DNA of 64,000 nt, from NCBI GenBank assembly GCA_902628375.1, contig CACOMS010000002.1:21403-85402 (forward strand), read 5' to 3'. Origin of the DNA: an uncultured SAR86 cluster bacterium (GTDB lineage: Bacteria > Pseudomonadota > Gammaproteobacteria > Magnimaribacterales > Magnimaribacteraceae). Shown piece by piece: positions 1-64,000 of this stretch (position 1 is the stretch's first letter; the number at the start of each line of letters is the position of its first letter). The position numbers and the translations under genes were made by a program. Below the pieces are notes generated by a model. That model worked only from the letters and a program-made list of their open reading frames with translations, did no database searches and had not been told where the DNA came from.

Positions 1-459
1 GCGGGATTAAAGCCTGCCATGGATCCAGGAATCTCTGTCTCTAGGGTTGGTGGTGCAGCACAAGTACCTGTTATTAAAAAACTTGGAGGTGGAATAAAAA
101 CCGCACTGGCTCAGTACAGAGAATTGGAGGCATTTGCGCAATTTGCTTCTGATTTAGACGAAGCATCAAAAAACCAGTTGGATCATGGAGTGAGGGTAAC
201 TGAACTAACAAAGCAAGATCAGTATTCACCAATGACGGTTGCAGAGATGGGCCTAGTTCTCTACGCGGCCAACGAAGGTTATCTGGCTGATATAGAAGTA
301 GAAAAGATTAAAGACTTTGAAAAATCTCTTATTTCTTACATGAACTCAGAATACAAAGATCTCATGGACTCTGTGTCTGAAACTGGAGATTACAACGACG
401 ACATCGCCGCAAGCTTTAAAGAAGGATTAGACAAGTTTATTTCAACTCAAACTTGGTAA
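1..459 (+). CDS. atpA: F0F1 ATP synthase subunit alpha, C-terminal part (5' truncated by window)
   Basis: Frame open to base 1 ([21 protein letters not shown]), typical AtpA C-terminus, followed by atpG-atpD-atpC. Confidence 0.97.
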
Positions 460-465
460 GTTTTT

Positions 466-2725
<2,260 letters not shown>

Positions 2726-2727
2726 TA

Positions 2728-3141
2728 ATGGCATCAATTACTTGTAACATAGTCAGCCCAGAAGGCGAGCTTTTCTCAGGAGAAGTAGAGCAACTGACAG
2801 CAGAAGGTGGCGAGGGAGAGATAGCAATAACTCCAAGACACGCACCTCTGCTTACAAGTTTAAAGCCTGGCCCAGTCAAACTAACCCTAGAAGGCGGGGA
2901 AGAGGAGGTCTTTTTTGCCTCCGGTGGTTTTCTAGAAGTTCAACCCGGAGAAATAACCCTTTTAACTGATGTTGCAGAAAGAGCTGATGGCATAGACGAG
3001 GCAGCGGCAGAAAGAGCAAAAGAGCTGGCAGAAAGGGAATTAGAGGACCAAAAATCAGACCTAGATTACTCCTTGGCAGCCGCACAATTAGCAGAAGCTG
3101 CCGCCAGATTAAAGGCCCTCCAGAAGCTTAGAAAAAAATAA
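2728..3141 (+). CDS. atpC: F0F1 ATP synthase subunit epsilon
   Basis: ITPRHAPLLTSLKPG motif; follows atpD. Confidence 0.96.
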   Translation: MASITCNIVSPEGELFSGEVEQLTAEGGEGEIAITPRHAPLLTSLKPGPVKLTLEGGEEEVFFASGGFLEVQPGEITLLTDVAERADGIDEAAAERAKELAERELEDQKSDLDYSLAAAQLAEAAARLKALQKLRKK

Positions 3142-3195
3142 GCTTAAAACTAAATATTTGCTCGATAAGAGCTTTTGATATAAAAAAGAACCATC

Positions 3196-4551
3196 ATGAA
3201 GGTAGATTTTGTAGTTTTAGCAGCAGGCAAGGGAAAGCGCATGGGGCAAGGAGACTTGCCCAAAGTTCTTTTGCCCCTGGCGGGCAGACCTATTGCCCAA
3301 CATTTACTTGATACTGTCTCATCAATGAAAGAGTCCGCCGTAAGAATGGTGGTGGGCTATAAAGCTTCTCAAGTCAGGTCATCTCTTAAAGTTAAAAGAA
3401 ACACAAAATGGGCAACGCAAAAAAATCAATTAGGCACCGCACATGCCGTCAAACAAGCGGTTCCTTATCTTCGAAAGGGGTCAGTGGCTGTAATTTTATA
3501 TGGAGATGTTCCGCTGGTTTCTCTAAAGACCCTCAAAAGCCTGATTAGAGTAACCACACCTAAATCAATAGGAGTTTTAACTTTTCAAACAGAAAATCCA
3601 AAGGGTTATGGAAGGATTATCCGTGGAGACGATAAAAATATTGCGGCTATTGTGGAAGAAAAAGATGCATCTTTAGCGGAAAAGGCAATAACAGAGGTAA
3701 ACTCAGGAATAATCTCGGTTCAGTCTTCCATCCTGGGACCTCTTTTGGACAAAATAAACAACAAAAATGCTGCCAAAGAATATTATTTAACAGACATAGT
3801 TTCTGTGGCTACTAAAGAAGGTATATCAGCAATCCCCCTGAGATTAGATAACGCTAATGAGCTTCTGGGGGCCAACACACCACTAGAACTTCATAATTTA
3901 GAAAGGATATACCAAGAAAGCCAAGCCAATAAATTGATCGAAGGGGGCGTTAATGTTGCTGATGCTAGTCGAATAGATATAAGGGGCGCCCTAATGGCCG
4001 GAAAAGGCTCTTTCATTGACATAAACAATATTTTTGAAGGCGATGTTGAGATTGGAAAGGCCGTAAAGATAGGCCCAAACTGTTTTATAAAAAATTCTAA
4101 GATAATGGAAGGAGCGGTAATTAAACCAAACACCGTTATTGAAGACTCTATAGTAGGCCCAAATAGCAAAGTCGGCCCTTTTGCTCGAATCAGAGGAGGA
4201 ACCAAATTAGATGCATCTAGTGAATTAGGGAACTTTGTGGAGGCCAACAGGTCCCAAGTAGGCGCACTTACAAAAGCGAAGCATCTAGCGTATTTAGGCG
4301 ATACAACCACAGGAGCATCGGTCAATATAGGTGCCGGTACAATAACTTGTAATTATGATGGAAAAAATAAGAATAAAACCAAAATCGAAGATGGAGTTTT
4401 TGTGGGGTCTAATACCTCTATAGTAGCCCCTATAACCCTGTCAGAAGGATCATATACGGGCGCTGGTTCTGTGATAACTAAAAATGTTCCTAAACATAGC
4501 CTGGCCATAGGAAGAGCAAAGCAAAGCAATATTAAAAGGAAGAAAAATTAA
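3196..4551 (+). CDS. glmU: Bifunctional UDP-N-acetylglucosamine pyrophosphorylase / glucosamine-1-phosphate N-acetyltransferase
   Basis: VLAAGKGKRMGQGDLPKVL nucleotidyltransferase motif plus C-terminal hexapeptide repeats. Confidence 0.97.
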   Translation: MKVDFVVLAAGKGKRMGQGDLPKVLLPLAGRPIAQHLLDTVSSMKESAVRMVVGYKASQVRSSLKVKRNTKWATQKNQLGTAHAVKQAVPYLRKGSVAVILYGDVPLVSLKTLKSLIRVTTPKSIGVLTFQTENPKGYGRIIRGDDKNIAAIVEEKDASLAEKAITEVNSGIISVQSSILGPLLDKINNKNAAKEYYLTDIVSVATKEGISAIPLRLDNANELLGANTPLELHNLERIYQESQANKLIEGGVNVADASRIDIRGALMAGKGSFIDINNIFEGDVEIGKAVKIGPNCFIKNSKIMEGAVIKPNTVIEDSIVGPNSKVGPFARIRGGTKLDASSELGNFVEANRSQVGALTKAKHLAYLGDTTTGASVNIGAGTITCNYDGKNKNKTKIEDGVFVGSNTSIVAPITLSEGSYTGAGSVITKNVPKHSLAIGRAKQSNIKRKKN

Positions 4552-6386
4552 TGTGCGGAATAATTGGAGCAGCCACTAAGGAGCCCTTAGCAGACAAGTT
4601 GATTCAGGGTCTGTTCAGACAAGAATACAGAGGGTATGACTCTTCTGGCTTAGCTGTTTTTTCTGAGGATTCCAATCAAATAGATTTAATAAAAAAAGCA
4701 GGAAAGGTTTCTGAATTAAAAGCTGCTTTACAAGATTACCCCCTAAGCGGCGACACAGGAATAGCTCATACGCGCTGGGCAACACATGGACTTCCTGAAG
4801 AGAAGAACGCACATCCACACCACTCTAATCAAGAGGTATATGCCGTACATAACGGCATAATAGAGAACTACAAGGAAATAAAAACCACTCTTTTGGCCTT
4901 GGGATATAAATTTACCTCTGAAACAGACTCAGAAGTTATTGGCCATTTAATCCATGCGAAGCTACAACAAGGTAACTTAGATCTGATTTCAGCAGTACAA
5001 GAAGCAATAAAAGACCTAAAGGGCGCTTTTGCTTTGGGCGTAATTCATAAAGATGAACCCCAGGTTGTTGTATCTGCTAGAAAAGGAAGTCCGCTTGTAT
5101 TGGGAAAGAGCAATGATGCAAACTACATTGCGTCTGACCAATTAGCGCTTTCTGACTTTGTTGAAGAATATATTTTTTTAGAAGAAGGAGATACTTCGAG
5201 AATAACCCCAAATGACATAAGAATATGGAATGAGGAAGGAACGGAAGTAAATAGACCTGTTGTTGTTGCTAAATCTACTGAAGGGCTGGTTGATAAAGGC
5301 GACTACAGACATTTCATGCAAAAAGAGATCCAAGAGCAACCAGTAAAAATAAGCGAGCTTATGATGGGACATCTTACAAAAGAAGGCGTGAGTGCAAATA
5401 TATTTGGCCCAACTGCGCCAGAGGTATTTTCTAAGGTAAACCATGTCCAGATAGTTGCTTGTGGAACAAGCTATCATGCTGGGCTAGTTGCCAAGTATTG
5501 GATGGAAGGCATAGCAGGAATTTCTTGTAGTGTAGATGTTGCTAGTGAGTTTAGATACAGAAATGTTGTAGTCAAAGAAGGGACTCTTTTTGTCACTCTA
5601 TCTCAATCAGGCGAAACCGCAGACACACTGGCCTGCTTAAGAGATCTAGGTGATTCTGGATACATTTCTAGCTTGGCCATATGCAATGTGCCCACTAGTT
5701 CACTGGTAAGAGAATCAGATTTAGTTTTTTTAACTCGAGCGGGGCCTGAAATAGGCGTGGCCTCAACCAAGGCATTCACCACACAGCTTTTAAGCTTGTT
5801 GATGTTAACTCTGGTCCTAGGAAGAGAGCACGGATTATCTCAGGCAGCAGAGAATTCTATTAATAACTCTTTAAGAGACCTGCCAAGATTACTCGAGGAA
5901 GTGATGGCTTTAGAGCCCGAGATAATTAAGATGGCCGAAGATTTTGATGACAAAGAACATGCATTATTTTTGGGTAGAGGAATCCACTATCCAATAGCCA
6001 TGGAAGGAGCACTAAAGCTAAAGGAAATATCTTACATTCACGCTGAAGCTTATCCGGCAGGTGAACTAAAGCATGGACCTTTAGCTCTAGTAGATGAAAG
6101 TATGCCGGTTGTAGCAGTAGCACCAAATGACGACTTGCTGGAAAAGCTTCACTCAAACCTAGAAGAAGTAAAGGCTAGAGGGGGAAAGCTCTATGTATTT
6201 GGACACACTGATGCCTATCATCAAGGCTTTGCAGAAAAGTTTATTGAGCTTCCAGAGGTCCCAGAATTAATAGCACCTTTAATTTATACCATTCCTCTTC
6301 AGATGCTTTCCTACCATGTAGCAATCCTTAAGGGTACGGATATTGATCAGCCTAGAAATCTAGCTAAGTCAGTAACGGTGGAGTAG
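4551..6386 (+). CDS. glmS: Glutamine--fructose-6-phosphate aminotransferase (isomerizing)
   Basis: MCGIIGA N-terminus, two SIS domains, C-terminal LAKSVTVE; adjacent to glmU. Confidence 0.98.
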   Translation: MCGIIGAATKEPLADKLIQGLFRQEYRGYDSSGLAVFSEDSNQIDLIKKAGKVSELKAALQDYPLSGDTGIAHTRWATHGLPEEKNAHPHHSNQEVYAVHNGIIENYKEIKTTLLALGYKFTSETDSEVIGHLIHAKLQQGNLDLISAVQEAIKDLKGAFALGVIHKDEPQVVVSARKGSPLVLGKSNDANYIASDQLALSDFVEEYIFLEEGDTSRITPNDIRIWNEEGTEVNRPVVVAKSTEGLVDKGDYRHFMQKEIQEQPVKISELMMGHLTKEGVSANIFGPTAPEVFSKVNHVQIVACGTSYHAGLVAKYWMEGIAGISCSVDVASEFRYRNVVVKEGTLFVTLSQSGETADTLACLRDLGDSGYISSLAICNVPTSSLVRESDLVFLTRAGPEIGVASTKAFTTQLLSLLMLTLVLGREHGLSQAAENSINNSLRDLPRLLEEVMALEPEIIKMAEDFDDKEHALFLGRGIHYPIAMEGALKLKEISYIHAEAYPAGELKHGPLALVDESMPVVAVAPNDDLLEKLHSNLEEVKARGGKLYVFGHTDAYHQGFAEKFIELPEVPELIAPLIYTIPLQMLSYHVAILKGTDIDQPRNLAKSVTVE

Positions 6387-6405
6387 AAGGAAACAGTGAT
6401 TTAAT

Positions 6406-6855
6406 GTGAATAAGATAAAACAAATTTATAAATTATCTTCAGTATTATTTTTTATATCTTTTTCCATTCACGCAAAAGAATTTCAAATCTATGGCGGAAG
6501 CGGACATGATGTTTTTCTGGGTTGCATAGGATGTAGTGAATATAGTTCAGACTCAATTTGTAATGGGTATGGCACTTATGGCAATGAATATTCTGCACAA
6601 GGAATGTTTAACGAGTATGCTGGATTTGGCAATGAATACTCCAGCAATAGTCCATGGAATGAGTATTCCTCTAGCAATGATGTCCCTGTTTTGGTAGATA
6701 AAGAAGGAAACTTCTATGGATATTTCACTATAAATAAATACAGGTCAAACGCAGTAGATTTTGCAGGAGAAATGTATAAATGGTTTGAAAAGCATGATGG
6801 CGATATAGAGAAAGTAAGAAGAGAATTATGTAGTTTCTTTGGTCAAGGATATTAA
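6406..6855 (+). CDS. Secreted small protein with degenerate NEYS/GNEYS repeats
   Basis: GTG start, signal-peptide-like N-terminus, repeated (G/S)NEYSS-type motif. Confidence 0.7.
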   Translation: MNKIKQIYKLSSVLFFISFSIHAKEFQIYGGSGHDVFLGCIGCSEYSSDSICNGYGTYGNEYSAQGMFNEYAGFGNEYSSNSPWNEYSSSNDVPVLVDKEGNFYGYFTINKYRSNAVDFAGEMYKWFEKHDGDIEKVRRELCSFFGQGY

Positions 6856-6959
6856 TGAAATGGAAGACAAATTTGTCAAATTCTACAAAAGTTTTCATAA
6901 AGCATTTCATGGCAAAAAATCAAATCACTGTTTTGTTCAAGTCAGTCACTGCGGAATAA

Positions 6960-7478
6960 ATGGATAAAAAATACAAAAAATTATTTCAAACTGTATGTGA
7001 AGCGCGAATTGATGCGCCCAAGGAAGCATTTAATCTTCATGACTGGGTTTTTACTCTATCAGATAAAGATTATCAATCCACAGCACGTGGGCATATTGGC
7101 GCCGGATCGAGCATTCATACTGATGGAACACAAACTTCTGTCAATGTGGAAAGTGTAGGAGGAGGTTTATTGGTTCAACACTATGTTGCAGAAGTTAAAG
7201 AACCTGATCACGTTAAGATGGTATCGCTTACTGATCTTTATTTAGCGCCCTTTATAAGAATTGTTATTAAGGTTACATGGGAAATGCGTCTAATTGCTGT
7301 TTCTGACAATGAATGTAAATTCCAAAATACTGTATTGGTAGAACACCCTAATTTCATTATGAAAATTTTCTCTGCTCTAGCATTAACCGGTTATTTTGTG
7401 CGAAAACATAATGAAGAAGAAACTCCATTGTTTGCTCAAAACTTATATAAAAGAACATTTGAAGGAAATAAAGGTTAA
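6960..7478 (+). CDS. Hypothetical protein, possibly SRPBCC-like
   Basis: 172-aa ORF; stop directly followed by a truncated F2-type end and a core palindrome. Confidence 0.6.
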   Translation: MDKKYKKLFQTVCEARIDAPKEAFNLHDWVFTLSDKDYQSTARGHIGAGSSIHTDGTQTSVNVESVGGGLLVQHYVAEVKEPDHVKMVSLTDLYLAPFIRIVIKVTWEMRLIAVSDNECKFQNTVLVEHPNFIMKIFSALALTGYFVRKHNEEETPLFAQNLYKRTFEGNKG

Positions 7479-7490
7479 GGGTCGGGTTAA
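7479..7490 (+). repeat. Remnant of F2-type right end (GGGTCGGGTTAA)
   Basis: Matches the tip of F2 (GGTTGGGTTAAGAAC) and directly precedes core c1. Confidence 0.5.
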
Positions 7491-7493
7491 TTC

Positions 7494-7513
7494 CACTCTG
7501 TTACAGTGGAGTA
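7494..7513 (+). repeat. Core palindrome c1 (cactctgttacagtggagta)
   Basis: Shared ~20-bp core, CCACT..AGTGG hairpin, also at 9125, 9710, 13100, 15013, 16028. Confidence 0.75.
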
Positions 7514-7713
7514 GTCTTAACCCACCCTTTGTTTTCACCCCACATTCTGCGGGGGTTTTAAAAACCTCTAAAATTTAACCCCGGTAAAAGTTACCTTAAA
7601 AATTTCACCTATTTTTTCGTGTTAGCGGAAGTTATGAGGGATTAATAAGACTTGTTGCGGTCCCTTATGCGGGTTTATGGGACATTCATAAGAAGTTATG
7701 GCAGAATATTTTT
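7514..7713 (+). repeat. F1 left-end element, copy 1 (200 bp)
   Basis: High identity by eye to copies at 9729, 10407 and 15032; ends exactly at the GTG of the downstream gene. Confidence 0.95.
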
Positions 7714-9012
7714 GTGTATAAACTTTTTCCTATCTTATTTTTATTAATTCTTACCTCTTGTTCGAAACCCGAAATACCATCACACCGACTCATCGAGAAT
7801 GGTGGAATATTTTATGAGCGAGACTCTAACGAACCATTTACTGGTTCATCTGTTAACCATATCGATACTAAGTTATTTTCTAAAACTTATCTTGAGAATG
7901 GAATAATCGTAAAAAAAGAAACTTTTCATCCTAACGGGAAACTCCACACCGTTGAAAATTTTAATGAAGGAGAAGAGGGTAGTAAGGTTCAAGTTTTTGA
8001 CGAAGAAGGAACGGACATTTCAGACGAAACTTACCTAACTTACTGGGGAAATGGGTTAGTTAAGGTTAGGGGTCATTATATAAATGGTAAAAGAGACGGT
8101 CTCTGGGAAGAATTTGATTCAATGGGTAATTCTGTTAGAAGAAACCACTGGAGAGATAATAAATTGTTACCCATAATCGATTTCGAAAAAATACAGTTAA
8201 GAGAAAATATACCTTTTTTAGCAAACTCAAGAGAACCCTTTTCAGGAATTATTAGATTTAAAGAGTCCCCATATAAAGGAGTTAGACTTCAAGAATTTAA
8301 AGATGGAAAACCTGAAGGGTTTGTAGAATGGAGACATGAAGAAGAAAAAGGTGGACACATAGCATATTATGCTAGTTATACAAAAGGTCCTTCCTATAAC
8401 TTTGAAACAAAATATATTGAAGGAACGAAACCATATTACAAAGAGGGACTTTTCTATCATTGGTTCGATGAAAATGGAAACAAACAAGTAGAAGGTAGTG
8501 TTCAAGACGGACTTCAACTATATACAAGGTACCATGAAAGTGGAGCAATAAAAGGCAAGGGACAAAGCAGGTTTTATCCTGAAGATGGTTGGTATGAGGA
8601 TGGAGTACAAATTGTATATTATGAAAACGGTCAACTTAGGTCAGAAGAACTTTATGATAAGGGAGTTCCGGTTTCAGGAAAGAAGTTTAGTGATTCAGGA
8701 ATGGATATCTCAAACGGCGAAGGTCTTGGTTATGAAGATACAAGTTATTACCCACAACAAGGTTATTACTTAAATGGTTTAAGAGATGGAAAATGGGAAG
8801 ATGAAAGAGGGGCATTTAATACTTATCAAAAGGGAATATTAGAGGGTCCTTCAGTATATAAAACGGATTCTGAATGTACTTGGATGGTTGGATCATACAA
8901 AAAGGGACTGAGGGAAGGTGAATGGATAGAGTACACTTATGGAAATTGTATGGAAGATGGTGACCCGAGTGAATTGACTTACTTCGAGAATGGGGAGGAG
9001 GTTGAGAGATAA
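7714..9012 (+). CDS. MORN-variant / YwqK-family lipoprotein
   Basis: Lipobox FLLILTSCSK; repeated NGxxxxxGxWxxF/Y-type MORN-like motifs; GTG start. Confidence 0.8.
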   Translation: MYKLFPILFLLILTSCSKPEIPSHRLIENGGIFYERDSNEPFTGSSVNHIDTKLFSKTYLENGIIVKKETFHPNGKLHTVENFNEGEEGSKVQVFDEEGTDISDETYLTYWGNGLVKVRGHYINGKRDGLWEEFDSMGNSVRRNHWRDNKLLPIIDFEKIQLRENIPFLANSREPFSGIIRFKESPYKGVRLQEFKDGKPEGFVEWRHEEEKGGHIAYYASYTKGPSYNFETKYIEGTKPYYKEGLFYHWFDENGNKQVEGSVQDGLQLYTRYHESGAIKGKGQSRFYPEDGWYEDGVQIVYYENGQLRSEELYDKGVPVSGKKFSDSGMDISNGEGLGYEDTSYYPQQGYYLNGLRDGKWEDERGAFNTYQKGILEGPSVYKTDSECTWMVGSYKKGLREGEWIEYTYGNCMEDGDPSELTYFENGEEVER

Positions 9013-9058
9013 AAAAGAGCAACTCTAGACAGTTCATAGAAAGCAAACAAGTGATTCA

Positions 9059-9124
9059 TGCAACCAAACCCCAACTCCTTCAAACACCGCAGAAATAGTG
9101 AAGAATTATGGGTGGGGTAAGAAC
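9059..9124 (+). repeat. F2 right-end element, copy A
   Basis: caccgcagaaatagtgaagaattatgggtggggtaagaac, shared with 13035 and 15963. Confidence 0.9.
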
Positions 9125-9142
9125 AATCCGTTACCGTCGAAT
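9125..9142 (+). repeat. Core palindrome c2 (aatccgttaccgtcgaat)
   Basis: Degenerate copy of core directly after F2 copy A. Confidence 0.6.
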
Positions 9143-9695
9143 GAAAAAGCAACTTCTTATAACTTTTTCAATATGTTTTTCATTTTTAGTAAATGCTCAA
9201 GAATCATTGCTAGGCATAAATTCAAGTGACGACGAATTTAAAAGAAGTACGTGGATCACAACAAAAAGGTTGTACGCAAACGAATACTATCAAGATGCGA
9301 ATGTCTGGTTATTTTTTGGAATAAGTCATTTTTGGAAAGAAGAAGGAATAGAAGACGATTTATATGTGTTCTCTGTTCAGGGCAACGTTGCTTTCGCAAA
9401 CGCAAATGAATCTCAAATTTATTTCTACGATAACAATTCAAACCGTTTTGAGTTTGCTGAGGCATATATGAGCGAGTATCAACGAGGCGATACACCATAT
9501 GGTTACAGGATGGGTATAGGTTGTGGAAAAAATTTTAAATATAACTGTATGAATTATTTCAAAACAATGGAAGACAAAGAACTAGTTTGGAGATTTTATA
9601 ATGGCAGCAGAAAAATTGCAGACATTGAAATACCAAAGTCATTTCGATCTGCTTTTATTGCGTATTTTGATGAAGTTCAAAAAACATACAAATGA
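9141..9695 (+). CDS. Secreted hypothetical protein
   Basis: Signal peptide from ATG 9141 (MKKQLLITFSICFSFLVNA); the tracked start at 9108 lies inside F2 and is probably wrong. Confidence 0.7.
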   Translation: MKKQLLITFSICFSFLVNAQESLLGINSSDDEFKRSTWITTKRLYANEYYQDANVWLFFGISHFWKEEGIEDDLYVFSVQGNVAFANANESQIYFYDNNSNRFEFAEAYMSEYQRGDTPYGYRMGIGCGKNFKYNCMNYFKTMEDKELVWRFYNGSRKIADIEIPKSFRSAFIAYFDEVQKTYK

Positions 9696-9709
9696 ACCTT
9701 GCTACGACA

Positions 9710-9728
9710 ACTCCGTTACAGTGGAGTA
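9710..9728 (+). repeat. Core palindrome c3 (actccgttacagtggagta)
   Basis: ACTCC..GGAGT inverted arms; directly before F1 copy 2. Confidence 0.75.
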
Positions 9729-9927
9729 GTCTTAACCCACCCCTTATTTTTACCCCACATTCTGCGAGGGTTTTCAGTCCCTTTAAAATTTAACCCCGGT
9801 AAAAACTACCTTAAAAATTTCACCTTTTTTTCTTGTTAGCAGAAGTCATAAGGGGTTGATATGATTTGTTGCGGTCCCTTACGTGTGTTCATGGGACAAT
9901 TAAATTGAATTGTGGCAGAATATTTTT
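9729..9927 (+). repeat. F1 left-end element, copy 2 (199 bp)
   Basis: High identity by eye to copy 1; ends at ATG of downstream lipoprotein gene. Confidence 0.95.
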
Positions 9928-10407
9928 ATGAAAAAGTTGTTGATATTAATTTTTGTTTTAATTTTGAGTTCTTGTTCTCAAGAATTTAATGAGCAAGAAT
10001 TTAATGGGAATGAGATTGTTAAAAAGGATGGTCTTGTTTGGCACTATTCATCCACTGAACCTCTTACTGGGAAAGTTGTGTCGTTCCACGAAAACGGTCA
10101 AATAAAGGAGGTAGGAAACTACATAAACGGAGAAAAAGACGGTCTCCATGAGGTTTTCCACGAAAACAGTAAATTACATAGAAGAGGAAACTACATAAAC
10201 GGAGAAAAAGACGGTCTCCATGAGGAGTACCGGGAAGACGGCATGAGACAGTACATGTTTCACTGGAAAAACGGAGAATTGGACGGCCGCCAGGAGTACT
10301 TCGACCAATGGGGAGATCTCCGTCTTAGGGAAACTTGCGAGGACGGAGTTTGTGTTAGATCGGAAGACCAAAGGGGATATGTAGGGGATAGGAGATATAG
10401 GGAGTAG
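9928..10407 (+). CDS. MORN-repeat / YwqK-family lipoprotein
   Basis: MKKLLILIFVLILSSCSQ lipobox; three NYINGEKDGLHE-type repeats; the tracked start at 9910 is inside F1. Confidence 0.8.
   Translation: MKKLLILIFVLILSSCSQEFNEQEFNGNEIVKKDGLVWHYSSTEPLTGKVVSFHENGQIKEVGNYINGEKDGLHEVFHENSKLHRRGNYINGEKDGLHEEYREDGMRQYMFHWKNGELDGRQEYFDQWGDLRLRETCEDGVCVRSEDQRGYVGDRRYRE
10113..10224 (+). repeat. Internal 72-bp tandem duplication in MORN gene
   Basis: aggaaactacataaacggagaaaaagacggtctccatgagg at 10113 and again at 10185 (period 72 bp = 24 aa). Confidence 0.9.
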
Positions 10408-10606
10408 TCTTAACCCACCCTTTATTTTTACCCCACATTCTGCGGGGGTTTTAAAAACCTCTAAAATTTAACCCCGGTAAAAGTTACCTTAAAAATTTCA
10501 CCTATTTTTTCGTGTTAGCGGAAGTTATAAGGGGTTGATATGACTCGTTGCGGTCCCTTATGTGTATCAATAGGACATTTACAAGGAGTTATGGCAGAAT
10601 ATTTTG
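10407..10606 (+). repeat. F1 left-end element, copy 3 (200 bp), preceded only by a truncated core (ggagta)
   Basis: High identity by eye to copies 1, 2 and 4; ends at ATG of HNH gene; the residual core supplies the TAG stop of the upstream gene. Confidence 0.95.
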
Positions 10607-11407
10607 ATGTTAAAAAAGTCGAACCTAGATGTAACTAAGACCCGAAAACTTTTTCTTAGATATAAACTAACTGCAGAATTTTTATCACCCACTCAAACAG
10701 GTCTTACTAAGTCATATATGGATGCGATTATTGATTTTAGTAATTTTTTGAAAAAACATAAAATTCATGATTTTGACAAACAACAACAGGGACAAGCACA
10801 CAAGGTAACCATTAATCCAAGTTCTAAATATTATTACAATAACTCTTTAATTTATAAGGAAGTTGCATTCTTTAGACCGATGTCTAAAAAAGGCGATAAA
10901 AGAATTCGCATAGAAAAATTAGACCATCACTGCAAACCCCATGATTTACTTGCATTTGTTCTAATTGGCAATCAGATCGAAATAATAAATTGCTCATCTA
11001 TAAAAAACCTTGCAAATTTTTTATATCAAATAACAGTTTCAAATAATATCGCAATTTATTCATCTCAAAAAAAACCAACCCCTCCAAAAGGAAAGAAAAA
11101 ACCAAAAAAAATAAACTCCTCCTCAACAAGTTACTCAAGAGATCCAGCGGTAGAGGCATTTGTTTTAAATGCAAGTCTTGGAAAGTGTGAGTCTTGTAAT
11201 ATGAATGCACCTTTTATTAGAAGTAGCAATAATTCTTATTATCTAGAAATTCATCATATTAAAAGGTTAGCAGACGGAGGTTCAGACACTGTTTCAAATG
11301 CAGTCGCAGTATGCCCAAACTGCCACAGGGAATTTCACTATGGAGTTAATATGCATAAACTAAATAATCAGATATATAGAAAGGTAAAAAGGTTAATTAA
11401 AGAATAA
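10607..11407 (+). CDS. HNH endonuclease, probable restriction enzyme partner of the adjacent C5-methyltransferase
   Basis: CESC..EIHHIKRLADGGSDTVSNAVAVCPNCHREFH HNH motif; convergent with Dcm-type methyltransferase. Confidence 0.85.
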   Translation: MLKKSNLDVTKTRKLFLRYKLTAEFLSPTQTGLTKSYMDAIIDFSNFLKKHKIHDFDKQQQGQAHKVTINPSSKYYYNNSLIYKEVAFFRPMSKKGDKRIRIEKLDHHCKPHDLLAFVLIGNQIEIINCSSIKNLANFLYQITVSNNIAIYSSQKKPTPPKGKKKPKKINSSSTSYSRDPAVEAFVLNASLGKCESCNMNAPFIRSSNNSYYLEIHHIKRLADGGSDTVSNAVAVCPNCHREFHYGVNMHKLNNQIYRKVKRLIKE

Positions 11408-11408
11408 A

Positions 11409-12686
11409 TTAAGACAAGGTATTTATTATTTTTTTAAAATGCATGCCAACTTCATATGCTAATTTTACAGGTACAGCATTGCCTATTTGAGTATATTTAG
11501 GGACCTCTCTTTCAAAAATGGATTCCCTAGGGTTGCCTGCTCTTCTTATGCCTCCAGTAGTTCTTTTGCCAGCAAATTGATACCAATCAGGAAAAGTTTG
11601 AAGTCTTGCCCACTCTCGAACAGATGGTGATCTTGCCTGAGAGTAATGGACAAAATCATCTGGAAGTGATGTCACCGTGATAGTTGGTCCTTTGTTGCCC
11701 CAATTCTTTGGAAGAATTCTTTGAGCAAACTTTTTTGTTTTCAAGTGCTCTGGTATTTCACCATTATTCTCAATCATATAAGCAAATTTTTCTCTTATCC
11801 TTTTAGAATGATTGCTATATTCGTGTTCAGTTAAAGGGTCGCCTTTTCTAAAAATAGTTCTTTTCTTTGTTCGAATCTCTTCTTGCCAAAAAGTTTTGGG
11901 TTCAGAGGGGTATGAATTAGTTGCACCACCGTACTCAAAGTTTTTATCAACAATATCAGAAAATATATCTTCAATATGAGGATAATCAAACTCAGGCATT
12001 GGAAGAAAACCACCATCCAACGCATCAAGAATATCATTCTTATCTGAATAAATATCTGATCTAACACCAATGATCAAAACACGAGGTCTATTTTGTGGAA
12101 CTCCATAATCTTTAGCATGCACAAGTTTATATTTAACATTGTAATCTGGTACGTTTTTAAATGTTTTTAGAACATCTTTAAAAATTTCTCCTTTAACTCC
12201 ATCTTTTGTCCACCTTGCGGACATCAAACCCTCTACATTTTCAAAAAGAAAAATCTTAGGTTTAATTTGATGAACGAAAAATGCCATATCTTGGTATAAA
12301 TGGTTAGACGGGAGTTGTTTTTTATCCACCGAATAAGATCTTCTAATTCCAATTCCTGAAAATCCTTGGCACGGAGGTCCTCCAGCAACAACATCGACAG
12401 AATCTTTTTTAAAGTCTCTGTTAAATTCTTTCTTAAGATCTTTAAATAAAGTCTTGAAGAATTCTTTGTTTGAAATTACATCTTTAATATCTTGCGAGTA
12501 GAATTTATTCCTAAGATGCGGGAACTCCTCATCCCTATTAGTTAAATAAGTTTCCAAAGCATCTTTATTTAACTCATTCACATAAAGCGGGAAGAACCCC
12601 GCTTTTTCAAGACCCAAAGATAACCCGCCACAACCAGCAAACAAATCAATATATGTGGGGGTTTTCTTCTTAAGTTTCATAAACAA
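11409..12686 (-). CDS. DNA (cytosine-5-)-methyltransferase
   Basis: DLFAGCGGLSLG, GGPPCQGFS, FENVEGL, QNRPRVLIIG, YTQIGNAVPVKLA motifs. Confidence 0.95.
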   Translation of the reverse strand: MFMKLKKKTPTYIDLFAGCGGLSLGLEKAGFFPLYVNELNKDALETYLTNRDEEFPHLRNKFYSQDIKDVISNKEFFKTLFKDLKKEFNRDFKKDSVDVVAGGPPCQGFSGIGIRRSYSVDKKQLPSNHLYQDMAFFVHQIKPKIFLFENVEGLMSARWTKDGVKGEIFKDVLKTFKNVPDYNVKYKLVHAKDYGVPQNRPRVLIIGVRSDIYSDKNDILDALDGGFLPMPEFDYPHIEDIFSDIVDKNFEYGGATNSYPSEPKTFWQEEIRTKKRTIFRKGDPLTEHEYSNHSKRIREKFAYMIENNGEIPEHLKTKKFAQRILPKNWGNKGPTITVTSLPDDFVHYSQARSPSVREWARLQTFPDWYQFAGKRTTGGIRRAGNPRESIFEREVPKYTQIGNAVPVKLAYEVGMHFKKIINTLS

Positions 12687-12834
12687 GTTCTATTTATAAC
12701 TTAATTTGACGAAATTTTCCAGGTATTGTTTAATGAAATTTGCATCAAGAGCAGGATTAAATTCCTCTCCAACCTGCCAACTCCGGCAAGGTGGAAAGAA
12801 TGATGTGGTTAACCAACAAACATAGGAGTACAAA

Positions 12835-13029
12835 ATGAATTACAAAAAGATAAAAATTAATGAATCATCATATGTAAAACTTTTTGATGATGACAGATTT
12901 GAAGTTCACTGTTCTGCTCAAGGACCACTTGGAGCAAATGTTTATCATTTTAAAGGAGGTCTCCTTGAGTGGAAGCAAAGGAGGAGTTATGCTGGTGTAT
13001 CTAAGAAATATAAAGCAACTTATGAGTAA
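12835..13029 (+). CDS. Small hypothetical protein (64 aa)
   Basis: ORF with upstream SD (ataggag), inside the F1..F2 unit. Confidence 0.55.
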   Translation: MNYKKIKINESSYVKLFDDDRFEVHCSAQGPLGANVYHFKGGLLEWKQRRSYAGVSKKYKATYE

Positions 13030-13034
13030 TTCAT

Positions 13035-13099
13035 GCGACTAAATCTCAACCCTTTTAAATACCGCAGAAATAGTGAAGAATTATGGGTGGGGTAAGAAC
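13035..13099 (+). repeat. F2 right-end element, copy B
   Basis: accgcagaaatagtgaagaattatgggtggggtaagaac, near-identical to copy A. Confidence 0.9.
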
Positions 13100-13119
13100 A
13101 CTCTGCTACAGTAGAGTAG
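13100..13119 (+). repeat. Core palindrome c5 (actctgctacagtagagtag)
   Basis: ACTCT..AGAGT arms, compensatory relative to ACTCC..GGAGT in c3. Confidence 0.75.
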
Positions 13120-13148
13120 TTTACAAAAGTAAATAAGCAGGAGTTGGA

Positions 13149-13538
13149 ATGGTTATAAACAACCAAGTTTTCATTAGAAGGTTTGTTATCTTTACATTTT
13201 GTGTGACTGCAATTCATTTCATCTTAGAAAGTCTATACACAATACAATTTGGACAGTCATTTTTAGGACTCCTGCCTGACTTAATTGCTGACGCACTTTT
13301 AGTAACAGGTGGCGTACTAGTTTTAAAAAACTCAAAAGCGATAGGCATTTTGTGCGGGGCATGGGGGTTTACTTTTTGTTTACATTATCGATCTTGGGCA
13401 TGGAGATTTGAGTCAGTGCAAGACGGTTCTGCAACAACAGTTGATGAAATAACAATGATTGTTTTGGCATCCACTATGTTTATCTCAATACTCTGCTTTA
13501 TTCTGACTCTATTAATGTGTTTGCCAAAAAGAAATTAA
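13149..13538 (+). CDS. Hypothetical membrane protein
   Basis: 129 aa, several hydrophobic segments. Confidence 0.65.
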   Translation: MVINNQVFIRRFVIFTFCVTAIHFILESLYTIQFGQSFLGLLPDLIADALLVTGGVLVLKNSKAIGILCGAWGFTFCLHYRSWAWRFESVQDGSATTVDEITMIVLASTMFISILCFILTLLMCLPKRN

Positions 13539-13613
13539 TATTATTTACTGTTGTAAAACACTTAATAACAGTAGAGTAGTTTTAAATCGTTATCCAGTAA
13601 GCAGTTTTTATTA

Positions 13614-14987
13614 ATGAAGATTTTTATAAGAGTTCTATTTGCATATATTTTATTGCAACCCGTTTATGCTTTTTCTGAAAGCGAAGGGTTAAAAATACTG
13701 GTTGTTGGGGCAGGAATATCAGGACTGGGCGTGGCAAGAGATTTACATGACTCTGGTTATAAAGTAACTGTTCTTGAGGCTAGAAATAAAATTGGCGGAA
13801 GAATAGACACAGATAGATCATTGGGGTTTCCGATAGAAAGAGGTGCTAATTGGATTCACAGTAATGAGTTAGAAAATAATCGCCTCATGTCCATAAAAGA
13901 AGAGCTGGGGCTAAAAACATATATAAGCCCCTTAACTGCTTATGATGGCGTTAAATTGTTTGACAAAAGTGGAAATGTTATAAATCTAAAGAAAGAAGAT
14001 TTAGAAAAAATTGAATTTAGGATAGGGTTGGCTGCCTACATTGCTTCATACATTAAACCTTCGTCAAATCTGGAAGATGTAATAGATTTCTTAAAACGCA
14101 TAGGCTTACTGTCTTTTGCTCCTAATGCACTTCTACAAGCCATTCACCAAACTTTAGAACTAAGCGCCGCTGAAGATTCGAGGAATATGCCAATCGGTGT
14201 CTTAATAGAGGAAGCAGAATATGCTGAGAGCGCTGGAAGTGATGAAGAGGTGCTTGGGGGCTTTGATCAAATTACAAATCATTTATCTCAGAATTTAGAT
14301 ATTAAATTGAACACCCCAGTAACAAAAATTGATTATTCATCTAAAAAGATAAAAGTATTTACCGATGAGCAGGCTTACGTTGCTGATTCAGTGGTTGTGA
14401 CTGTTCCTCTTGGTGTTTTACAACAGAACCTTATCGAATTTGTTCCGGAGTTGCCTGAAAAAAAGAAAGATGCAATTAGCAATATAAATCTAGGAAATGT
14501 AAACAAGGTTATTTTAAGATTCCCATACAAGTTCTGGGGAGACGACAAAATGTTTTTCATTGAGCGAGAGAACAGAAGTGCCTTTTCAACCTGGTTCAAT
14601 AACGAGGTAATAGTAAATGAACCAGTTATCTATTCCATTATTTCAGGAGACTACTCAAGAGAACTCGAGAAGAAGTCAGATGAATATGTAATTGAAGAGG
14701 CAATGAAGCCTTTAAGGGTAGTTTATGGAAAAGATATTCCAAATCCAGATTCATTCTTAATCACAAGATGGGGGCTAGAGCCATACATACTGGGATCTTA
14801 CTCAACAGCTGGATACAATCAAGATGACTTAACACTGAGAACTGAATTAGCTAACCCAATTGAAAATAAAATATTTTTTGCTGGCGAGGCAACAAGCGTT
14901 AATGAATACGGCTTCACGCATTCCGCTCTAGATACAGGCTTAAGAGAAGCCAAAAAAATTAAAGAATTATATCCTTTAGATCTATAA
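13614..14987 (+). CDS. Flavin-containing amine oxidase family protein with N-terminal signal peptide
   Basis: VVGAGISGLGVARDL..VLEARNKIGGRIDTD; C-terminal FFAGEATS; hydrophobic leader. Confidence 0.9.
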   Translation: MKIFIRVLFAYILLQPVYAFSESEGLKILVVGAGISGLGVARDLHDSGYKVTVLEARNKIGGRIDTDRSLGFPIERGANWIHSNELENNRLMSIKEELGLKTYISPLTAYDGVKLFDKSGNVINLKKEDLEKIEFRIGLAAYIASYIKPSSNLEDVIDFLKRIGLLSFAPNALLQAIHQTLELSAAEDSRNMPIGVLIEEAEYAESAGSDEEVLGGFDQITNHLSQNLDIKLNTPVTKIDYSSKKIKVFTDEQAYVADSVVVTVPLGVLQQNLIEFVPELPEKKKDAISNINLGNVNKVILRFPYKFWGDDKMFFIERENRSAFSTWFNNEVIVNEPVIYSIISGDYSRELEKKSDEYVIEEAMKPLRVVYGKDIPNPDSFLITRWGLEPYILGSYSTAGYNQDDLTLRTELANPIENKIFFAGEATSVNEYGFTHSALDTGLREAKKIKELYPLDL

Positions 14988-15012
14988 TCTCACCCAATAA
15001 CGCTTTTAAAAC

Positions 15013-15031
15013 AGTCCGTTACAGTGGAGTA
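15013..15031 (+). repeat. Core palindrome c7 (agtccgttacagtggagta)
   Basis: Same core directly before F1 copy 4. Confidence 0.7.
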
Positions 15032-15225
15032 GTCTTAACCCACCCTTTGTTTTTACCCCACATTCTACGGGGGTTTTCAGTACCTCTAAAATTTAACCCC
15101 GGTAAAAATTACCCTAAAAATTCCACCTATTTTTTCGTGTTAGCGGAAGTCATGAGGGACTGATATGACTTTTTGCGGTCCCTTATGCGTGTTTATAAGA
15201 CATTTATAAAAACTTATGGCAAAAT
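15032..15225 (+). repeat. F1 left-end element, copy 4
   Basis: gtcttaacccaccctttg...ttaaccccggtaaaaattacc...ttgcggtcccttatg shared with copies 1-3; right edge more diverged. Confidence 0.93.
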
Positions 15226-15252
15226 CATAACTTAAATACAAGGAGAAACTTA

Positions 15253-15606
15253 ATGAGCGAAAAAATTTATTACGCTGCTATGTTCAGGAGCAGACCTTTT
15301 ACATTTATTATTGGGTGTATGTTTATATTCCCCCCACTATACTGGTTTCTTTTGGCAAGATCTGAAAAGATAACTTTCAGTGATGGTAGGATTATTTATT
15401 CAAGAGGACTATTAAGTAAAAATGATACCGAGTGTGATCTTAATAGGGTTTCTTCAGTTCAAGTAAGACAGTCAGTGGGTCAAAGGATATTTGGTGCTGG
15501 GGACGTAGTAGTAAATACCGCAGGAGATGTTCCAGAAATAGAAGCATTAGGTTTTGCTAATCCAAATGAAATAAAGAAGGCAATAGACGAAGCAAGAAGA
15601 TCATAA
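15253..15606 (+). CDS. PH domain-containing (bPH_2-like) small membrane protein
   Basis: ITFSDGRIIYSRGLLSKNDTECDLNRVSSVQVRQSVGQRIFGAGDVVVNTAG pattern; two-helix N-terminus. Confidence 0.75.
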   Translation: MSEKIYYAAMFRSRPFTFIIGCMFIFPPLYWFLLARSEKITFSDGRIIYSRGLLSKNDTECDLNRVSSVQVRQSVGQRIFGAGDVVVNTAGDVPEIEALGFANPNEIKKAIDEARRS

Positions 15607-15607
15607 T

Positions 15608-15922
15608 TTGAAAAAGTCTTTAAAAAATACTGTCTTTTCAGACTCCGATCAAATAAGCACCCTCAAAGGGTGCTTATTTATTTTAATAACTCAATTTCTT
15701 TTATTAATTCTTACAATTACATTTGCGTATTTAATATATATTAGTTCCGGATTTATAAAGTCTTTCTCTATCGCAGCGCTCATAACTAATATTTGTTATC
15801 ACGGGGTTGCCTTATTTAATGATCTTGATGATTTTGGAGAGTATAGAGCAATGAGAGGCGTTCTAATTTGGTATGCGACTGCAGTAATAGTAATTACAAC
15901 TTTTATAGAGATAGTCTTTTGA
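15608..15922 (+). CDS. Hypothetical membrane protein (start uncertain, TTG)
   Basis: 104-aa hydrophobic ORF; a strong terminator-like hairpin lies within its first 25 codons. Confidence 0.45.
   Translation: MKKSLKNTVFSDSDQISTLKGCLFILITQFLLLILTITFAYLIYISSGFIKSFSIAALITNICYHGVALFNDLDDFGEYRAMRGVLIWYATAVIVITTFIEIVF
15651..15686 (+). terminator. Rho-independent terminator-like hairpin
   Basis: Perfect 13-bp stem AAATAAGCACCCT-CAA-AGGGTGCTTATTT followed by attttaa. Confidence 0.8.
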
Positions 15923-15962
15923 ATGAATCATTTATTTTTTAAGAGAAATATAGGGATTTTAT

Positions 15963-16027
15963 ACGACCAAACCTCAACCCTTTCAAGCACCGCAGAAATA
16001 GTGAAGAATATAGGTTGGGTTAAGAAC
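15963..16027 (+). repeat. F2 right-end element, copy C
   Basis: caccgcagaaatagtgaagaatataggttgggttaagaac. Confidence 0.88.
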
Positions 16028-16047
16028 ACTCAATGACTATAGAATGA
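16028..16047 (+). repeat. Degenerate core c8 (actcaatgactatagaatga)
   Basis: Follows F2 copy C at the same offset as c2 and c5; overlaps start codon of next gene. Confidence 0.5.
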
Positions 16048-16511
16048 AAAATATAATCATAGCAACCCTCTTTTTATTAATGACACCCTTCATGAAGGCT
16101 GATAACCAACGTACCAAGGTTGATGCTTTGTTAGACGGGCTTCATCAGGACGCGCATGAAGCTAATTTTGAAACCTACTTTGCTCGTTACAGTTCAGATG
16201 CAGTTTTTTTAGGTACAGACAAAACAGAGCGCTGGACCATAAAAGAATTTAAAGACTACGCAAAACCGGCATTTGCAGATGGACATGGATGGACCTACTC
16301 AGTTGTGGAGCGTAACTGGGAAGGAGAAGGCAGTACAAGGTGGTTCGATGAAATTCTATTCAATGAAAAATTAGGGCACTGCAGAGGGACAGGTGTAGTC
16401 GAGAAGAAAAACGGCGAATGGAAAATAGCTCATTATGCTTTAACAATGCTCGTACCCAATGCTATCGCGAGAGAGGTTGGTGCGCAGACGAAAGAAGCCG
16501 ATAAGCTTTAA
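16044..16511 (+). CDS. Secreted SnoaL/NTF2-like domain protein
   Basis: Signal peptide; YSSDAVFLGTDKTERWTIKEFKDYAKPAFADGHGWTY..NGEWKIAHYALTMLVPN pattern. Confidence 0.75.
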   Translation: MKNIIIATLFLLMTPFMKADNQRTKVDALLDGLHQDAHEANFETYFARYSSDAVFLGTDKTERWTIKEFKDYAKPAFADGHGWTYSVVERNWEGEGSTRWFDEILFNEKLGHCRGTGVVEKKNGEWKIAHYALTMLVPNAIAREVGAQTKEADKL

Positions 16512-16524
16512 AAAAAGGAATACG

Positions 16525-16671
16525 ATGGATAAAAAGTTATTAATTTCACAATCAATCATGTGGGCATCCGCGATTCTTGTTGTTGCAATAGTTGACGAAA
16601 AACAATTTGCATCTTTATTGCTTATTATTTTGGCAGCAGTTTCTTTAATGAACCTTAGAAAATCAGAATGA
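16525..16671 (+). CDS. Small hydrophobic protein (48 aa)
   Basis: ATG 16525 preceded by aaggaa; two hydrophobic segments; the tracked start at 16459 overlaps the previous gene. Confidence 0.5.
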   Translation: MDKKLLISQSIMWASAILVVAIVDEKQFASLLLIILAAVSLMNLRKSE

Positions 16672-16690
16672 GTTAAGGTAGATTATTTAG

Positions 16691-17794
16691 ATGAATAGTT
16701 TTTTAGCAAAGACACTCCTAATTTTTTCTTTCTCTATTTTAAGCCCTTTGTTTATATCAGAAGAGATAAGAGAAGGAGTTTTGAGAACCCCAGAAGATAG
16801 ATTTGAAAATCTAAAAGATTATCCCTTTCAGCCAAACTACATAAATATTGATGGACTAAGAATTCATTATTTGGATGAGGGCCCCAAAGATGCAGATCCT
16901 ATAATTTTATTTCATGGAGAACCCACTTGGAGCTATCTATTCAGAAAAATGATTCCCGTATTAACAACAGCAGGGCATAGAGTAATAGTTCCCGACATGG
17001 TTGGTTTTGGAAAGTCAGATAAATTTAAATCGAAGCATGACTATAGTTATAAACATCACATAGATGTGATGAAAGAGCTGGTTGTAAAACTAGATTTAAA
17101 AAATGCCACTCACTTTGGTCAAGACTGGGGTGGTTTGGTTGGCTTAAGAGTAGTAGCAGAATTGCCCGATAGATTTGCAAGAGTTGTTGTTTCGAATACC
17201 GGAATGGTTGCCAGAGACGGATTCTCTGCAGTACTTCTTGAGTACATGACTAAGTTAACTGTTTGGTGGAATGGCTCTGTAACGTTTGATGAATTACGAA
17301 GTGAAGCACGTCAGGCTCTAATGTCAGAAAACCCCACCCCTCAACAAGGTGCTGCTATGTTTACAAAATGGATGGCCCATTCATATTATGCGGAAGACAT
17401 GGACATAGCTGGAATTATAGAATTTCTAGGTCGAGTGCCATTAGATGAAGAAGAAAGAAGGGCCTATGAAGCGCCTTATCCAACAGGAGAATATAAAGCA
17501 GGAGCTCATGTATGGCCTTACTTAATACCCACCCAACTGCAAGAGAATGAAAAATATTGGAAAAATGTATATGAGAAATGGGATAAGCCATTCCTCGTAG
17601 CTTTTGGAGGCGAAGAGAGAATAACCATTAGAATGAAAGATGATTTTATAAATCGAATTCCCAACCCAACCGTTATTACCCTAGGTGGCGCAGGGCACTT
17701 TGTTCAGGAAGATGTTGGGCCTGAATTAGCTCAAATTATGAATGACTTTATAGCAGGAAAAGAGGTTTCAGATTTAGTCATATCCCAGGATTAA
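16691..17794 (+). CDS. Haloalkane dehalogenase-like alpha/beta hydrolase with N-terminal signal peptide
   Basis: HGEPTWSYLFRKM, FGQDWGGLVGLR, GAGHFVQEDVGPELA. Confidence 0.85.
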   Translation: MNSFLAKTLLIFSFSILSPLFISEEIREGVLRTPEDRFENLKDYPFQPNYINIDGLRIHYLDEGPKDADPIILFHGEPTWSYLFRKMIPVLTTAGHRVIVPDMVGFGKSDKFKSKHDYSYKHHIDVMKELVVKLDLKNATHFGQDWGGLVGLRVVAELPDRFARVVVSNTGMVARDGFSAVLLEYMTKLTVWWNGSVTFDELRSEARQALMSENPTPQQGAAMFTKWMAHSYYAEDMDIAGIIEFLGRVPLDEEERRAYEAPYPTGEYKAGAHVWPYLIPTQLQENEKYWKNVYEKWDKPFLVAFGGEERITIRMKDDFINRIPNPTVITLGGAGHFVQEDVGPELAQIMNDFIAGKEVSDLVISQD

Positions 17795-17828
17795 TGCCTA
17801 AGGATGACTTCAAGTTAAGGAAAAAATT

Positions 17829-18197
17829 ATGAACAAATCCCTAAAAGGAGGTTGTTTTTGTGGCTCAGTTAGATACAGCTTCGAGGATGATGACTACCCT
17901 TCTTCAAATTGCCATTGTTCAATGTGCAGGAGCATTTCAGGTGCAGCTTTTGTTTCATGGATGGCAGTTCCAAAAGATCGCTTCAAATACACTAAAGGAA
18001 AACCAAAAAAATTAGAGTCTTCTTCTCATGGGTCTAGATATTTTTGTAAAGAATGTGGAACACCTATTGTTTGTCTTCTCGAGGAATACCCAAAAAGCAT
18101 TTACATCACTATTTGTAGCCTTGATAGGCCTGAAGAATACGAACCAAAAGGGGATATTTATAAGGAAGACAAACTTCCTTGGGAATTTAATTTTTAG
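17829..18197 (+). CDS. GFA (glutathione-dependent formaldehyde-activating)-family protein
   Basis: GGCFCGSVRY, CHCSMCR, FCKECGTP zinc motifs. Confidence 0.9.
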   Translation: MNKSLKGGCFCGSVRYSFEDDDYPSSNCHCSMCRSISGAAFVSWMAVPKDRFKYTKGKPKKLESSSHGSRYFCKECGTPIVCLLEEYPKSIYITICSLDRPEEYEPKGDIYKEDKLPWEFNF

Positions 18198-18405
18198 GTA
18201 ATTCGAATATATCTTCTATTTTGCAATTTAGAGTTTTTGCAATTTTTAATGCCAGAACAGTTGAAGGGACATAAATGCCATTCTCTATGGCGTTAATACT
18301 TTTTCTAGATACATCAGAGCTTTCAGAAAGTTCTAACTGAGTAAGCCCTGCAGACCTTCTTAATTCTTCTAGGTTATTTAGTAGTTTTTTATGGTTTTTA
18401 CCCAA
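18187..18405 (-). CDS. XRE-family helix-turn-helix regulator
   Basis: LRRSAGLTQLELSESSDVSRKSINAIENG. Confidence 0.9.
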   Translation of the reverse strand: MGKNHKKLLNNLEELRRSAGLTQLELSESSDVSRKSINAIENGIYVPSTVLALKIAKTLNCKIEDIFELPKN

Positions 18406-18407
18406 AG

Positions 18408-18656
18408 CTAGTCCTTTGACCTATCCTCAAAATCCCTAACAGCACTAGAAATTTTTTCAGCCTCGTGTTTATCAAATTCTTTGCCCAAGAATTTATCTAA
18501 AACAGAACTAAAAAGAAAACCTAAAACAAAAGCAACAGCAAAACTTATTTCCCAAGACACTCCCCAGTAATAAAGTACTGAAAAGTTTATAAAACCTACT
18601 CCAACTCCAAGTGCATTAGAAGTTTCAGATCTATTTACTAGTATAAATTTCTTCAA
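18408..18656 (-). CDS. Hypothetical membrane protein
   Basis: 82 aa with hydrophobic segments, co-directional with the XRE gene. Confidence 0.55.
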   Translation of the reverse strand: MKKFILVNRSETSNALGVGVGFINFSVLYYWGVSWEISFAVAFVLGFLFSSVLDKFLGKEFDKHEAEKISSAVRDFEDRSKD

Positions 18657-18757
18657 TTTCTTATCCTTTAGCCGTTAAGAAATCTCCAATACATAAACAT
18701 CAAGAAGAAGATGACAAACCAAAGCATAAAGTTATTTTTTTTAGTCATTACTAGTTC

Positions 18758-19153
18758 CTATTTCTTCTCGTACTCTTCTACTGCTTTATTTATTTCCTCA
18801 GATGTATTTGGATAAAGATATCCAGCTATCAAGCTTCCCACTCCTATGGCTGCAACCAAAAGGCCAACCCCTTCAAACAGACGCCCCATAACAACAAAGC
18901 CAAGAAGGTAAAGACCAATGCCCACAAAAATAGTTATTATTCCACCTCTGCGATAATCTATAGGTTCCTTTTTCCTTTCATCTAAAATAGTCATTAACTC
19001 CTCTAATTTAGCAGGGTCGTCTATGCTCTTTGCTATTTCAGTAATCGTTTCATTTTTATTTTTCACTTCATGATACTGCCAGTAAAAGACTGCTAGCGGC
19101 ACAATGACCCCAACAGAGATTCCAGCAAGCGGTATTAATGTTGAACCTTCCAT
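18758..19153 (-). CDS. DUF6249-like small membrane protein
   Basis: N-terminal TM, EITxIAKSIDDP-type middle, two C-terminal TMs. Confidence 0.55.
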   Translation of the reverse strand: MEGSTLIPLAGISVGVIVPLAVFYWQYHEVKNKNETITEIAKSIDDPAKLEELMTILDERKKEPIDYRRGGIITIFVGIGLYLLGFVVMGRLFEGVGLLVAAIGVGSLIAGYLYPNTSEEINKAVEEYEKK

Positions 19154-19161
19154 AATTTCTC

Positions 19162-19419
19162 CTATTTTTTTTCAAAGCGATGGACCGCTTTGTTAATCTT
19201 TTCACTTTCTTCTAGATAGAAATAACTAGCAAAAATACATACCAATCCGGTTGAGATAAAAACCAACCCCATGCCAGTAAATAAAATTCCCAAGGGGTCA
19301 TACAACATAACGCCAAATAAACTTAATCCAAGCCCTAGATGCATTATTAAATTTCTTTTATTGCTTTTAGCGAAGCTCATGTGTTTCTCTTTCATCAGAA
19401 TGTAACGTAAACTTACCAT
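19162..19419 (-). CDS. Hypothetical membrane protein
   Basis: Hydrophobic; C-terminus EEINKAV-like as in the neighbouring gene. Confidence 0.5.
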   Translation of the reverse strand: MVSLRYILMKEKHMSFAKSNKRNLIMHLGLGLSLFGVMLYDPLGILFTGMGLVFISTGLVCIFASYFYLEESEKINKAVHRFEKK

Positions 19420-19556
19420 AATAAGATAGAGAAGTAAAGGTTACACTACTATAAATAAAACCTTTCAAATAGGAAGTTATTTTGAATAACTATAGCTTGT
19501 AGAAATTATTAAACCTGTTAATCTTCTTCTCCCTTTTTTTGATTTAAGAGACAGGA

Positions 19557-19958
19557 ATGCTAATAGTAACAAGATACCTGAGCGACAAGTTAGCCATAAC
19601 ACTTTCAACAGCATGTGCTATTCACTGCCTAATGGTTCCTTCTTTTTTAATTGTAACTTCTGGGTTTTTTACAATATCGATCCATAATGAATTAATACAT
19701 TATCTGCTTATATCTCTAGCTGTTCCTATAAGTCTTTTCGGACTGAACTCAGGGCTAAAGAAGCACAATAAGCCCTCTTTCTTTTACATAGGTATCACTG
19801 GACTTGCCATTCTAGTTAGCGCCATTTTTATTGGAGAGAGCATGTTTGGTAGGTTTGGAGAACAAATATTATCAGTAGTGGGCTCAACAATAGTTGTTTA
19901 TGCACACTTTAGAAACTACCGAACCTGTAAAGAGATTGACTGTTTATGCCATGAATAG
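19557..19958 (+). CDS. MerC-domain family membrane protein
   Basis: STACAIHCLMVPS Cys pair and multi-TM layout as in MerC-domain proteins. Confidence 0.8.
   Translation: MLIVTRYLSDKLAITLSTACAIHCLMVPSFLIVTSGFFTISIHNELIHYLLISLAVPISLFGLNSGLKKHNKPSFFYIGITGLAILVSAIFIGESMFGRFGEQILSVVGSTIVVYAHFRNYRTCKEIDCLCHE
19747..19949 (+). repeat. Direct repeat, left copy (within merC-like gene)
   Basis: Near-identical to ~22928-23130. Confidence 0.95.
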
Positions 19959-20048
19959 AGATTTGAAAAAAAACAGCTTAGTTTGCAATTTAAAGGTATT
20001 GAGGATGTTTATAGTTAATTAAAAACAAAATAGTCATTAATTTGAAAC

Positions 20049-20987
20049 ATGAGCAAAACAGATAAGGCCAACTGCGAAGAGCCCCTGGTAAGCGTGGTAA
20101 TGAACTGCAGAAACGGACAGGCGTATTTGCATGAATCTTTAGGCTCTATAATCGACCAAACTTACTCTAATATTGAGGTTATTTTTTTTGATAATAACTC
20201 AACAGACAACAGTTTAGAAATAGCTTCAAAATTTGGAGATAAAGTTAAGATATATAGTTCATTAGAAGACTTAACTTTAGGCCAAGCTAGAAATGAAGCT
20301 TTGGAATTAGCTAATGGAGAATACATAGCTTTTTTAGATGTAGATGATAAGTTTCACCCTCAAAAAATAGAGAAGCAAATTTTTTCTTTAAAGAAGAACA
20401 ATAAACTATGGGGCTTTGGGTCATATGGGACCATAGACCATCATGGAGAGGTCTTAAAAAACAAAATAAACATCTCGATTCCTAAAAACACCGAAAGCTT
20501 TGTTAGTTTGCTAACTAACTATAGGGTAAATTTTCAGACCCTTATTTTCCATAAAAAGATACTTGAAGAGCTTTCCCCTCTATTTCCTGCAGAGCTTAAG
20601 GTCATTCCAGATTTCTGCTTGGCAATGAAATTGGCTTCTTTTTACGAACCAGATGTTTGCTCAGATCTTTTATCTTACTACAGAAGCCACCCTGGACAGC
20701 TGAGACACAAGACCTTGGATCTCATTGAATCTGAATATTTATTTACCATTGAGCAACTAGAAGAGATTAATAAGAATAATAAGAAAAGAACTCAACTTCT
20801 TCGGAGATGGAAAGAAAAATCTCATTATTTTCAGGCAATCAATTCGATAAATAAAAATAAAATAAATGAAGCAAAGTTAGGCTTCAAAAAAGCCAGAAAT
20901 GTATCTTCCAGTTTTTACTTGGTTTGGCTATTTTCCATTTTAGTTCCTTTTGGACCAAGAATAATTTATAAAATCCTTAGGGGATAG
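20049..20987 (+). CDS. Glycosyltransferase family 2
   Basis: VSVVMNCRNGQAYLHESLGSIIDQTYSNIEVIFFDNNSTD. Confidence 0.95.
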   Translation: MSKTDKANCEEPLVSVVMNCRNGQAYLHESLGSIIDQTYSNIEVIFFDNNSTDNSLEIASKFGDKVKIYSSLEDLTLGQARNEALELANGEYIAFLDVDDKFHPQKIEKQIFSLKKNNKLWGFGSYGTIDHHGEVLKNKINISIPKNTESFVSLLTNYRVNFQTLIFHKKILEELSPLFPAELKVIPDFCLAMKLASFYEPDVCSDLLSYYRSHPGQLRHKTLDLIESEYLFTIEQLEEINKNNKKRTQLLRRWKEKSHYFQAINSINKNKINEAKLGFKKARNVSSSFYLVWLFSILVPFGPRIIYKILRG

Positions 20988-21170
20988 CTTAAGTTGTTAA
21001 GAGGCAACGGAAAAAAAGAATAACTTCCTTTAACGAAATAAGCACCAAAAAATTTCTCCTATGCAAAAAGAAATTAAAAAAACCATAAATTTCTATTCAT
21101 GGCCTATAATATTTCTTAAATTTAAATACCAATAATTTTAAGAGTTAAAACAAAAAACTAAGGAGGAGAA

Positions 21171-21941
21171 GTGAAAGCAGTAATTCTTGCAGGTGGCCTT
21201 GGTACTCGTTTAGCTGAACTTACTGGGAATATTCCAAAGCCCATGGTGCCCATAGGAAACAAGCCTATTATTTGGCATATTATGAAAATTTATGCGTCTC
21301 ATGGAATCAATGAATTTGTTATATGTGCTGGGTATAAAGGCTATATGATCAAAGAGTATTTTTATAATTATTTTCTTCATCAAGCCGATATAAAGGTGGA
21401 ATTAAAAGATAACAAATGTACTTTTATTAATAATCAGTCTGAAGACTGGAGCGTAACAATTGTTGATACTGGTTCTCATACACAGACAGGGGGCAGATTA
21501 AAGCGCATAAAGAAATATCTTGATTCTGATGAGCCATTTTGTTTTACATATGGAGATGGTATAGGCGACATTGATATATCAGCGACAATAGAAAAGTATA
21601 ATTCAAATGACGTTACAGCTCTTCTTACCAGCTATTCTCCAACAAATAGGTTTGGCTTAATCGAAACTTCTGGAAATAAAGTTGTTGAATTTACTGAAAA
21701 ACCAAAATCTTCTGAAGCTATGATAAACGCAGGTTTTTTTGTCTTATCACCGAAAGTTATTGATCTTATTGAAGATGATTCTACTGTGTGGGAGCAATTT
21801 CCTTTGAATGAGTTAGCTAAAACTAGGAATCTAATTTTTCATGAACACAAAGGATTTTGGCATCCAATGGATACTTTACGAGATAAAAATATGCTTGAGA
21901 AAATGTGGCAAGATGGCAACGCAAAGTGGAAAATTTGGTAA
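21171..21941 (+). CDS. rfbF: Glucose-1-phosphate cytidylyltransferase
   Basis: MKAVILAGGLGTRLAELTGNIPKPMVPIGNKPIIWHIMKIYASHG, RfbF/DdhA type. Confidence 0.93.
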   Translation: MKAVILAGGLGTRLAELTGNIPKPMVPIGNKPIIWHIMKIYASHGINEFVICAGYKGYMIKEYFYNYFLHQADIKVELKDNKCTFINNQSEDWSVTIVDTGSHTQTGGRLKRIKKYLDSDEPFCFTYGDGIGDIDISATIEKYNSNDVTALLTSYSPTNRFGLIETSGNKVVEFTEKPKSSEAMINAGFFVLSPKVIDLIEDDSTVWEQFPLNELAKTRNLIFHEHKGFWHPMDTLRDKNMLEKMWQDGNAKWKIW

Positions 21942-21982
21942 TGAAGAATCTCAAGATAGAAATATAGGAGACATATTCTAAA

Positions 21983-22909
21983 TTGAGCAAAAAAAGTTTA
22001 CTTATTACTGGTGGATTAGGGAATTTGGGATCATGGATTCTGGAATCTGCTTTAGACAATTTTGATGTAACAGTTCTTTCTCGTAAGCTTAGAAAATTAA
22101 ATATCAATAAGAAATATAATCTTTTAATTGCAGATCTTGCTGATCCAGAATCACTATCTAAATCTCTTAAAAATAAAAAATTTGATTATGTTATTCATGC
22201 AGGAAGTGTAAATGATGGATTCATAGAGGGGTATCAAGACCTATCATATAAAGTTAATAGTTTTGGAACTCTAAATTTATTAAATGCATTAAAACTCGAA
22301 AATCTGAAGCATTTTATCTATCTCTCAACATTTCAAGTCTATGGAGCATACAAAGGTTTAATCAACGAAGATACTGTTCCTAGTCCTAAAAATGATTATG
22401 GTCTATCTCATTTATTAGCAGAATATTTTTTATCTATTCATATGCCTAAATCATCTTTCAGCATTATTCGACTAACAAATAGCTATGGCTGCCCTAAAGA
22501 TTTAGATAGTTCCAAATGGTATTTAGTCCTAAACGATCTGAGTCGACAGGCATTCATGAATAGAACAATACAGCTTACTGGAAATGGGAAGGCAATAAGA
22601 GATTTTATATGGATGGGTGATGTTGTAGAAGCTATTTTAGAATTGATAGCATTGAAGCCAGAAGATGATATCTATAACATCTCGCAAGGAAGAATAACCT
22701 CGATGCAAGAAGTTGCAGAAATAGTACAAAAGGCATATAAGGAATATTCTGGAGAATCTATTCCAATAAAGACTAACGAAGATGATAATAGTTTGCCGGA
22801 TACAACTTTGAAAGTCACCTCAAGGAAAATAAAGAAGAGAATAAATCTTTCAAGTAATGACAGGATGAAAGAGGAGGCCATTAAAATTTTTAGATTTTTA
22901 GAGGACTAA
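21983..22909 (+). CDS. NAD-dependent epimerase/reductase (SDR, sugar nucleotide type)
   Basis: TTG start; LLITGGLGNLGSWI, STFQVYG, YGLSHLLAEYF. Confidence 0.88.
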   Translation: MSKKSLLITGGLGNLGSWILESALDNFDVTVLSRKLRKLNINKKYNLLIADLADPESLSKSLKNKKFDYVIHAGSVNDGFIEGYQDLSYKVNSFGTLNLLNALKLENLKHFIYLSTFQVYGAYKGLINEDTVPSPKNDYGLSHLLAEYFLSIHMPKSSFSIIRLTNSYGCPKDLDSSKWYLVLNDLSRQAFMNRTIQLTGNGKAIRDFIWMGDVVEAILELIALKPEDDIYNISQGRITSMQEVAEIVQKAYKEYSGESIPIKTNEDDNSLPDTTLKVTSRKIKKRINLSSNDRMKEEAIKIFRFLED

Positions 22910-22927
22910 TTTATGAATATTTTCCTT

Positions 22928-23139
22928 ACTCAGGACTTAAGAAGCATAATAAGTCCTCTTTCTTTTACATAGGTATCACTGGACTTGCCATTCTAGTTAG
23001 CGCCATTTTTATTGGAGAGAGCATGTTTGATAGGCTTGGAGAACAAATATTATCAGCAGTGGGCTCAACAATAGTTGTTTATGCACACTTTAGAAACTAC
23101 CGAACCTGTAAAGAGATTGACTGTTTATGTCACATTTAA
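22928..23139 (+). pseudogene. 5'-truncated duplicate of merC-like gene (direct repeat, right copy)
   Basis: Translates GLKKHNKSSFFYIGITGLAILVSAIFIGESMFDRLGEQILSAVGSTIVVYAHFRNYRTCKEIDCLCHI*; no suitable in-frame start. Confidence 0.9.
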
Positions 23140-23174
23140 GCTCATCTAGTTTTTAGTTACGGTAAACTGTCCTT

Positions 23175-24563
23175 ATGGCTTTTAAAGAAAAAGTATTAGA
23201 AGATCTGAGGTCTTTCTTGCCAGATGAGGCTTTATTATTAAATGAAGAAGCAACTTCAAGACAGGCTGGCGGTCTTCATACAGAAGAGCCAGTAAATGCA
23301 AAATTGATAGTAAGACCTAAATCAACAGAGGAAGTATCTAAAGTCTTATCAATTTGTAACAAAGAAAAACAGTCTGTAGTTGTTCATGGAGGTTTAACGG
23401 GCTTAGTCTACGGAACTAGGACTTTTCCAGATCAATTGATCTTGTCTCTAGAAAGGATGAATGAAATAAACGAAGTAGATGTTGTAGGCAGAACCATGAC
23501 TTGTCAGTCTGGAACTACTTTGCAAAATATACAAGAGAAGGCCGAAGAGCAAGGCATGATTTTTCCGTTAGATCTAGGCGCTAGAGGGTCTTGTTCTATT
23601 GGTGGAAATATATCTACAAATGCAGGTGGTAACCGAGTTATAAGATTTGGAATGACAAGAGATTCGGTTCTTGGTATTGAGGCAGTAACTCCAGACGGGG
23701 CCATTCTTTCTTCTATGAATAGAATGATAAAGAACAATGCGGGTTATGACTTGAAACAAATGTTCATTGGTACCGAAGGAACTCTGGGTGTGGTAACAAA
23801 ATGTGTGTTGAGATTAAGAGAGGCACCAAAGAGCCAAAACACAGCTTTAGTTGGCATTGAAGATTTCACCTCAATTTTGAAATTCCTAAAACATATAGAT
23901 TCTGGCTTAGGGGGCAACATGAGTGCTTTTGAAGTTATGTGGAAAAGTTTTTATGACATGGTGACAAACACACTACAAGAAAACTCTTTGCCTTTAAAAC
24001 CAACCATGCCTTATTACGTTTTAGTCGAATCAATGGGATCAGATCAAACTAAAGACGAAGAACACTTTGAAGCTCTTTTAAGTGAGGCGCTGGATAAGTC
24101 ATTAATATCTGACGCAGTTTTAGCGAAATCAGAGAAAGAAAGAAAAGGACTTTGGGCATTAAGAGATGATGTAGAAAAACAAGCTCAGTTTGGGCCCACT
24201 CTAATGTTTGACGTTAGTCTGCCAATAAGCCATATGGAAGAATATGTATCAAAGGTTAGAAAAAACCTAAATCAACACTGGGATCAATCTCACTTTATCG
24301 TGTGGGGTCATTTAGCCGATGGAAATCTTCATTTAGTGGTTGGAGTAGGGGATTTAAAAAGTGAGACAGTAAGGAAAATTGAAGAATCAGTTTATGGCCC
24401 TCTGCAGCTCATAGGTGGATCGGTATCCGCAGAGCATGGGATAGGCCTAGAAAAGAAGCCTTATTTGCACTTAAGCAGAACCAATGAAGAAATAGATTTC
24501 ATGAAATCTTTAAAGAAAACCTTTGATCCAAATGGAATTTTAAATCCAGGTTTAATTTTTTAG
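23175..24563 (+). CDS. FAD-binding oxidoreductase (GlcD / D-2-hydroxyacid dehydrogenase family)
   Basis: RPKSTEEVSKVLSICNKEK..VVHGGLTGLVYGT; GGNISTNAGG; SAEHGIGLEKKPYL. Confidence 0.92.
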   Translation: MAFKEKVLEDLRSFLPDEALLLNEEATSRQAGGLHTEEPVNAKLIVRPKSTEEVSKVLSICNKEKQSVVVHGGLTGLVYGTRTFPDQLILSLERMNEINEVDVVGRTMTCQSGTTLQNIQEKAEEQGMIFPLDLGARGSCSIGGNISTNAGGNRVIRFGMTRDSVLGIEAVTPDGAILSSMNRMIKNNAGYDLKQMFIGTEGTLGVVTKCVLRLREAPKSQNTALVGIEDFTSILKFLKHIDSGLGGNMSAFEVMWKSFYDMVTNTLQENSLPLKPTMPYYVLVESMGSDQTKDEEHFEALLSEALDKSLISDAVLAKSEKERKGLWALRDDVEKQAQFGPTLMFDVSLPISHMEEYVSKVRKNLNQHWDQSHFIVWGHLADGNLHLVVGVGDLKSETVRKIEESVYGPLQLIGGSVSAEHGIGLEKKPYLHLSRTNEEIDFMKSLKKTFDPNGILNPGLIF

Positions 24564-24578
24564 GTAATTTTTAAAACC

Positions 24579-25442
24579 CTACTCTTCATAGGTGGAGTCA
24601 GCCAGTAATACTTCTGCAGCCGCAAGCGACATTTTAGAATTGCTGTGCCCTACACCTTTGATTATTTTGTAATTCCAATTAAATTCTAGATCATGTTTTT
24701 TAGCCACATCAGATGAAGATATAAAAAAATTATTGGCCCTTTGAAATCTATTTTTCCCTTGTTTATTAGCCCCTTTGGATTGATTAACTGACGAGGTTAT
24801 TTTTGTATCTTTAGATCCGATTAAGACTGATAATTTCATTTTTAAAAATCTCCTCAAGTTATCTGAGCTAAGTTTTGATGGCGGCTCTTTAATTCCATAA
24901 GGAAATTTCCACCCTCCTAAAAAGGTGTACCATCCAGCATTTGCGGCCACAGCTTTTTTTATTTTTGGCATATCTGACATCAATAAATATCTGTGAACAA
25001 ATTGAGCCCCACCCGAGTGTCCATAAATCATGTATTGATCAGTCTTAACATTAAATTTGTTTCTATAAAAATTAAAAAGCAAATCTATAGATCCGTTTAA
25101 GTAAAGCTTTGTGTCTGATTTTATTTTTCCACCAGAAGAAGACATTTGCAGGGTGTTGTAATTTGGAAAGGTCGACTTAATGAACTCTGGAGCAATCAGG
25201 ATTACGTTCTTATTGTTTGTTAGGCTTGCCCATACCTCTATATAGCCGTCAGCGTTCCTACTATTCCCATGAATAATAAATAATATTTCAGTTTTATTAT
25301 TTATTTCCTTGGGCAGCTTATAAAAGATATTTATAGGAGGTTTTTCCCAATCAGAAAAGATAACCCTTTCAATATCAGAAGAAAATACAGGCAAGGCCAA
25401 CAGAAAATATAGAGAAGAAAAAAATGCTCTAAAAAGATTCAT
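24579..25442 (-). CDS. Secreted alpha/beta hydrolase (esterase/PHB-depolymerase-like)
   Basis: Signal peptide; YGHSGGAQFVHRY nucleophile elbow. Confidence 0.75.
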   Translation of the reverse strand: MNLFRAFFSSLYFLLALPVFSSDIERVIFSDWEKPPINIFYKLPKEINNKTEILFIIHGNSRNADGYIEVWASLTNNKNVILIAPEFIKSTFPNYNTLQMSSSGGKIKSDTKLYLNGSIDLLFNFYRNKFNVKTDQYMIYGHSGGAQFVHRYLLMSDMPKIKKAVAANAGWYTFLGGWKFPYGIKEPPSKLSSDNLRRFLKMKLSVLIGSKDTKITSSVNQSKGANKQGKNRFQRANNFFISSSDVAKKHDLEFNWNYKIIKGVGHSNSKMSLAAAEVLLADSTYEE

Positions 25443-25466
25443 CTTTATTCAATTGTAAATATAGCT

Positions 25467-26783
25467 CTAGGCTAGGAAGATAAATTTTGACAGAAACACC
25501 AGAGTTAAAAACCAAGCCCCAGAAGAAATCTCTTTGAAACCGCTCGTGGCCATTTTCAAGGCTACATATGCAATAAAGCCTAGGGCTATACCGTTAGCTA
25601 TAGAGAACGTTAAAGGAATCATAACAATTATGATCAAGGCAGGTAGAAGCTCTGTTGAATCTGACCAATTTAATCTATCCATTCCGCCAAGCATTAGTAT
25701 GGCGACATAAATAAGGGCTCCAGCAGTAGCATAGGCTGGAACTATTGCAGCAAGAGGGGAAAAGAAGAGTGCAATCAGGAATAATAGCCCAACAGTTATA
25801 GCAGTTAATCCCGTTCTTCCTCCGGCTTCAACTCCTGCAGAGCTCTCAACGTAACTTGTCACGGGCGAGCACCCAAAAACAGTACCTATAACACTTGAAG
25901 TGCTATCAGCCTTCAATGCCCCATCAAGCCCTTCTGCATTTCCAGATTCATCAATTAAATTTGCTCTATTTGCTACGCCCAATAGAGTACCAGCTGTGTC
26001 AAATAAATTAACAAACAGAAAAGACATGATAATGCTAATCATCGCCAGATCTAAAGCGCCCATGATATCTAGTTTCATGAAAGTTGGAGCAATCTCGGGA
26101 GGCATGGAAATTAAACCATTCAATTGAATTAGTCCTAAAAATACACCAATAAAAGTTACTGTCATCACTCCAATAATGATCGCTCCAGTAACTTTACGCA
26201 CTGCAAGCATAGAAATTAATAGAAATCCCAAAGCGGCAAGAAGCGTTTCAGTTTGAGAAAAATCTCCAAGACTTAGGAAGGTTGCATCATTTGAGATAAT
26301 AATTCCTCCATTTCTCAAGCCAATAAAGCCTATAAAAAGCCCCACTCCTGCTCCCATAGCAACTCTTAAGTTTAGAGGGATACTATCTAGCATCCATCGT
26401 CTTAAGGGGGTTACGCTCATAATTACAAAAAGAACTCCAGCTAAAAATACTGCCCCCAGGGCTATTTCCCAGGAATATCCCATTTCACCAACAACTGTGT
26501 ATGTAAAGAATGCATTAAGCCCCATTCCAGGAGCTAGACCTACAGGCCAATTAGCATAGAGCCCCATTGCAAAACAAGCTATGGCGGCTGCTAGGCAAGT
26601 TCCTACAAAGCTCGCACCAGGATCCATGCCACTTGCTGCCATCATTTGTGGGTTTACAAAAATTATATAAGCCATTGTGATGAAAGTAGTTAAACCTGCC
26701 ATTAGCTCTTTACTAACAGTGGTCCCGTGAGACTTCAACTGGAAATAATCTTCTATGAATTTCATGCTTATAAGGTTAATCAT
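25467..26783 (-). CDS. NCS2-family purine/xanthine/uracil permease
   Basis: FITMAYIIFVNPQMMAASGMDPGA; GCSPVTSYVESSAGVEAGGRTGLTA. Confidence 0.93.
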   Translation of the reverse strand: MINLISMKFIEDYFQLKSHGTTVSKELMAGLTTFITMAYIIFVNPQMMAASGMDPGASFVGTCLAAAIACFAMGLYANWPVGLAPGMGLNAFFTYTVVGEMGYSWEIALGAVFLAGVLFVIMSVTPLRRWMLDSIPLNLRVAMGAGVGLFIGFIGLRNGGIIISNDATFLSLGDFSQTETLLAALGFLLISMLAVRKVTGAIIIGVMTVTFIGVFLGLIQLNGLISMPPEIAPTFMKLDIMGALDLAMISIIMSFLFVNLFDTAGTLLGVANRANLIDESGNAEGLDGALKADSTSSVIGTVFGCSPVTSYVESSAGVEAGGRTGLTAITVGLLFLIALFFSPLAAIVPAYATAGALIYVAILMLGGMDRLNWSDSTELLPALIIIVMIPLTFSIANGIALGFIAYVALKMATSGFKEISSGAWFLTLVFLSKFIFLA

Positions 26784-26956
26784 ACAGATTAGAAATGCAA
26801 TAAAAAAAGAGTTGCACCAAGGTATTTAACAAATAAAAAAGATGCACTCTTTAGGTGCAAAATTTAGAAAAATTCATTGTAATTAAGGCATAGAATTTGT
26901 TACTGGTTCTGTTAAGATTCTAATCTTTAATTTAAACAATCCTAAAGGTACAAAGA

Positions 26957-29284
26957 ATGAAAAAATTCGACTCAAAAGGAAAGCTTTTTCTTAGCACAAT
27001 AGCACTATTTGTAAGTGTAAATTTGGTCTCAGAATCACTTATAGAAGAGGTTGTTGTAACTGCTGAAAAGCGAGCAGCAAGTTTGCAAGATGTTTCTAAG
27101 TCAGTTACTGCCCTAACTGAAGAAGAACTTGAAACGAAAAATATTGTTGATTTTGTAGGCCTTAGCGCAATTGCACCAGGGGTGACAGTAGCTAAAAATG
27201 AAGGATATAAGACTGTTATTTCTATCAGAGGGGTAGGGGATGAAACAAATCAAAATGCTATAGCCGCTCCTTCTGTTGCCTTGCATATGGATGGAATCTT
27301 TGTTGCCTCTAAATTCTCACTTCGAACCGATTTTATTGACCTTGAAAGAATAGAAGTTCTTAGAGGTCCTCAAGGTACATTATTTGGTCAGAACTCCACC
27401 GGAGGGACCATTAATGTTATTAGTAAGAAACCAACCTTAGACGAAGTATCAGGAAAAGTAGATCTTACTTTAGGAGACTATGGACTTACTAAAACTAGAG
27501 GTGCAGTTAATTTACCTCTTTCTGATACTGTCGCAACAAGAATGTCCTTTGTTATAACAGATAGAGATGGATTTACTGACAATATAGTGACAGGACAAGA
27601 TCTAGATGACGCTAATCATGTTAGTTTTAGATCTGATTGGATTCTAGAACTTTCTGATTCGGCAAGCTTACGAGTTTTTGGCCAGTATTTCGATGCAGAT
27701 AATAATGGTGCCGCAATGAAAGGACTCGATGATGCTACTTCAGATCCTAGAAAATTAGCACAAGACTCTAGATCAGAATATGAGCTTTCATCTGAAATAA
27801 TTGGAGCAATATTAGACGTAGAGTTAGGTTTTGCGGGCTTAAAGATTCTTGCAAGTAAACAAGAAGATGACATCTATGTAATGCGAGATAATGATCGCCA
27901 TAATTTAGGTGATGTTCATGCTTCTGGTCCATTAGCAGGCATTCCTTATATTCCGGCTGAATATAGACCTGAGACCTCGGTAGTAGACACAACAACTTTT
28001 GAAGTTAATTTAATTTCTAATGAACCTTTAAATGGAAAGATAGACTGGATATTAGGGGCTTTATATTTTGATCACGAAATAGCTAACTCTATTTATGAAG
28101 TTAAAGACGTAAACAATATTAAGCAAGTTGATCAAATCGACGGAGTCTATACTCCATACGTTCACGATCCAGTTTGTGCTACGGATCCATTTGCGGGAGT
28201 TTGCTTTGCAGCTTATGACGCCGAATTAGGTTTTGTATCAGAAGCTTACCCCACAAGAGAGTCTAAATCTTTATATGGCCAAGCAACTTATAACGTAAGA
28301 GACGACATGCGCTTCATATTTGGCCTTAGATATACGGAGGATTCTTTTTCAAGTGATGTAACAAACTTCTTTGGTTTGCAAACTTATTTAATTGAGGACG
28401 AGATAGATGAAACAACTGGAAGGATAGCGATCGAGAGAGACATAGACGAAGACACTATGATTTATGCTTCTTACACAAAAGGCTTTAAACCAGGAGGAAG
28501 TAATCTTACTTTTGGATATCCTGAAGACGATGAAGGGTTTGGCGCCCAACCAGCTCCACAGTTAATCTTTCCTCTATTTGAAAGTGAAATTATTGACGCC
28601 TATGAATTTGGTATAAAAACAGATCTTCTAGAAGGAAGAATGAGAGCAAATATCTCAGCCTTCTCTTATGATTATGAGAACCTTCAGTTTCAGTCAACAG
28701 ATCCAGATATTTACAGAGGAGGTGTAGCAAACATCCCTGAGTCAGAAATGAGCGGACTTGAGCTAGAATTAATAGGAGTGCTTTCGGACTCTCTAACCAT
28801 GGACTTAAGAGTTGCTTTTTTAGACACAGAAATAACAGCTGACTACGAAGCCTTAGACAATATCAAGGCAGAACGTTATTTCTTCGGAGAAGAACCTCTT
28901 AGATATGCCCTTAGAGAAAACATAAAAGGCAATCAGTTAGCGAAGAGTCCAGAATTCACAGCCAACCTAGGCTTGCAATATGTTACTGAACTAGAGTCTG
29001 GTAGAACACTTAGATCAACCGCAGAGCTAATACACAGAGGAGACTTCCAACAACGAGTATTCAATAGTCCATTCGTTGATAAAGTAGATGAATATACTGT
29101 ATTAAACTTCACGGCCAGCTTAGACCTTAATGATGATAATTGGGGACTAGACTTAATGTTACTTAATGCAACTGATGAAGACGGTATGAACTCAGCTATG
29201 ACAGATGTATTTGGAGTAGCAGGAACAGGTATAGAGCTAATTCCTCCAAGACAAGTCATGGGTCGAGTTAGTTACGAATTCTAA
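26957..29284 (+). CDS. TonB-dependent receptor
   Basis: VVVTAEKRAASLQDV TonB box/plug; VLRGPQGTLFGQNSTGGTINVI; C-terminal aromatic (SYEF). Confidence 0.95.
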   Translation: MKKFDSKGKLFLSTIALFVSVNLVSESLIEEVVVTAEKRAASLQDVSKSVTALTEEELETKNIVDFVGLSAIAPGVTVAKNEGYKTVISIRGVGDETNQNAIAAPSVALHMDGIFVASKFSLRTDFIDLERIEVLRGPQGTLFGQNSTGGTINVISKKPTLDEVSGKVDLTLGDYGLTKTRGAVNLPLSDTVATRMSFVITDRDGFTDNIVTGQDLDDANHVSFRSDWILELSDSASLRVFGQYFDADNNGAAMKGLDDATSDPRKLAQDSRSEYELSSEIIGAILDVELGFAGLKILASKQEDDIYVMRDNDRHNLGDVHASGPLAGIPYIPAEYRPETSVVDTTTFEVNLISNEPLNGKIDWILGALYFDHEIANSIYEVKDVNNIKQVDQIDGVYTPYVHDPVCATDPFAGVCFAAYDAELGFVSEAYPTRESKSLYGQATYNVRDDMRFIFGLRYTEDSFSSDVTNFFGLQTYLIEDEIDETTGRIAIERDIDEDTMIYASYTKGFKPGGSNLTFGYPEDDEGFGAQPAPQLIFPLFESEIIDAYEFGIKTDLLEGRMRANISAFSYDYENLQFQSTDPDIYRGGVANIPESEMSGLELELIGVLSDSLTMDLRVAFLDTEITADYEALDNIKAERYFFGEEPLRYALRENIKGNQLAKSPEFTANLGLQYVTELESGRTLRSTAELIHRGDFQQRVFNSPFVDKVDEYTVLNFTASLDLNDDNWGLDLMLLNATDEDGMNSAMTDVFGVAGTGIELIPPRQVMGRVSYEF

Positions 29285-29311
29285 AGCTAGTTTAGAATAA
29301 AAGGCGATTTG

Positions 29312-29336
29312 AACTGTGCTATCATCAAGCACAGTT
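29312..29336. terminator. Stem-loop between TonB receptor and phosphoribosyltransferase genes
   Basis: Perfect 9-bp stem AACTGTGCT-atcatca-AGCACAGTT, without a clear T tract. Confidence 0.45.
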
Positions 29337-29354
29337 TAATCGTAATTAAATTCC

Positions 29355-29927
29355 ATGGAAAAGCTCTACATTAAATCAGAAGAATTAATAGAAGATTCAT
29401 TCCAGCTAGCCTGGAGAATTTACGAGAGTGGTTATAGGCCTAATCATATTATAGGTGTTTGGAGGGGCGGCACTCCCATAGGAATAGCAGTTCAAGAGCT
29501 ACTGGAAGTCTTAGGGGTTCAATCAGATCATATTGCTATCAGAACGTCTTCCTATTCTGGAATGGGACAACAAAATAAAGAAGTCAAAGTTTATGGCCTA
29601 AACTACATGATAGAAAAACTTAAAGCAGAAGATTCTTTATTAATAGTAGATGATGTTTATGATACAGGCCTCTCTATACAGCAAATAATCACTGATTTAA
29701 AGGAAGCACTAAAAGACGATTCACCAGATATAAAGGTTGCAACGCCTTACTTCAAACCAAAAAATAACAAAACAGAGTCTAATCCTGATTATTACTTACA
29801 TGAAACGGACCAATGGCTGGTATTTCCTCATGAATTAGAAGGCTTAACCAAGGAAGAAATCAAAACCAATAAACCAGAGCTTAAAAAGCTCATTAGTAAG
29901 ATAACTCCTTTATTAAAAAACAAATAA
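29355..29927 (+). CDS. Phosphoribosyltransferase
   Basis: LLIVDDVYDTGLSIQ PRPP-binding motif. Confidence 0.92.
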   Translation: MEKLYIKSEELIEDSFQLAWRIYESGYRPNHIIGVWRGGTPIGIAVQELLEVLGVQSDHIAIRTSSYSGMGQQNKEVKVYGLNYMIEKLKAEDSLLIVDDVYDTGLSIQQIITDLKEALKDDSPDIKVATPYFKPKNNKTESNPDYYLHETDQWLVFPHELEGLTKEEIKTNKPELKKLISKITPLLKNK

Positions 29928-29938
29928 CAGATATAACT

Positions 29939-30385
29939 ATGAAAACTAAGATACCCCCACCAATAGTAACTCTTGTCAGTGCATTAGTAATTTTCTTTTC
30001 AAGAGAATTGTTCCCAAACTATGTTTTTGAGTATCAAAGCATGTTGAGCATAGCGATTTTTATCTCTGGGCTTATGATATTGTTAAGTGCTGTTTCTTTA
30101 TTCAAGGAAAAAGAAACAACCGTAAACCCAATGAGTCCTGAAAAAGCTTCTAGCCTTGTTGTAGATGGAGTTTTTAAGTACACAAGGAATCCAATGTATC
30201 TAGGCATGTCAGTAGTGCTTCTCTCTATCTCAATTCAATTTAACCTTATAGGAGGCCTATTAATAATTTCTTTATTTGTGGCATACATAACAGTTTTTCA
30301 AATAATTCCCGAAGAAGAGGCCATGGAAGAAAACTTTGGAGAAGAATACCTTTCTTTCAAAAGAAGCACTAGGCGTTGGATTTAA
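29939..30385 (+). CDS. Isoprenylcysteine carboxyl methyltransferase-like membrane protein
   Basis: VVDGVFKYTRNPMYLGMS..IIPEEEAMEENFGEEYLSFK. Confidence 0.92.
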   Translation: MKTKIPPPIVTLVSALVIFFSRELFPNYVFEYQSMLSIAIFISGLMILLSAVSLFKEKETTVNPMSPEKASSLVVDGVFKYTRNPMYLGMSVVLLSISIQFNLIGGLLIISLFVAYITVFQIIPEEEAMEENFGEEYLSFKRSTRRWI

Positions 30386-30457
30386 TATGAAAAATTACCT
30401 TCTAAGCCTTATTAGTAGGACTCTTATGGTATAAATCATCTTATATAGGAGAAAAAT

Positions 30458-30826
30458 ATGTCTGATAGAGAACAAATAGAAGCAGGAGTTCAGCTTTACT
30501 TTGATAGCATGTATGAGTCGAGTGCAGATAAAGTAAAAGAAGCTTTTCATGAAAATGCAATGATTACAGGATATTTACATGGAAGTTTAGGCGAAATGAC
30601 AGTTAATGATTTTGCTGACTTTGTGACTGCACAACAGCCATCTCCAAAAGAAAAAGGAGAAGAGGTTCTTCTCGAAATAGTATCTTGTGAGATTGCTGGT
30701 CAAACAGCTTGTGTTATGGTCAGAGATGGCTATCTGGGTATGACTTTTTTAGATACATTGTCTTTTCTTAAGGTAGACGGACGATGGAAAATCTATAATA
30801 AGTTGTACCATGTAGAAAAAGATTAA
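30458..30826 (+). CDS. Lumazine-binding-like/NTF2-like family protein
   Basis: YFDSMYESSADKVKEAFHENA..DGRWKIYNKLYH. Confidence 0.85.
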   Translation: MSDREQIEAGVQLYFDSMYESSADKVKEAFHENAMITGYLHGSLGEMTVNDFADFVTAQQPSPKEKGEEVLLEIVSCEIAGQTACVMVRDGYLGMTFLDTLSFLKVDGRWKIYNKLYHVEKD

Positions 30827-30844
30827 CTAAAAAGGAGAAAAATT

Positions 30845-31240
30845 ATGTTTAGTCATGTAATGGTAGGTGCTAACGATATAGAAGCATCAAAGAAATTTTA
30901 CGATGAAGTTTTAGGGGTTTTGGGATGCGAGCCAGGCGTCTTGTCAGTAAACCCAACAGGACACAAGCGATACATGTATTTTGTAGATGGAATCATGTTT
31001 TTAATTTCAGAACCCATAGATGATCAAGATGCTAGTCATGGAAATGGTAGCACCATTGGTTTTAGTGCCAATGATCCAGAGATGGCCGATGCTTGGCATG
31101 AAGCAGGAATTAATAGCGGAGGGACTACTTGTGAAGATCCTCCTGGACCAAGAGAGGGAATGGGAATGAAGTTTTATTTAGCATACTTGAGAGACCCTTC
31201 AGGAAATAAACTGTGTGCTATTCACAATATGAATTCATAA
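30845..31240 (+). CDS. VOC-family (glyoxalase-like) protein
   Basis: FSHVMVGANDIEASKKFYDEVLG..YLRDPSGNKLCAIH. Confidence 0.93.
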   Translation: MFSHVMVGANDIEASKKFYDEVLGVLGCEPGVLSVNPTGHKRYMYFVDGIMFLISEPIDDQDASHGNGSTIGFSANDPEMADAWHEAGINSGGTTCEDPPGPREGMGMKFYLAYLRDPSGNKLCAIHNMNS

Positions 31241-31253
31241 AAAGGACAAAAAA

Positions 31254-31745
31254 ATGAACAGAAATATATTATCAATCACTTTTGTCTGCTTGGTCTTCTT
31301 GGCCTCTTGCTCTTCGCAAAATCAAAACAAACAAAGTGAAGCTAACATAGAAATAGTGGATAAATTCTTTGCAACTGTACTGACAGAGCCAGAAAAAACG
31401 AAGGACCTAATCCATGAAGATTTTAAGTTTGAATTTATGGGCATTTCTTCTTTATCTGGAGTAATTTATAACAAAGAAGAATATTTTGATGTATGGCTAG
31501 GGGAGGTAATCCCTCAAGTTTTACCTACAGGAATAGAGTTAACTATAGTCGGTAAAATAGCAGATGATGAAGGTGTTGTTTTTCAAGTTGAGGGAGAGGC
31601 AGAAGGTATTAACGGCGAATACAACAACAGATATGCCATGGTTTTCAAGATTAAAGATAACAAAATAATTTCCTTTGAAGAATACACTAGTGATTTACTT
31701 GTAGAGACAAGACTATATAAAAAAGAAGTAGTAGATCAAAAATAA
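31254..31745 (+). CDS. SnoaL-like lipoprotein
   Basis: Lipobox LVFLASCSS; NTF2-like fold pattern. Confidence 0.75.
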   Translation: MNRNILSITFVCLVFLASCSSQNQNKQSEANIEIVDKFFATVLTEPEKTKDLIHEDFKFEFMGISSLSGVIYNKEEYFDVWLGEVIPQVLPTGIELTIVGKIADDEGVVFQVEGEAEGINGEYNNRYAMVFKIKDNKIISFEEYTSDLLVETRLYKKEVVDQK

Positions 31746-31751
31746 TTTAGG

Positions 31752-32723
31752 ATGAGCAAGGCCTACCCAATAGCCATAGCAGTTAGCTTAATTTATCTGG
31801 TGCTCTATGTAATCCTAGGGGTTACAGGGGTTCTTTTTTATTTAGAGACTGATGCTGAGCCCATCGGCTCTATATCAGGCTGGTGCGAAAGGGTGACAGC
31901 AGGTATTTTTAGGGAAAATGCAAATGCACTTAGTAATCTAGGTTTTATGATCGCTGGATTATTAATGTTTAAAAAATTAACCAACGATGAAGCCACGAAT
32001 AGTTCTAAGAATAACTTCACAAGTTTAAACAAACTAAGCGTTCTTTATGCAGGAGCTGCTATTTATTTAGGGCCTGGTTCTATGCTTATGCACGGTACCC
32101 ATACAGAGTGGGGTGGTTGGGCAGACAATTTAAGCATGGTCATGTATATCCTTTTTCCCTGGCTATATAACCTAAAAGAAATGGGAAGGTGGAGCTCCAA
32201 TAAATTTCTTCAAGTATATTTCTCTATAGTAATTGTTTATGCAGTGGCCAGGTGGTTTTTAGGAGGAAGATTAGGAATAGGGTTGGACTTATTTGGTTTG
32301 TCTATAGGTCTTTGGGTTATTTCAGAGACTCTTTATAGATTCTGGTCTCCGATGTTTAGGTGGGCATCTGGTTTAATAGGTTTTGTTGTTGCAGCGGTTT
32401 TTGGCATTACACCGATGGAAATATTTTCAGATCTTGAAACTTTTTGGTGGGTAATCTTGTTTTGGATACCTGCAATATTTGCTTCTGAAAAACCTAGAGT
32501 GGAAAGAACCTATACTCCTTGGTTTTTTATGGGCATGGCGTCTTATATGATTGCCTTTGCTATTTGGCTTCAAGGTCAACCTAACAACCCTTCAATTTTT
32601 ACTGAACAAATGTGCAATCCAGATTCTTTAATACAACCACATGCAATATGGCACCTATTAACGGCATATGCTACGTGGTGTTTCTTTATGTTCTTTAGAA
32701 CAGAGAAGCAGATAAGTCAGTAG
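31752..32723 (+). CDS. Ceramidase-like (CREST superfamily) membrane protein
   Basis: WCERVTAGIFRENANALSNLGF, SMLMHGTHTEWGGWADNLSM, C-terminal HAIWH. Confidence 0.8.
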   Translation: MSKAYPIAIAVSLIYLVLYVILGVTGVLFYLETDAEPIGSISGWCERVTAGIFRENANALSNLGFMIAGLLMFKKLTNDEATNSSKNNFTSLNKLSVLYAGAAIYLGPGSMLMHGTHTEWGGWADNLSMVMYILFPWLYNLKEMGRWSSNKFLQVYFSIVIVYAVARWFLGGRLGIGLDLFGLSIGLWVISETLYRFWSPMFRWASGLIGFVVAAVFGITPMEIFSDLETFWWVILFWIPAIFASEKPRVERTYTPWFFMGMASYMIAFAIWLQGQPNNPSIFTEQMCNPDSLIQPHAIWHLLTAYATWCFFMFFRTEKQISQ

Positions 32724-32731
32724 GAGTTTTT

Positions 32732-34081
32732 TTGAGATCCTTTAAAGAACTTATTTCTTCCAGTATTCCTACTGAGGATAACGTTATACAGAGCAAGGAA
32801 TCAATCGGACCAGTTCTTTTTGACCTTTCTTCCCAGAAGATACCTGAGTCCTTTTATCAGAATTGCATGTCTTTTTATGAAAAAAACCTTACAAATAAAT
32901 TTAGAGATATTTATGAAGGGAAAGAAGTAAATCTTAGTGAGAATAAATCAGTAAGCCACTTCGAATATAGGAAACCCATCGAGGACCGTAACCAAGAATA
33001 CTTAAGGCATCAGAATGAGATGCTAGAGAAATCTAAATCTCTAAAGAAGGATATAGATGGGCCTATAGTCTTTTTTGGGATAGGTGGGTCACAATTAGCA
33101 CCCTCCTTTTTGCACGAATCCTTGATGACCCACTTGGAGCATGAAGTTATTTTTATTACCGGAAGTGATTCTGACGAATTTAATGAAAAACTTAGAGGGA
33201 AAGACCTATCTGAGTGTTTATTTATAGTTGTTTCAAAATCATTTTCAACGATAGAAACATTAGATGCATACAAAAAAGTAACCAATTTAAATTATTTGGA
33301 AAGGACTTATGCGATAACAGCATCTCCCTTAGAGGCAAAAAAAATAGGCATTCCAGAAAAGAATATTCTGGAATTTAATCCCAATACAGGGGGAAGGTTT
33401 TCTGTTTGGTCTCCTGTTAATTTTTTAATGCCACTACTTCTAGGCGAAGATTCCTACACTTCATTCTTAGAAGGAGGAAATTTGGTAGATAAGGAAATTC
33501 TAGAAAGAAAAGAAGAAAGTATTATTTTGGCTCTTTCTATCCAAGATATTTTTTATAACAATGTCTTGGGTGCTCAAACAAACTTGATTCTAAATTACGA
33601 CTGGAAGCTTAGATCTTTTTCTAAATATGCCCAACAAATAGAAATGGAATCAAATGGTAAAAGAGTAGACCTTAATGGAAATAAGATTGAACACCAATCT
33701 AACGCTATTGTGTGGGGAGGGTATGGGCCAGAGTCGCAGCATTCTTTTTTTCAGCAGATTTATCAAGGAACAAAAAACTATAATATTTATATCATTGCTT
33801 CAATAAAGGATAAAAATAAGCTCAATTTTTCGCAATACCTAGGTCAAGCAAAATCTTTGGAAGAGGGCACCTCTGAAAATATTGAATCTTTTAAGGAAAG
33901 TGAAAGTAAAGCATTTACTAAAATAGAACTAGATGACATTACACCTAGGTCTCTAGGTGTATTGATGGCCTCATGGGAGAACAAAACTATTTTAAATAGT
34001 CTTTTTTGGAATATTAATGCGTTTGACCAATGGGGAGTTGAGCTTGGCAAAGAAAACACAAAAAATTTTACAACTAATTAG
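32732..34081 (+). CDS. pgi: Glucose-6-phosphate isomerase
   Basis: GIGGSQLAP, SKSFSTIETL, GGRFSVWSPV, QWGVELGK; TTG start with taggag SD. Confidence 0.95.
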   Translation: MRSFKELISSSIPTEDNVIQSKESIGPVLFDLSSQKIPESFYQNCMSFYEKNLTNKFRDIYEGKEVNLSENKSVSHFEYRKPIEDRNQEYLRHQNEMLEKSKSLKKDIDGPIVFFGIGGSQLAPSFLHESLMTHLEHEVIFITGSDSDEFNEKLRGKDLSECLFIVVSKSFSTIETLDAYKKVTNLNYLERTYAITASPLEAKKIGIPEKNILEFNPNTGGRFSVWSPVNFLMPLLLGEDSYTSFLEGGNLVDKEILERKEESIILALSIQDIFYNNVLGAQTNLILNYDWKLRSFSKYAQQIEMESNGKRVDLNGNKIEHQSNAIVWGGYGPESQHSFFQQIYQGTKNYNIYIIASIKDKNKLNFSQYLGQAKSLEEGTSENIESFKESESKAFTKIELDDITPRSLGVLMASWENKTILNSLFWNINAFDQWGVELGKENTKNFTTN

Positions 34082-34088
34082 GTTGTAA

Positions 34089-34113
34089 AAAAGGGCCTTT
34101 CGGCCCTTCTTAA
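34089..34113. terminator. Rho-independent terminator
   Basis: AAGGGCC-TTTC-GGCCCTT hairpin between convergent genes. Confidence 0.85.
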
Positions 34114-34121
34114 TTTAATAT

Positions 34122-34724
34122 CTACTTAGGACCTGATTCAGGCTGATAATCATAATAACCCTCTAAAGGGATCATTAAATGAACATAAGGTGTTCCAGCA
34201 AACATTACGTAAGGAGCGCCCGTTGTATAGTCAGTTGATTGCCCATCTAATGATGATGGATCTTTAGGCATAAGCATAATGTGGGCCCCAGATTCTATAA
34301 AGTGTTTATGGCCAGCATCCTTCTGAGCATCGGTATAAGGAATAAAATTATCTACTCCCAGGTCTCCATGTATCATCCAGATCCATCCATCTGCTTCAAG
34401 TTGAGGGACTTCATTTGCCTTGTAGGCATCTGCCCATGCTATAGCATTCTTATCTGAACAAGCTGCTACACTTGAATGTGGGTCTTTAAAGCCTCTTTCG
34501 GGCATAGGCATGAAAGGTTCGCACCTCCATCCATTGGTTCCTTCTCTTATAACCTTCCCAGATGCACCTATAACAGTTGCATGATCTCCTATGAATGAAG
34601 GAGCCGCACTTGTATAAGCCCAGATTTGCCACCTTTCAGAGGCATGTGATCCATAAGGCTCTGCAGAAGAGACGGAAAGAGAAACTAAAAGTGTAAAGAT
34701 AGTTGTTAATGTAATTTTTAGCAT
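34122..34724 (-). CDS. Secreted conserved-looking hypothetical protein
   Basis: Signal peptide ending SSAEPYG; residues suggest a globular periplasmic domain. Confidence 0.7.
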   Translation of the reverse strand: MLKITLTTIFTLLVSLSVSSAEPYGSHASERWQIWAYTSAAPSFIGDHATVIGASGKVIREGTNGWRCEPFMPMPERGFKDPHSSVAACSDKNAIAWADAYKANEVPQLEADGWIWMIHGDLGVDNFIPYTDAQKDAGHKHFIESGAHIMLMPKDPSSLDGQSTDYTTGAPYVMFAGTPYVHLMIPLEGYYDYQPESGPK

Positions 34725-34806
34725 ATTTTCTCCTAAAAAATATTTAAAGAATTAATCTATATGATTAAGAACAAGATGTAAAATATCTGTCGTAAGGAGT
34801 TAGAAA

Positions 34807-35979
34807 ATGGATATTGATTTAAGTGCAGAGGATCTAGAGTTTAAACAAGAAGTCAGAGACTTTTTTGAAGAAAACCAAATGAAACCAGGAGAAGATTATT
34901 TCTCATGGAGGCTAGAATGGTTTAAAAAAGCTAGGGAAAAAGGGAACTGGGATGTTCCTAAATGGCCTGAAAAATTTGGAGGACCAGGATGGACGCCAAC
35001 TCAGCATTACATTTGGGAGCAAGAAACAGCCAAAGCAACTATTCCTTTTGACCTTCCATTTGGTCTCGGAATGTTGGCTCCAATCTTAATGAGTTATGGA
35101 ACTGAAGAACAAAGAGAAAGGTTCCTTCCTGATATAAGAGACAGAAAAGTAAATTGGTGTCAGGGTTATTCTGAACCGGGAGCCGGATCAGATTTAGCGA
35201 ATCTAAAAACAAAAGCAGTACTATCAGAAGATGGAACACATTATGTAGTTAATGGATCTAAGATATGGACAACATTAGCTCATATGGCGGACTGGATATT
35301 CTGCCTTACTAGAACGGACGACTCAGGAATAAAACAACAAGGAATAACTTTTCTTCTTTTTCCAATGAAGCAGGAAGGAATTGAAGTAAAACCCATTATT
35401 ACTTTAGGAGGCTCTCACACAGTAAATACCGTGCACTTCACAGACGTTAAAGTACCTGTAGAAAATAGAGTAGGAGAAGAAGGCAAGGGGTGGACTTATG
35501 CAAAAGGTTTGTTAGAGCATGAGAGAACAGGCTTAGCAGGACTTTCAAGATCTTTGGTGGCCTTAGAGAAGTTAAAAGATAATGCTCAATCTATAACAAG
35601 GGGGAATGGAACCTTAATGGATGACTCTGGCTATAAATCCAAGATAGCCGAATTAGAAATAGATCTTATGGCAACTGAATATACTGAACTTAGAAGCCTT
35701 GCAAGTGCATCTGCCGGTGAAGAATTAGGTCCTGAATCGTCGATACTTAAGCTGAAAGGAACAGAGATACAACAAAGAATTCAGAAATTGACGGTTGAAG
35801 CTAGTGGAGTTTTTGCTTCTGCTTGGGGAGATAAACCTGTAGGTCCACATTTTTCCAAGGGCGGAATGGCAGGCTATTTAAATAGCCGTTATTACACTAT
35901 TTATGGAGGAGCAAGTGAGGTACAGAAAGACGTAATAGCTAAAAATGTACTTGGCCTAACAAGGAGTAAAACAAAGTGA
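34807..35979 (+). CDS. Acyl-CoA dehydrogenase
   Basis: WCQGYSEPGAGSDLANLKT; GGASEVQKDVIAKNVLG. Confidence 0.95.
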   Translation: MDIDLSAEDLEFKQEVRDFFEENQMKPGEDYFSWRLEWFKKAREKGNWDVPKWPEKFGGPGWTPTQHYIWEQETAKATIPFDLPFGLGMLAPILMSYGTEEQRERFLPDIRDRKVNWCQGYSEPGAGSDLANLKTKAVLSEDGTHYVVNGSKIWTTLAHMADWIFCLTRTDDSGIKQQGITFLLFPMKQEGIEVKPIITLGGSHTVNTVHFTDVKVPVENRVGEEGKGWTYAKGLLEHERTGLAGLSRSLVALEKLKDNAQSITRGNGTLMDDSGYKSKIAELEIDLMATEYTELRSLASASAGEELGPESSILKLKGTEIQQRIQKLTVEASGVFASAWGDKPVGPHFSKGGMAGYLNSRYYTIYGGASEVQKDVIAKNVLGLTRSKTK

Positions 35980-37106
35980 ATTTTGAATTATCAGAAGAGC
36001 AAAAAATGATTCAACAAAGCGTAGAGCGCTTTGTCCAAGAGAATTATGACCTCCCCACCAGGGTTAAGTTGTCTGGTGATGGAGTGGGCTTCAGTAAAGA
36101 ATACTGGAATTCAATGGCAGAACTGGGCTGGTTAGGTCTTCCGTTTAGCGAAGACGACGGTGGTTTTGGAGGAAATCAGATAGATGTAATTGTAATCATG
36201 GAGCAGTTTGGAAGGGGTTTAGTGCTAGAGCCTTATCTCTCAAGTGTTGTTATGGCGGGAGGAGCAATTAAAAGAGGAGGAAGTGATAAGCTTAAGCAAG
36301 AGTTTCTTTCTTCTCTTATAGAAGGCTCCAAGCAATTATCCTTTGGCTATGCAGAATTACAAAGTAGGTTCGATTTGGATGATGTTGCTACCACAGCAAA
36401 GAAAGAAGGAGACACCTATGTAATAAATGGGCAGAAGTCTATGGTTCTAAATGCAGAGTCAGCCGATGCAATAGTTGTATCTGTCAGAACAGATGGAGCT
36501 CAAGTAGATAAAAATGGAATTTCTCTTTTTCTAGTAGACGCAGATAGTAAGGGAGTTGAAATGGAAAGCTTTCCTACTGTGGACGGTCTAAGAGCTTCAG
36601 AGATATCTTTTGAGAATGTTGAGGTTGATTCCTCTAGACTCATTGGACCCATAAACGAAGGCTTCGGGATACTACAAGAAGCAACCAATGATGCAATATT
36701 AGCATTATGCGCAGAAGCTGTTGGTGCCATGGAGGTTTTGTATAAAGATACAGTTGAATATACTCAACAACGAGAACAGTTTGATCATCCACTGTCTGAT
36801 TTTCAAGTTTTACAACACAGGATGGTGGATATGTTCATGGAATATGAACAATCTAAATCAATGTTATTGAGGGCTACATTAGAAACAGTCCAAGATCCTA
36901 TTGCGGCCCAAAAGACCATACATGGTCTTAAATATTTAGTAGGTAAATCAGGCATTTTTGTAGGAGAAAATGCAGTGCAGTTGCATGGAGGTATGGGCGT
37001 AACAGAAGAGCTTAGGGTCGGTCATTATTTTAAAAGACTTATAGTTATTGATTCTATTCTTGGAAATACAGACTTCCATTTACATAAATTTACTAATTTT
37101 GATTAA
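35976..37106 (+). CDS. Acyl-CoA dehydrogenase
   Basis: LSEEQKMIQQSVERFVQE; QLHGGMGVTEE; 4-bp overlap with previous gene. Confidence 0.94.
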   Translation: MNFELSEEQKMIQQSVERFVQENYDLPTRVKLSGDGVGFSKEYWNSMAELGWLGLPFSEDDGGFGGNQIDVIVIMEQFGRGLVLEPYLSSVVMAGGAIKRGGSDKLKQEFLSSLIEGSKQLSFGYAELQSRFDLDDVATTAKKEGDTYVINGQKSMVLNAESADAIVVSVRTDGAQVDKNGISLFLVDADSKGVEMESFPTVDGLRASEISFENVEVDSSRLIGPINEGFGILQEATNDAILALCAEAVGAMEVLYKDTVEYTQQREQFDHPLSDFQVLQHRMVDMFMEYEQSKSMLLRATLETVQDPIAAQKTIHGLKYLVGKSGIFVGENAVQLHGGMGVTEELRVGHYFKRLIVIDSILGNTDFHLHKFTNFD

Positions 37107-37881
37107 TCAAACTGAGTTTTGGGCTAATACGCCATGGGGCGATGGAAAAGAGAAATATAGACTTGGTCTTAAGCCAATTTCTTTGCAAGAATGGTTTGAA
37201 GGACCTCCAGATGAAGAGCTTCTAAAGCACAAGACGAACCTCCTGCAGAATAACTATAAAGAGGTTGTTCAAACTGAAAAAGGTTCTGAGCAGGCCCAAG
37301 AAATTTTGGCTAATGTTTTGGGAGTGGAAAACTCTTACTATCCTGACTTTATTGCAGATTGCAGCTTAAAAGTTCAGGATGATCTTTGTTTGATAGAATC
37401 AAACACTCCCCAAAAGTTATTGGCCGCCTCTGTGTGTTCTCCTAGTTATTGGAATTTGAAGGATAAAATAGGAAAATCTTTAAGAGATGTGCATAAACCC
37501 GTCAAGACTCTGAATAAAAAAATTGGTGATCCAATAGAAAAATTTATTTCTAAGTCTCCAAAATTAAAACCTTTTGTTAGACAAAACTGGTTTATACATC
37601 AAGACACCATTAGGCTTCATTTAAAAGAAGAAAAGATTTCTAATTTGAACCCAGAAGATTGGTTCATAAGATCAGAAAGAGAAACCATATGTAAAATTCA
37701 TGAAGAATATTCTCTTTTTTCAATTAACGTCAAGTTTCAGCCTCTTAAGCTTGTTCATCAATACCCGTCTCAGAAGGATGCATTACTCAAAAGCATTATC
37801 AGCCTTGATGAAGAAGAGACGAAGTATTTTGGCGGAGAAGAAAAAAGGACATTACTTGTAGAGTATTTAGAGAGAACTTAA
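37099..37881 (+). CDS. Heme-dependent oxidative N-demethylase-like (DUF3445) protein
   Basis: GLKPI..EWF, SPSYWNLKDKIGKSLRDVHKPV, RQNWFIHQDTIRLH, RSERETI; likely TTG start at 37099. Confidence 0.8.
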   Translation: MINQTEFWANTPWGDGKEKYRLGLKPISLQEWFEGPPDEELLKHKTNLLQNNYKEVVQTEKGSEQAQEILANVLGVENSYYPDFIADCSLKVQDDLCLIESNTPQKLLAASVCSPSYWNLKDKIGKSLRDVHKPVKTLNKKIGDPIEKFISKSPKLKPFVRQNWFIHQDTIRLHLKEEKISNLNPEDWFIRSERETICKIHEEYSLFSINVKFQPLKLVHQYPSQKDALLKSIISLDEEETKYFGGEEKRTLLVEYLERT

Positions 37882-37886
37882 TAAAA

Positions 37887-39275
37887 ATGAAGAATAGTAA
37901 AAAGATAGTAGTTAGTATTTTATTTCTAATATTGATGAGCTGTGGAGGTGGTGGTAGCTCTGATGGGGATACAAATTCAATTCCTTCTGTTCCAAATCAA
38001 ACAAATGACCCCTTCGTATGGGAAACAGTTAACCCAGAAGATGTAGGTCTTGATTCTGTAAAAATTCAATCAGCTTTAGATTATGCTCTTCAAGAAGGGG
38101 GATTAACTCAGTCTTTAGTTATTATAAAAGATGGGAAAATCGTAGGTCAGGCATATAGAGGGATGACCAGTAATGAAGCAAATGCTCTATCTGCAGGATT
38201 AACTGATACACCTGCTCAGATTCTACTTGATTGGTACGGTACAAGAGATATGTCTAGTTTGGCAACGTCGTGGTCTACCGCAAAATCATTCACTAGTATA
38301 TTAATTGGTATAGCTATAGATCAGGGACTTATAGGTTCAATCAATGAGAGTGCTTCAAATTACCTAACTGAATGGCAAGGAGACAATAGAGAATTTATAA
38401 CAATTAGAAACCTCTTAGACATGAGATCTACACTCACACCCACATGCGGAGACAGAACAACCACTTCTCTGTATCCATGCCAAGCATGGGCTAGCAGTGG
38501 TGGAGCTTTAGTATATGCAGATGACCAGCTATCTGCTTGTATTCAGGCTCAAGTCGCTGATTCAGGTAGTCAGCCTTGGTACAACGGAGAATGGCAGCCC
38601 GGTAATTTTTATTACTCTAATTGCGACACACAGCTTTTAGGAGAGATCTTATTTAGAGCTACAGGCCAGGACCCATTTACATACGCTAGTACTCATTTAT
38701 TTTCTAAACTAAATATGAATGCTTTCTGGTGGAGGGACAATACGGAGGTTGGCCAGGCTAATGGCAATTACTTAACATATTGCTGTTTAGATGCTACAAC
38801 ATCTGATTTCGCTAAATTCGGTCAAATGATCTTAAATGGAGGCGAACTAGGCGGACAGAGGATCGTATCTCAAAACTATATAGACATGATTAAAAATATT
38901 ACGATGGATTCAAATGTTGGAAATTTTAGTTATGGGCTTAAGTTTTGGACGATTAGCACCAGTAATGTTCTAAATTCTTCAGGAGAATCTACTGCATTTC
39001 CTCCAGCAAATACAATTTACTCTACCATTGGATTTGATGGTCAGTACATAGCTATAGATTTTGAGAATAATATGATTATTGCAAGAAATAGTTTTTATCA
39101 TCCAATAGAAAATATCAGCACTGATAGAAAGATGAAACTCACATATGGATTTTTAGAACAATCTAATTGGACTGCAACAGTCCCTGCTGGATTAGGTTCA
39201 AATTACAATTCACCTACTGGAAACACTTTTTCTATCCAACAACTTTTACTTAAGGTTAATGAGTCATTAAAATAA
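37887..39275 (+). CDS. Serine hydrolase (beta-lactamase/class C-like), lipoprotein
   Basis: Lipobox LMSCGGG; SWSTAKSFTSILIG (SxxK); YYSNCDTQLLGEI (YxN). Confidence 0.88.
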   Translation: MKNSKKIVVSILFLILMSCGGGGSSDGDTNSIPSVPNQTNDPFVWETVNPEDVGLDSVKIQSALDYALQEGGLTQSLVIIKDGKIVGQAYRGMTSNEANALSAGLTDTPAQILLDWYGTRDMSSLATSWSTAKSFTSILIGIAIDQGLIGSINESASNYLTEWQGDNREFITIRNLLDMRSTLTPTCGDRTTTSLYPCQAWASSGGALVYADDQLSACIQAQVADSGSQPWYNGEWQPGNFYYSNCDTQLLGEILFRATGQDPFTYASTHLFSKLNMNAFWWRDNTEVGQANGNYLTYCCLDATTSDFAKFGQMILNGGELGGQRIVSQNYIDMIKNITMDSNVGNFSYGLKFWTISTSNVLNSSGESTAFPPANTIYSTIGFDGQYIAIDFENNMIIARNSFYHPIENISTDRKMKLTYGFLEQSNWTATVPAGLGSNYNSPTGNTFSIQQLLLKVNESLK

Positions 39276-39287
39276 TCACCTTATTCT

Positions 39288-39878
39288 ATGGCTAAAGAAG
39301 AACAAACCCCGGAACACCTTAGGTCTAATAGATCTAAGATCTCCCAGTGGATTGGGAGGACCGTATTAAAAAGTATGGGCTGGAAGGTAGCAGGTTCTAT
39401 ACCTAATGAAAAAAGAATCTTAATTGTTGCAGCTCCTCATACTTCTAATTGGGACTTTGTAATTGGTATGGGTGCTCTTTTAGGATTAAATGCAAAGATA
39501 AGGTGGATAGGCAAGCACACTTTATTTAAACCTGGAATTAGTTGGTTCTTCCGTTGGCTTGGAGGAATACCTGTAAATCGTAAAAATCCTGCTTCGTTTA
39601 TTGAAGACATCAGTAACATGATAAAAAAAGATAGAGGCTTAATGATCGGAGTGGCACCAGAAGGAACCAGAAAAAAAATCAACAGATGGAAGACAGGGTT
39701 TTTGAGGATTGCTAAAACTACTCAATCAAAGATTCTATTCATATCAATAGATGCACCTTCAAAAACTATAAAGATAGCAAGTACTTTATTTACACCAACA
39801 GAAGATAAAGAAAATGATCTTGAATTTGTAAAGAGCTACTTCAGAAATTTCAAAGGGATCAATCCTGAGCAGTCTTAA
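39288..39878 (+). CDS. Lysophospholipid/1-acyl-glycerol-3-phosphate acyltransferase family
   Basis: APHTSNWDFVIG; GGIPVNRKNP; VAPEGTRKK. Confidence 0.92.
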   Translation: MAKEEQTPEHLRSNRSKISQWIGRTVLKSMGWKVAGSIPNEKRILIVAAPHTSNWDFVIGMGALLGLNAKIRWIGKHTLFKPGISWFFRWLGGIPVNRKNPASFIEDISNMIKKDRGLMIGVAPEGTRKKINRWKTGFLRIAKTTQSKILFISIDAPSKTIKIASTLFTPTEDKENDLEFVKSYFRNFKGINPEQS

Positions 39879-40855
39879 TCTTCAATTTTTATTAAGAAAT
39901 CTATAAGAGCATCTCCAACATCTGTTGGCTGCCTATAGGTAATGTCATGTGTACCTTCTTCAATTGTCACAAGCTTACAATGAGGTATACATTTGATTAA
40001 CTGATTACTTCCATCATAGGGCACAACTCCGTCTTTAGTCCCCCAAATCGCCAATGAAGGAATATTTTTCTTCCCAAGAGAGGTGTACATTTCTCTAACA
40101 TCAAAAAGATTAAAATTTCTAACAGTGGATAACAGGGACTCAGTAAAACCTTTGAAAGCTAGCTGTTTATTAAAGTTATAAAGGAACTCCTCCTCGTTTA
40201 TAGAGAGTGGATCATCACTATATGAGGTTTCTGACATCCTTCCTACTCCATATATCTTGTCACTAAACACATGCCAAAACCACTCTCCAATCAAAGGGTA
40301 AGTAGACCAGCTATTTATTCCAGATGCTGTAATTCTAAAACCAGCTGGAGCTAAGAAAGAAGTACTCTTTACCATCTTAGGATTATCGTTTGCAAAATGG
40401 CCTATTATTGGCCCTCCCATGGAATAGCCCACAAGATGCACTGGACTATCAATATCTTGGCTTTCAATTAATTCCTTTAAAGTTTCAACATAAAGTCCTT
40501 TATCATAGTTAGTGAAAGGCCTTTCTGACCAACCCCTTCCAAAATGATCATATACAAGTAAATCAATTCCGTGAGATGTTAATTTTTTTATTAGGCCTTT
40601 CCAGACAAAACTAGGAGTAGAAAATCCGTGCACCATAACCATGACTTCTCTTGGTCGCGCAGTAGTTTCACTTTTATACCACCTATAATAAATATTTCCT
40701 CTTTTCACTTTAACCCAAGAGCCTTCAGAGGGAAGATCAGAGGCTTGAATCTTTTTTAATGGTAAAGTTTTTCGTAGATAGGGAATGCATATAATCAAAA
40801 GGACGAATAAGACAATAGTTGCTGAAGTCAATAGTATAATTTCCATAAGATTCAA
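39875..40855 (-). CDS. Alpha/beta hydrolase
   Basis: MVHGFSTPSFVW; GYSMGGPI; GTHDI. Confidence 0.92.
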   Translation of the reverse strand: MNLMEIILLTSATIVLFVLLIICIPYLRKTLPLKKIQASDLPSEGSWVKVKRGNIYYRWYKSETTARPREVMVMVHGFSTPSFVWKGLIKKLTSHGIDLLVYDHFGRGWSERPFTNYDKGLYVETLKELIESQDIDSPVHLVGYSMGGPIIGHFANDNPKMVKSTSFLAPAGFRITASGINSWSTYPLIGEWFWHVFSDKIYGVGRMSETSYSDDPLSINEEEFLYNFNKQLAFKGFTESLLSTVRNFNLFDVREMYTSLGKKNIPSLAIWGTKDGVVPYDGSNQLIKCIPHCKLVTIEEGTHDITYRQPTDVGDALIDFLIKIED

Positions 40856-40881
40856 TTGAAGAATACATCATTAGTAAAAAA

Positions 40882-41991
40882 ATGAAACATAACTTGCTAG
40901 GTATGAGCTTAGAAGAGCTAGAAGCATTCTTTATTTCTATAAAGGAAAAGTCTTTTAGGTCAAAGCAAGTTTTTCAGTGGATCCATCAGAAAGGTGAATC
41001 TGACTTTCATAAGATGACAAATCTTTCTAAAGATCTTCAATCAAAATTATCTGAACTTTGTATGATTGAAGCACCTGAAATCCTTTATGAGAAAGATTCG
41101 GTTGACGGAACAAGAAAATGGGTTTTGAGTGTTGGCGATGGCGATTTAGTTGAAATGGTACTAATACCAGAAGGAAAGAGGGCAACTCTTTGTGTTTCAT
41201 CACAAGTAGGATGTGCTGTTGATTGCAGTTTTTGCGCAACAGGAAAGCAAGGATTTTCAAGAAATCTGAGCACTTCTGAAATTATCGGTCAGCTTTGGGT
41301 AGCAGAAAACTCTTTTGGATATCCTAGGGAACACTCGGACAAAAAGGTAACTAATATAGTGATGATGGGAATGGGTGAGCCGCTTTTAAATTTTGAAGCA
41401 GTCACTTCTGCAATGAAACTTATGATGCATGATAAAGCTTACGGTTTATCCAAAAGAAAAGTCACACTTAGTACATCAGGCCTTGTTCCTCTAATTGATA
41501 AACTTTCAGAAGTTACTGATGCTGCACTTACTATATCTTTGCATGCTCCAAATGATCGGTTAAGAGATGAGCTGGTTCCAATTAATAAGAAATATCCCAT
41601 TGATGAGCTACTTGAGTCTGTAAAAAGATATGTGAGTAAATGTGGAGATAAAAGAAAAACGACTATTGAATATATCTTAATCAACCAGGTAAATGATTCT
41701 CTAGAGAATGCTGAAGAACTAAGTAATTTATTAAGAACATTGCCTTGTAAGATAAACCTTATACCTTTTAACCCTTTTCCAGGATCCTCTTATAAACGCC
41801 CTTCGAGCATGAGAGTGCAAACATTTAAGAAAAAACTTCAGAAAGAAGGGTATATAACGACTATAAGAACAACCAGAGGAGAGGACATAATGGCTGCTTG
41901 TGGCCAATTAGTTGGTAAAGTTAATGATAGAACTAGGCGTAAAGAACGATCAAAAAAGGACCCGGCACGAATACAAACAAAATCACTATAA
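40882..41991 (+). CDS. rlmN: 23S rRNA/tRNA adenine C2-methyltransferase
   Basis: SSQVGCAVDCSFCATGKQGFSRNL radical SAM; TTRGEDIMAACGQL. Confidence 0.97.
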   Translation: MKHNLLGMSLEELEAFFISIKEKSFRSKQVFQWIHQKGESDFHKMTNLSKDLQSKLSELCMIEAPEILYEKDSVDGTRKWVLSVGDGDLVEMVLIPEGKRATLCVSSQVGCAVDCSFCATGKQGFSRNLSTSEIIGQLWVAENSFGYPREHSDKKVTNIVMMGMGEPLLNFEAVTSAMKLMMHDKAYGLSKRKVTLSTSGLVPLIDKLSEVTDAALTISLHAPNDRLRDELVPINKKYPIDELLESVKRYVSKCGDKRKTTIEYILINQVNDSLENAEELSNLLRTLPCKINLIPFNPFPGSSYKRPSSMRVQTFKKKLQKEGYITTIRTTRGEDIMAACGQLVGKVNDRTRRKERSKKDPARIQTKSL

Positions 41992-43140
41992 ATGAAGTTA
42001 AAGATAGCTATAGTTGGTGCAGGAATATCAGGCCTTACTGCAGGAATTCTTCTAAAAAAACTGGGTCATGATGTATCCATCTTTGAAAAATCTAGTTCTA
42101 TTTCTGAATATGGAGCAGGAATCAATTTATCAAGGAATGCCACAATATTATTAGAAAGGAGTGGCCTCCTAGAAGGATTAAAGGATATAAGCCAATACCC
42201 TTCTAGATCAATAATAAGAAATTATAAAGGTTCAAAAGAGATAGCTTCAAAAGATCTGAAGGGTTTAATAACTTGCGATAGAAGAGAATTAGTAAAGTTT
42301 TTGTCTAATACTTTTATTGACCAAGAAGGAGATTTACATTTATCAAATGAAGTGTATGAAGTTAATGCATCAACTGGTGAATTGTCATTTAAAAACAAAA
42401 AAAAGGAAAAAGCAGATCTAGTATTGGCTTGTGATGGAATTAAGTCCCTAGCTAAAGTTAATAATTTTAAAGAAATTGAAGCTAAATTCTCAGGCTATGT
42501 AGCTTGGCGAGGAATTGTAGACATAGAGAACCTGCCAAACCTAAAGAAGCTTAAAGATATTAATATTTATTATGGGCCAGGTGCCCATGTTGTCCATTAT
42601 CCCATTGGACAAAAAGGGAAGATTAATTTTATTGCCATTCAATCCTCACCAGATTGGCTAGGAGAATCGTGGAGAACTCAAGGAAAGAAAGAAGACCTTC
42701 TAGAAGAATTTAAGGATTGGGATAAAGACATACTTAGGCTATTTAGTAATTGCAGTAAAGTTTACAAATGGGGTATTTTTGATCGCAAGCAATTAAAGAG
42801 ATTAGTTGATTCTAAATTAGTTCTAATGGGTGACGCAGCTCACCCTATGGTTCCTTTTATGGGTCAAGGTGCATGTATGTCTATAGAAGATGCATATATT
42901 TTTTCTAGGCTACTTGAAGACCATCCAGAAAATCTGAATAAAGTCTTGGACGGTTATCAAAAACTTAGATTAAAAAGGGTAAGCTGGATGCAAAAAAGAT
43001 CTAGAATACAAGGCAAGTTCAATCATGTTTCTAACCCGCTCATAGCTAAAATTAGAAATCTAGCTACTAGATCGCTAATATCAAGAAATATTGAAGGTAT
43101 ACATTCTTACGACGCAGATTTGGAGTTGTCTAAGCTTTAG
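41992..43140 (+). CDS. FAD-dependent monooxygenase
   Basis: IAIVGAGISGLTAGILLKKLGHDVSIFEKS; LVLMGDAAHPMVPFMGQGACMSIEDA. Confidence 0.92.
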   Translation: MKLKIAIVGAGISGLTAGILLKKLGHDVSIFEKSSSISEYGAGINLSRNATILLERSGLLEGLKDISQYPSRSIIRNYKGSKEIASKDLKGLITCDRRELVKFLSNTFIDQEGDLHLSNEVYEVNASTGELSFKNKKKEKADLVLACDGIKSLAKVNNFKEIEAKFSGYVAWRGIVDIENLPNLKKLKDINIYYGPGAHVVHYPIGQKGKINFIAIQSSPDWLGESWRTQGKKEDLLEEFKDWDKDILRLFSNCSKVYKWGIFDRKQLKRLVDSKLVLMGDAAHPMVPFMGQGACMSIEDAYIFSRLLEDHPENLNKVLDGYQKLRLKRVSWMQKRSRIQGKFNHVSNPLIAKIRNLATRSLISRNIEGIHSYDADLELSKL

Positions 43141-43550
43141 AGGTCGCCTTTAGCTCTTACTTCGCTCTGATTAATTGTAAATTGTTCTCCGTATCTGGCT
43201 TCTAATTTTTTTTGATTTTCTAAGATAACCTCAACTGGATCAAGTCCCAAAGACATGCATGCAGTTACCCAATACCACATAATATCTCCCAACTCTCTTT
43301 TCATATGAAATATATTGTCTTCGTTGGCCGGCTTTCCCTGAAGAAACATTTTTTTCACTATTTCTACAAACTCTCCTCCCTCACTGCTCAGACCAAGAGC
43401 TGCTGTCATCAACCTAGGTACATCTATATCTGATTCATCATGTATAGACTGAAGTGAGCTCTTTAAAGCTTCTATATCTAAACTAGGATCACTAGTGACT
43501 TTTGTTACAAAATCACAATAAGTCTCAAAAAATTTATCTGCTTCTGACAT
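43137..43550 (-). CDS. MazG-like nucleotide pyrophosphohydrolase family protein
   Basis: GLSSEGGEFVEIVKKMF..KRELGDIMWYW. Confidence 0.82.
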   Translation of the reverse strand: MSEADKFFETYCDFVTKVTSDPSLDIEALKSSLQSIHDESDIDVPRLMTAALGLSSEGGEFVEIVKKMFLQGKPANEDNIFHMKRELGDIMWYWVTACMSLGLDPVEVILENQKKLEARYGEQFTINQSEVRAKGDL

Positions 43551-43675
43551 ATCTGTAATGTCACATATAATAACTTAAGATCCACTTTAAAACATGTTCT
43601 TTGATAAACATTTATGGGACATAAAATAAGTCATTTTAAAACTCTATTCATTTAAAAAATTAGTAAAATATCAGA

Positions 43676-45835
43676 GTGGATGTCTCCTATATTTTTCAAA
43701 ATCTAAATAATGCACAAAGGGAAGCTGTATCTTCCGAATCTCAAAGCCTTCTAGTTTTAGCAGGCGCTGGTTCTGGAAAGACAAGAGTAATAGCGCATAG
43801 AGTTGCTTGGATAGTAAAGGCCCTTAATATTAGCCCTCAATCTCTCCTCACAGTTACCTTCACTAATAAAGCGGCAAGAGAGATGAGAGGAAGAATAGAA
43901 GAGATACTCGAAGATCAATTGGGAGATTTTTGGTGTGGAACCTTTCACGGAATCTCTCATAGGATTTTAAGGAGGCACTGGGAAGAGGCTGGTTTAAGAA
44001 AAGAATTTGCTATTTTAGATAGCGAAGATCAGCTTAGGGTTGTTAAGAGAGTCTGCAAGTCTTTACAAATTGATGACTCTAAATGGCCTGCCAAGCAAAT
44101 TCAGTGGTATATAAATAAAGAAAAAGATGAGGGCAGAAGACCTGAAGACGCTGAAACCGGAGATTACTTTAGTGAACAAATGACCAATATCTACTCAGAA
44201 TATCAAGCTTTATGCAATCAGGAGAGTTTAGTTGATTTTGGTGAGCTTTTATTAAGAACTTACGAATTAATTGATGGAAACGAAAAAATATTGAATCATT
44301 ATAGGGCCAGATTTAAACACATCTTAGTAGACGAATTTCAGGATACAAATGAAGTTCAGTACAAATTCCTTTTGTTATTAAAGGGCAATGAAAACAACAT
44401 TTCTGCTGTAGGAGATGATGATCAATCTATTTACGGTTGGAGAGGTGCAAAAAGCGACAACATTAATAGATTTACTAAAGATTTAAAAAACACCCAGGTT
44501 GTTAGATTGGAGCAGAATTATAGGTCAACACAAGTCATATTGGATGCAGCAAATTCTGTTATACAAAATAACTCAGGAAGGATGGGCAAAGATTTATGGA
44601 CAGAAGAAAAAGAGGGAGAAAAAATATCAGTTTATTCTGCCTATAATGAAGACGACGAAGCTAGGTATGTAGTAGGCACAATTCAAGATTGGATAGCACA
44701 AGGCAATAATCTTGATGAAGTGGCAATACTTTACAGGTCCAATGCTCAATCTAGGGCCTTAGAGGAGGCTATTTTAAGAGAGTCACTTCCTTACAGGATT
44801 TATGGAGGTCAAAGATTTTATGAAAGAGCAGAAATCAAAAATGCCATGGCATATATTAGATTAGTCTTTGGGAAAGAAGATGATGCCGCTTTTGAACGAG
44901 TAATAAATATTCCCCCTAGAGGCATAGGAGCAAAAACACTCGATATCATTAGAAATAAAGCAAAAGGAACTAAACAGTCTTTATGGATGGCATCTCAAGA
45001 GCTTATAGATCTAGAAGAGCTCCCTCCTAGGGCTATGCAATCTGTTCAAGGTTTCATTTCTGATATGTATTCTCTTTCCTTAGAGGTAAAAGAAATGGAT
45101 TTAAAAGGGCTTGTAGACTTTATTATTGAAAGAAGTGGTTTAATTGATTATCACAAAAAGGAAGCAGGTGAGAAAGGAAGAACTAGGGTAGAAAATTTAT
45201 CCGAATTGGTAAGTGCAGCTGACGATTTTATGGTTCCTGCACAAGAAGAAGAAATATCAGAACTTAAATCATTTATAGACCATGCCGCATTAGATGCAGG
45301 AGATGCACAAGCAGAGGAACATGAATCAGCTATTCAGCTAATGACATTACACTCTGCAAAAGGGTTGGAGTTTCCTTTAGTTTTCATTACTGGATTTGAA
45401 GAAGGCCTTTTCCCTCATAGACTTTCTATAGAGGAACCAGGTCAATTAGAAGAAGAAAGAAGGTTGTGTTACGTGGGAATGACAAGGGCAATGAAGAAAT
45501 TACACATTGTTCATTCTGAAATGAGAAATTTACATGGTTCAGAAAACTTTAATTCGGTTTCAAGGTTTTTAAAGGAAATACCCGAAGAGCTATCTTTAGA
45601 AGTTAGAACTGGAGGGAGCATTCCAAGATTGAAACAAAAAGAAAGGTCTTATATTCCAGGTGATGTACCAAATACAGAATTTAAAATAGGCCAAAGAGTG
45701 TTTCATGATTCTTTTGGAGAAGGAGTGATATTAAATTATGAAGGACAGGGCCCTAATGCAAGAGTAGAAGTGAATTTTGATTCAAGCACCACCAAATGGC
45801 TCATGGTAGAGTATGCAAACTTAAAGGGGATTTGA
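43676..45835 (+). CDS. UvrD/Rep-family superfamily 1 DNA helicase
   Basis: LVLAGAGSGKTRVI; TFTNKAAREM; VDEFQDTN; GDDDQSIYGWRGA; LMTLHSAKGLEFP. Confidence 0.95.
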   Translation: MDVSYIFQNLNNAQREAVSSESQSLLVLAGAGSGKTRVIAHRVAWIVKALNISPQSLLTVTFTNKAAREMRGRIEEILEDQLGDFWCGTFHGISHRILRRHWEEAGLRKEFAILDSEDQLRVVKRVCKSLQIDDSKWPAKQIQWYINKEKDEGRRPEDAETGDYFSEQMTNIYSEYQALCNQESLVDFGELLLRTYELIDGNEKILNHYRARFKHILVDEFQDTNEVQYKFLLLLKGNENNISAVGDDDQSIYGWRGAKSDNINRFTKDLKNTQVVRLEQNYRSTQVILDAANSVIQNNSGRMGKDLWTEEKEGEKISVYSAYNEDDEARYVVGTIQDWIAQGNNLDEVAILYRSNAQSRALEEAILRESLPYRIYGGQRFYERAEIKNAMAYIRLVFGKEDDAAFERVINIPPRGIGAKTLDIIRNKAKGTKQSLWMASQELIDLEELPPRAMQSVQGFISDMYSLSLEVKEMDLKGLVDFIIERSGLIDYHKKEAGEKGRTRVENLSELVSAADDFMVPAQEEEISELKSFIDHAALDAGDAQAEEHESAIQLMTLHSAKGLEFPLVFITGFEEGLFPHRLSIEEPGQLEEERRLCYVGMTRAMKKLHIVHSEMRNLHGSENFNSVSRFLKEIPEELSLEVRTGGSIPRLKQKERSYIPGDVPNTEFKIGQRVFHDSFGEGVILNYEGQGPNARVEVNFDSSTTKWLMVEYANLKGI

Positions 45836-45838
45836 CAT

Positions 45839-46942
45839 ATGAAAATAAAGTTAAGAATTATAGTTTTAGGTCTAGTGAGTTTATTTTTAGCATCTTGCTC
45901 AAATGATAGTGCTGAGCAGAGCACTGCTGAAGTTCTAGAAAATAATAAAACTTATGAGTGGACAATGGTAACAACTTGGCCAAAAAACTTTCCTGGCGTT
46001 GGTATGGCGCCAGAGAACTTTTCCAAAATGGTAGATGAAATGAGTAATGGGAGATTAAAGATAAAAGTTTATGGTTCTGGAGAATTGGTTCAGGCGTTTG
46101 GTGTCTTTGATGCAGTATCTCTAGGAACCTACCAGGCAGGGCATGGAGCTTCTTATTACTGGACAGGTAAGGTGAAGTCGTCACAATTCTTTACGGCAGT
46201 ACCTTTTGGACTAACAGCCCAGGAAATGAATGGATGGATACATTATGGAGGCGGAAAAGAGTTGTGGGAAGAAGCATATGAGCCCTTTAACTTAATTCCC
46301 TTTGCTGGAGGGAATACAGGCGTTCAAATGGCTGGGTGGTTTAAAAAAGAAATAAACTCATTGGAAGATATCGAAGGAACAAAAATGAGAATTCCAGGGG
46401 TTGCAGGAGAGGTATTTACTAGAGCTGGAGGGGAGACCGTTCAGCTAGCAGGAAGCGATATATTCTTAGCTCTCCAACAAGGTGTGGTAGATGCCGCTGA
46501 ATGGATAGGCCCTTATAATGATTTAACCTTTGGTTTTCACCAGGTTGCTGATTTTTATTATTACCCTGGGTGGCATGAACCTGGAGCCACTTTAGAAATA
46601 ATTATTAATAAAGATGCATATATTGAATTACCAAGCGATCTAAGGGCTATAGTTAAGTATGCAGCAAGGGCGGTTAATCAAGATATGTTAGATGAATATA
46701 CTGCAAATAGTTATAGAGCTCTAGAAGAGTTAGTAGAGAAGCATGATATAGAGTTAAGAAGACTCCCAGAAGACGTTCTGATCGAACTTAGAAAAATTTC
46801 AGAAGATTATATGCAAGAATTTATAAAAGGAGATGAAATGGCTACAAAGATTTATAACTCCTACTCTAAATACAGAGAGGAAGTCGTAAATTATCATCGA
46901 ATCTCTGAAAAGGCTTATATCGAAGCCAGAGAACTTGAATAA
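45839..46942 (+). CDS. TRAP transporter substrate-binding lipoprotein (DctP family)
   Basis: Lipobox FLASCSN; TTWPKNFPGVG; TKMRIPGVAGEVF; QGVVDAAEWIGPYND. Confidence 0.92.
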   Translation: MKIKLRIIVLGLVSLFLASCSNDSAEQSTAEVLENNKTYEWTMVTTWPKNFPGVGMAPENFSKMVDEMSNGRLKIKVYGSGELVQAFGVFDAVSLGTYQAGHGASYYWTGKVKSSQFFTAVPFGLTAQEMNGWIHYGGGKELWEEAYEPFNLIPFAGGNTGVQMAGWFKKEINSLEDIEGTKMRIPGVAGEVFTRAGGETVQLAGSDIFLALQQGVVDAAEWIGPYNDLTFGFHQVADFYYYPGWHEPGATLEIIINKDAYIELPSDLRAIVKYAARAVNQDMLDEYTANSYRALEELVEKHDIELRRLPEDVLIELRKISEDYMQEFIKGDEMATKIYNSYSKYREEVVNYHRISEKAYIEARELE

Positions 46943-47555
46943 AGGGCTACTAAAAATAAGAGAGCTTGGAAGGCAAGACTTTGTTGATACTTGGTCTTCT
47001 ATGATGAACATAGTCTTATCTAAAGGAAAAGAAGATAGTGATGAAGTATGGTTTTTAGAGCACCAACCAGTTTTTACCTTAGGAATATCAGACTCAAATA
47101 ACAATTTCCTAAAGAATACAGACATACCAGTCATGAGAACAGATAGAGGGGGCAAGGTCACTTATCATGGACCAGGTCAGTTGGTGATCTATTTTATATT
47201 CAACCTAAGAAGGCTTGGCTGGGGGCCTAAAAAGATGATCTTTGAGCTTGAAGAATTAATAGTGGAGCTATTAGATACATATGGAATTAATTCTGAAAGA
47301 GGGGAGATACCAGGAGTGTTTGTTGAAGAAAAGAAAATAGCCTCTATTGGAATAAAAATAAAAAGAGGTTTTACCTATCATGGTATGAGCCTAAACATAG
47401 ATATGGATTTAGAGCCTTTTTCATCAATTAATCCTTGTGGGGTATCGTCAATGAAAGTTACACAACTAAAGGAATATACTGATATTGGTCTCCACCAAGT
47501 CACAAAAGACTTAAAGAATCTAGTGAAATTAAAATTTGAGAATCATTTTGAATAA
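46935..47555 (+). CDS. lipB: Lipoyl(octanoyl) transferase
   Basis: EDSDEVWFLEHQPVFTLG; RGGKVTYHGPGQLVIY; overlaps lipA. Confidence 0.96.
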   Translation: MNKGLLKIRELGRQDFVDTWSSMMNIVLSKGKEDSDEVWFLEHQPVFTLGISDSNNNFLKNTDIPVMRTDRGGKVTYHGPGQLVIYFIFNLRRLGWGPKKMIFELEELIVELLDTYGINSERGEIPGVFVEEKKIASIGIKIKRGFTYHGMSLNIDMDLEPFSSINPCGVSSMKVTQLKEYTDIGLHQVTKDLKNLVKLKFENHFE

Positions 47556-48504
47556 TCTTATTCCAGTAAAAAATATTTCTAAAGAAGGAGTAGTGTCAAT
47601 TAAGAATGGCATAAAACCTAATATCAATTCTGAAGTTGAAGTAGAAAGAAAACCAGATTGGATAAGGTTAAAGCTGAAAGAAAATAGAAGATTCAGTTCT
47701 GTAAAGAACCAAGTAGAAGGAAGGAGACTTAATACTGTTTGTGAAGAGGCAATGTGTCCCAATATTAATGAGTGCTGGAATAATGGCACAGCAACCTTCA
47801 TGCTCCTGGGATCAGTTTGCACAAGGGCTTGTAAATTCTGTTCTGTTGATACCGGAAACCCCAGAGGAAGGTTAGATGAGCTAGAGCCAGATAATGTAGC
47901 TAAATCAATAGAAGAGATGAGAGTTAAATATGCTGTCTTAACTTCCGTTAATAGAGATGATTTAGATGATGGAGGGGCGGGGCATTTCTCAAATACCATA
48001 AGAGCAATAAAAAAAAGAACTCCCGATGTAGATATAGAGGTTTTATGTCCTGATTTTAAAGGAGACTTAGTTGCTTTAAAGAAGGTACTAAGTTCTGGGC
48101 TACAGGTTTTTGCTCAAAATTTGGAAACTGTAAAGCGCCTCACACAACCAGTAAGAGACCCAAGAGCAGGATATGAACAAACTTTATTTGTTTTAGAAGA
48201 AAGTAAGAAATTGTTTCCAAAAGTAATAACTAAGACAAGTTTGATGTTAGGTCTCGGGGAAACGCATGAAGAAGTTATAAACAGTATTAAAGATATAAGG
48301 GACTCTGGAGTAGATGTCCTTACTTTAGGGCAGTATATGAGGCCTACTAAAAATCATCTTCCAGTTAAGAAGTGGATAAGGCCTAGCGAATTTGAAGAAT
48401 TGAAGTATTTCGCTGAAAGTTTGGGTTTCATGATGGTTTTTTCTGGGCCTTTAGTTAGGTCATCATATAGAGCTGATTTATTGCAAAAACATTTAATCAA
48501 ATAA
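47536..48504 (+). CDS. lipA: Lipoyl synthase
   Basis: CEEAMCPNINECW; CTRACKFCSV; LGLGET; downstream of lipB. Confidence 0.97.
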   Translation: MRIILNNLIPVKNISKEGVVSIKNGIKPNINSEVEVERKPDWIRLKLKENRRFSSVKNQVEGRRLNTVCEEAMCPNINECWNNGTATFMLLGSVCTRACKFCSVDTGNPRGRLDELEPDNVAKSIEEMRVKYAVLTSVNRDDLDDGGAGHFSNTIRAIKKRTPDVDIEVLCPDFKGDLVALKKVLSSGLQVFAQNLETVKRLTQPVRDPRAGYEQTLFVLEESKKLFPKVITKTSLMLGLGETHEEVINSIKDIRDSGVDVLTLGQYMRPTKNHLPVKKWIRPSEFEELKYFAESLGFMMVFSGPLVRSSYRADLLQKHLIK

Positions 48505-48535
48505 AAGATTATTTGCTCTTTCCCTTTGGTACAAT

Positions 48536-48982
48536 TTGCAACCAAAATTTACACCCAAAACATTGAGCGATCCTAAAGAAGACATACATGTCGCTAACGA
48601 GACATCAAATCCACTTGCAAAATTAATGTGGGTTTCTCTAGGGTCGCTGTTTGTTGGCTTAGGGGCTATTGGTGTAATTGTTCCCGGTCTTCCAACCACT
48701 CCTTTCTTAATTCTTGCAGCTGCATGTTATATAAGATCTTCGCAAAGGCTTTATGATTGGCTTATCAGCAATAAAAGATTCGGACCTTATTTAAAGGATT
48801 ATAGAGAAGGGAAAGGGATACCTAGAAAAGCAAAGAGATTGGCTGTTGTAATGATAGTTGTATTTGTAAGCTTCTCTGTTGTTTTTGGTATAGAAGACCT
48901 AACACTAAAGATAGTGGTAGGTCTTCTGGGTTTGATAGGCCTCTTGTATGTTTTGTTTAAAGTTCCTGTAGCAAAGGATTAA
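48536..48982 (+). CDS. YbaN/DUF454-family inner membrane protein
   Basis: LGAIGVIVPGLPTTPFLILAAACYIRSSQRLYDWL. Confidence 0.9.
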   Translation: MQPKFTPKTLSDPKEDIHVANETSNPLAKLMWVSLGSLFVGLGAIGVIVPGLPTTPFLILAAACYIRSSQRLYDWLISNKRFGPYLKDYREGKGIPRKAKRLAVVMIVVFVSFSVVFGIEDLTLKIVVGLLGLIGLLYVLFKVPVAKD

Positions 48983-51171
48983 AAAGTATATTTAAACGAA
49001 GCTGAAATACTTCTACCAGATTGGCCATAAAGGTCTAATTCATCATCATTCGCAGGTAGTCTAGAGACAGAAGCCCAACGATGGTATTTTTTATCTGTTA
49101 AGTTTTCGATAGCAAGACCAAAATTAAGATTTTCATTTGGTCTATAGAAAGCGAATAAATCTATAAGTCCATATCCTGAAATTGCTACTCTAGGATCACA
49201 TGAATTATTTAAGCAAACAGGCTCAAAGTCATCATCACTTCTTTCTACTAAAGAAAACATTGTTTTCAATCCAAAGACTTCATTAGTAGAGTTCCAATTA
49301 AGACCCAATACCATTTCTTTGGGGTCTACTTCAGCTAAAGACACAACTTCGCCATTACTTTTAATTTCATCTCCTGAGCTTGAAGAAAGTGCTAAGTTTA
49401 ATGAGAAGTTGTCTGAAACTCTTTTTTGTAGATCTAATTCAAAGCCATTTATTTCAACATTATCCACATTGTTGTATTGATAGATGCCAAGGCCTGTTTG
49501 GCTGAATCCAATTACTTCATAACGAATAAAGCCATCAACTTTATTTCTATATAGAGCCATTTCCCATGAAAGATCATCTTTGTTTCCTCTTAATCCAATC
49601 TCATAACTTTTACTTGTTTCAGAGTCTAGATTTGGATTAGGCACTACAGTGTAGTAAAGGAGGTAATTAGTAAAAACTATATTGGAGTTTTCATAATTAG
49701 GAGCTTTAAATCCTTCAGCGTATTGAGCATAACCTGTTAGCTGATCATTGAAGTCATAGAGATATCCAAGCTTTAAAGAAAAAGCATCGTCTTTAATATT
49801 ATTAACTTGGTAATTTAAGATATTTGCATTTTCTAATAGTGCATCAGGCTTTGGATTTAACTCATATTCATCGTATCTAAAACCTAAATTTAATATTTGG
49901 TTCGAAGAAATTGATATTCGATCATTAAAAAATAAGGCCTTTCTTTTGGTTTCTGAATCAGGAAATGTTTTATTTGGATAAGTTTCTCCATCAACAGTAT
50001 TAGTGGGTATATTTGTAATTAAGTTAATCTCAGTAAGCATTCTAGGTCTTTCTGTATCAGTATCATTAAAATCAAGGCCATAAACCATTTGATGCATACC
50101 ATTAGTTTTGAAGGCTTCAAAAACAAAACCATCAATAGACTGATTAAAATCAAAGTCTCTTATTCTCATTGAAGGTGTAGGTGCTGCTTGCATGCCATTG
50201 TAAAAAGATACTTGATTCTGGACAGTAATTTGGCTTTGCTCTGTCTCTTGAGAGTATATTGATATATTCGCTTGATCATAAAATGCATTGCCTTTAGCTG
50301 TATCTAATCTGACGGTAAACCTTTCTCTTGTTCCTTCATCGTCACCAGCTGATGAGCTTATAGATCTAGGGCTAGGGAAGTAGACAAATCCCTGCTCAGA
50401 ATTAATTTCCCATTTTCCTTCCCATTCTTGGATATCAGCTACTAAAGAAATTTTAAGATTTTCGTTAGGTTTACTTATAAATTTAGCTATCAAACTTTGT
50501 TGTTCTGCTTCTAAAGGATTTGCTCCCATAGAAAATCCATCATGAATCTCAATTTCTTCTAGCTTTCTATCAACCAATTGAATTAAGCCTTCGTTTGAAT
50601 CCCCTGAATAGGCAACTAATAAATTAATCTTTTCCTGGTTATTAGCACCGTCATAGGCTGTGCTAACTGAGAGATATCTTTCTCCAGGCTCAGCAAGGTC
50701 AGAAGGATCTTTGGTGAAGTAAGCAACCGTACCTGCTAACCCATCTGAACCATACTCAACTGAGCTTGGTCCCTTAAGTATTTCTACCTTTTTTAATAAA
50801 TCTGTATCTACCGTATCTCTTCCATAACCTACATAAGAGTCAGAAATTCTAACTCCATCAATTAGGAATATACCTCCCCCTTGAATTCCTCTTATTTGTA
50901 CATCTTCAGTGAGAGCCCTTCCATATTGGCTTTCTTTTTGAGATGAAACTCCTGGAATAAATCTAACAAGCTGTTCCAAACCATCAATCATCTGGAGTTC
51001 AATATCAGCTTGGGAAATTGACGTAACTGAACCAATTACTTCACTTGCTAGTGTTGGTGTTCTGGACGCTACAACCACAATTTCTTCTTCTATTTCTTCA
51101 TTTGCCAAGCCACTTAATGAAAAGGGAGAAACAATAGTTAATAAAAAAAGTAACTTTAAATTTTTATGCAT
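48979..51171 (-). CDS. TonB-dependent receptor, heme/hemoglobin receptor-like
   Basis: EEIVVVASRTPTLASEV; VEILKGPSSVEYGSDGLAGTVAYFTKD; terminal SFKYTF. Confidence 0.92.
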   Translation of the reverse strand: MHKNLKLLFLLTIVSPFSLSGLANEEIEEEIVVVASRTPTLASEVIGSVTSISQADIELQMIDGLEQLVRFIPGVSSQKESQYGRALTEDVQIRGIQGGGIFLIDGVRISDSYVGYGRDTVDTDLLKKVEILKGPSSVEYGSDGLAGTVAYFTKDPSDLAEPGERYLSVSTAYDGANNQEKINLLVAYSGDSNEGLIQLVDRKLEEIEIHDGFSMGANPLEAEQQSLIAKFISKPNENLKISLVADIQEWEGKWEINSEQGFVYFPSPRSISSSAGDDEGTRERFTVRLDTAKGNAFYDQANISIYSQETEQSQITVQNQVSFYNGMQAAPTPSMRIRDFDFNQSIDGFVFEAFKTNGMHQMVYGLDFNDTDTERPRMLTEINLITNIPTNTVDGETYPNKTFPDSETKRKALFFNDRISISSNQILNLGFRYDEYELNPKPDALLENANILNYQVNNIKDDAFSLKLGYLYDFNDQLTGYAQYAEGFKAPNYENSNIVFTNYLLYYTVVPNPNLDSETSKSYEIGLRGNKDDLSWEMALYRNKVDGFIRYEVIGFSQTGLGIYQYNNVDNVEINGFELDLQKRVSDNFSLNLALSSSSGDEIKSNGEVVSLAEVDPKEMVLGLNWNSTNEVFGLKTMFSLVERSDDDFEPVCLNNSCDPRVAISGYGLIDLFAFYRPNENLNFGLAIENLTDKKYHRWASVSRLPANDDELDLYGQSGRSISASFKYTF

Positions 51172-51302
51172 TATATTATTTTCCTATAGGTTGGGTGTAT
51201 TGGGCGGGGCTATTATATTTTCGTTAAGAGTCGTTATCAATAAATAAATTTGACTTTGTGAGACATTTTGAGACAAAATTTAATCTTAATTTTCTAATAT
51301 TT

Positions 51303-51941
51303 ATGCCCAAACTTTATAACTCAATAAAAATTGATCAAGGTCTAAAGATAGGCTTAAGGGATCCAGATGGACCTGAATGGTTTGTGGACATGACATACGA
51401 TAGAAATAAGAGAACATGCAGAAAACTTGGATTGAAATATCAAGAGAACAGCAATAAAAATAAAGAAGAGGCTATTGTTGCAGCAAAAAATTTCTATCTT
51501 AATTTTCTTAAAGAAAAAGAAGAAAACTTAAGTCTAAAATTGCCCCAAAGACTTACTAGAATATTTACCTTATGCCTTTTTTTGTTATGGGTTTCCGGAG
51601 TAGCTTGGTTAATAGCCGAAATAAATTCAGAACAATCCAAAAACACTGTAACCTTAAAAAATTACTTAATGGTCTTACATGGATTATTCGTGATACCTGC
51701 ACTTATAGCCTTTGGAGGGTTAATTTATTCTCATTTTCCAAGCGGAGAAAAAATTAAGAAAAAAAAGAGATCTGGAATGTCACTCTCTTTATTTCTCGGC
51801 TTTCTTATTATTACAGGAGCATCTTTATTCTATTTAGAAGGTTCCTACATTAGGTTTCTAACAAGTTATTCTCATGCCCTTTTTGGAATAATCTTACTAC
51901 CAATAATTTTTTGGCATTATAGAAAAAGATCAATAAACTAG
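51303..51941 (+). CDS. Hypothetical multi-TM membrane protein
   Basis: Likely ATG 51303 (MPKLYNSIKIDQG; tracked start 51258); TM segments with LHG and SHALFG histidines. Confidence 0.65.
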   Translation: MPKLYNSIKIDQGLKIGLRDPDGPEWFVDMTYDRNKRTCRKLGLKYQENSNKNKEEAIVAAKNFYLNFLKEKEENLSLKLPQRLTRIFTLCLFLLWVSGVAWLIAEINSEQSKNTVTLKNYLMVLHGLFVIPALIAFGGLIYSHFPSGEKIKKKKRSGMSLSLFLGFLIITGASLFYLEGSYIRFLTSYSHALFGIILLPIIFWHYRKRSIN

Positions 51942-51950
51942 ATCCCCTCT

Positions 51951-52895
51951 ATGAAGGGAAATTTACTTATAAATCTGGGGTCTCCCAAACAGCTTAGCAT
52001 AGAGTCTGTTAAGGACTATCTTAAGGAGTTTCTTAGTGATGATTTAGTTATAGATTTTCCTAAACCCATACAAAAATTTCTAGTTAAGGGAATAATTGTG
52101 CCTTTAAGGCACAGGAAGACATTTGAATCTTACAAAAAGATCTGGACTGATGAGGGGTCTCCTCTGATTGTAATATCTAAAAAGCTAGCACAAAGAGTTC
52201 AAGACGAAACAGGAATAAAGACTGAAGTTGGAATGAGATATAAGGAGCCTTCAATAAAAGATGCTCTAAATAATTTAATAAACCAAGGTTGCGAAGAAAT
52301 AAGAGTATTACCTTTATACCCTCAATTTACTGGTTCCTCATCCTTAACTTCTATAAATAAAGTTAAAGAGTTAAAGAAAGAGCTAAATAGCAAAAGCATC
52401 AACTACATCTATAAAGAATCCTTCTACAACGACCAAAATTACATTAAGTATTTAACAGAGAGCATTTCTGGGAAAATACCAGATAATATAGATTATTTAT
52501 TATTTAGCTTTCATGGCCTCCCGAATAGACAAGATACTCAATTTGAACCTTCTTATAGTAGCCAATGCAAGGAAACTTCTAGGCTAGTAGCTGAAAAATT
52601 AGGATTCTCCGAAAAGCAATGGGGAGTGTCTTTTCAATCAAGATTAGGCCCGGGCTGGACTAAACCATTTACAGACAAAGTTTTGTCTAACTTGCCTAAC
52701 GAAGGTAAAAAAAATCTAGCAGTTGTTAGTCCTGCTTTTTATGTGGACAACTTGGAGACATTGGAAGAATTATCTATAGAAGGCAAGAAGACTTTTTTAG
52801 ACTCTGGAGGAGAAGAATTTACCTATATAGACTGCTTAAATGATTCTGATTTTGGAGTAAAGGTTATTGCGAGTCTTTTAGAAGAAATGAACTAG
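51951..52895 (+). CDS. hemH: Ferrochelatase
   Basis: LLINLGSPKQ; YPQFTGSSS; LFSFHGLPNR; SFQSRLGPGWTKP. Confidence 0.96.
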   Translation: MKGNLLINLGSPKQLSIESVKDYLKEFLSDDLVIDFPKPIQKFLVKGIIVPLRHRKTFESYKKIWTDEGSPLIVISKKLAQRVQDETGIKTEVGMRYKEPSIKDALNNLINQGCEEIRVLPLYPQFTGSSSLTSINKVKELKKELNSKSINYIYKESFYNDQNYIKYLTESISGKIPDNIDYLLFSFHGLPNRQDTQFEPSYSSQCKETSRLVAEKLGFSEKQWGVSFQSRLGPGWTKPFTDKVLSNLPNEGKKNLAVVSPAFYVDNLETLEELSIEGKKTFLDSGGEEFTYIDCLNDSDFGVKVIASLLEEMN

Positions 52896-52935
52896 ATTCT
52901 TTATCCACTTCTACAAATATTAATTCTTATCCAAT

Positions 52936-54312
52936 TTACGAGTAAATTAGATTAGGCAGAAATGTGACCAGCTGCGGGAAGGCAGCCAAAACAAGCAAAA
53001 GTCCTAATTGGATTACAATAAAAGGAATCACCCCTCTATATATAGAAATAGTTTCTATTTCAGGGGGGGCAACTCCTCTCAAGTAAAACAAAGCAAAACC
53101 AAAGGGAGGCGTCAGAAAGGAGGTTTGTAGATTTATCGCTATCATTATTCCTAACCAGATTGGATCAACTCCATAAGCCATAACAATAGGACCTACCATA
53201 GGTATTAATATAAATATTATCTGTATGAAGTCTAAGATGAAGCCCATTAAGAAAATAACTACCATCACAACCAAGACAATACCTATTACACCTCCGGGTA
53301 TCTGAGAAAAGATACTTGTAATTAACTCATCTCCTCCAAAACCCCTAAAAACTAGAACAAAAATAGATGATCCAATTAATATCATAAATACCATAGAGGT
53401 GATCTCAGTAGTGCCCTCTACAGCTTCCGTTAAATTCTTTTTATTTAACTTTCCTTTAGATAGTGCCAGTAAAATTGCACCAAAAGCTCCTACGCCTGCA
53501 GCTTCAGTTGGTGTTGCGATACCTGCTAGTATTGAACCAAGAACGGCCACTATTAAAAGAAGAGGCGGAGCTAAGTTAGTAAGTACAAGTTTTAAGGTGG
53601 TGCTTTGATTAGATTTTTCTACTTCATGAGCGGGGGCAGCCATCGGATTTAAATAAGATTTAATAATTACATAAGTTATATAGCTGAATACCAATATCAT
53701 TCCAGGAACTATTGCTCCTAAGAATAAATCACCTACCGATACAGTTTTTGCTGAGAAATTACCTATGCTTAACTGAGATTGTTGATAAGCAGAAGAGAGT
53801 ACATCCCCCAAAATCACAAGCGCTACCGACGGAGGAATAATTTGTCCTAGTGTGCCCGTTGCACAAATTGTTCCTGTAGCTAAGCTATGATCATAATTCC
53901 TGCCTAGCATTATGGGAAGAGATATAAGGCCCATTGCTATAACAGTAGCTCCTACTATTCCTGTACTGGCTGCTATTAATGCTCCAACTAATATCACTGA
54001 AATAGCTAGACTCCCTCTAAAGCCTCCTATTATTTCAGCCATATTTCCGAGTAAATCTTCTGCTAAGTTAGACTTCTCTAGTAATACCCCCATAAATACA
54101 AATAAAGGCACAGCTACCAAATTCATGTTTGTCATATCGCCATATAGTTTTATAGGGATTGCTCCTAAAAGGGCAGGCTCAAATACGCCAAATAAAATTC
54201 CTATACCAGCAAAAAGAAGAGATGTGCCAGCTAAAGTAAAGGCAACAGGGAAGCCAGCCATAAAAAATAAGCAGATGACAAAGAACATCAGAAGAGGAAT
54301 GAGCTCAACCAT
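52936..54312 (-). CDS. TRAP transporter large permease (DctM)
   Basis: GATGIVGATVIAMGLISLP-type motifs, TLGQIIPPSVALVILGD, LQTSFLTPPFGFALFYLRG. Confidence 0.95.
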   Translation of the reverse strand: MVELIPLLMFFVICLFFMAGFPVAFTLAGTSLLFAGIGILFGVFEPALLGAIPIKLYGDMTNMNLVAVPLFVFMGVLLEKSNLAEDLLGNMAEIIGGFRGSLAISVILVGALIAASTGIVGATVIAMGLISLPIMLGRNYDHSLATGTICATGTLGQIIPPSVALVILGDVLSSAYQQSQLSIGNFSAKTVSVGDLFLGAIVPGMILVFSYITYVIIKSYLNPMAAPAHEVEKSNQSTTLKLVLTNLAPPLLLIVAVLGSILAGIATPTEAAGVGAFGAILLALSKGKLNKKNLTEAVEGTTEITSMVFMILIGSSIFVLVFRGFGGDELITSIFSQIPGGVIGIVLVVMVVIFLMGFILDFIQIIFILIPMVGPIVMAYGVDPIWLGIMIAINLQTSFLTPPFGFALFYLRGVAPPEIETISIYRGVIPFIVIQLGLLLVLAAFPQLVTFLPNLIYS

Positions 54313-54802
54313 CTTTAAGTCTCATAAAGTTTTTTAGTGTTTCTGAAATACTTTGTAAAAAAAGTAAAACACAAACAACCAACAGGAGTGTTTTTTGTAA
54401 ATAGACAAGAGGAATTCCATCTGGCTCAGGTGATCTTTCCATTATTTTCCAAGAAAACTCTACAAATCCCCAAGAATATATAAATACTGTTATACAAAAG
54501 GGCATAAGAAAAATTAGATTTCCTATGACGTTTACCAATGCTTTTGTTTTGTTAGAGAAATTTCTATAAAAAATATCTACTCTTACATGCGAATCTCTAT
54601 TAAGAGTAAAAGCAGCTCCAAGGAGAAAAAGAGCGCCATGAAGGTAGAGAACTACATCCTGCAAGAAAACAGAGCCCATATTGAGACCATATCTCAGCAG
54701 AACAACTAAGCAGGTTACCAGGACCATTGCTCCTACAAACCAAGAAGAAAACTTACCTATTGCCTCAGAAAGGCTATCTAGTCTAGAAGTCAGTTTATTC
54801 AC
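54305..54802 (-). CDS. TRAP transporter small permease (DctQ)
   Basis: Four-TM pattern; NRDSHVRVDIFY; overlaps dctM. Confidence 0.92.
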   Translation of the reverse strand: MNKLTSRLDSLSEAIGKFSSWFVGAMVLVTCLVVLLRYGLNMGSVFLQDVVLYLHGALFLLGAAFTLNRDSHVRVDIFYRNFSNKTKALVNVIGNLIFLMPFCITVFIYSWGFVEFSWKIMERSPEPDGIPLVYLQKTLLLVVCVLLFLQSISETLKNFMRLKDG

Positions 54803-54845
54803 AATTATGCAGAATATTATTTATAATTTAATTGAGGTAATTTAT

Positions 54846-56054
54846 ATGGATTTACATTTTTCACAAGAGGAACTTGATTTCCAGAGTTCAGTTAAAGATT
54901 GGCTAAAGGATAATTATCCTGAGGATATGAGAGAAAGATATTCCAATAGCCCTAATGGACATTTAACTAGAGAAGAACATATGAGATGGCAAAAATCTCT
55001 TTACGAAAGAGGTTGGGCAGGAATAAATTGGCCAAAAGAATATGGTGGTGCAGAGTTTACGGCCGCTCAAAAATACTTATTTAATAAAGAAATGGCTGCG
55101 GCGAATGCTCCATCAGTAGTGGCTTTTGGAGAAAAGATGGTTGCTCCTGTGATAATGGCATTTGGAAGCGATGAGCAAAAGAGTAATTATTTACCCGACA
55201 TACTATCTTCTAAGGTTTGGTGGTGCCAAGGCTACTCAGAACCAGGCTCAGGGTCAGACCTTGCTTCGCTGAAAACAAAAGCTGAAGATAAAGGTGATCA
55301 CTACCTAGTAAATGGAGCTAAAACGTGGACTACTATGGCGCAATATGCTGACATGATTTTCTGTTTAGTCAGGACTTCTCAAGAAGAAATCCCTCAAAAG
55401 GGGATATCTTTTCTCTTAATTGATATGCATTCTCCAGGAATTACTGTTCAGCCAATTGTAACTTTGGATAAAGCTCCAGATGGGGATCAGGAAATTAATA
55501 CTGTTTTTTTTGAAAATGTAAAAGTCCCAAAAGAAAACCTAATAGGCGAAGAAGGAAAAGGGTGGACCTATGCTAAATATTTATTGGAATTTGAAAGAGG
55601 CAACGGTTACTCATCAGAACTCTATGAGCAACTAAATAGAGTTAGGAAAGTAGCAGGAACTATTAGTGCAAATGGTATTCCTCTAAGTGAAGACGATGAA
55701 TTTATTAAAAAAACATCTGAGGTTGAAGTTCAAATAAATGCCATGGAGGCTACGGAGCTCAGAATACTTGGTAGTTTATCTGCAGGACAGAATGTTGGAC
55801 CAGAATCCTCCTTGCTTAAAACCAGAGGAACAGAAATTGGTCAGTTAATAACAGAAATGGCTGTAGAAGCAGTCGATTATTATGCAATTCCTTTTAATAA
55901 TCCTGGTCCAGGAAGCAACGAACTCCCTATAGGGAGTGCTTTTGCTAATACTTCTGCTCCAAGGTATTTTAATTATAGAAAAGCTAGTATTTATGCTGGC
56001 TCTAATGAGATTCAAAGGAATATAATGGCGAAATTAGTATTAGGACTGACATGA
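54846..56054 (+). CDS. Acyl-CoA dehydrogenase
   Basis: True start ATG 54846 (MDLHFSQEELDF; tracked 54681 overlaps dctQ); WCQGYSEPGSGSDLASLKT. Confidence 0.95.
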   Translation: MDLHFSQEELDFQSSVKDWLKDNYPEDMRERYSNSPNGHLTREEHMRWQKSLYERGWAGINWPKEYGGAEFTAAQKYLFNKEMAAANAPSVVAFGEKMVAPVIMAFGSDEQKSNYLPDILSSKVWWCQGYSEPGSGSDLASLKTKAEDKGDHYLVNGAKTWTTMAQYADMIFCLVRTSQEEIPQKGISFLLIDMHSPGITVQPIVTLDKAPDGDQEINTVFFENVKVPKENLIGEEGKGWTYAKYLLEFERGNGYSSELYEQLNRVRKVAGTISANGIPLSEDDEFIKKTSEVEVQINAMEATELRILGSLSAGQNVGPESSLLKTRGTEIGQLITEMAVEAVDYYAIPFNNPGPGSNELPIGSAFANTSAPRYFNYRKASIYAGSNEIQRNIMAKLVLGLT

Positions 56055-56824
56055 TTACTCTTCTCTCACCTGCAAAAACTTTAGATTATGAATCACCTTT
56101 ACCAGTGAAAGACTTTAGTGTTCCTGGAAATTTAAGACAGTCAAAGCAATTGATAAAGGCACTTAGAAAGAAAGATCCTCAAGATTTATCAGACCTTATG
56201 GGCCTTAGTGAAAAATTAGCCAACTTAAATTTTGAGAGAAACATGAACTGGGAGCCCCCAGTAAAACATTCTGATGATATTAGACAGGCAATATTTGCCT
56301 TTAAGGGTGATGTATATACTGGTTTATCTGCTTATTCTTTAAAGAAATCAGATATCAATTTTCTTGATAAGCATGTAAGAATTCTCTCAGGGTTATATGG
56401 GATTCTGAAACCCCTAGACCTTATGTCTCCTTATAGACTTGAAATGGGCACAAAACTTGAAACTTCAGAAGGAAAGGATCTTTATGAGTTTTGGGGACAA
56501 GAGATAACTAATTCTATCAATGAATCTATCTCTACTCATAAAAGCAAATACATTCTAAATTTAGCTTCAGTTGAATATTTCTCTTCAGTCAGAAAGGACT
56601 TATTAAATGGAGAGGTAATCAGCCCAGTATTCAAAGACTATAAAAATGGCAAGTATAAGATAATCAGTTTTTTTGCTAAGAAAGCAAGAGGCTCAATGAC
56701 TAGGTATCTTGTTGAGAACAGAATAGATTCCCCAAAAGATATAAGCGGGTTTGATTATGATGGGTACAAATATTCAAAGTCAGAGTCAACTGAATACTCC
56801 CCCGTATTTTTAAGAAAAGCTTAA
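56051..56824 (+). CDS. yaaA: Peroxide stress protein YaaA
   Basis: MITLLSPAKTLDYESPLP; YSLKKSDINFLDKHVRILSGLYGILKPLDLM. Confidence 0.96.
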   Translation: MITLLSPAKTLDYESPLPVKDFSVPGNLRQSKQLIKALRKKDPQDLSDLMGLSEKLANLNFERNMNWEPPVKHSDDIRQAIFAFKGDVYTGLSAYSLKKSDINFLDKHVRILSGLYGILKPLDLMSPYRLEMGTKLETSEGKDLYEFWGQEITNSINESISTHKSKYILNLASVEYFSSVRKDLLNGEVISPVFKDYKNGKYKIISFFAKKARGSMTRYLVENRIDSPKDISGFDYDGYKYSKSESTEYSPVFLRKA

Positions 56825-57672
56825 GAAGGTATTTCGCCGTCTAAGTATCTTCTTCTAGGTAATAGGTCTTCAAATTCAGGATCTTTATTTTCAGCTTTTG
56901 CTTTAAAAGCAACTGACATTTCATCTCCTATACCCATGGCATTATTCCATAAAGCTATGTGATTAAGAGATTCCTCTGTAGTGTGATCTCTTCCATAATT
57001 TAAAGATTCTTTAGTTCCTGCTATGGCTAGAGGTCCTTTAGAAGCTATATCTTTAGCAACCTCCATAACGCCTTTCATCATATCCTCTTTGCTTTCAAAT
57101 ATTTTATTTACTAGGCCGTGCTTAAGCGCCTCTTCAGGCACAAATCTTCTTCCTGTATAAGCCAGTTCTCTGACTATTCCTTCAGGGACTAGTCTTGGTA
57201 TTCTTTGAAGAGTACCAACGTCGGCTGCCATGCCTATATTGATTTCTTGTATACAGAAGAAAGCATCTTTGGTGCAATAACGTAAGTCTGTGGCGGTAAC
57301 TAAGTCCATACCACCTCCGACACATGCCCCCTGGATAGCAGAGATAACTGGCATTCTTGCTTTTTCAAGACAGCTAATAGTGTGTTGCAGATCCAAAGTA
57401 ACTCGATAGGCAGACTCACTTAACATTCCCTTGTGTGTATTAGGCATAGAGTCTGAAGGAGCAAAGTTTGCTAGATCCATACCAGCACAAAAGTGCTTAC
57501 CTTCACCAGACAACACTATTACCCTGGCAGAAGCATTATCTGAAAGAGTTTCTACAAGATGAGGCAGTTCCGACCAGAAAGCTTTATTCATAGAATTAAA
57601 TTCATCCGGTCTATTCATTCTCACATGAGCAACTTTGTCTTTTATTTCAAAATCAAAACAGGTGTAATCCAT
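56821..57672 (-). CDS. Enoyl-CoA hydratase/isomerase family protein
   Basis: LSGEGKHFCAGMDL; GGGMDLVTATDLRYC. Confidence 0.94.
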   Translation of the reverse strand: MDYTCFDFEIKDKVAHVRMNRPDEFNSMNKAFWSELPHLVETLSDNASARVIVLSGEGKHFCAGMDLANFAPSDSMPNTHKGMLSESAYRVTLDLQHTISCLEKARMPVISAIQGACVGGGMDLVTATDLRYCTKDAFFCIQEINIGMAADVGTLQRIPRLVPEGIVRELAYTGRRFVPEEALKHGLVNKIFESKEDMMKGVMEVAKDIASKGPLAIAGTKESLNYGRDHTTEESLNHIALWNNAMGIGDEMSVAFKAKAENKDPEFEDLLPRRRYLDGEIPS

Positions 57673-57683
57673 TTTTTTCTCCT

Positions 57684-57845
57684 TTAGTTAATAATTTCTC
57701 TTAGTTTTTTAACGTTTATTTCTAGTTCATCAACTAAGTTTAAAGTTTCATGAACAGATAAAGCGCTTTTTTTATTTCTACTCATCCTCATTAAACCTTT
57801 AGCAAGTGCATCTAGATGTTTGTTTATTTCCTCGTTATTTTCCAT
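57684..57845 (-). CDS. Small ORF (53 aa), possible hypothetical protein
   Basis: MENNEEINKHLDALAKGLMRMSRNKKSALSVHETLNLVDELEINVKKLREIIN; 11 bp upstream of the enoyl-CoA hydratase gene. Confidence 0.5.
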   Translation of the reverse strand: MENNEEINKHLDALAKGLMRMSRNKKSALSVHETLNLVDELEINVKKLREIIN

Positions 57846-57921
57846 TTATCTTTTACCTTCTTTTGATATGCACATTGTAAAAGAAAATAACTTGCTCACA
57901 AGTTAAAGTAGAATAATAGCC

Positions 57922-58722
57922 ATGAACGTTAATGATTTAGCTTATGAGGTTAAAAATATAATAAAAGAGGCTTCTAGCAAGGTAATGGAAATATATTCCT
58001 TAGAAGACGTAGAAATTATTGATAAGCAGGATGGCTCCCCAGTTACTAAAGCAGATTATGAATCTAATGAGATAATAATTAAAGGCTTGAGAGATTTAGA
58101 TCCAAATATCCCAATACTTTCTGAGGAAGGCAGTCAATTAACAAAAGAAGAACGCGAACTCTTTTGGATGATAGATCCTCTAGATGGAACCAAAGAATTT
58201 ATCAATAAGAATGGCGAATTTACAGTAAACATAGCTTTGATTCACAAGGGCGAACCTATTTTGGGTTTGGTTAGTGCTCCTGCAATTGATGAAACCTTTA
58301 TAGGAATAAAAGGAGAAGGGTCTTTTAAGATAAGTGGAGAACGTGAAAGCAAAATCAAACCTTCATCTGTAGGAAAAACTTTAAGTGTTACGATAAGCAG
58401 AAGCCATCAATCACAAAAAGATAAAGATTTCATTAACTCTGCTAAAAAATCCTTTGAAGGCATAAATAAAATAGAAACCGGAAGCTCCTTAAAACTATGT
58501 AGGGTAGCTGAAGGTGCTGCTGATATTTATTGCAGATTTGGCCCAACCTATCAATGGGATATTGCAGCCGGGCAGGCGGTAGTGACTTCTTCTGGAGGTA
58601 AAGTGAATTCGCTAGAAGGAGACTCTCTTACTTATAGATTTGATCCAGAAAAGAAAAATCCAGAATTTTATTGTATTGGAGATGTTTCTTATGATTGGAA
58701 AAGTCTTATTTCATCTTCTTGA
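57922..58722 (+). CDS. cysQ: 3'(2'),5'-bisphosphate nucleotidase
   Basis: DGSPVTKADYESN; ILSEEG; WMIDPLDGTKEFI; YQWDIAAGQAV. Confidence 0.94.
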   Translation: MNVNDLAYEVKNIIKEASSKVMEIYSLEDVEIIDKQDGSPVTKADYESNEIIIKGLRDLDPNIPILSEEGSQLTKEERELFWMIDPLDGTKEFINKNGEFTVNIALIHKGEPILGLVSAPAIDETFIGIKGEGSFKISGERESKIKPSSVGKTLSVTISRSHQSQKDKDFINSAKKSFEGINKIETGSSLKLCRVAEGAADIYCRFGPTYQWDIAAGQAVVTSSGGKVNSLEGDSLTYRFDPEKKNPEFYCIGDVSYDWKSLISSS

Positions 58723-58723
58723 A

Positions 58724-59686
58724 TTAAGCTATTTCTATAACGATTTTCCCAATATTTTGGTTGTTTAGCATAAGCTTATGAGCGTCTTCAATTTCTGAAA
58801 TGTTCATGGTTTTGAAAATGACTGGTTTAATTTCATTTTTTTCAATTAGAGGCCAGACCTTACTTTCTAGATCCTTCATTACTTGACCTTTAAGCTCCTT
58901 GTGCCGTGCCCTTATCGTCGAGCCTATAATTTTTTGTCTCCTCATCATTAAATGACCAAGATTTATTTCACTTGTTATTCCTCCCATCAAACCTATGATG
59001 ACTAACTTACCTTCTAGGCCAAGTATTTTCTGGTTATTGGAGAAATAATCTCCGCCAACAGGATCAAGAATTAAATCAAAACCACTTTTAACCCAAGAAT
59101 TTATTTCTTCAAATGCTCCTTCTCCTCTAACAACCCCCTGTTTGCTACCTAGTTCTAAGCAAAATCTCAATTTTTCTTCGCTGCCTACTGTTACAAATGA
59201 ATTAGCTCCAAACGAACTACAAAGCTGTATCGCAGCAGTTCCTATGCCACTGGCCCCAGCATGGAGCAGTATGTTTTGTCCTTGTGATAAGTTTCCCTCT
59301 AGAAATAAGTTAAGCCAACAAGTGGCAAAAACTTCTGGCAAGGAAGCAGATTCTATTAACGATAGATTGGTTGGAGTTTTTATAGCCTGAATTGATGGAC
59401 AGCATACATATTCTGCGTATCCGCCTCCAGCTAGTAGAGCACAAACCTCTTCGCCAATTCTATTTTCGCTTACATTTTCTCCAACTTTTACTATTATTCC
59501 AGAACACTCTAAGCCCAAAATATCAGTTTCTCCCTCTGGTGGAGGATAATTACCAGCTCTTTGAGCTAGGTCAGCTCTATTAATGGCAGTAGCTGAGATT
59601 TTGATCAGCACCTCATCTTTCTTAGGTTCTGGTAACTTTATTTCTTCCCAAACAAGGGAGCCTTCAACAATTTGTATAGCTTTCAT
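58724..59686 (-). CDS. NAD(P)H-quinone oxidoreductase / zinc-type alcohol dehydrogenase-like (PIG3 family)
   Basis: ATAINRADLAQRAGNYPPP; HAGASGIGTAAIQL; DPVGGDYF. Confidence 0.93.
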   Translation of the reverse strand: MKAIQIVEGSLVWEEIKLPEPKKDEVLIKISATAINRADLAQRAGNYPPPEGETDILGLECSGIIVKVGENVSENRIGEEVCALLAGGGYAEYVCCPSIQAIKTPTNLSLIESASLPEVFATCWLNLFLEGNLSQGQNILLHAGASGIGTAAIQLCSSFGANSFVTVGSEEKLRFCLELGSKQGVVRGEGAFEEINSWVKSGFDLILDPVGGDYFSNNQKILGLEGKLVIIGLMGGITSEINLGHLMMRRQKIIGSTIRARHKELKGQVMKDLESKVWPLIEKNEIKPVIFKTMNISEIEDAHKLMLNNQNIGKIVIEIA

Positions 59687-59793
59687 AAAAGGACTTTATT
59701 CTTGTTTACTTCTAGTAGATTTGTCTAGTAAAAAAATTTATAAAAGAGCAATTTTGTACAATTTTCATCCAAAAATGTAAAATTCGGCGAAAT

Positions 59794-60684
59794 ATGACTA
59801 AAAACGAAGAGAAGGAAGTAAAAAAACCTGGAACAGCTTTACAGGAGATAAATCTATCTTCTCCTGGAGCTAACCTTGAGTCATACATAAACTCAATTCA
59901 TGGAATAGGCATACTTTCTCCTGAAGAAGAGAAAAAACTTGCAGAGGATCTTTATTATAGAAACGATGTAGATGCAGCAAGAAAATTAGTTTTAGCTCAT
60001 TTAAGATTTGTAGTTCATATTGCAAAAACTTATAAAGGATATGGACTTTCTGAAGCAGACCTAATCCAAGAAGGTAATATTGGTCTCATGAAAGCGGTTA
60101 GGAAATTTAACCCTGAAGAAGGAGTTAGGCTTATTTCTTATGCTGTTCATTGGATAAGAGCGGAAATACACGAATATGTTTTGAGAAACTGGAAGATAGT
60201 TAAGATCGCAACCACAAAAGCGCAAAGAAAATTATTTTTTAATCTAAGAAAAAAGAAGCAAGGACTTTCCTGGCTTACAAACTCTGAAATAGAAGACATA
60301 GCTGATGATTTAGGTGTTAAACCTGAAGAAGTTAGAGAAATGGAAAAAAGAATGAGTGGAATCGATATGTCATTCGATCCTCCATCCGAGGCTGATGAAG
60401 ACGAAAATTATTCACCATCGAGCTATTTACCTGATGAAGAAAGTGATCCACAGCAAATCGTTGAAAAGGAGATAGATTCTCAAGTTAATACAAAATACCT
60501 ATACACTGCAATTAAAGAACTTGATGAAAGAAGCAAAGGAATAATCTTTGATAGATGGCTTTCTGACGAGAAACTTACTTTACATGAATTAGCAGAAAAA
60601 TATGGAGTTTCAGCTGAAAGAGTTCGCCAAATAGAACAAAATGCCATGAAGAAAGTTAAGCAATCACTAACAATTGAGCAGTAA
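59794..60684 (+). CDS. rpoH: RNA polymerase heat-shock sigma factor (sigma-32)
   Basis: LRFVVHIAKTYKGYGLSEADLIQEGNIGLMKAVRKF; YGVSAERVRQIEQNAMKKVK. Confidence 0.95.
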   Translation: MTKNEEKEVKKPGTALQEINLSSPGANLESYINSIHGIGILSPEEEKKLAEDLYYRNDVDAARKLVLAHLRFVVHIAKTYKGYGLSEADLIQEGNIGLMKAVRKFNPEEGVRLISYAVHWIRAEIHEYVLRNWKIVKIATTKAQRKLFFNLRKKKQGLSWLTNSEIEDIADDLGVKPEEVREMEKRMSGIDMSFDPPSEADEDENYSPSSYLPDEESDPQQIVEKEIDSQVNTKYLYTAIKELDERSKGIIFDRWLSDEKLTLHELAEKYGVSAERVRQIEQNAMKKVKQSLTIEQ

Positions 60685-60693
60685 TAGGATTTA

Positions 60694-60894
60694 ATGCAGA
60701 TCTCAGTAAATGGAGAAGAGATGGAAGTTTCTTCAGGATTCACAATAGGCAACCTTTTAAATATGCTAGAACTCACGCCAGAAAGACTTGCCGTAGAAAG
60801 GAATGGTATGGTTATTTCCAGAAAACTACTAACTGAAACCATCTTAGAAGAAGGAGATAAATTGGAAATAGTTAAAGCTATAGGAGGAGGGTAA
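60694..60894 (+). CDS. thiS: Sulfur carrier protein ThiS
   Basis: [23 protein letters not shown]-terminal GG. Confidence 0.95.
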
Positions 60895-60898
60895 TCCC

Positions 60899-61681
60899 CT
60901 GGAAGATAAAAAGTTAATAATAGGGGATAAAGAATTCTCATCCAGGCTTTTGGTAGGTACAGGAAAGTACAGAGACTTTAAGGAAACTAAGGAAGCAATT
61001 ACCGAAACAGGTGCTCAGATAGTTACTGTTGCAATCAGAAGGACAAACATAGGCCAAGAGAAAGAAGAAGAGAATATTTTAGATTTCTTAGACCCAACTA
61101 TTTTTACCATACTTCCTAATACAGCTGGATGTTATAACTCAGAAGATGCTGTCAGAACATGCCATCTAGCAAGAGAATTACTCGATGGACACAAGTTAGT
61201 TAAACTAGAAGTATTGGGAGACAGCAAAACACTTTATCCAGATATGCCGCAAACTTTGGAAGCCTCTAAAAGACTTGTTGAGGATGGATTTGACGTTATG
61301 GTTTACTGTTCAGATGACCCTATACTCGCTAAAGAGCTTGAAGATATAGGCTGTGTAAGTGTAATGCCTTTAGCTGCTCCTATTGGTTCAGGTTTGGGTA
61401 TATGCAATCCATATAATATTGAATTGATACTTAGTAACGCAAAAGTACCCATTATTGTGGATGCAGGTGTTGGCACTGCCTCTGATGCTTCGATAGCCAT
61501 GGAATTAGGGTGTGATGGAGTTCTTATGAATACAGCAATTGCTAAAGCTAAGAATCCATACTTAATGGCTAGAGCAATGAGAAAAGCAGTTGAATCTGGA
61601 AGGGAAGCATTTTTAGCTGGAAGAATGGAAAAGGTTTATCTCGGAAGTGCTTCATCTCCTTCAGAAGGGCTTATTAAATAA
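60899..61681 (+). CDS. thiG: Thiazole synthase; probable CTG start at 60899
   Basis: Frame [76 protein letters not shown] at 60882-60891. Confidence 0.9.
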
Positions 61682-61687
61682 ATCAAA

Positions 61688-62374
61688 ATGAGCCTCTTAG
61701 GTCGCGAAGCAGGTACTAGAAGTTTTGTGATACGAAATGGAAGAATTACCCGTTCTCAAAAGAAAGCCTTAGAAGAACTATCAGATTCATATTTGTTAGA
61801 AGAAGACCTAACATCTCTGAATAAATCCACCTTTTTTCAAGAAAATAAAGACCTAGTTCTGGATATTGGATTCGGCTCAGGTGAGAGCCTAATACACTTA
61901 GCTACTAACTTCAGAGAAAAGAACTTTTTAGGGATCGAAGTTTATTTGTCTGGAATTGGCGGAGTTCTAAGAAATGCTAAGGAAGAGAATCTTACTAATA
62001 TCAAGATCATCAATGGAGATGCAGAAGATTTCCTAACCAATAAACTTAAAGGGATAGCTTTTAGTTCTATTCTTTGCTTATTTCCAGACCCATGGCCTAA
62101 AAAGAGACACCATAAGAGAAGGTTGATAAAAGAAGATTTTGTCCATACTCTAAAAACTGTAACCAAGCTTAATGGTCAAGTGATGTTTAAGAGTGATTGG
62201 CAGGATTATTTTGATTCAGCAGAAGAAATTTTTTTAAAGAGTGACTCATGGGAGGAGGTAAATGAACATGAATATAATGAAGAGTTTAAAAAACTCCCTC
62301 AGACTAGGTTCGAAAGAAAAGCAATTCGAGAGGGGAGAAGAATAAATTACTCAGTTTTTAAAAGAATAGGTTAG
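61688..62374 (+). CDS. trmB: tRNA (guanine-N7-)-methyltransferase
   Basis: VLDIGFGSGESL; FPDPWPKKRHHKRRL. Confidence 0.95.
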   Translation: MSLLGREAGTRSFVIRNGRITRSQKKALEELSDSYLLEEDLTSLNKSTFFQENKDLVLDIGFGSGESLIHLATNFREKNFLGIEVYLSGIGGVLRNAKEENLTNIKIINGDAEDFLTNKLKGIAFSSILCLFPDPWPKKRHHKRRLIKEDFVHTLKTVTKLNGQVMFKSDWQDYFDSAEEIFLKSDSWEEVNEHEYNEEFKKLPQTRFERKAIREGRRINYSVFKRIG

Positions 62375-62943
62375 GCTAGTTTCATCATTAGCTTTTTCCA
62401 TGCAGCTGAGCGGTGACTAATTTTGTTTTTTTCTTCTTTTGTTAGCTCAGCTAAATGTGAGTTTAGATGAGGTATAAAAAAAATAGGGTCATATCCAAAC
62501 CCATGACTTCCTGACTCTGCTATTGCTATTCTTCCTTCAAGAGTACCTTCAGCAGAAAGAGGATCTTTATTTTGTTCTAGAAAAACGAGGCAACACCTAA
62601 ACCTTGCAGTCCTATCTTCTTCTTTGGTTTCTTTCATAATATTGAGAAGTTTCTTATTATTTGCTTCATCAGTCCCTTCAGAAGAGAATCTTGAAGAAAA
62701 TATGCCAGGTTGGCCATTCAAGCAATCAACTTCAAGCCCTGAGTCATCTGCTAAAGCAGTCAATCCAGTCACATCAAGAGCATGTTTTGCCTTAATTAAA
62801 GCATTTTCATAAAAGTTATTGCCTGTTTCATCAGGGGAAGATGTGCTTTCTGAAAGCATGGTAAATTCATAATTACTTTCTTGAGCTAAATAAAGGAATT
62901 CTTTGAGCTTACCTTGGTTTTTGGTAGCAATAACTACTTTCAT
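62371..62943 (-). CDS. rdgB: dITP/XTP pyrophosphatase (RdgB/HAM1)
   Basis: VIATKNQGKLKEF; ALADDSGLEVDCLNGQPGIFSSRF; GFGYDPIFFIP. Confidence 0.95.
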   Translation of the reverse strand: MKVVIATKNQGKLKEFLYLAQESNYEFTMLSESTSSPDETGNNFYENALIKAKHALDVTGLTALADDSGLEVDCLNGQPGIFSSRFSSEGTDEANNKKLLNIMKETKEEDRTARFRCCLVFLEQNKDPLSAEGTLEGRIAIAESGSHGFGYDPIFFIPHLNSHLAELTKEEKNKISHRSAAWKKLMMKLA

Positions 62944-63533
62944 ATTTTTCTTGATACCTGATAAGTAATTAACTCCCCAAAAAAGTTGGGGAAAATATTT
63001 TTAAACAAAAAGCTTTCTTTATTGCTGTTGATCACTGTTTTTTTGTCTATTGATATTTCTAATTTTTCACATAAGGATTCAAAATCTTTAATGGTACATA
63101 AATGAATATTTTTAGTGTTATACCATTCCTGTGGAAGGGCATTTGTCTTTGGCATTCTTCCCAAGAAAAAAAGGCCTAGTCTTGATTTCCAATGAGCGAA
63201 ATTTGGAAAAGTGACTATGGAGCTTTTACCAATTCTGGTTATTTCCAGCAGAGCTTGTTCTGGATTTTCTAAAACTTGTATGGTTTCACTAAGTAAAACG
63301 TAATCATAAGATTTACTTTTAAAGTTCGTAATACCTTCATCTATGTTTTGCTCTATGACATTTATTCCTTTGTCTATACAAGACTGTATATTTTTTGGAT
63401 CTATTTCTACTCCCAAACCTTTAACGTTCTTCTCTAGAGACAATATTTCTAGTATTGATCCATCTCCACAACCGAGATCAAGAATACTTGTATCCTTGTT
63501 TACCCAATTGATAATAACTTGATTACTTTTCAT
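62940..63533 (-). CDS. metW: Methionine biosynthesis protein MetW
   Basis: [20 protein letters not shown]; overlaps metX. Confidence 0.93.
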
Positions 63534-64000
63534 TGCTTTCTAAAAATGAATTAATTGCATTCACGTATCTCTCTTGTGGAAACAAAAATGAGTCATGGCC
63601 CAGATCTGAATCTATATTTAAATATGTGACTTTTTTTTCTGCAGAAATTAGGCCGTTAACTAATTCCTTGGATCTAGCAGAAGAAAATCTCCAGTCCGTT
63701 GAAAAGGAGACAATTAGGGTATTTGCTCTTATCGGCTTAAAAGTTTCTACCAAGTCTCCATCATGTTTACTTGCTGGATCGAAGTAATCTAATATTTTTG
63801 TCATCAATAGGTAAGTGTTAGCATCAAAACTTCTTGAAAATGAATCTCCTTGATGCCTTAGATAGCTTTCAACTTGGAAATCGACATCAAAGCCATAACC
63901 CAATTCTTCTTCTTTCAAATCTCTATCAAACTTTTCTTTCATGGACTCGTCTGATAGATAAGTTATATGACCTACCATTCTCGCCAATCTCAGGCCTCTT
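63523..64000 (-). CDS. metX: Homoserine O-acyltransferase, C-terminal part (runs off window)
   Basis: Frame open to window end ([20 protein letters not shown]); [24 protein letters not shown]. Confidence 0.93.

Follow-up and report, generated by a model that had tools for sequence, protein, structure and literature searches.

The two described kinds of integrative element closest to the locus analyzed here are SCC and the ssrA islands of Dehalococcoides. SCC elements, including SCCmec, use a large serine recombinase (ccrAB/ccrC) to target the 3' end of a housekeeping gene (rlmH/orfX). Their attachment sites are repeated between stacked elements, and recombinase-less pseudo-elements occur, as at our locus. 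Yet SCC spans tens of kb with a resident ccr, whereas the units described here mostly measure 0.2–3 kb, hold one or a few genes, have many arm types, and lie at glmS rather than rlmH, in marine bacteria. In the available account of the ssrA islands, these too are tandem and bounded by ∼20-bp copies of the gene 3' end; some lack a recombinase, and the gene for DsiB, a serine recombinase resembling CcrB, terminates at the attachment site (PMC3146451). Our locus resembles them in all these respects but not in target or size: the ssrA islands are large, many with a six-gene integration module, and the portions of that account available to us report no paired arm analysis (PMC3146451). As far as its accessible description goes, the additive flexible genomic island fGI-2 of Ca. 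Methylopumilus likewise has a streamlined planktonic host, repeats the last 20 nt of a gene and carries mostly unknown genes, but that gene is tRNA-Lys, and neither recombinase nor arm structure is identified there (PMC10872708).

What is new at glmS is a miniaturised, mostly single-gene, integron-like array. Integron arrays and CALINs are similarly composed of mostly single-gene cassettes in one orientation, with no resident recombinase and with cassettes common to distant genomes. They differ in relying on a tyrosine recombinase, intI and attI/attC; here the likely recombinase is of the serine type, and the site, at glmS, is split over both cassette ends.

Cassettes arrayed behind glmS

SAR86 is a widespread, uncultivated, streamlined lineage of the surface ocean. 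Our window is a 64,000-nt stretch of one SAR86 genome (contig CACOMS010000002.1, positions 21,403–85,402), in which ∼9 cassettes lie between glmS and position 16037 (Table 1). The repeat at their boundaries is the glmS 3' end (codons SVTVE-stop). An island had been predicted to start at 7479, built of units with inverted ends termed F1 and F2. The array instead begins at glmS (6376) with two further cassettes (6376–6949 and 6949–7504), and the overlooked stretches between F1/F2 pairs (9134–9718, 13109–13568 and 13569–15021) are cassettes as well. The F1 and F2 copies themselves are real: the four of F1 (at 7514, 9729, 10407 and 15032) are alike over 215 nt, and the three of F2 (finishing at 9124, 13099 and 16027) over 91 nt. 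However, F1/F2 is just one subtype of cassette end, and the true boundary, a copy of the glmS 3' end, lies ∼10 bp outside the tips. The original proposal, a family of non-autonomous passenger-gene units with paired inverted ends, or else a cassette array served by some unrecognised recombination system, is partly supported: its general idea stands. The unit at 9719–∼10400 (cassette 5) indeed lacks F2, but its right arm and the left half of the following boundary are also missing.

Table 1. Features of the glmS-associated array in the window
Feature	Coordinates	Strand	Details
glmS	4551..6386	+	Chromosomal attachment site at 3' end, 6366-6386 (AAGTCAGTAACGGTGGAGTAG); crossover AC 6375-6376
Cassette 1	6376..6949	+	149-aa ORF 6406-6855; left arm AAGGAAACAGTGATTTA, right arm TCAAATCACTGTTTTGTTC
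glmS-tail copy	6939..6959	+	AAGTCAGTCACTGCGGAATAA
Cassette 2	6949..7504	+	172-aa ORF 6960-7478
glmS-tail copy	7494..7514	+	
Cassette 3, F1/F2 type	7504..9134	+	F1 7495-7712; MORN lipoprotein 7714-9012; F2 9078-9140
glmS-tail copy	9124..9144	+	CAATCCGTTACCGTCGAATGA
Cassette 4	9134..9719	+	Secreted-protein ORF 9141-9695; without F1/F2
glmS-tail copy	9709..9729	+	
Cassette 5, F1 type	9719..10401	+	F1 9710-9926; MORN lipoprotein 9928-10407
Cassette 6, F1/F2 type	10401..13109	+	F1 10401-10605; HNH endonuclease 10604-11407; C5 methyltransferase 11409-12686 (minus); 64-aa ORF 12835-13029; F2 13052-13115
glmS-tail copy	13099..13119	+	
Cassette 7	13109..13569	+	Membrane ORF 13149-13538; without F1/F2
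Degenerate glmS-tail copy	13559..13579	+	CACTTAATAACAGTAGAGTAG
Cassette 8	13569..15022	+	FAD amine oxidase 13614-14987; without F1/F2
glmS-tail copy	15012..15032	+	
Cassette 9, F1/F2 type	15022..16037	+	F1 15013-15226; bacterial PH-domain protein 15253-15606; membrane ORF 15608-15922; F2 15980-16042
Degenerate last glmS-tail copy	16027..16047	+	CACTCAATGACTATAGAATGA
Native-type downstream gene	16044-16511		Follows last glmS-tail copy

Gene calls in the window were confirmed for MORN_2, HNH, C5 methylase, bPH_2 and amine oxidase, the first four bearing out the cargo identities assigned originally. No recombinase was found within the window, as had been noted originally. All four F1 copies in the 1.13-Mb genome sit inside the island behind glmS, and when other genomes were searched, a check proposed with the original prediction, strong F1 matches adjoined glmS only. 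F1 was rejected as an RNA element (no Rfam match; no covariation, 4 weak pairs only), and it had no match in phages. Extra tail copies (≤3 mismatches of 21, within 9 kb of glmS) numbered 177 on the glmS strand versus 8 on the opposite strand at 58 SAR86 glmS loci. Exact copies were found across the order, with a reversed-pattern control near zero.

Crossover at a central dinucleotide

Crossover maps to one dinucleotide, the AC within the GTN-AC-NGT motif of the glmS tail. Among 17–18 cassette families with differing neighbors, sequence left of AC goes with the upstream cassette, whereas the downstream cassette determines what stands to the right of it (0.30 versus 0.74 at position 8; 0.64 versus 0.21 at position 11). 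The switch falls between core positions 8 and 11, around the invariant AC, within ∼2 bp. Crossover is restricted to the central dinucleotide, as large-serine-recombinase elements require. Since each half of a tail copy travels with its own neighboring cassette, the copies are not target-site duplications, whether casposon-like or Tn7-like.

The glmS 3' end is the target of TnsD, and the site is the classic attTn7 neighborhood, as transposition directed there by a TnsD/TniQ-type protein would predict. But the Tn7 family moves by DDE transposition, has conserved ends, creates a 5-bp duplication on inserting downstream of glmS, and neither replaces nor copies the glmS tail; here tail halves are exchanged and travel with neighboring cassettes, and arms vary between cassettes. 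Moreover, no transposase appeared among the best 25 of 65 Pfam families of cassette proteins. The boundary structure rules out Tn7-like transposition, to which we assign almost no probability. Nor are the units mobile insertion cassettes, to which they had been likened in concept. These and MITEs do have passenger genes between inverted ends and no transposase, but mobile insertion cassettes rely on terminal repeats moved by an IS transposase. Here, insertion is site-specific at one locus, without target duplication, the ends rebuild glmS, and an element with the same ends encodes a serine recombinase. The process is conservative site-specific recombination, not transposition.

A tyrosine recombinase, dedicated or host XerCD, might insert the cassettes, as in tycheposons, integrons and Xer-using elements. 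Such enzymes serve many elements that target gene 3' ends, and XerC/XerD-like genes occur in nearly all genomes searched. Yet exchange over 6–8 bp should blur the crossover, which is confined to ∼2 bp. In the 23 genomes with F1 hits, PF00589 matched almost only two Xer-like genes each, none at the array; in the window's own genome (67% complete), its one match, XerC/D-like, is on another contig. The sole autonomous element, moreover, carries a serine recombinase. A tyrosine enzyme is hence an unlikely agent.

Inverted arms of each cassette

The two ends of each cassette form cassette-specific inverted arms, extending 28 bp either side of AC. For 139 dereplicated cassettes, arm complementarity exceeded that of re-paired controls at d=14–27 (z 3.5–8.8), was lost by d=29, and was present only in the register centered on AC. 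The mean arm alignment score was 19.4, versus 12.7 ± 0.28 in 5000 permutations. Inverted symmetry of F1 and F2 does not end at the tips GTCTTAACCC/GGGTTAAGAAC; it is centered farther out, on the AC of the adjoining glmS-tail copy. Taken alone, the F1–F2 tip similarity is weak, because shuffled scores approach or exceed its score; it becomes decisive only when many cassettes are compared with the glmS tail as anchor. The similarity grows, rather than disappearing, in a profile of the 139 cassettes, another of the checks proposed. In a serine-integrase attP, half-sites of 25 bp flank a central dinucleotide (PMC3783163). The layout around AC, with arms matching to d=28, has this attP geometry.

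If the arms acted instead as an attC-like hairpin in integron-type recombination of folded single-stranded ends, they should covary without conserved sequence. Indeed, they are self-complementary and vary freely between cassettes; single-strand exchange would likewise yield a sharp crossover, and the Rep gene of the autonomous element suggests ssDNA intermediates. However, attC crossover occurs at the hairpin base at one cassette end, whereas here it falls on the axis of symmetry, the arms being divided between the two ends, and arm length fits a double-stranded serine attP. Because of this crossover position, and because no integron integrase was found at the arrays (no PF00589 match at those of the 23 genomes), we reject the attC reading as highly improbable and favor a serine recombinase.

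Empty site and spread

One SAR86 locus (L087) is an empty site, with native downstream DNA joined straight to glmS. The 700 bp directly after L087 glmS begins 0 nt past a tail copy in four other loci (L066, L092, L065 and L063), where 0.4–5.1 kb of cassettes lie between glmS and this DNA. Insertion is thus precise, and both presence/absence of cassettes and an empty site, sought as proposed, were found. Cassettes have also moved between genomes: 86 shared cassette pairs had a median nucleotide identity of 97.4% versus 68.3% for glmS, and one 1391-bp cassette is 100% identical between genomes whose glmS share 65.5%. From the window, cassette 7 matches, at 89.5% identity across 440 bp, the cassette lying immediately behind glmS in another SAR86 family (L094), and cassette 2 is 87% identical over 500 bp to one in a non-SAR86 gammaproteobacterial single-cell genome. 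Marine bacteria outside SAR86, Nitrospina and Chloroflexi MAGs among them, have the same cassette ends at their glmS.

The tail copies could be decayed relics in islands whose present reshuffling depends on homologous recombination of the core genes on either side; the window has several eroded boundaries (10401, 13559 and 16027), and recombinase genes are rare. But identical cassettes recur in distant genomes at different array positions, with differing neighbors and exact AC junctions. We regard decay as very improbable, and site-specific recombination as the better reading.

An autonomous serine-recombinase element

One SAR86 genome (L134) holds an autonomous 6-kb element at the glmS attachment site, in the order glmS, tail, arm GTTTAGTCGGTCTTTC, 6 kb with Rep and recombinase, arm GAAAGACCGATTAAAC, tail. 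Its 551-aa recombinase has the Resolvase (PF00239, 6e-24) and Recombinase (PF07508, 1e-11) domains of large-serine-recombinase elements, and their Zn ribbon weakly (PF13408, 3e-4, below its cut-off). Its nearest solved relatives are YokA of SPbeta and the TP901-1 integrase; the Rep is of the rolling-circle type. Arms matching this element are found on three recombinase-less cassettes in three other genomes, and another gammaproteobacterium has a second, IS-broken relative, with glmS on one side and a tail copy on the other. The autonomous copy with a recombinase, which the original prediction suggested looking for, therefore exists. It does not contain the conserved ∼190-bp inner part of F1. 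SCC has resident ccrA/ccrB or ccrC; here, PF00239 had no match in the window's own genome (67% complete), intact recombinase elements at glmS numbered one in 202 SAR86 genomes, and most arm types had no recombinase seen alongside. Phages offered only integrases <30% identical to the L134 recombinase, viral contigs held no relatives of it, and none had array ends in a search with two arm patterns. Three core-pattern matches in viral contigs are unrelated and fall within overlapping structural genes of phages.

On this evidence, the probable movers of the cassettes are large serine recombinases of the phage type. The island is probably a row of small integrative cassettes, stacked in tandem at a single chromosomal attachment site, the glmS 3' end, and moved in trans by such an enzyme. 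The cassette ends are two half-sites of ∼28 bp each, inverted around AC, that would form attP when joined in a circular cassette. Recombination at AC would insert the cassette, its left end rebuilding the last glmS codons and its right end leaving one more tail copy; because each insertion would add a copy, cassettes could stack. We infer that the enzyme comes from rare autonomous elements with the same ends; different arm types would mirror recombinases of different specificity. Cassettes would also pass between cells. Phage serine integrases normally use attP × attB, and attL/attR stay inert, so repeated stacking would need relaxed site use or a directionality factor.

We lean, if only slightly, toward a broader reading: a counterpart of the integron that runs on serine recombinases. 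In it, marine bacteria of several phyla would capture, exchange and express cassettes behind glmS, most of them single-gene and equipped only with ∼28-bp half-sites; rare rolling-circle helper elements would drive the process in trans, and arm types would be separate specificity groups. The integron idea of small promoterless cassettes at one site would then extend to a different recombinase class. The locus gives SAR86 a defined site of gene exchange; its structural rule is clear, which allows cassettes to be located and catalogued computationally. If active, the recombinase and its glmS site could also serve as a tool to insert DNA at an essential, conserved gene while leaving that gene unharmed.

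Cassette cargo

Restriction-modification and other defence-like genes are among the cargo, which may make the array a site of defence turnover. Cassettes carry mostly one or two genes, and most units are 0.2–3 kb. Because the genes are mostly in glmS orientation, and many start within 10–30 bp of its stop codon, they are probably transcribed by read-through from glmS, much like integron cassettes from Pc. A promoter/terminator scan returned fewer sites than in shuffles.

Cassettes bounded by copies of the glmS 3' end

The repeats predicted to form the left (F1) and right (F2) ends of cargo units in the window are genuine and lie at the positions given. Immediately outside every F1 tip and every F2 tip lies a further repeat of ∼21 bp, AARTCNGTNACNGTNGARTRR, which is also present between units that have neither F1 nor F2. 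This repeat is the 3' end of glmS, encoding K-S-V-T-V-E-stop, with the array beginning at this stop codon. With these tail copies taken as boundaries, ∼9 cassettes can be delimited. Erosion affects the boundaries near 10401, 13559 and 16027.

Features of the glmS locus and its cassette array in the window
Feature	Position	Remark
glmS	4551–6386	preceded by atp genes, then glmU
Cassettes (∼9)	6376–16037	bounded by tail copies
72-bp tandem repeats, near-identical	10084–10300	in MORN lipoprotein gene of cassette 5 (F1 type); likely site of copy-number change
F1 inner part (∼170–190 bp)	7540–7712	
F1 inner part	9755–9926	
F1 inner part	10434–10605	
F1 inner part	15058–15226	

We searched 151 genomes for F1 and retrieved 20-kb loci around the matches. 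Strong F1 always lay downstream of glmS, in the same orientation, in all fetched loci with glmS in reach. The exact tail pattern was multi-copy in roughly half of 203 genomes of the order (an approximate tally); among ∼335 other gammaproteobacteria it was nearly always single, being the glmS gene itself. In 58 oriented loci, 177 extra tail copies within 9 kb were on the glmS strand versus 8 on the opposite strand. Cassettes range from 120 bp to >3 kb, and 240 of 272 cassette ORFs (≥60 aa) share the orientation of glmS. Most clusters of cassette proteins are singletons (134/168), recognizable cargo including restriction endonucleases, methylases, HNH proteins, MORN lipoproteins and small enzymes. 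Of all cassettes sampled, the one found most widely is a two-gene, sulfotransferase-like unit of ∼1.5 kb (e.g. L035, 14473–16034), which shows 95–99% protein identity across ten loci.

Cassettes move between glmS loci

An empty site, a check proposed in the original prediction, does occur. In locus L087, native DNA lies directly behind glmS; in L066, L092, L065 and L063, the same DNA begins precisely where a tail copy ends, and 0.4–5.1 kb of cassettes separate it from glmS. Cassettes common to two loci had a median identity of 97.4%, versus 68.3% when glmS was compared between the same loci (86 pairs), and one 1391-bp cassette was 100% identical between loci whose glmS genes were 65.5% identical. 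These data show that cassettes move.

Cassette ends of this kind also occur beyond SAR86. An exact scan of one arm type (arms being the two end sequences of a cassette) across 85,462 species genomes matched 30 stretches, mostly SAR86. Others came from Porticoccaceae, OM182, Woeseia and Pseudomonadales, and from MAG contigs named, as deposited, Rhodobiaceae, Chloroflexi, Nitrospina and Verrucomicrobia. Wherever a stretch included glmS, the match sat at its 3' end. Identity to the window's glmS was 36% for the Chloroflexi contig, 48% for Nitrospina and 54–66% for gammaproteobacteria (longer matches), and 85% over a 26-aa stub for Verrucomicrobia. Because their glmS genes are only distantly similar, the Chloroflexi and Nitrospina contigs, at least, do not represent stray DNA from SAR86. 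In the Chloroflexi cassette the arms match at 16/17, and over 497 bp this cassette is 75% identical to one from SAR86. Cassette 2 of the window (6949–7504) shares 87% identity over 500 bp with a cassette of a non-SAR86 gammaproteobacterial single-cell genome.

Crossover site and cassette arms

The crossover was mapped with cassettes that recur in several genomes beside different neighbours. Bases left of AC in GTN-AC-NGT go with the upstream cassette and those right of it with the downstream cassette, the switch falling between core positions 8 and 11. Each cassette's two ends are inverted repeats around this AC; arm sequence varies among cassettes, yet both ends of one cassette match. In 139 dereplicated cassettes, arms matched at 50–68% at distances 14–27 versus 30–48% for re-paired ends, returning to background by distance 29. 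A permutation test gave a mean alignment score of 19.4 versus 12.7 ± 0.28. If one enzyme binds both half-sites of a cassette, these would drift together, which would explain paired variation without a hairpin. In serine-integrase systems, attL and attR are usually inert, which the stacking of cassettes would have to overcome. A solved serine-integrase complex has 25 bp per attP half-site (PMC3783163); the 2-bp crossover between two ∼25–28 bp half-sites seen here is such an attP layout.

Serine recombinases at glmS

In 23 genomes, no tyrosine recombinase was found at the array, and almost only Xer-like ones were present. A search of 202 SAR86 genomes for serine recombinases gave three long ones, one of them at glmS (L134, genome G191). 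The autonomous copy envisaged originally exists. Its order is glmS, tail, arm GTTTAGTCGGTCTTTC, 6-kb segment, arm GAAAGACCGATTAAAC, tail, more cassettes. The segment encodes a rolling-circle protein matching REP_ORF2-G2P (1.6e-6) and, as its last gene, a 551-aa large serine recombinase. Recombinase-less cassettes of L036, L040 and L046 carry arms matching this element. A related large recombinase occurs in G385, the complete genome of a gammaproteobacterium outside SAR86, at a locus that was followed through the start point of the circular record. This gene is interrupted by an insertion sequence and flanked by glmS and a tail copy; as in L134, it comes last. It is 42–51% identical to that of L134 over its better-matching parts. 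We infer that the large serine recombinase moves cassettes in trans.

Several other genes were noted. A 183-aa small serine resolvase shares the G385 element (L170/L171), a combination recalling the DsiA/DsiB and CcrA/CcrB pairs. Small proteins are encoded at the left end in L134 (84 aa), G385 (120 aa, directly behind glmS) and L121 (cassette 2386–3337), the latter two having a motif like GLGYRRIAHHLNQRNITT in common. This motif recalls the portion of serine recombinases that binds DNA. The small proteins are candidate directionality factors. Two related large serine recombinases (519–525 aa) lie away from glmS in SAR86 (L135, G041:C1:250674; L136, G044:C2:1414). In L128 (G075) and L129 (G123), a small serine recombinase adjoins a ∼410–440-aa protein resembling phage-type tyrosine integrases; in L137 this arrangement lies beside guaA.

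Relation to known systems

We found no description of glmS cassette arrays in open-access papers. SCC and Dehalococcoides ssrA islands (PMC3146451) likewise combine a serine recombinase, an essential-gene 3' end and elements in tandem, each set off from the next by a copy of this end. In contrast to both, glmS cassettes are small, mostly with one to a few genes, rarely hold a recombinase, and have many arm types. The arrays also differ in resembling integron arrays in appearance and probably in function.

The inner part of F1, placed between left arm and cargo gene, is confined to F1-type cassettes. It had no Rfam match, covarying structure or match in phages, and is conserved across SAR86 families, with many columns >90%. 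Candidate roles are a replication signal, a packaging signal or a leader/promoter.
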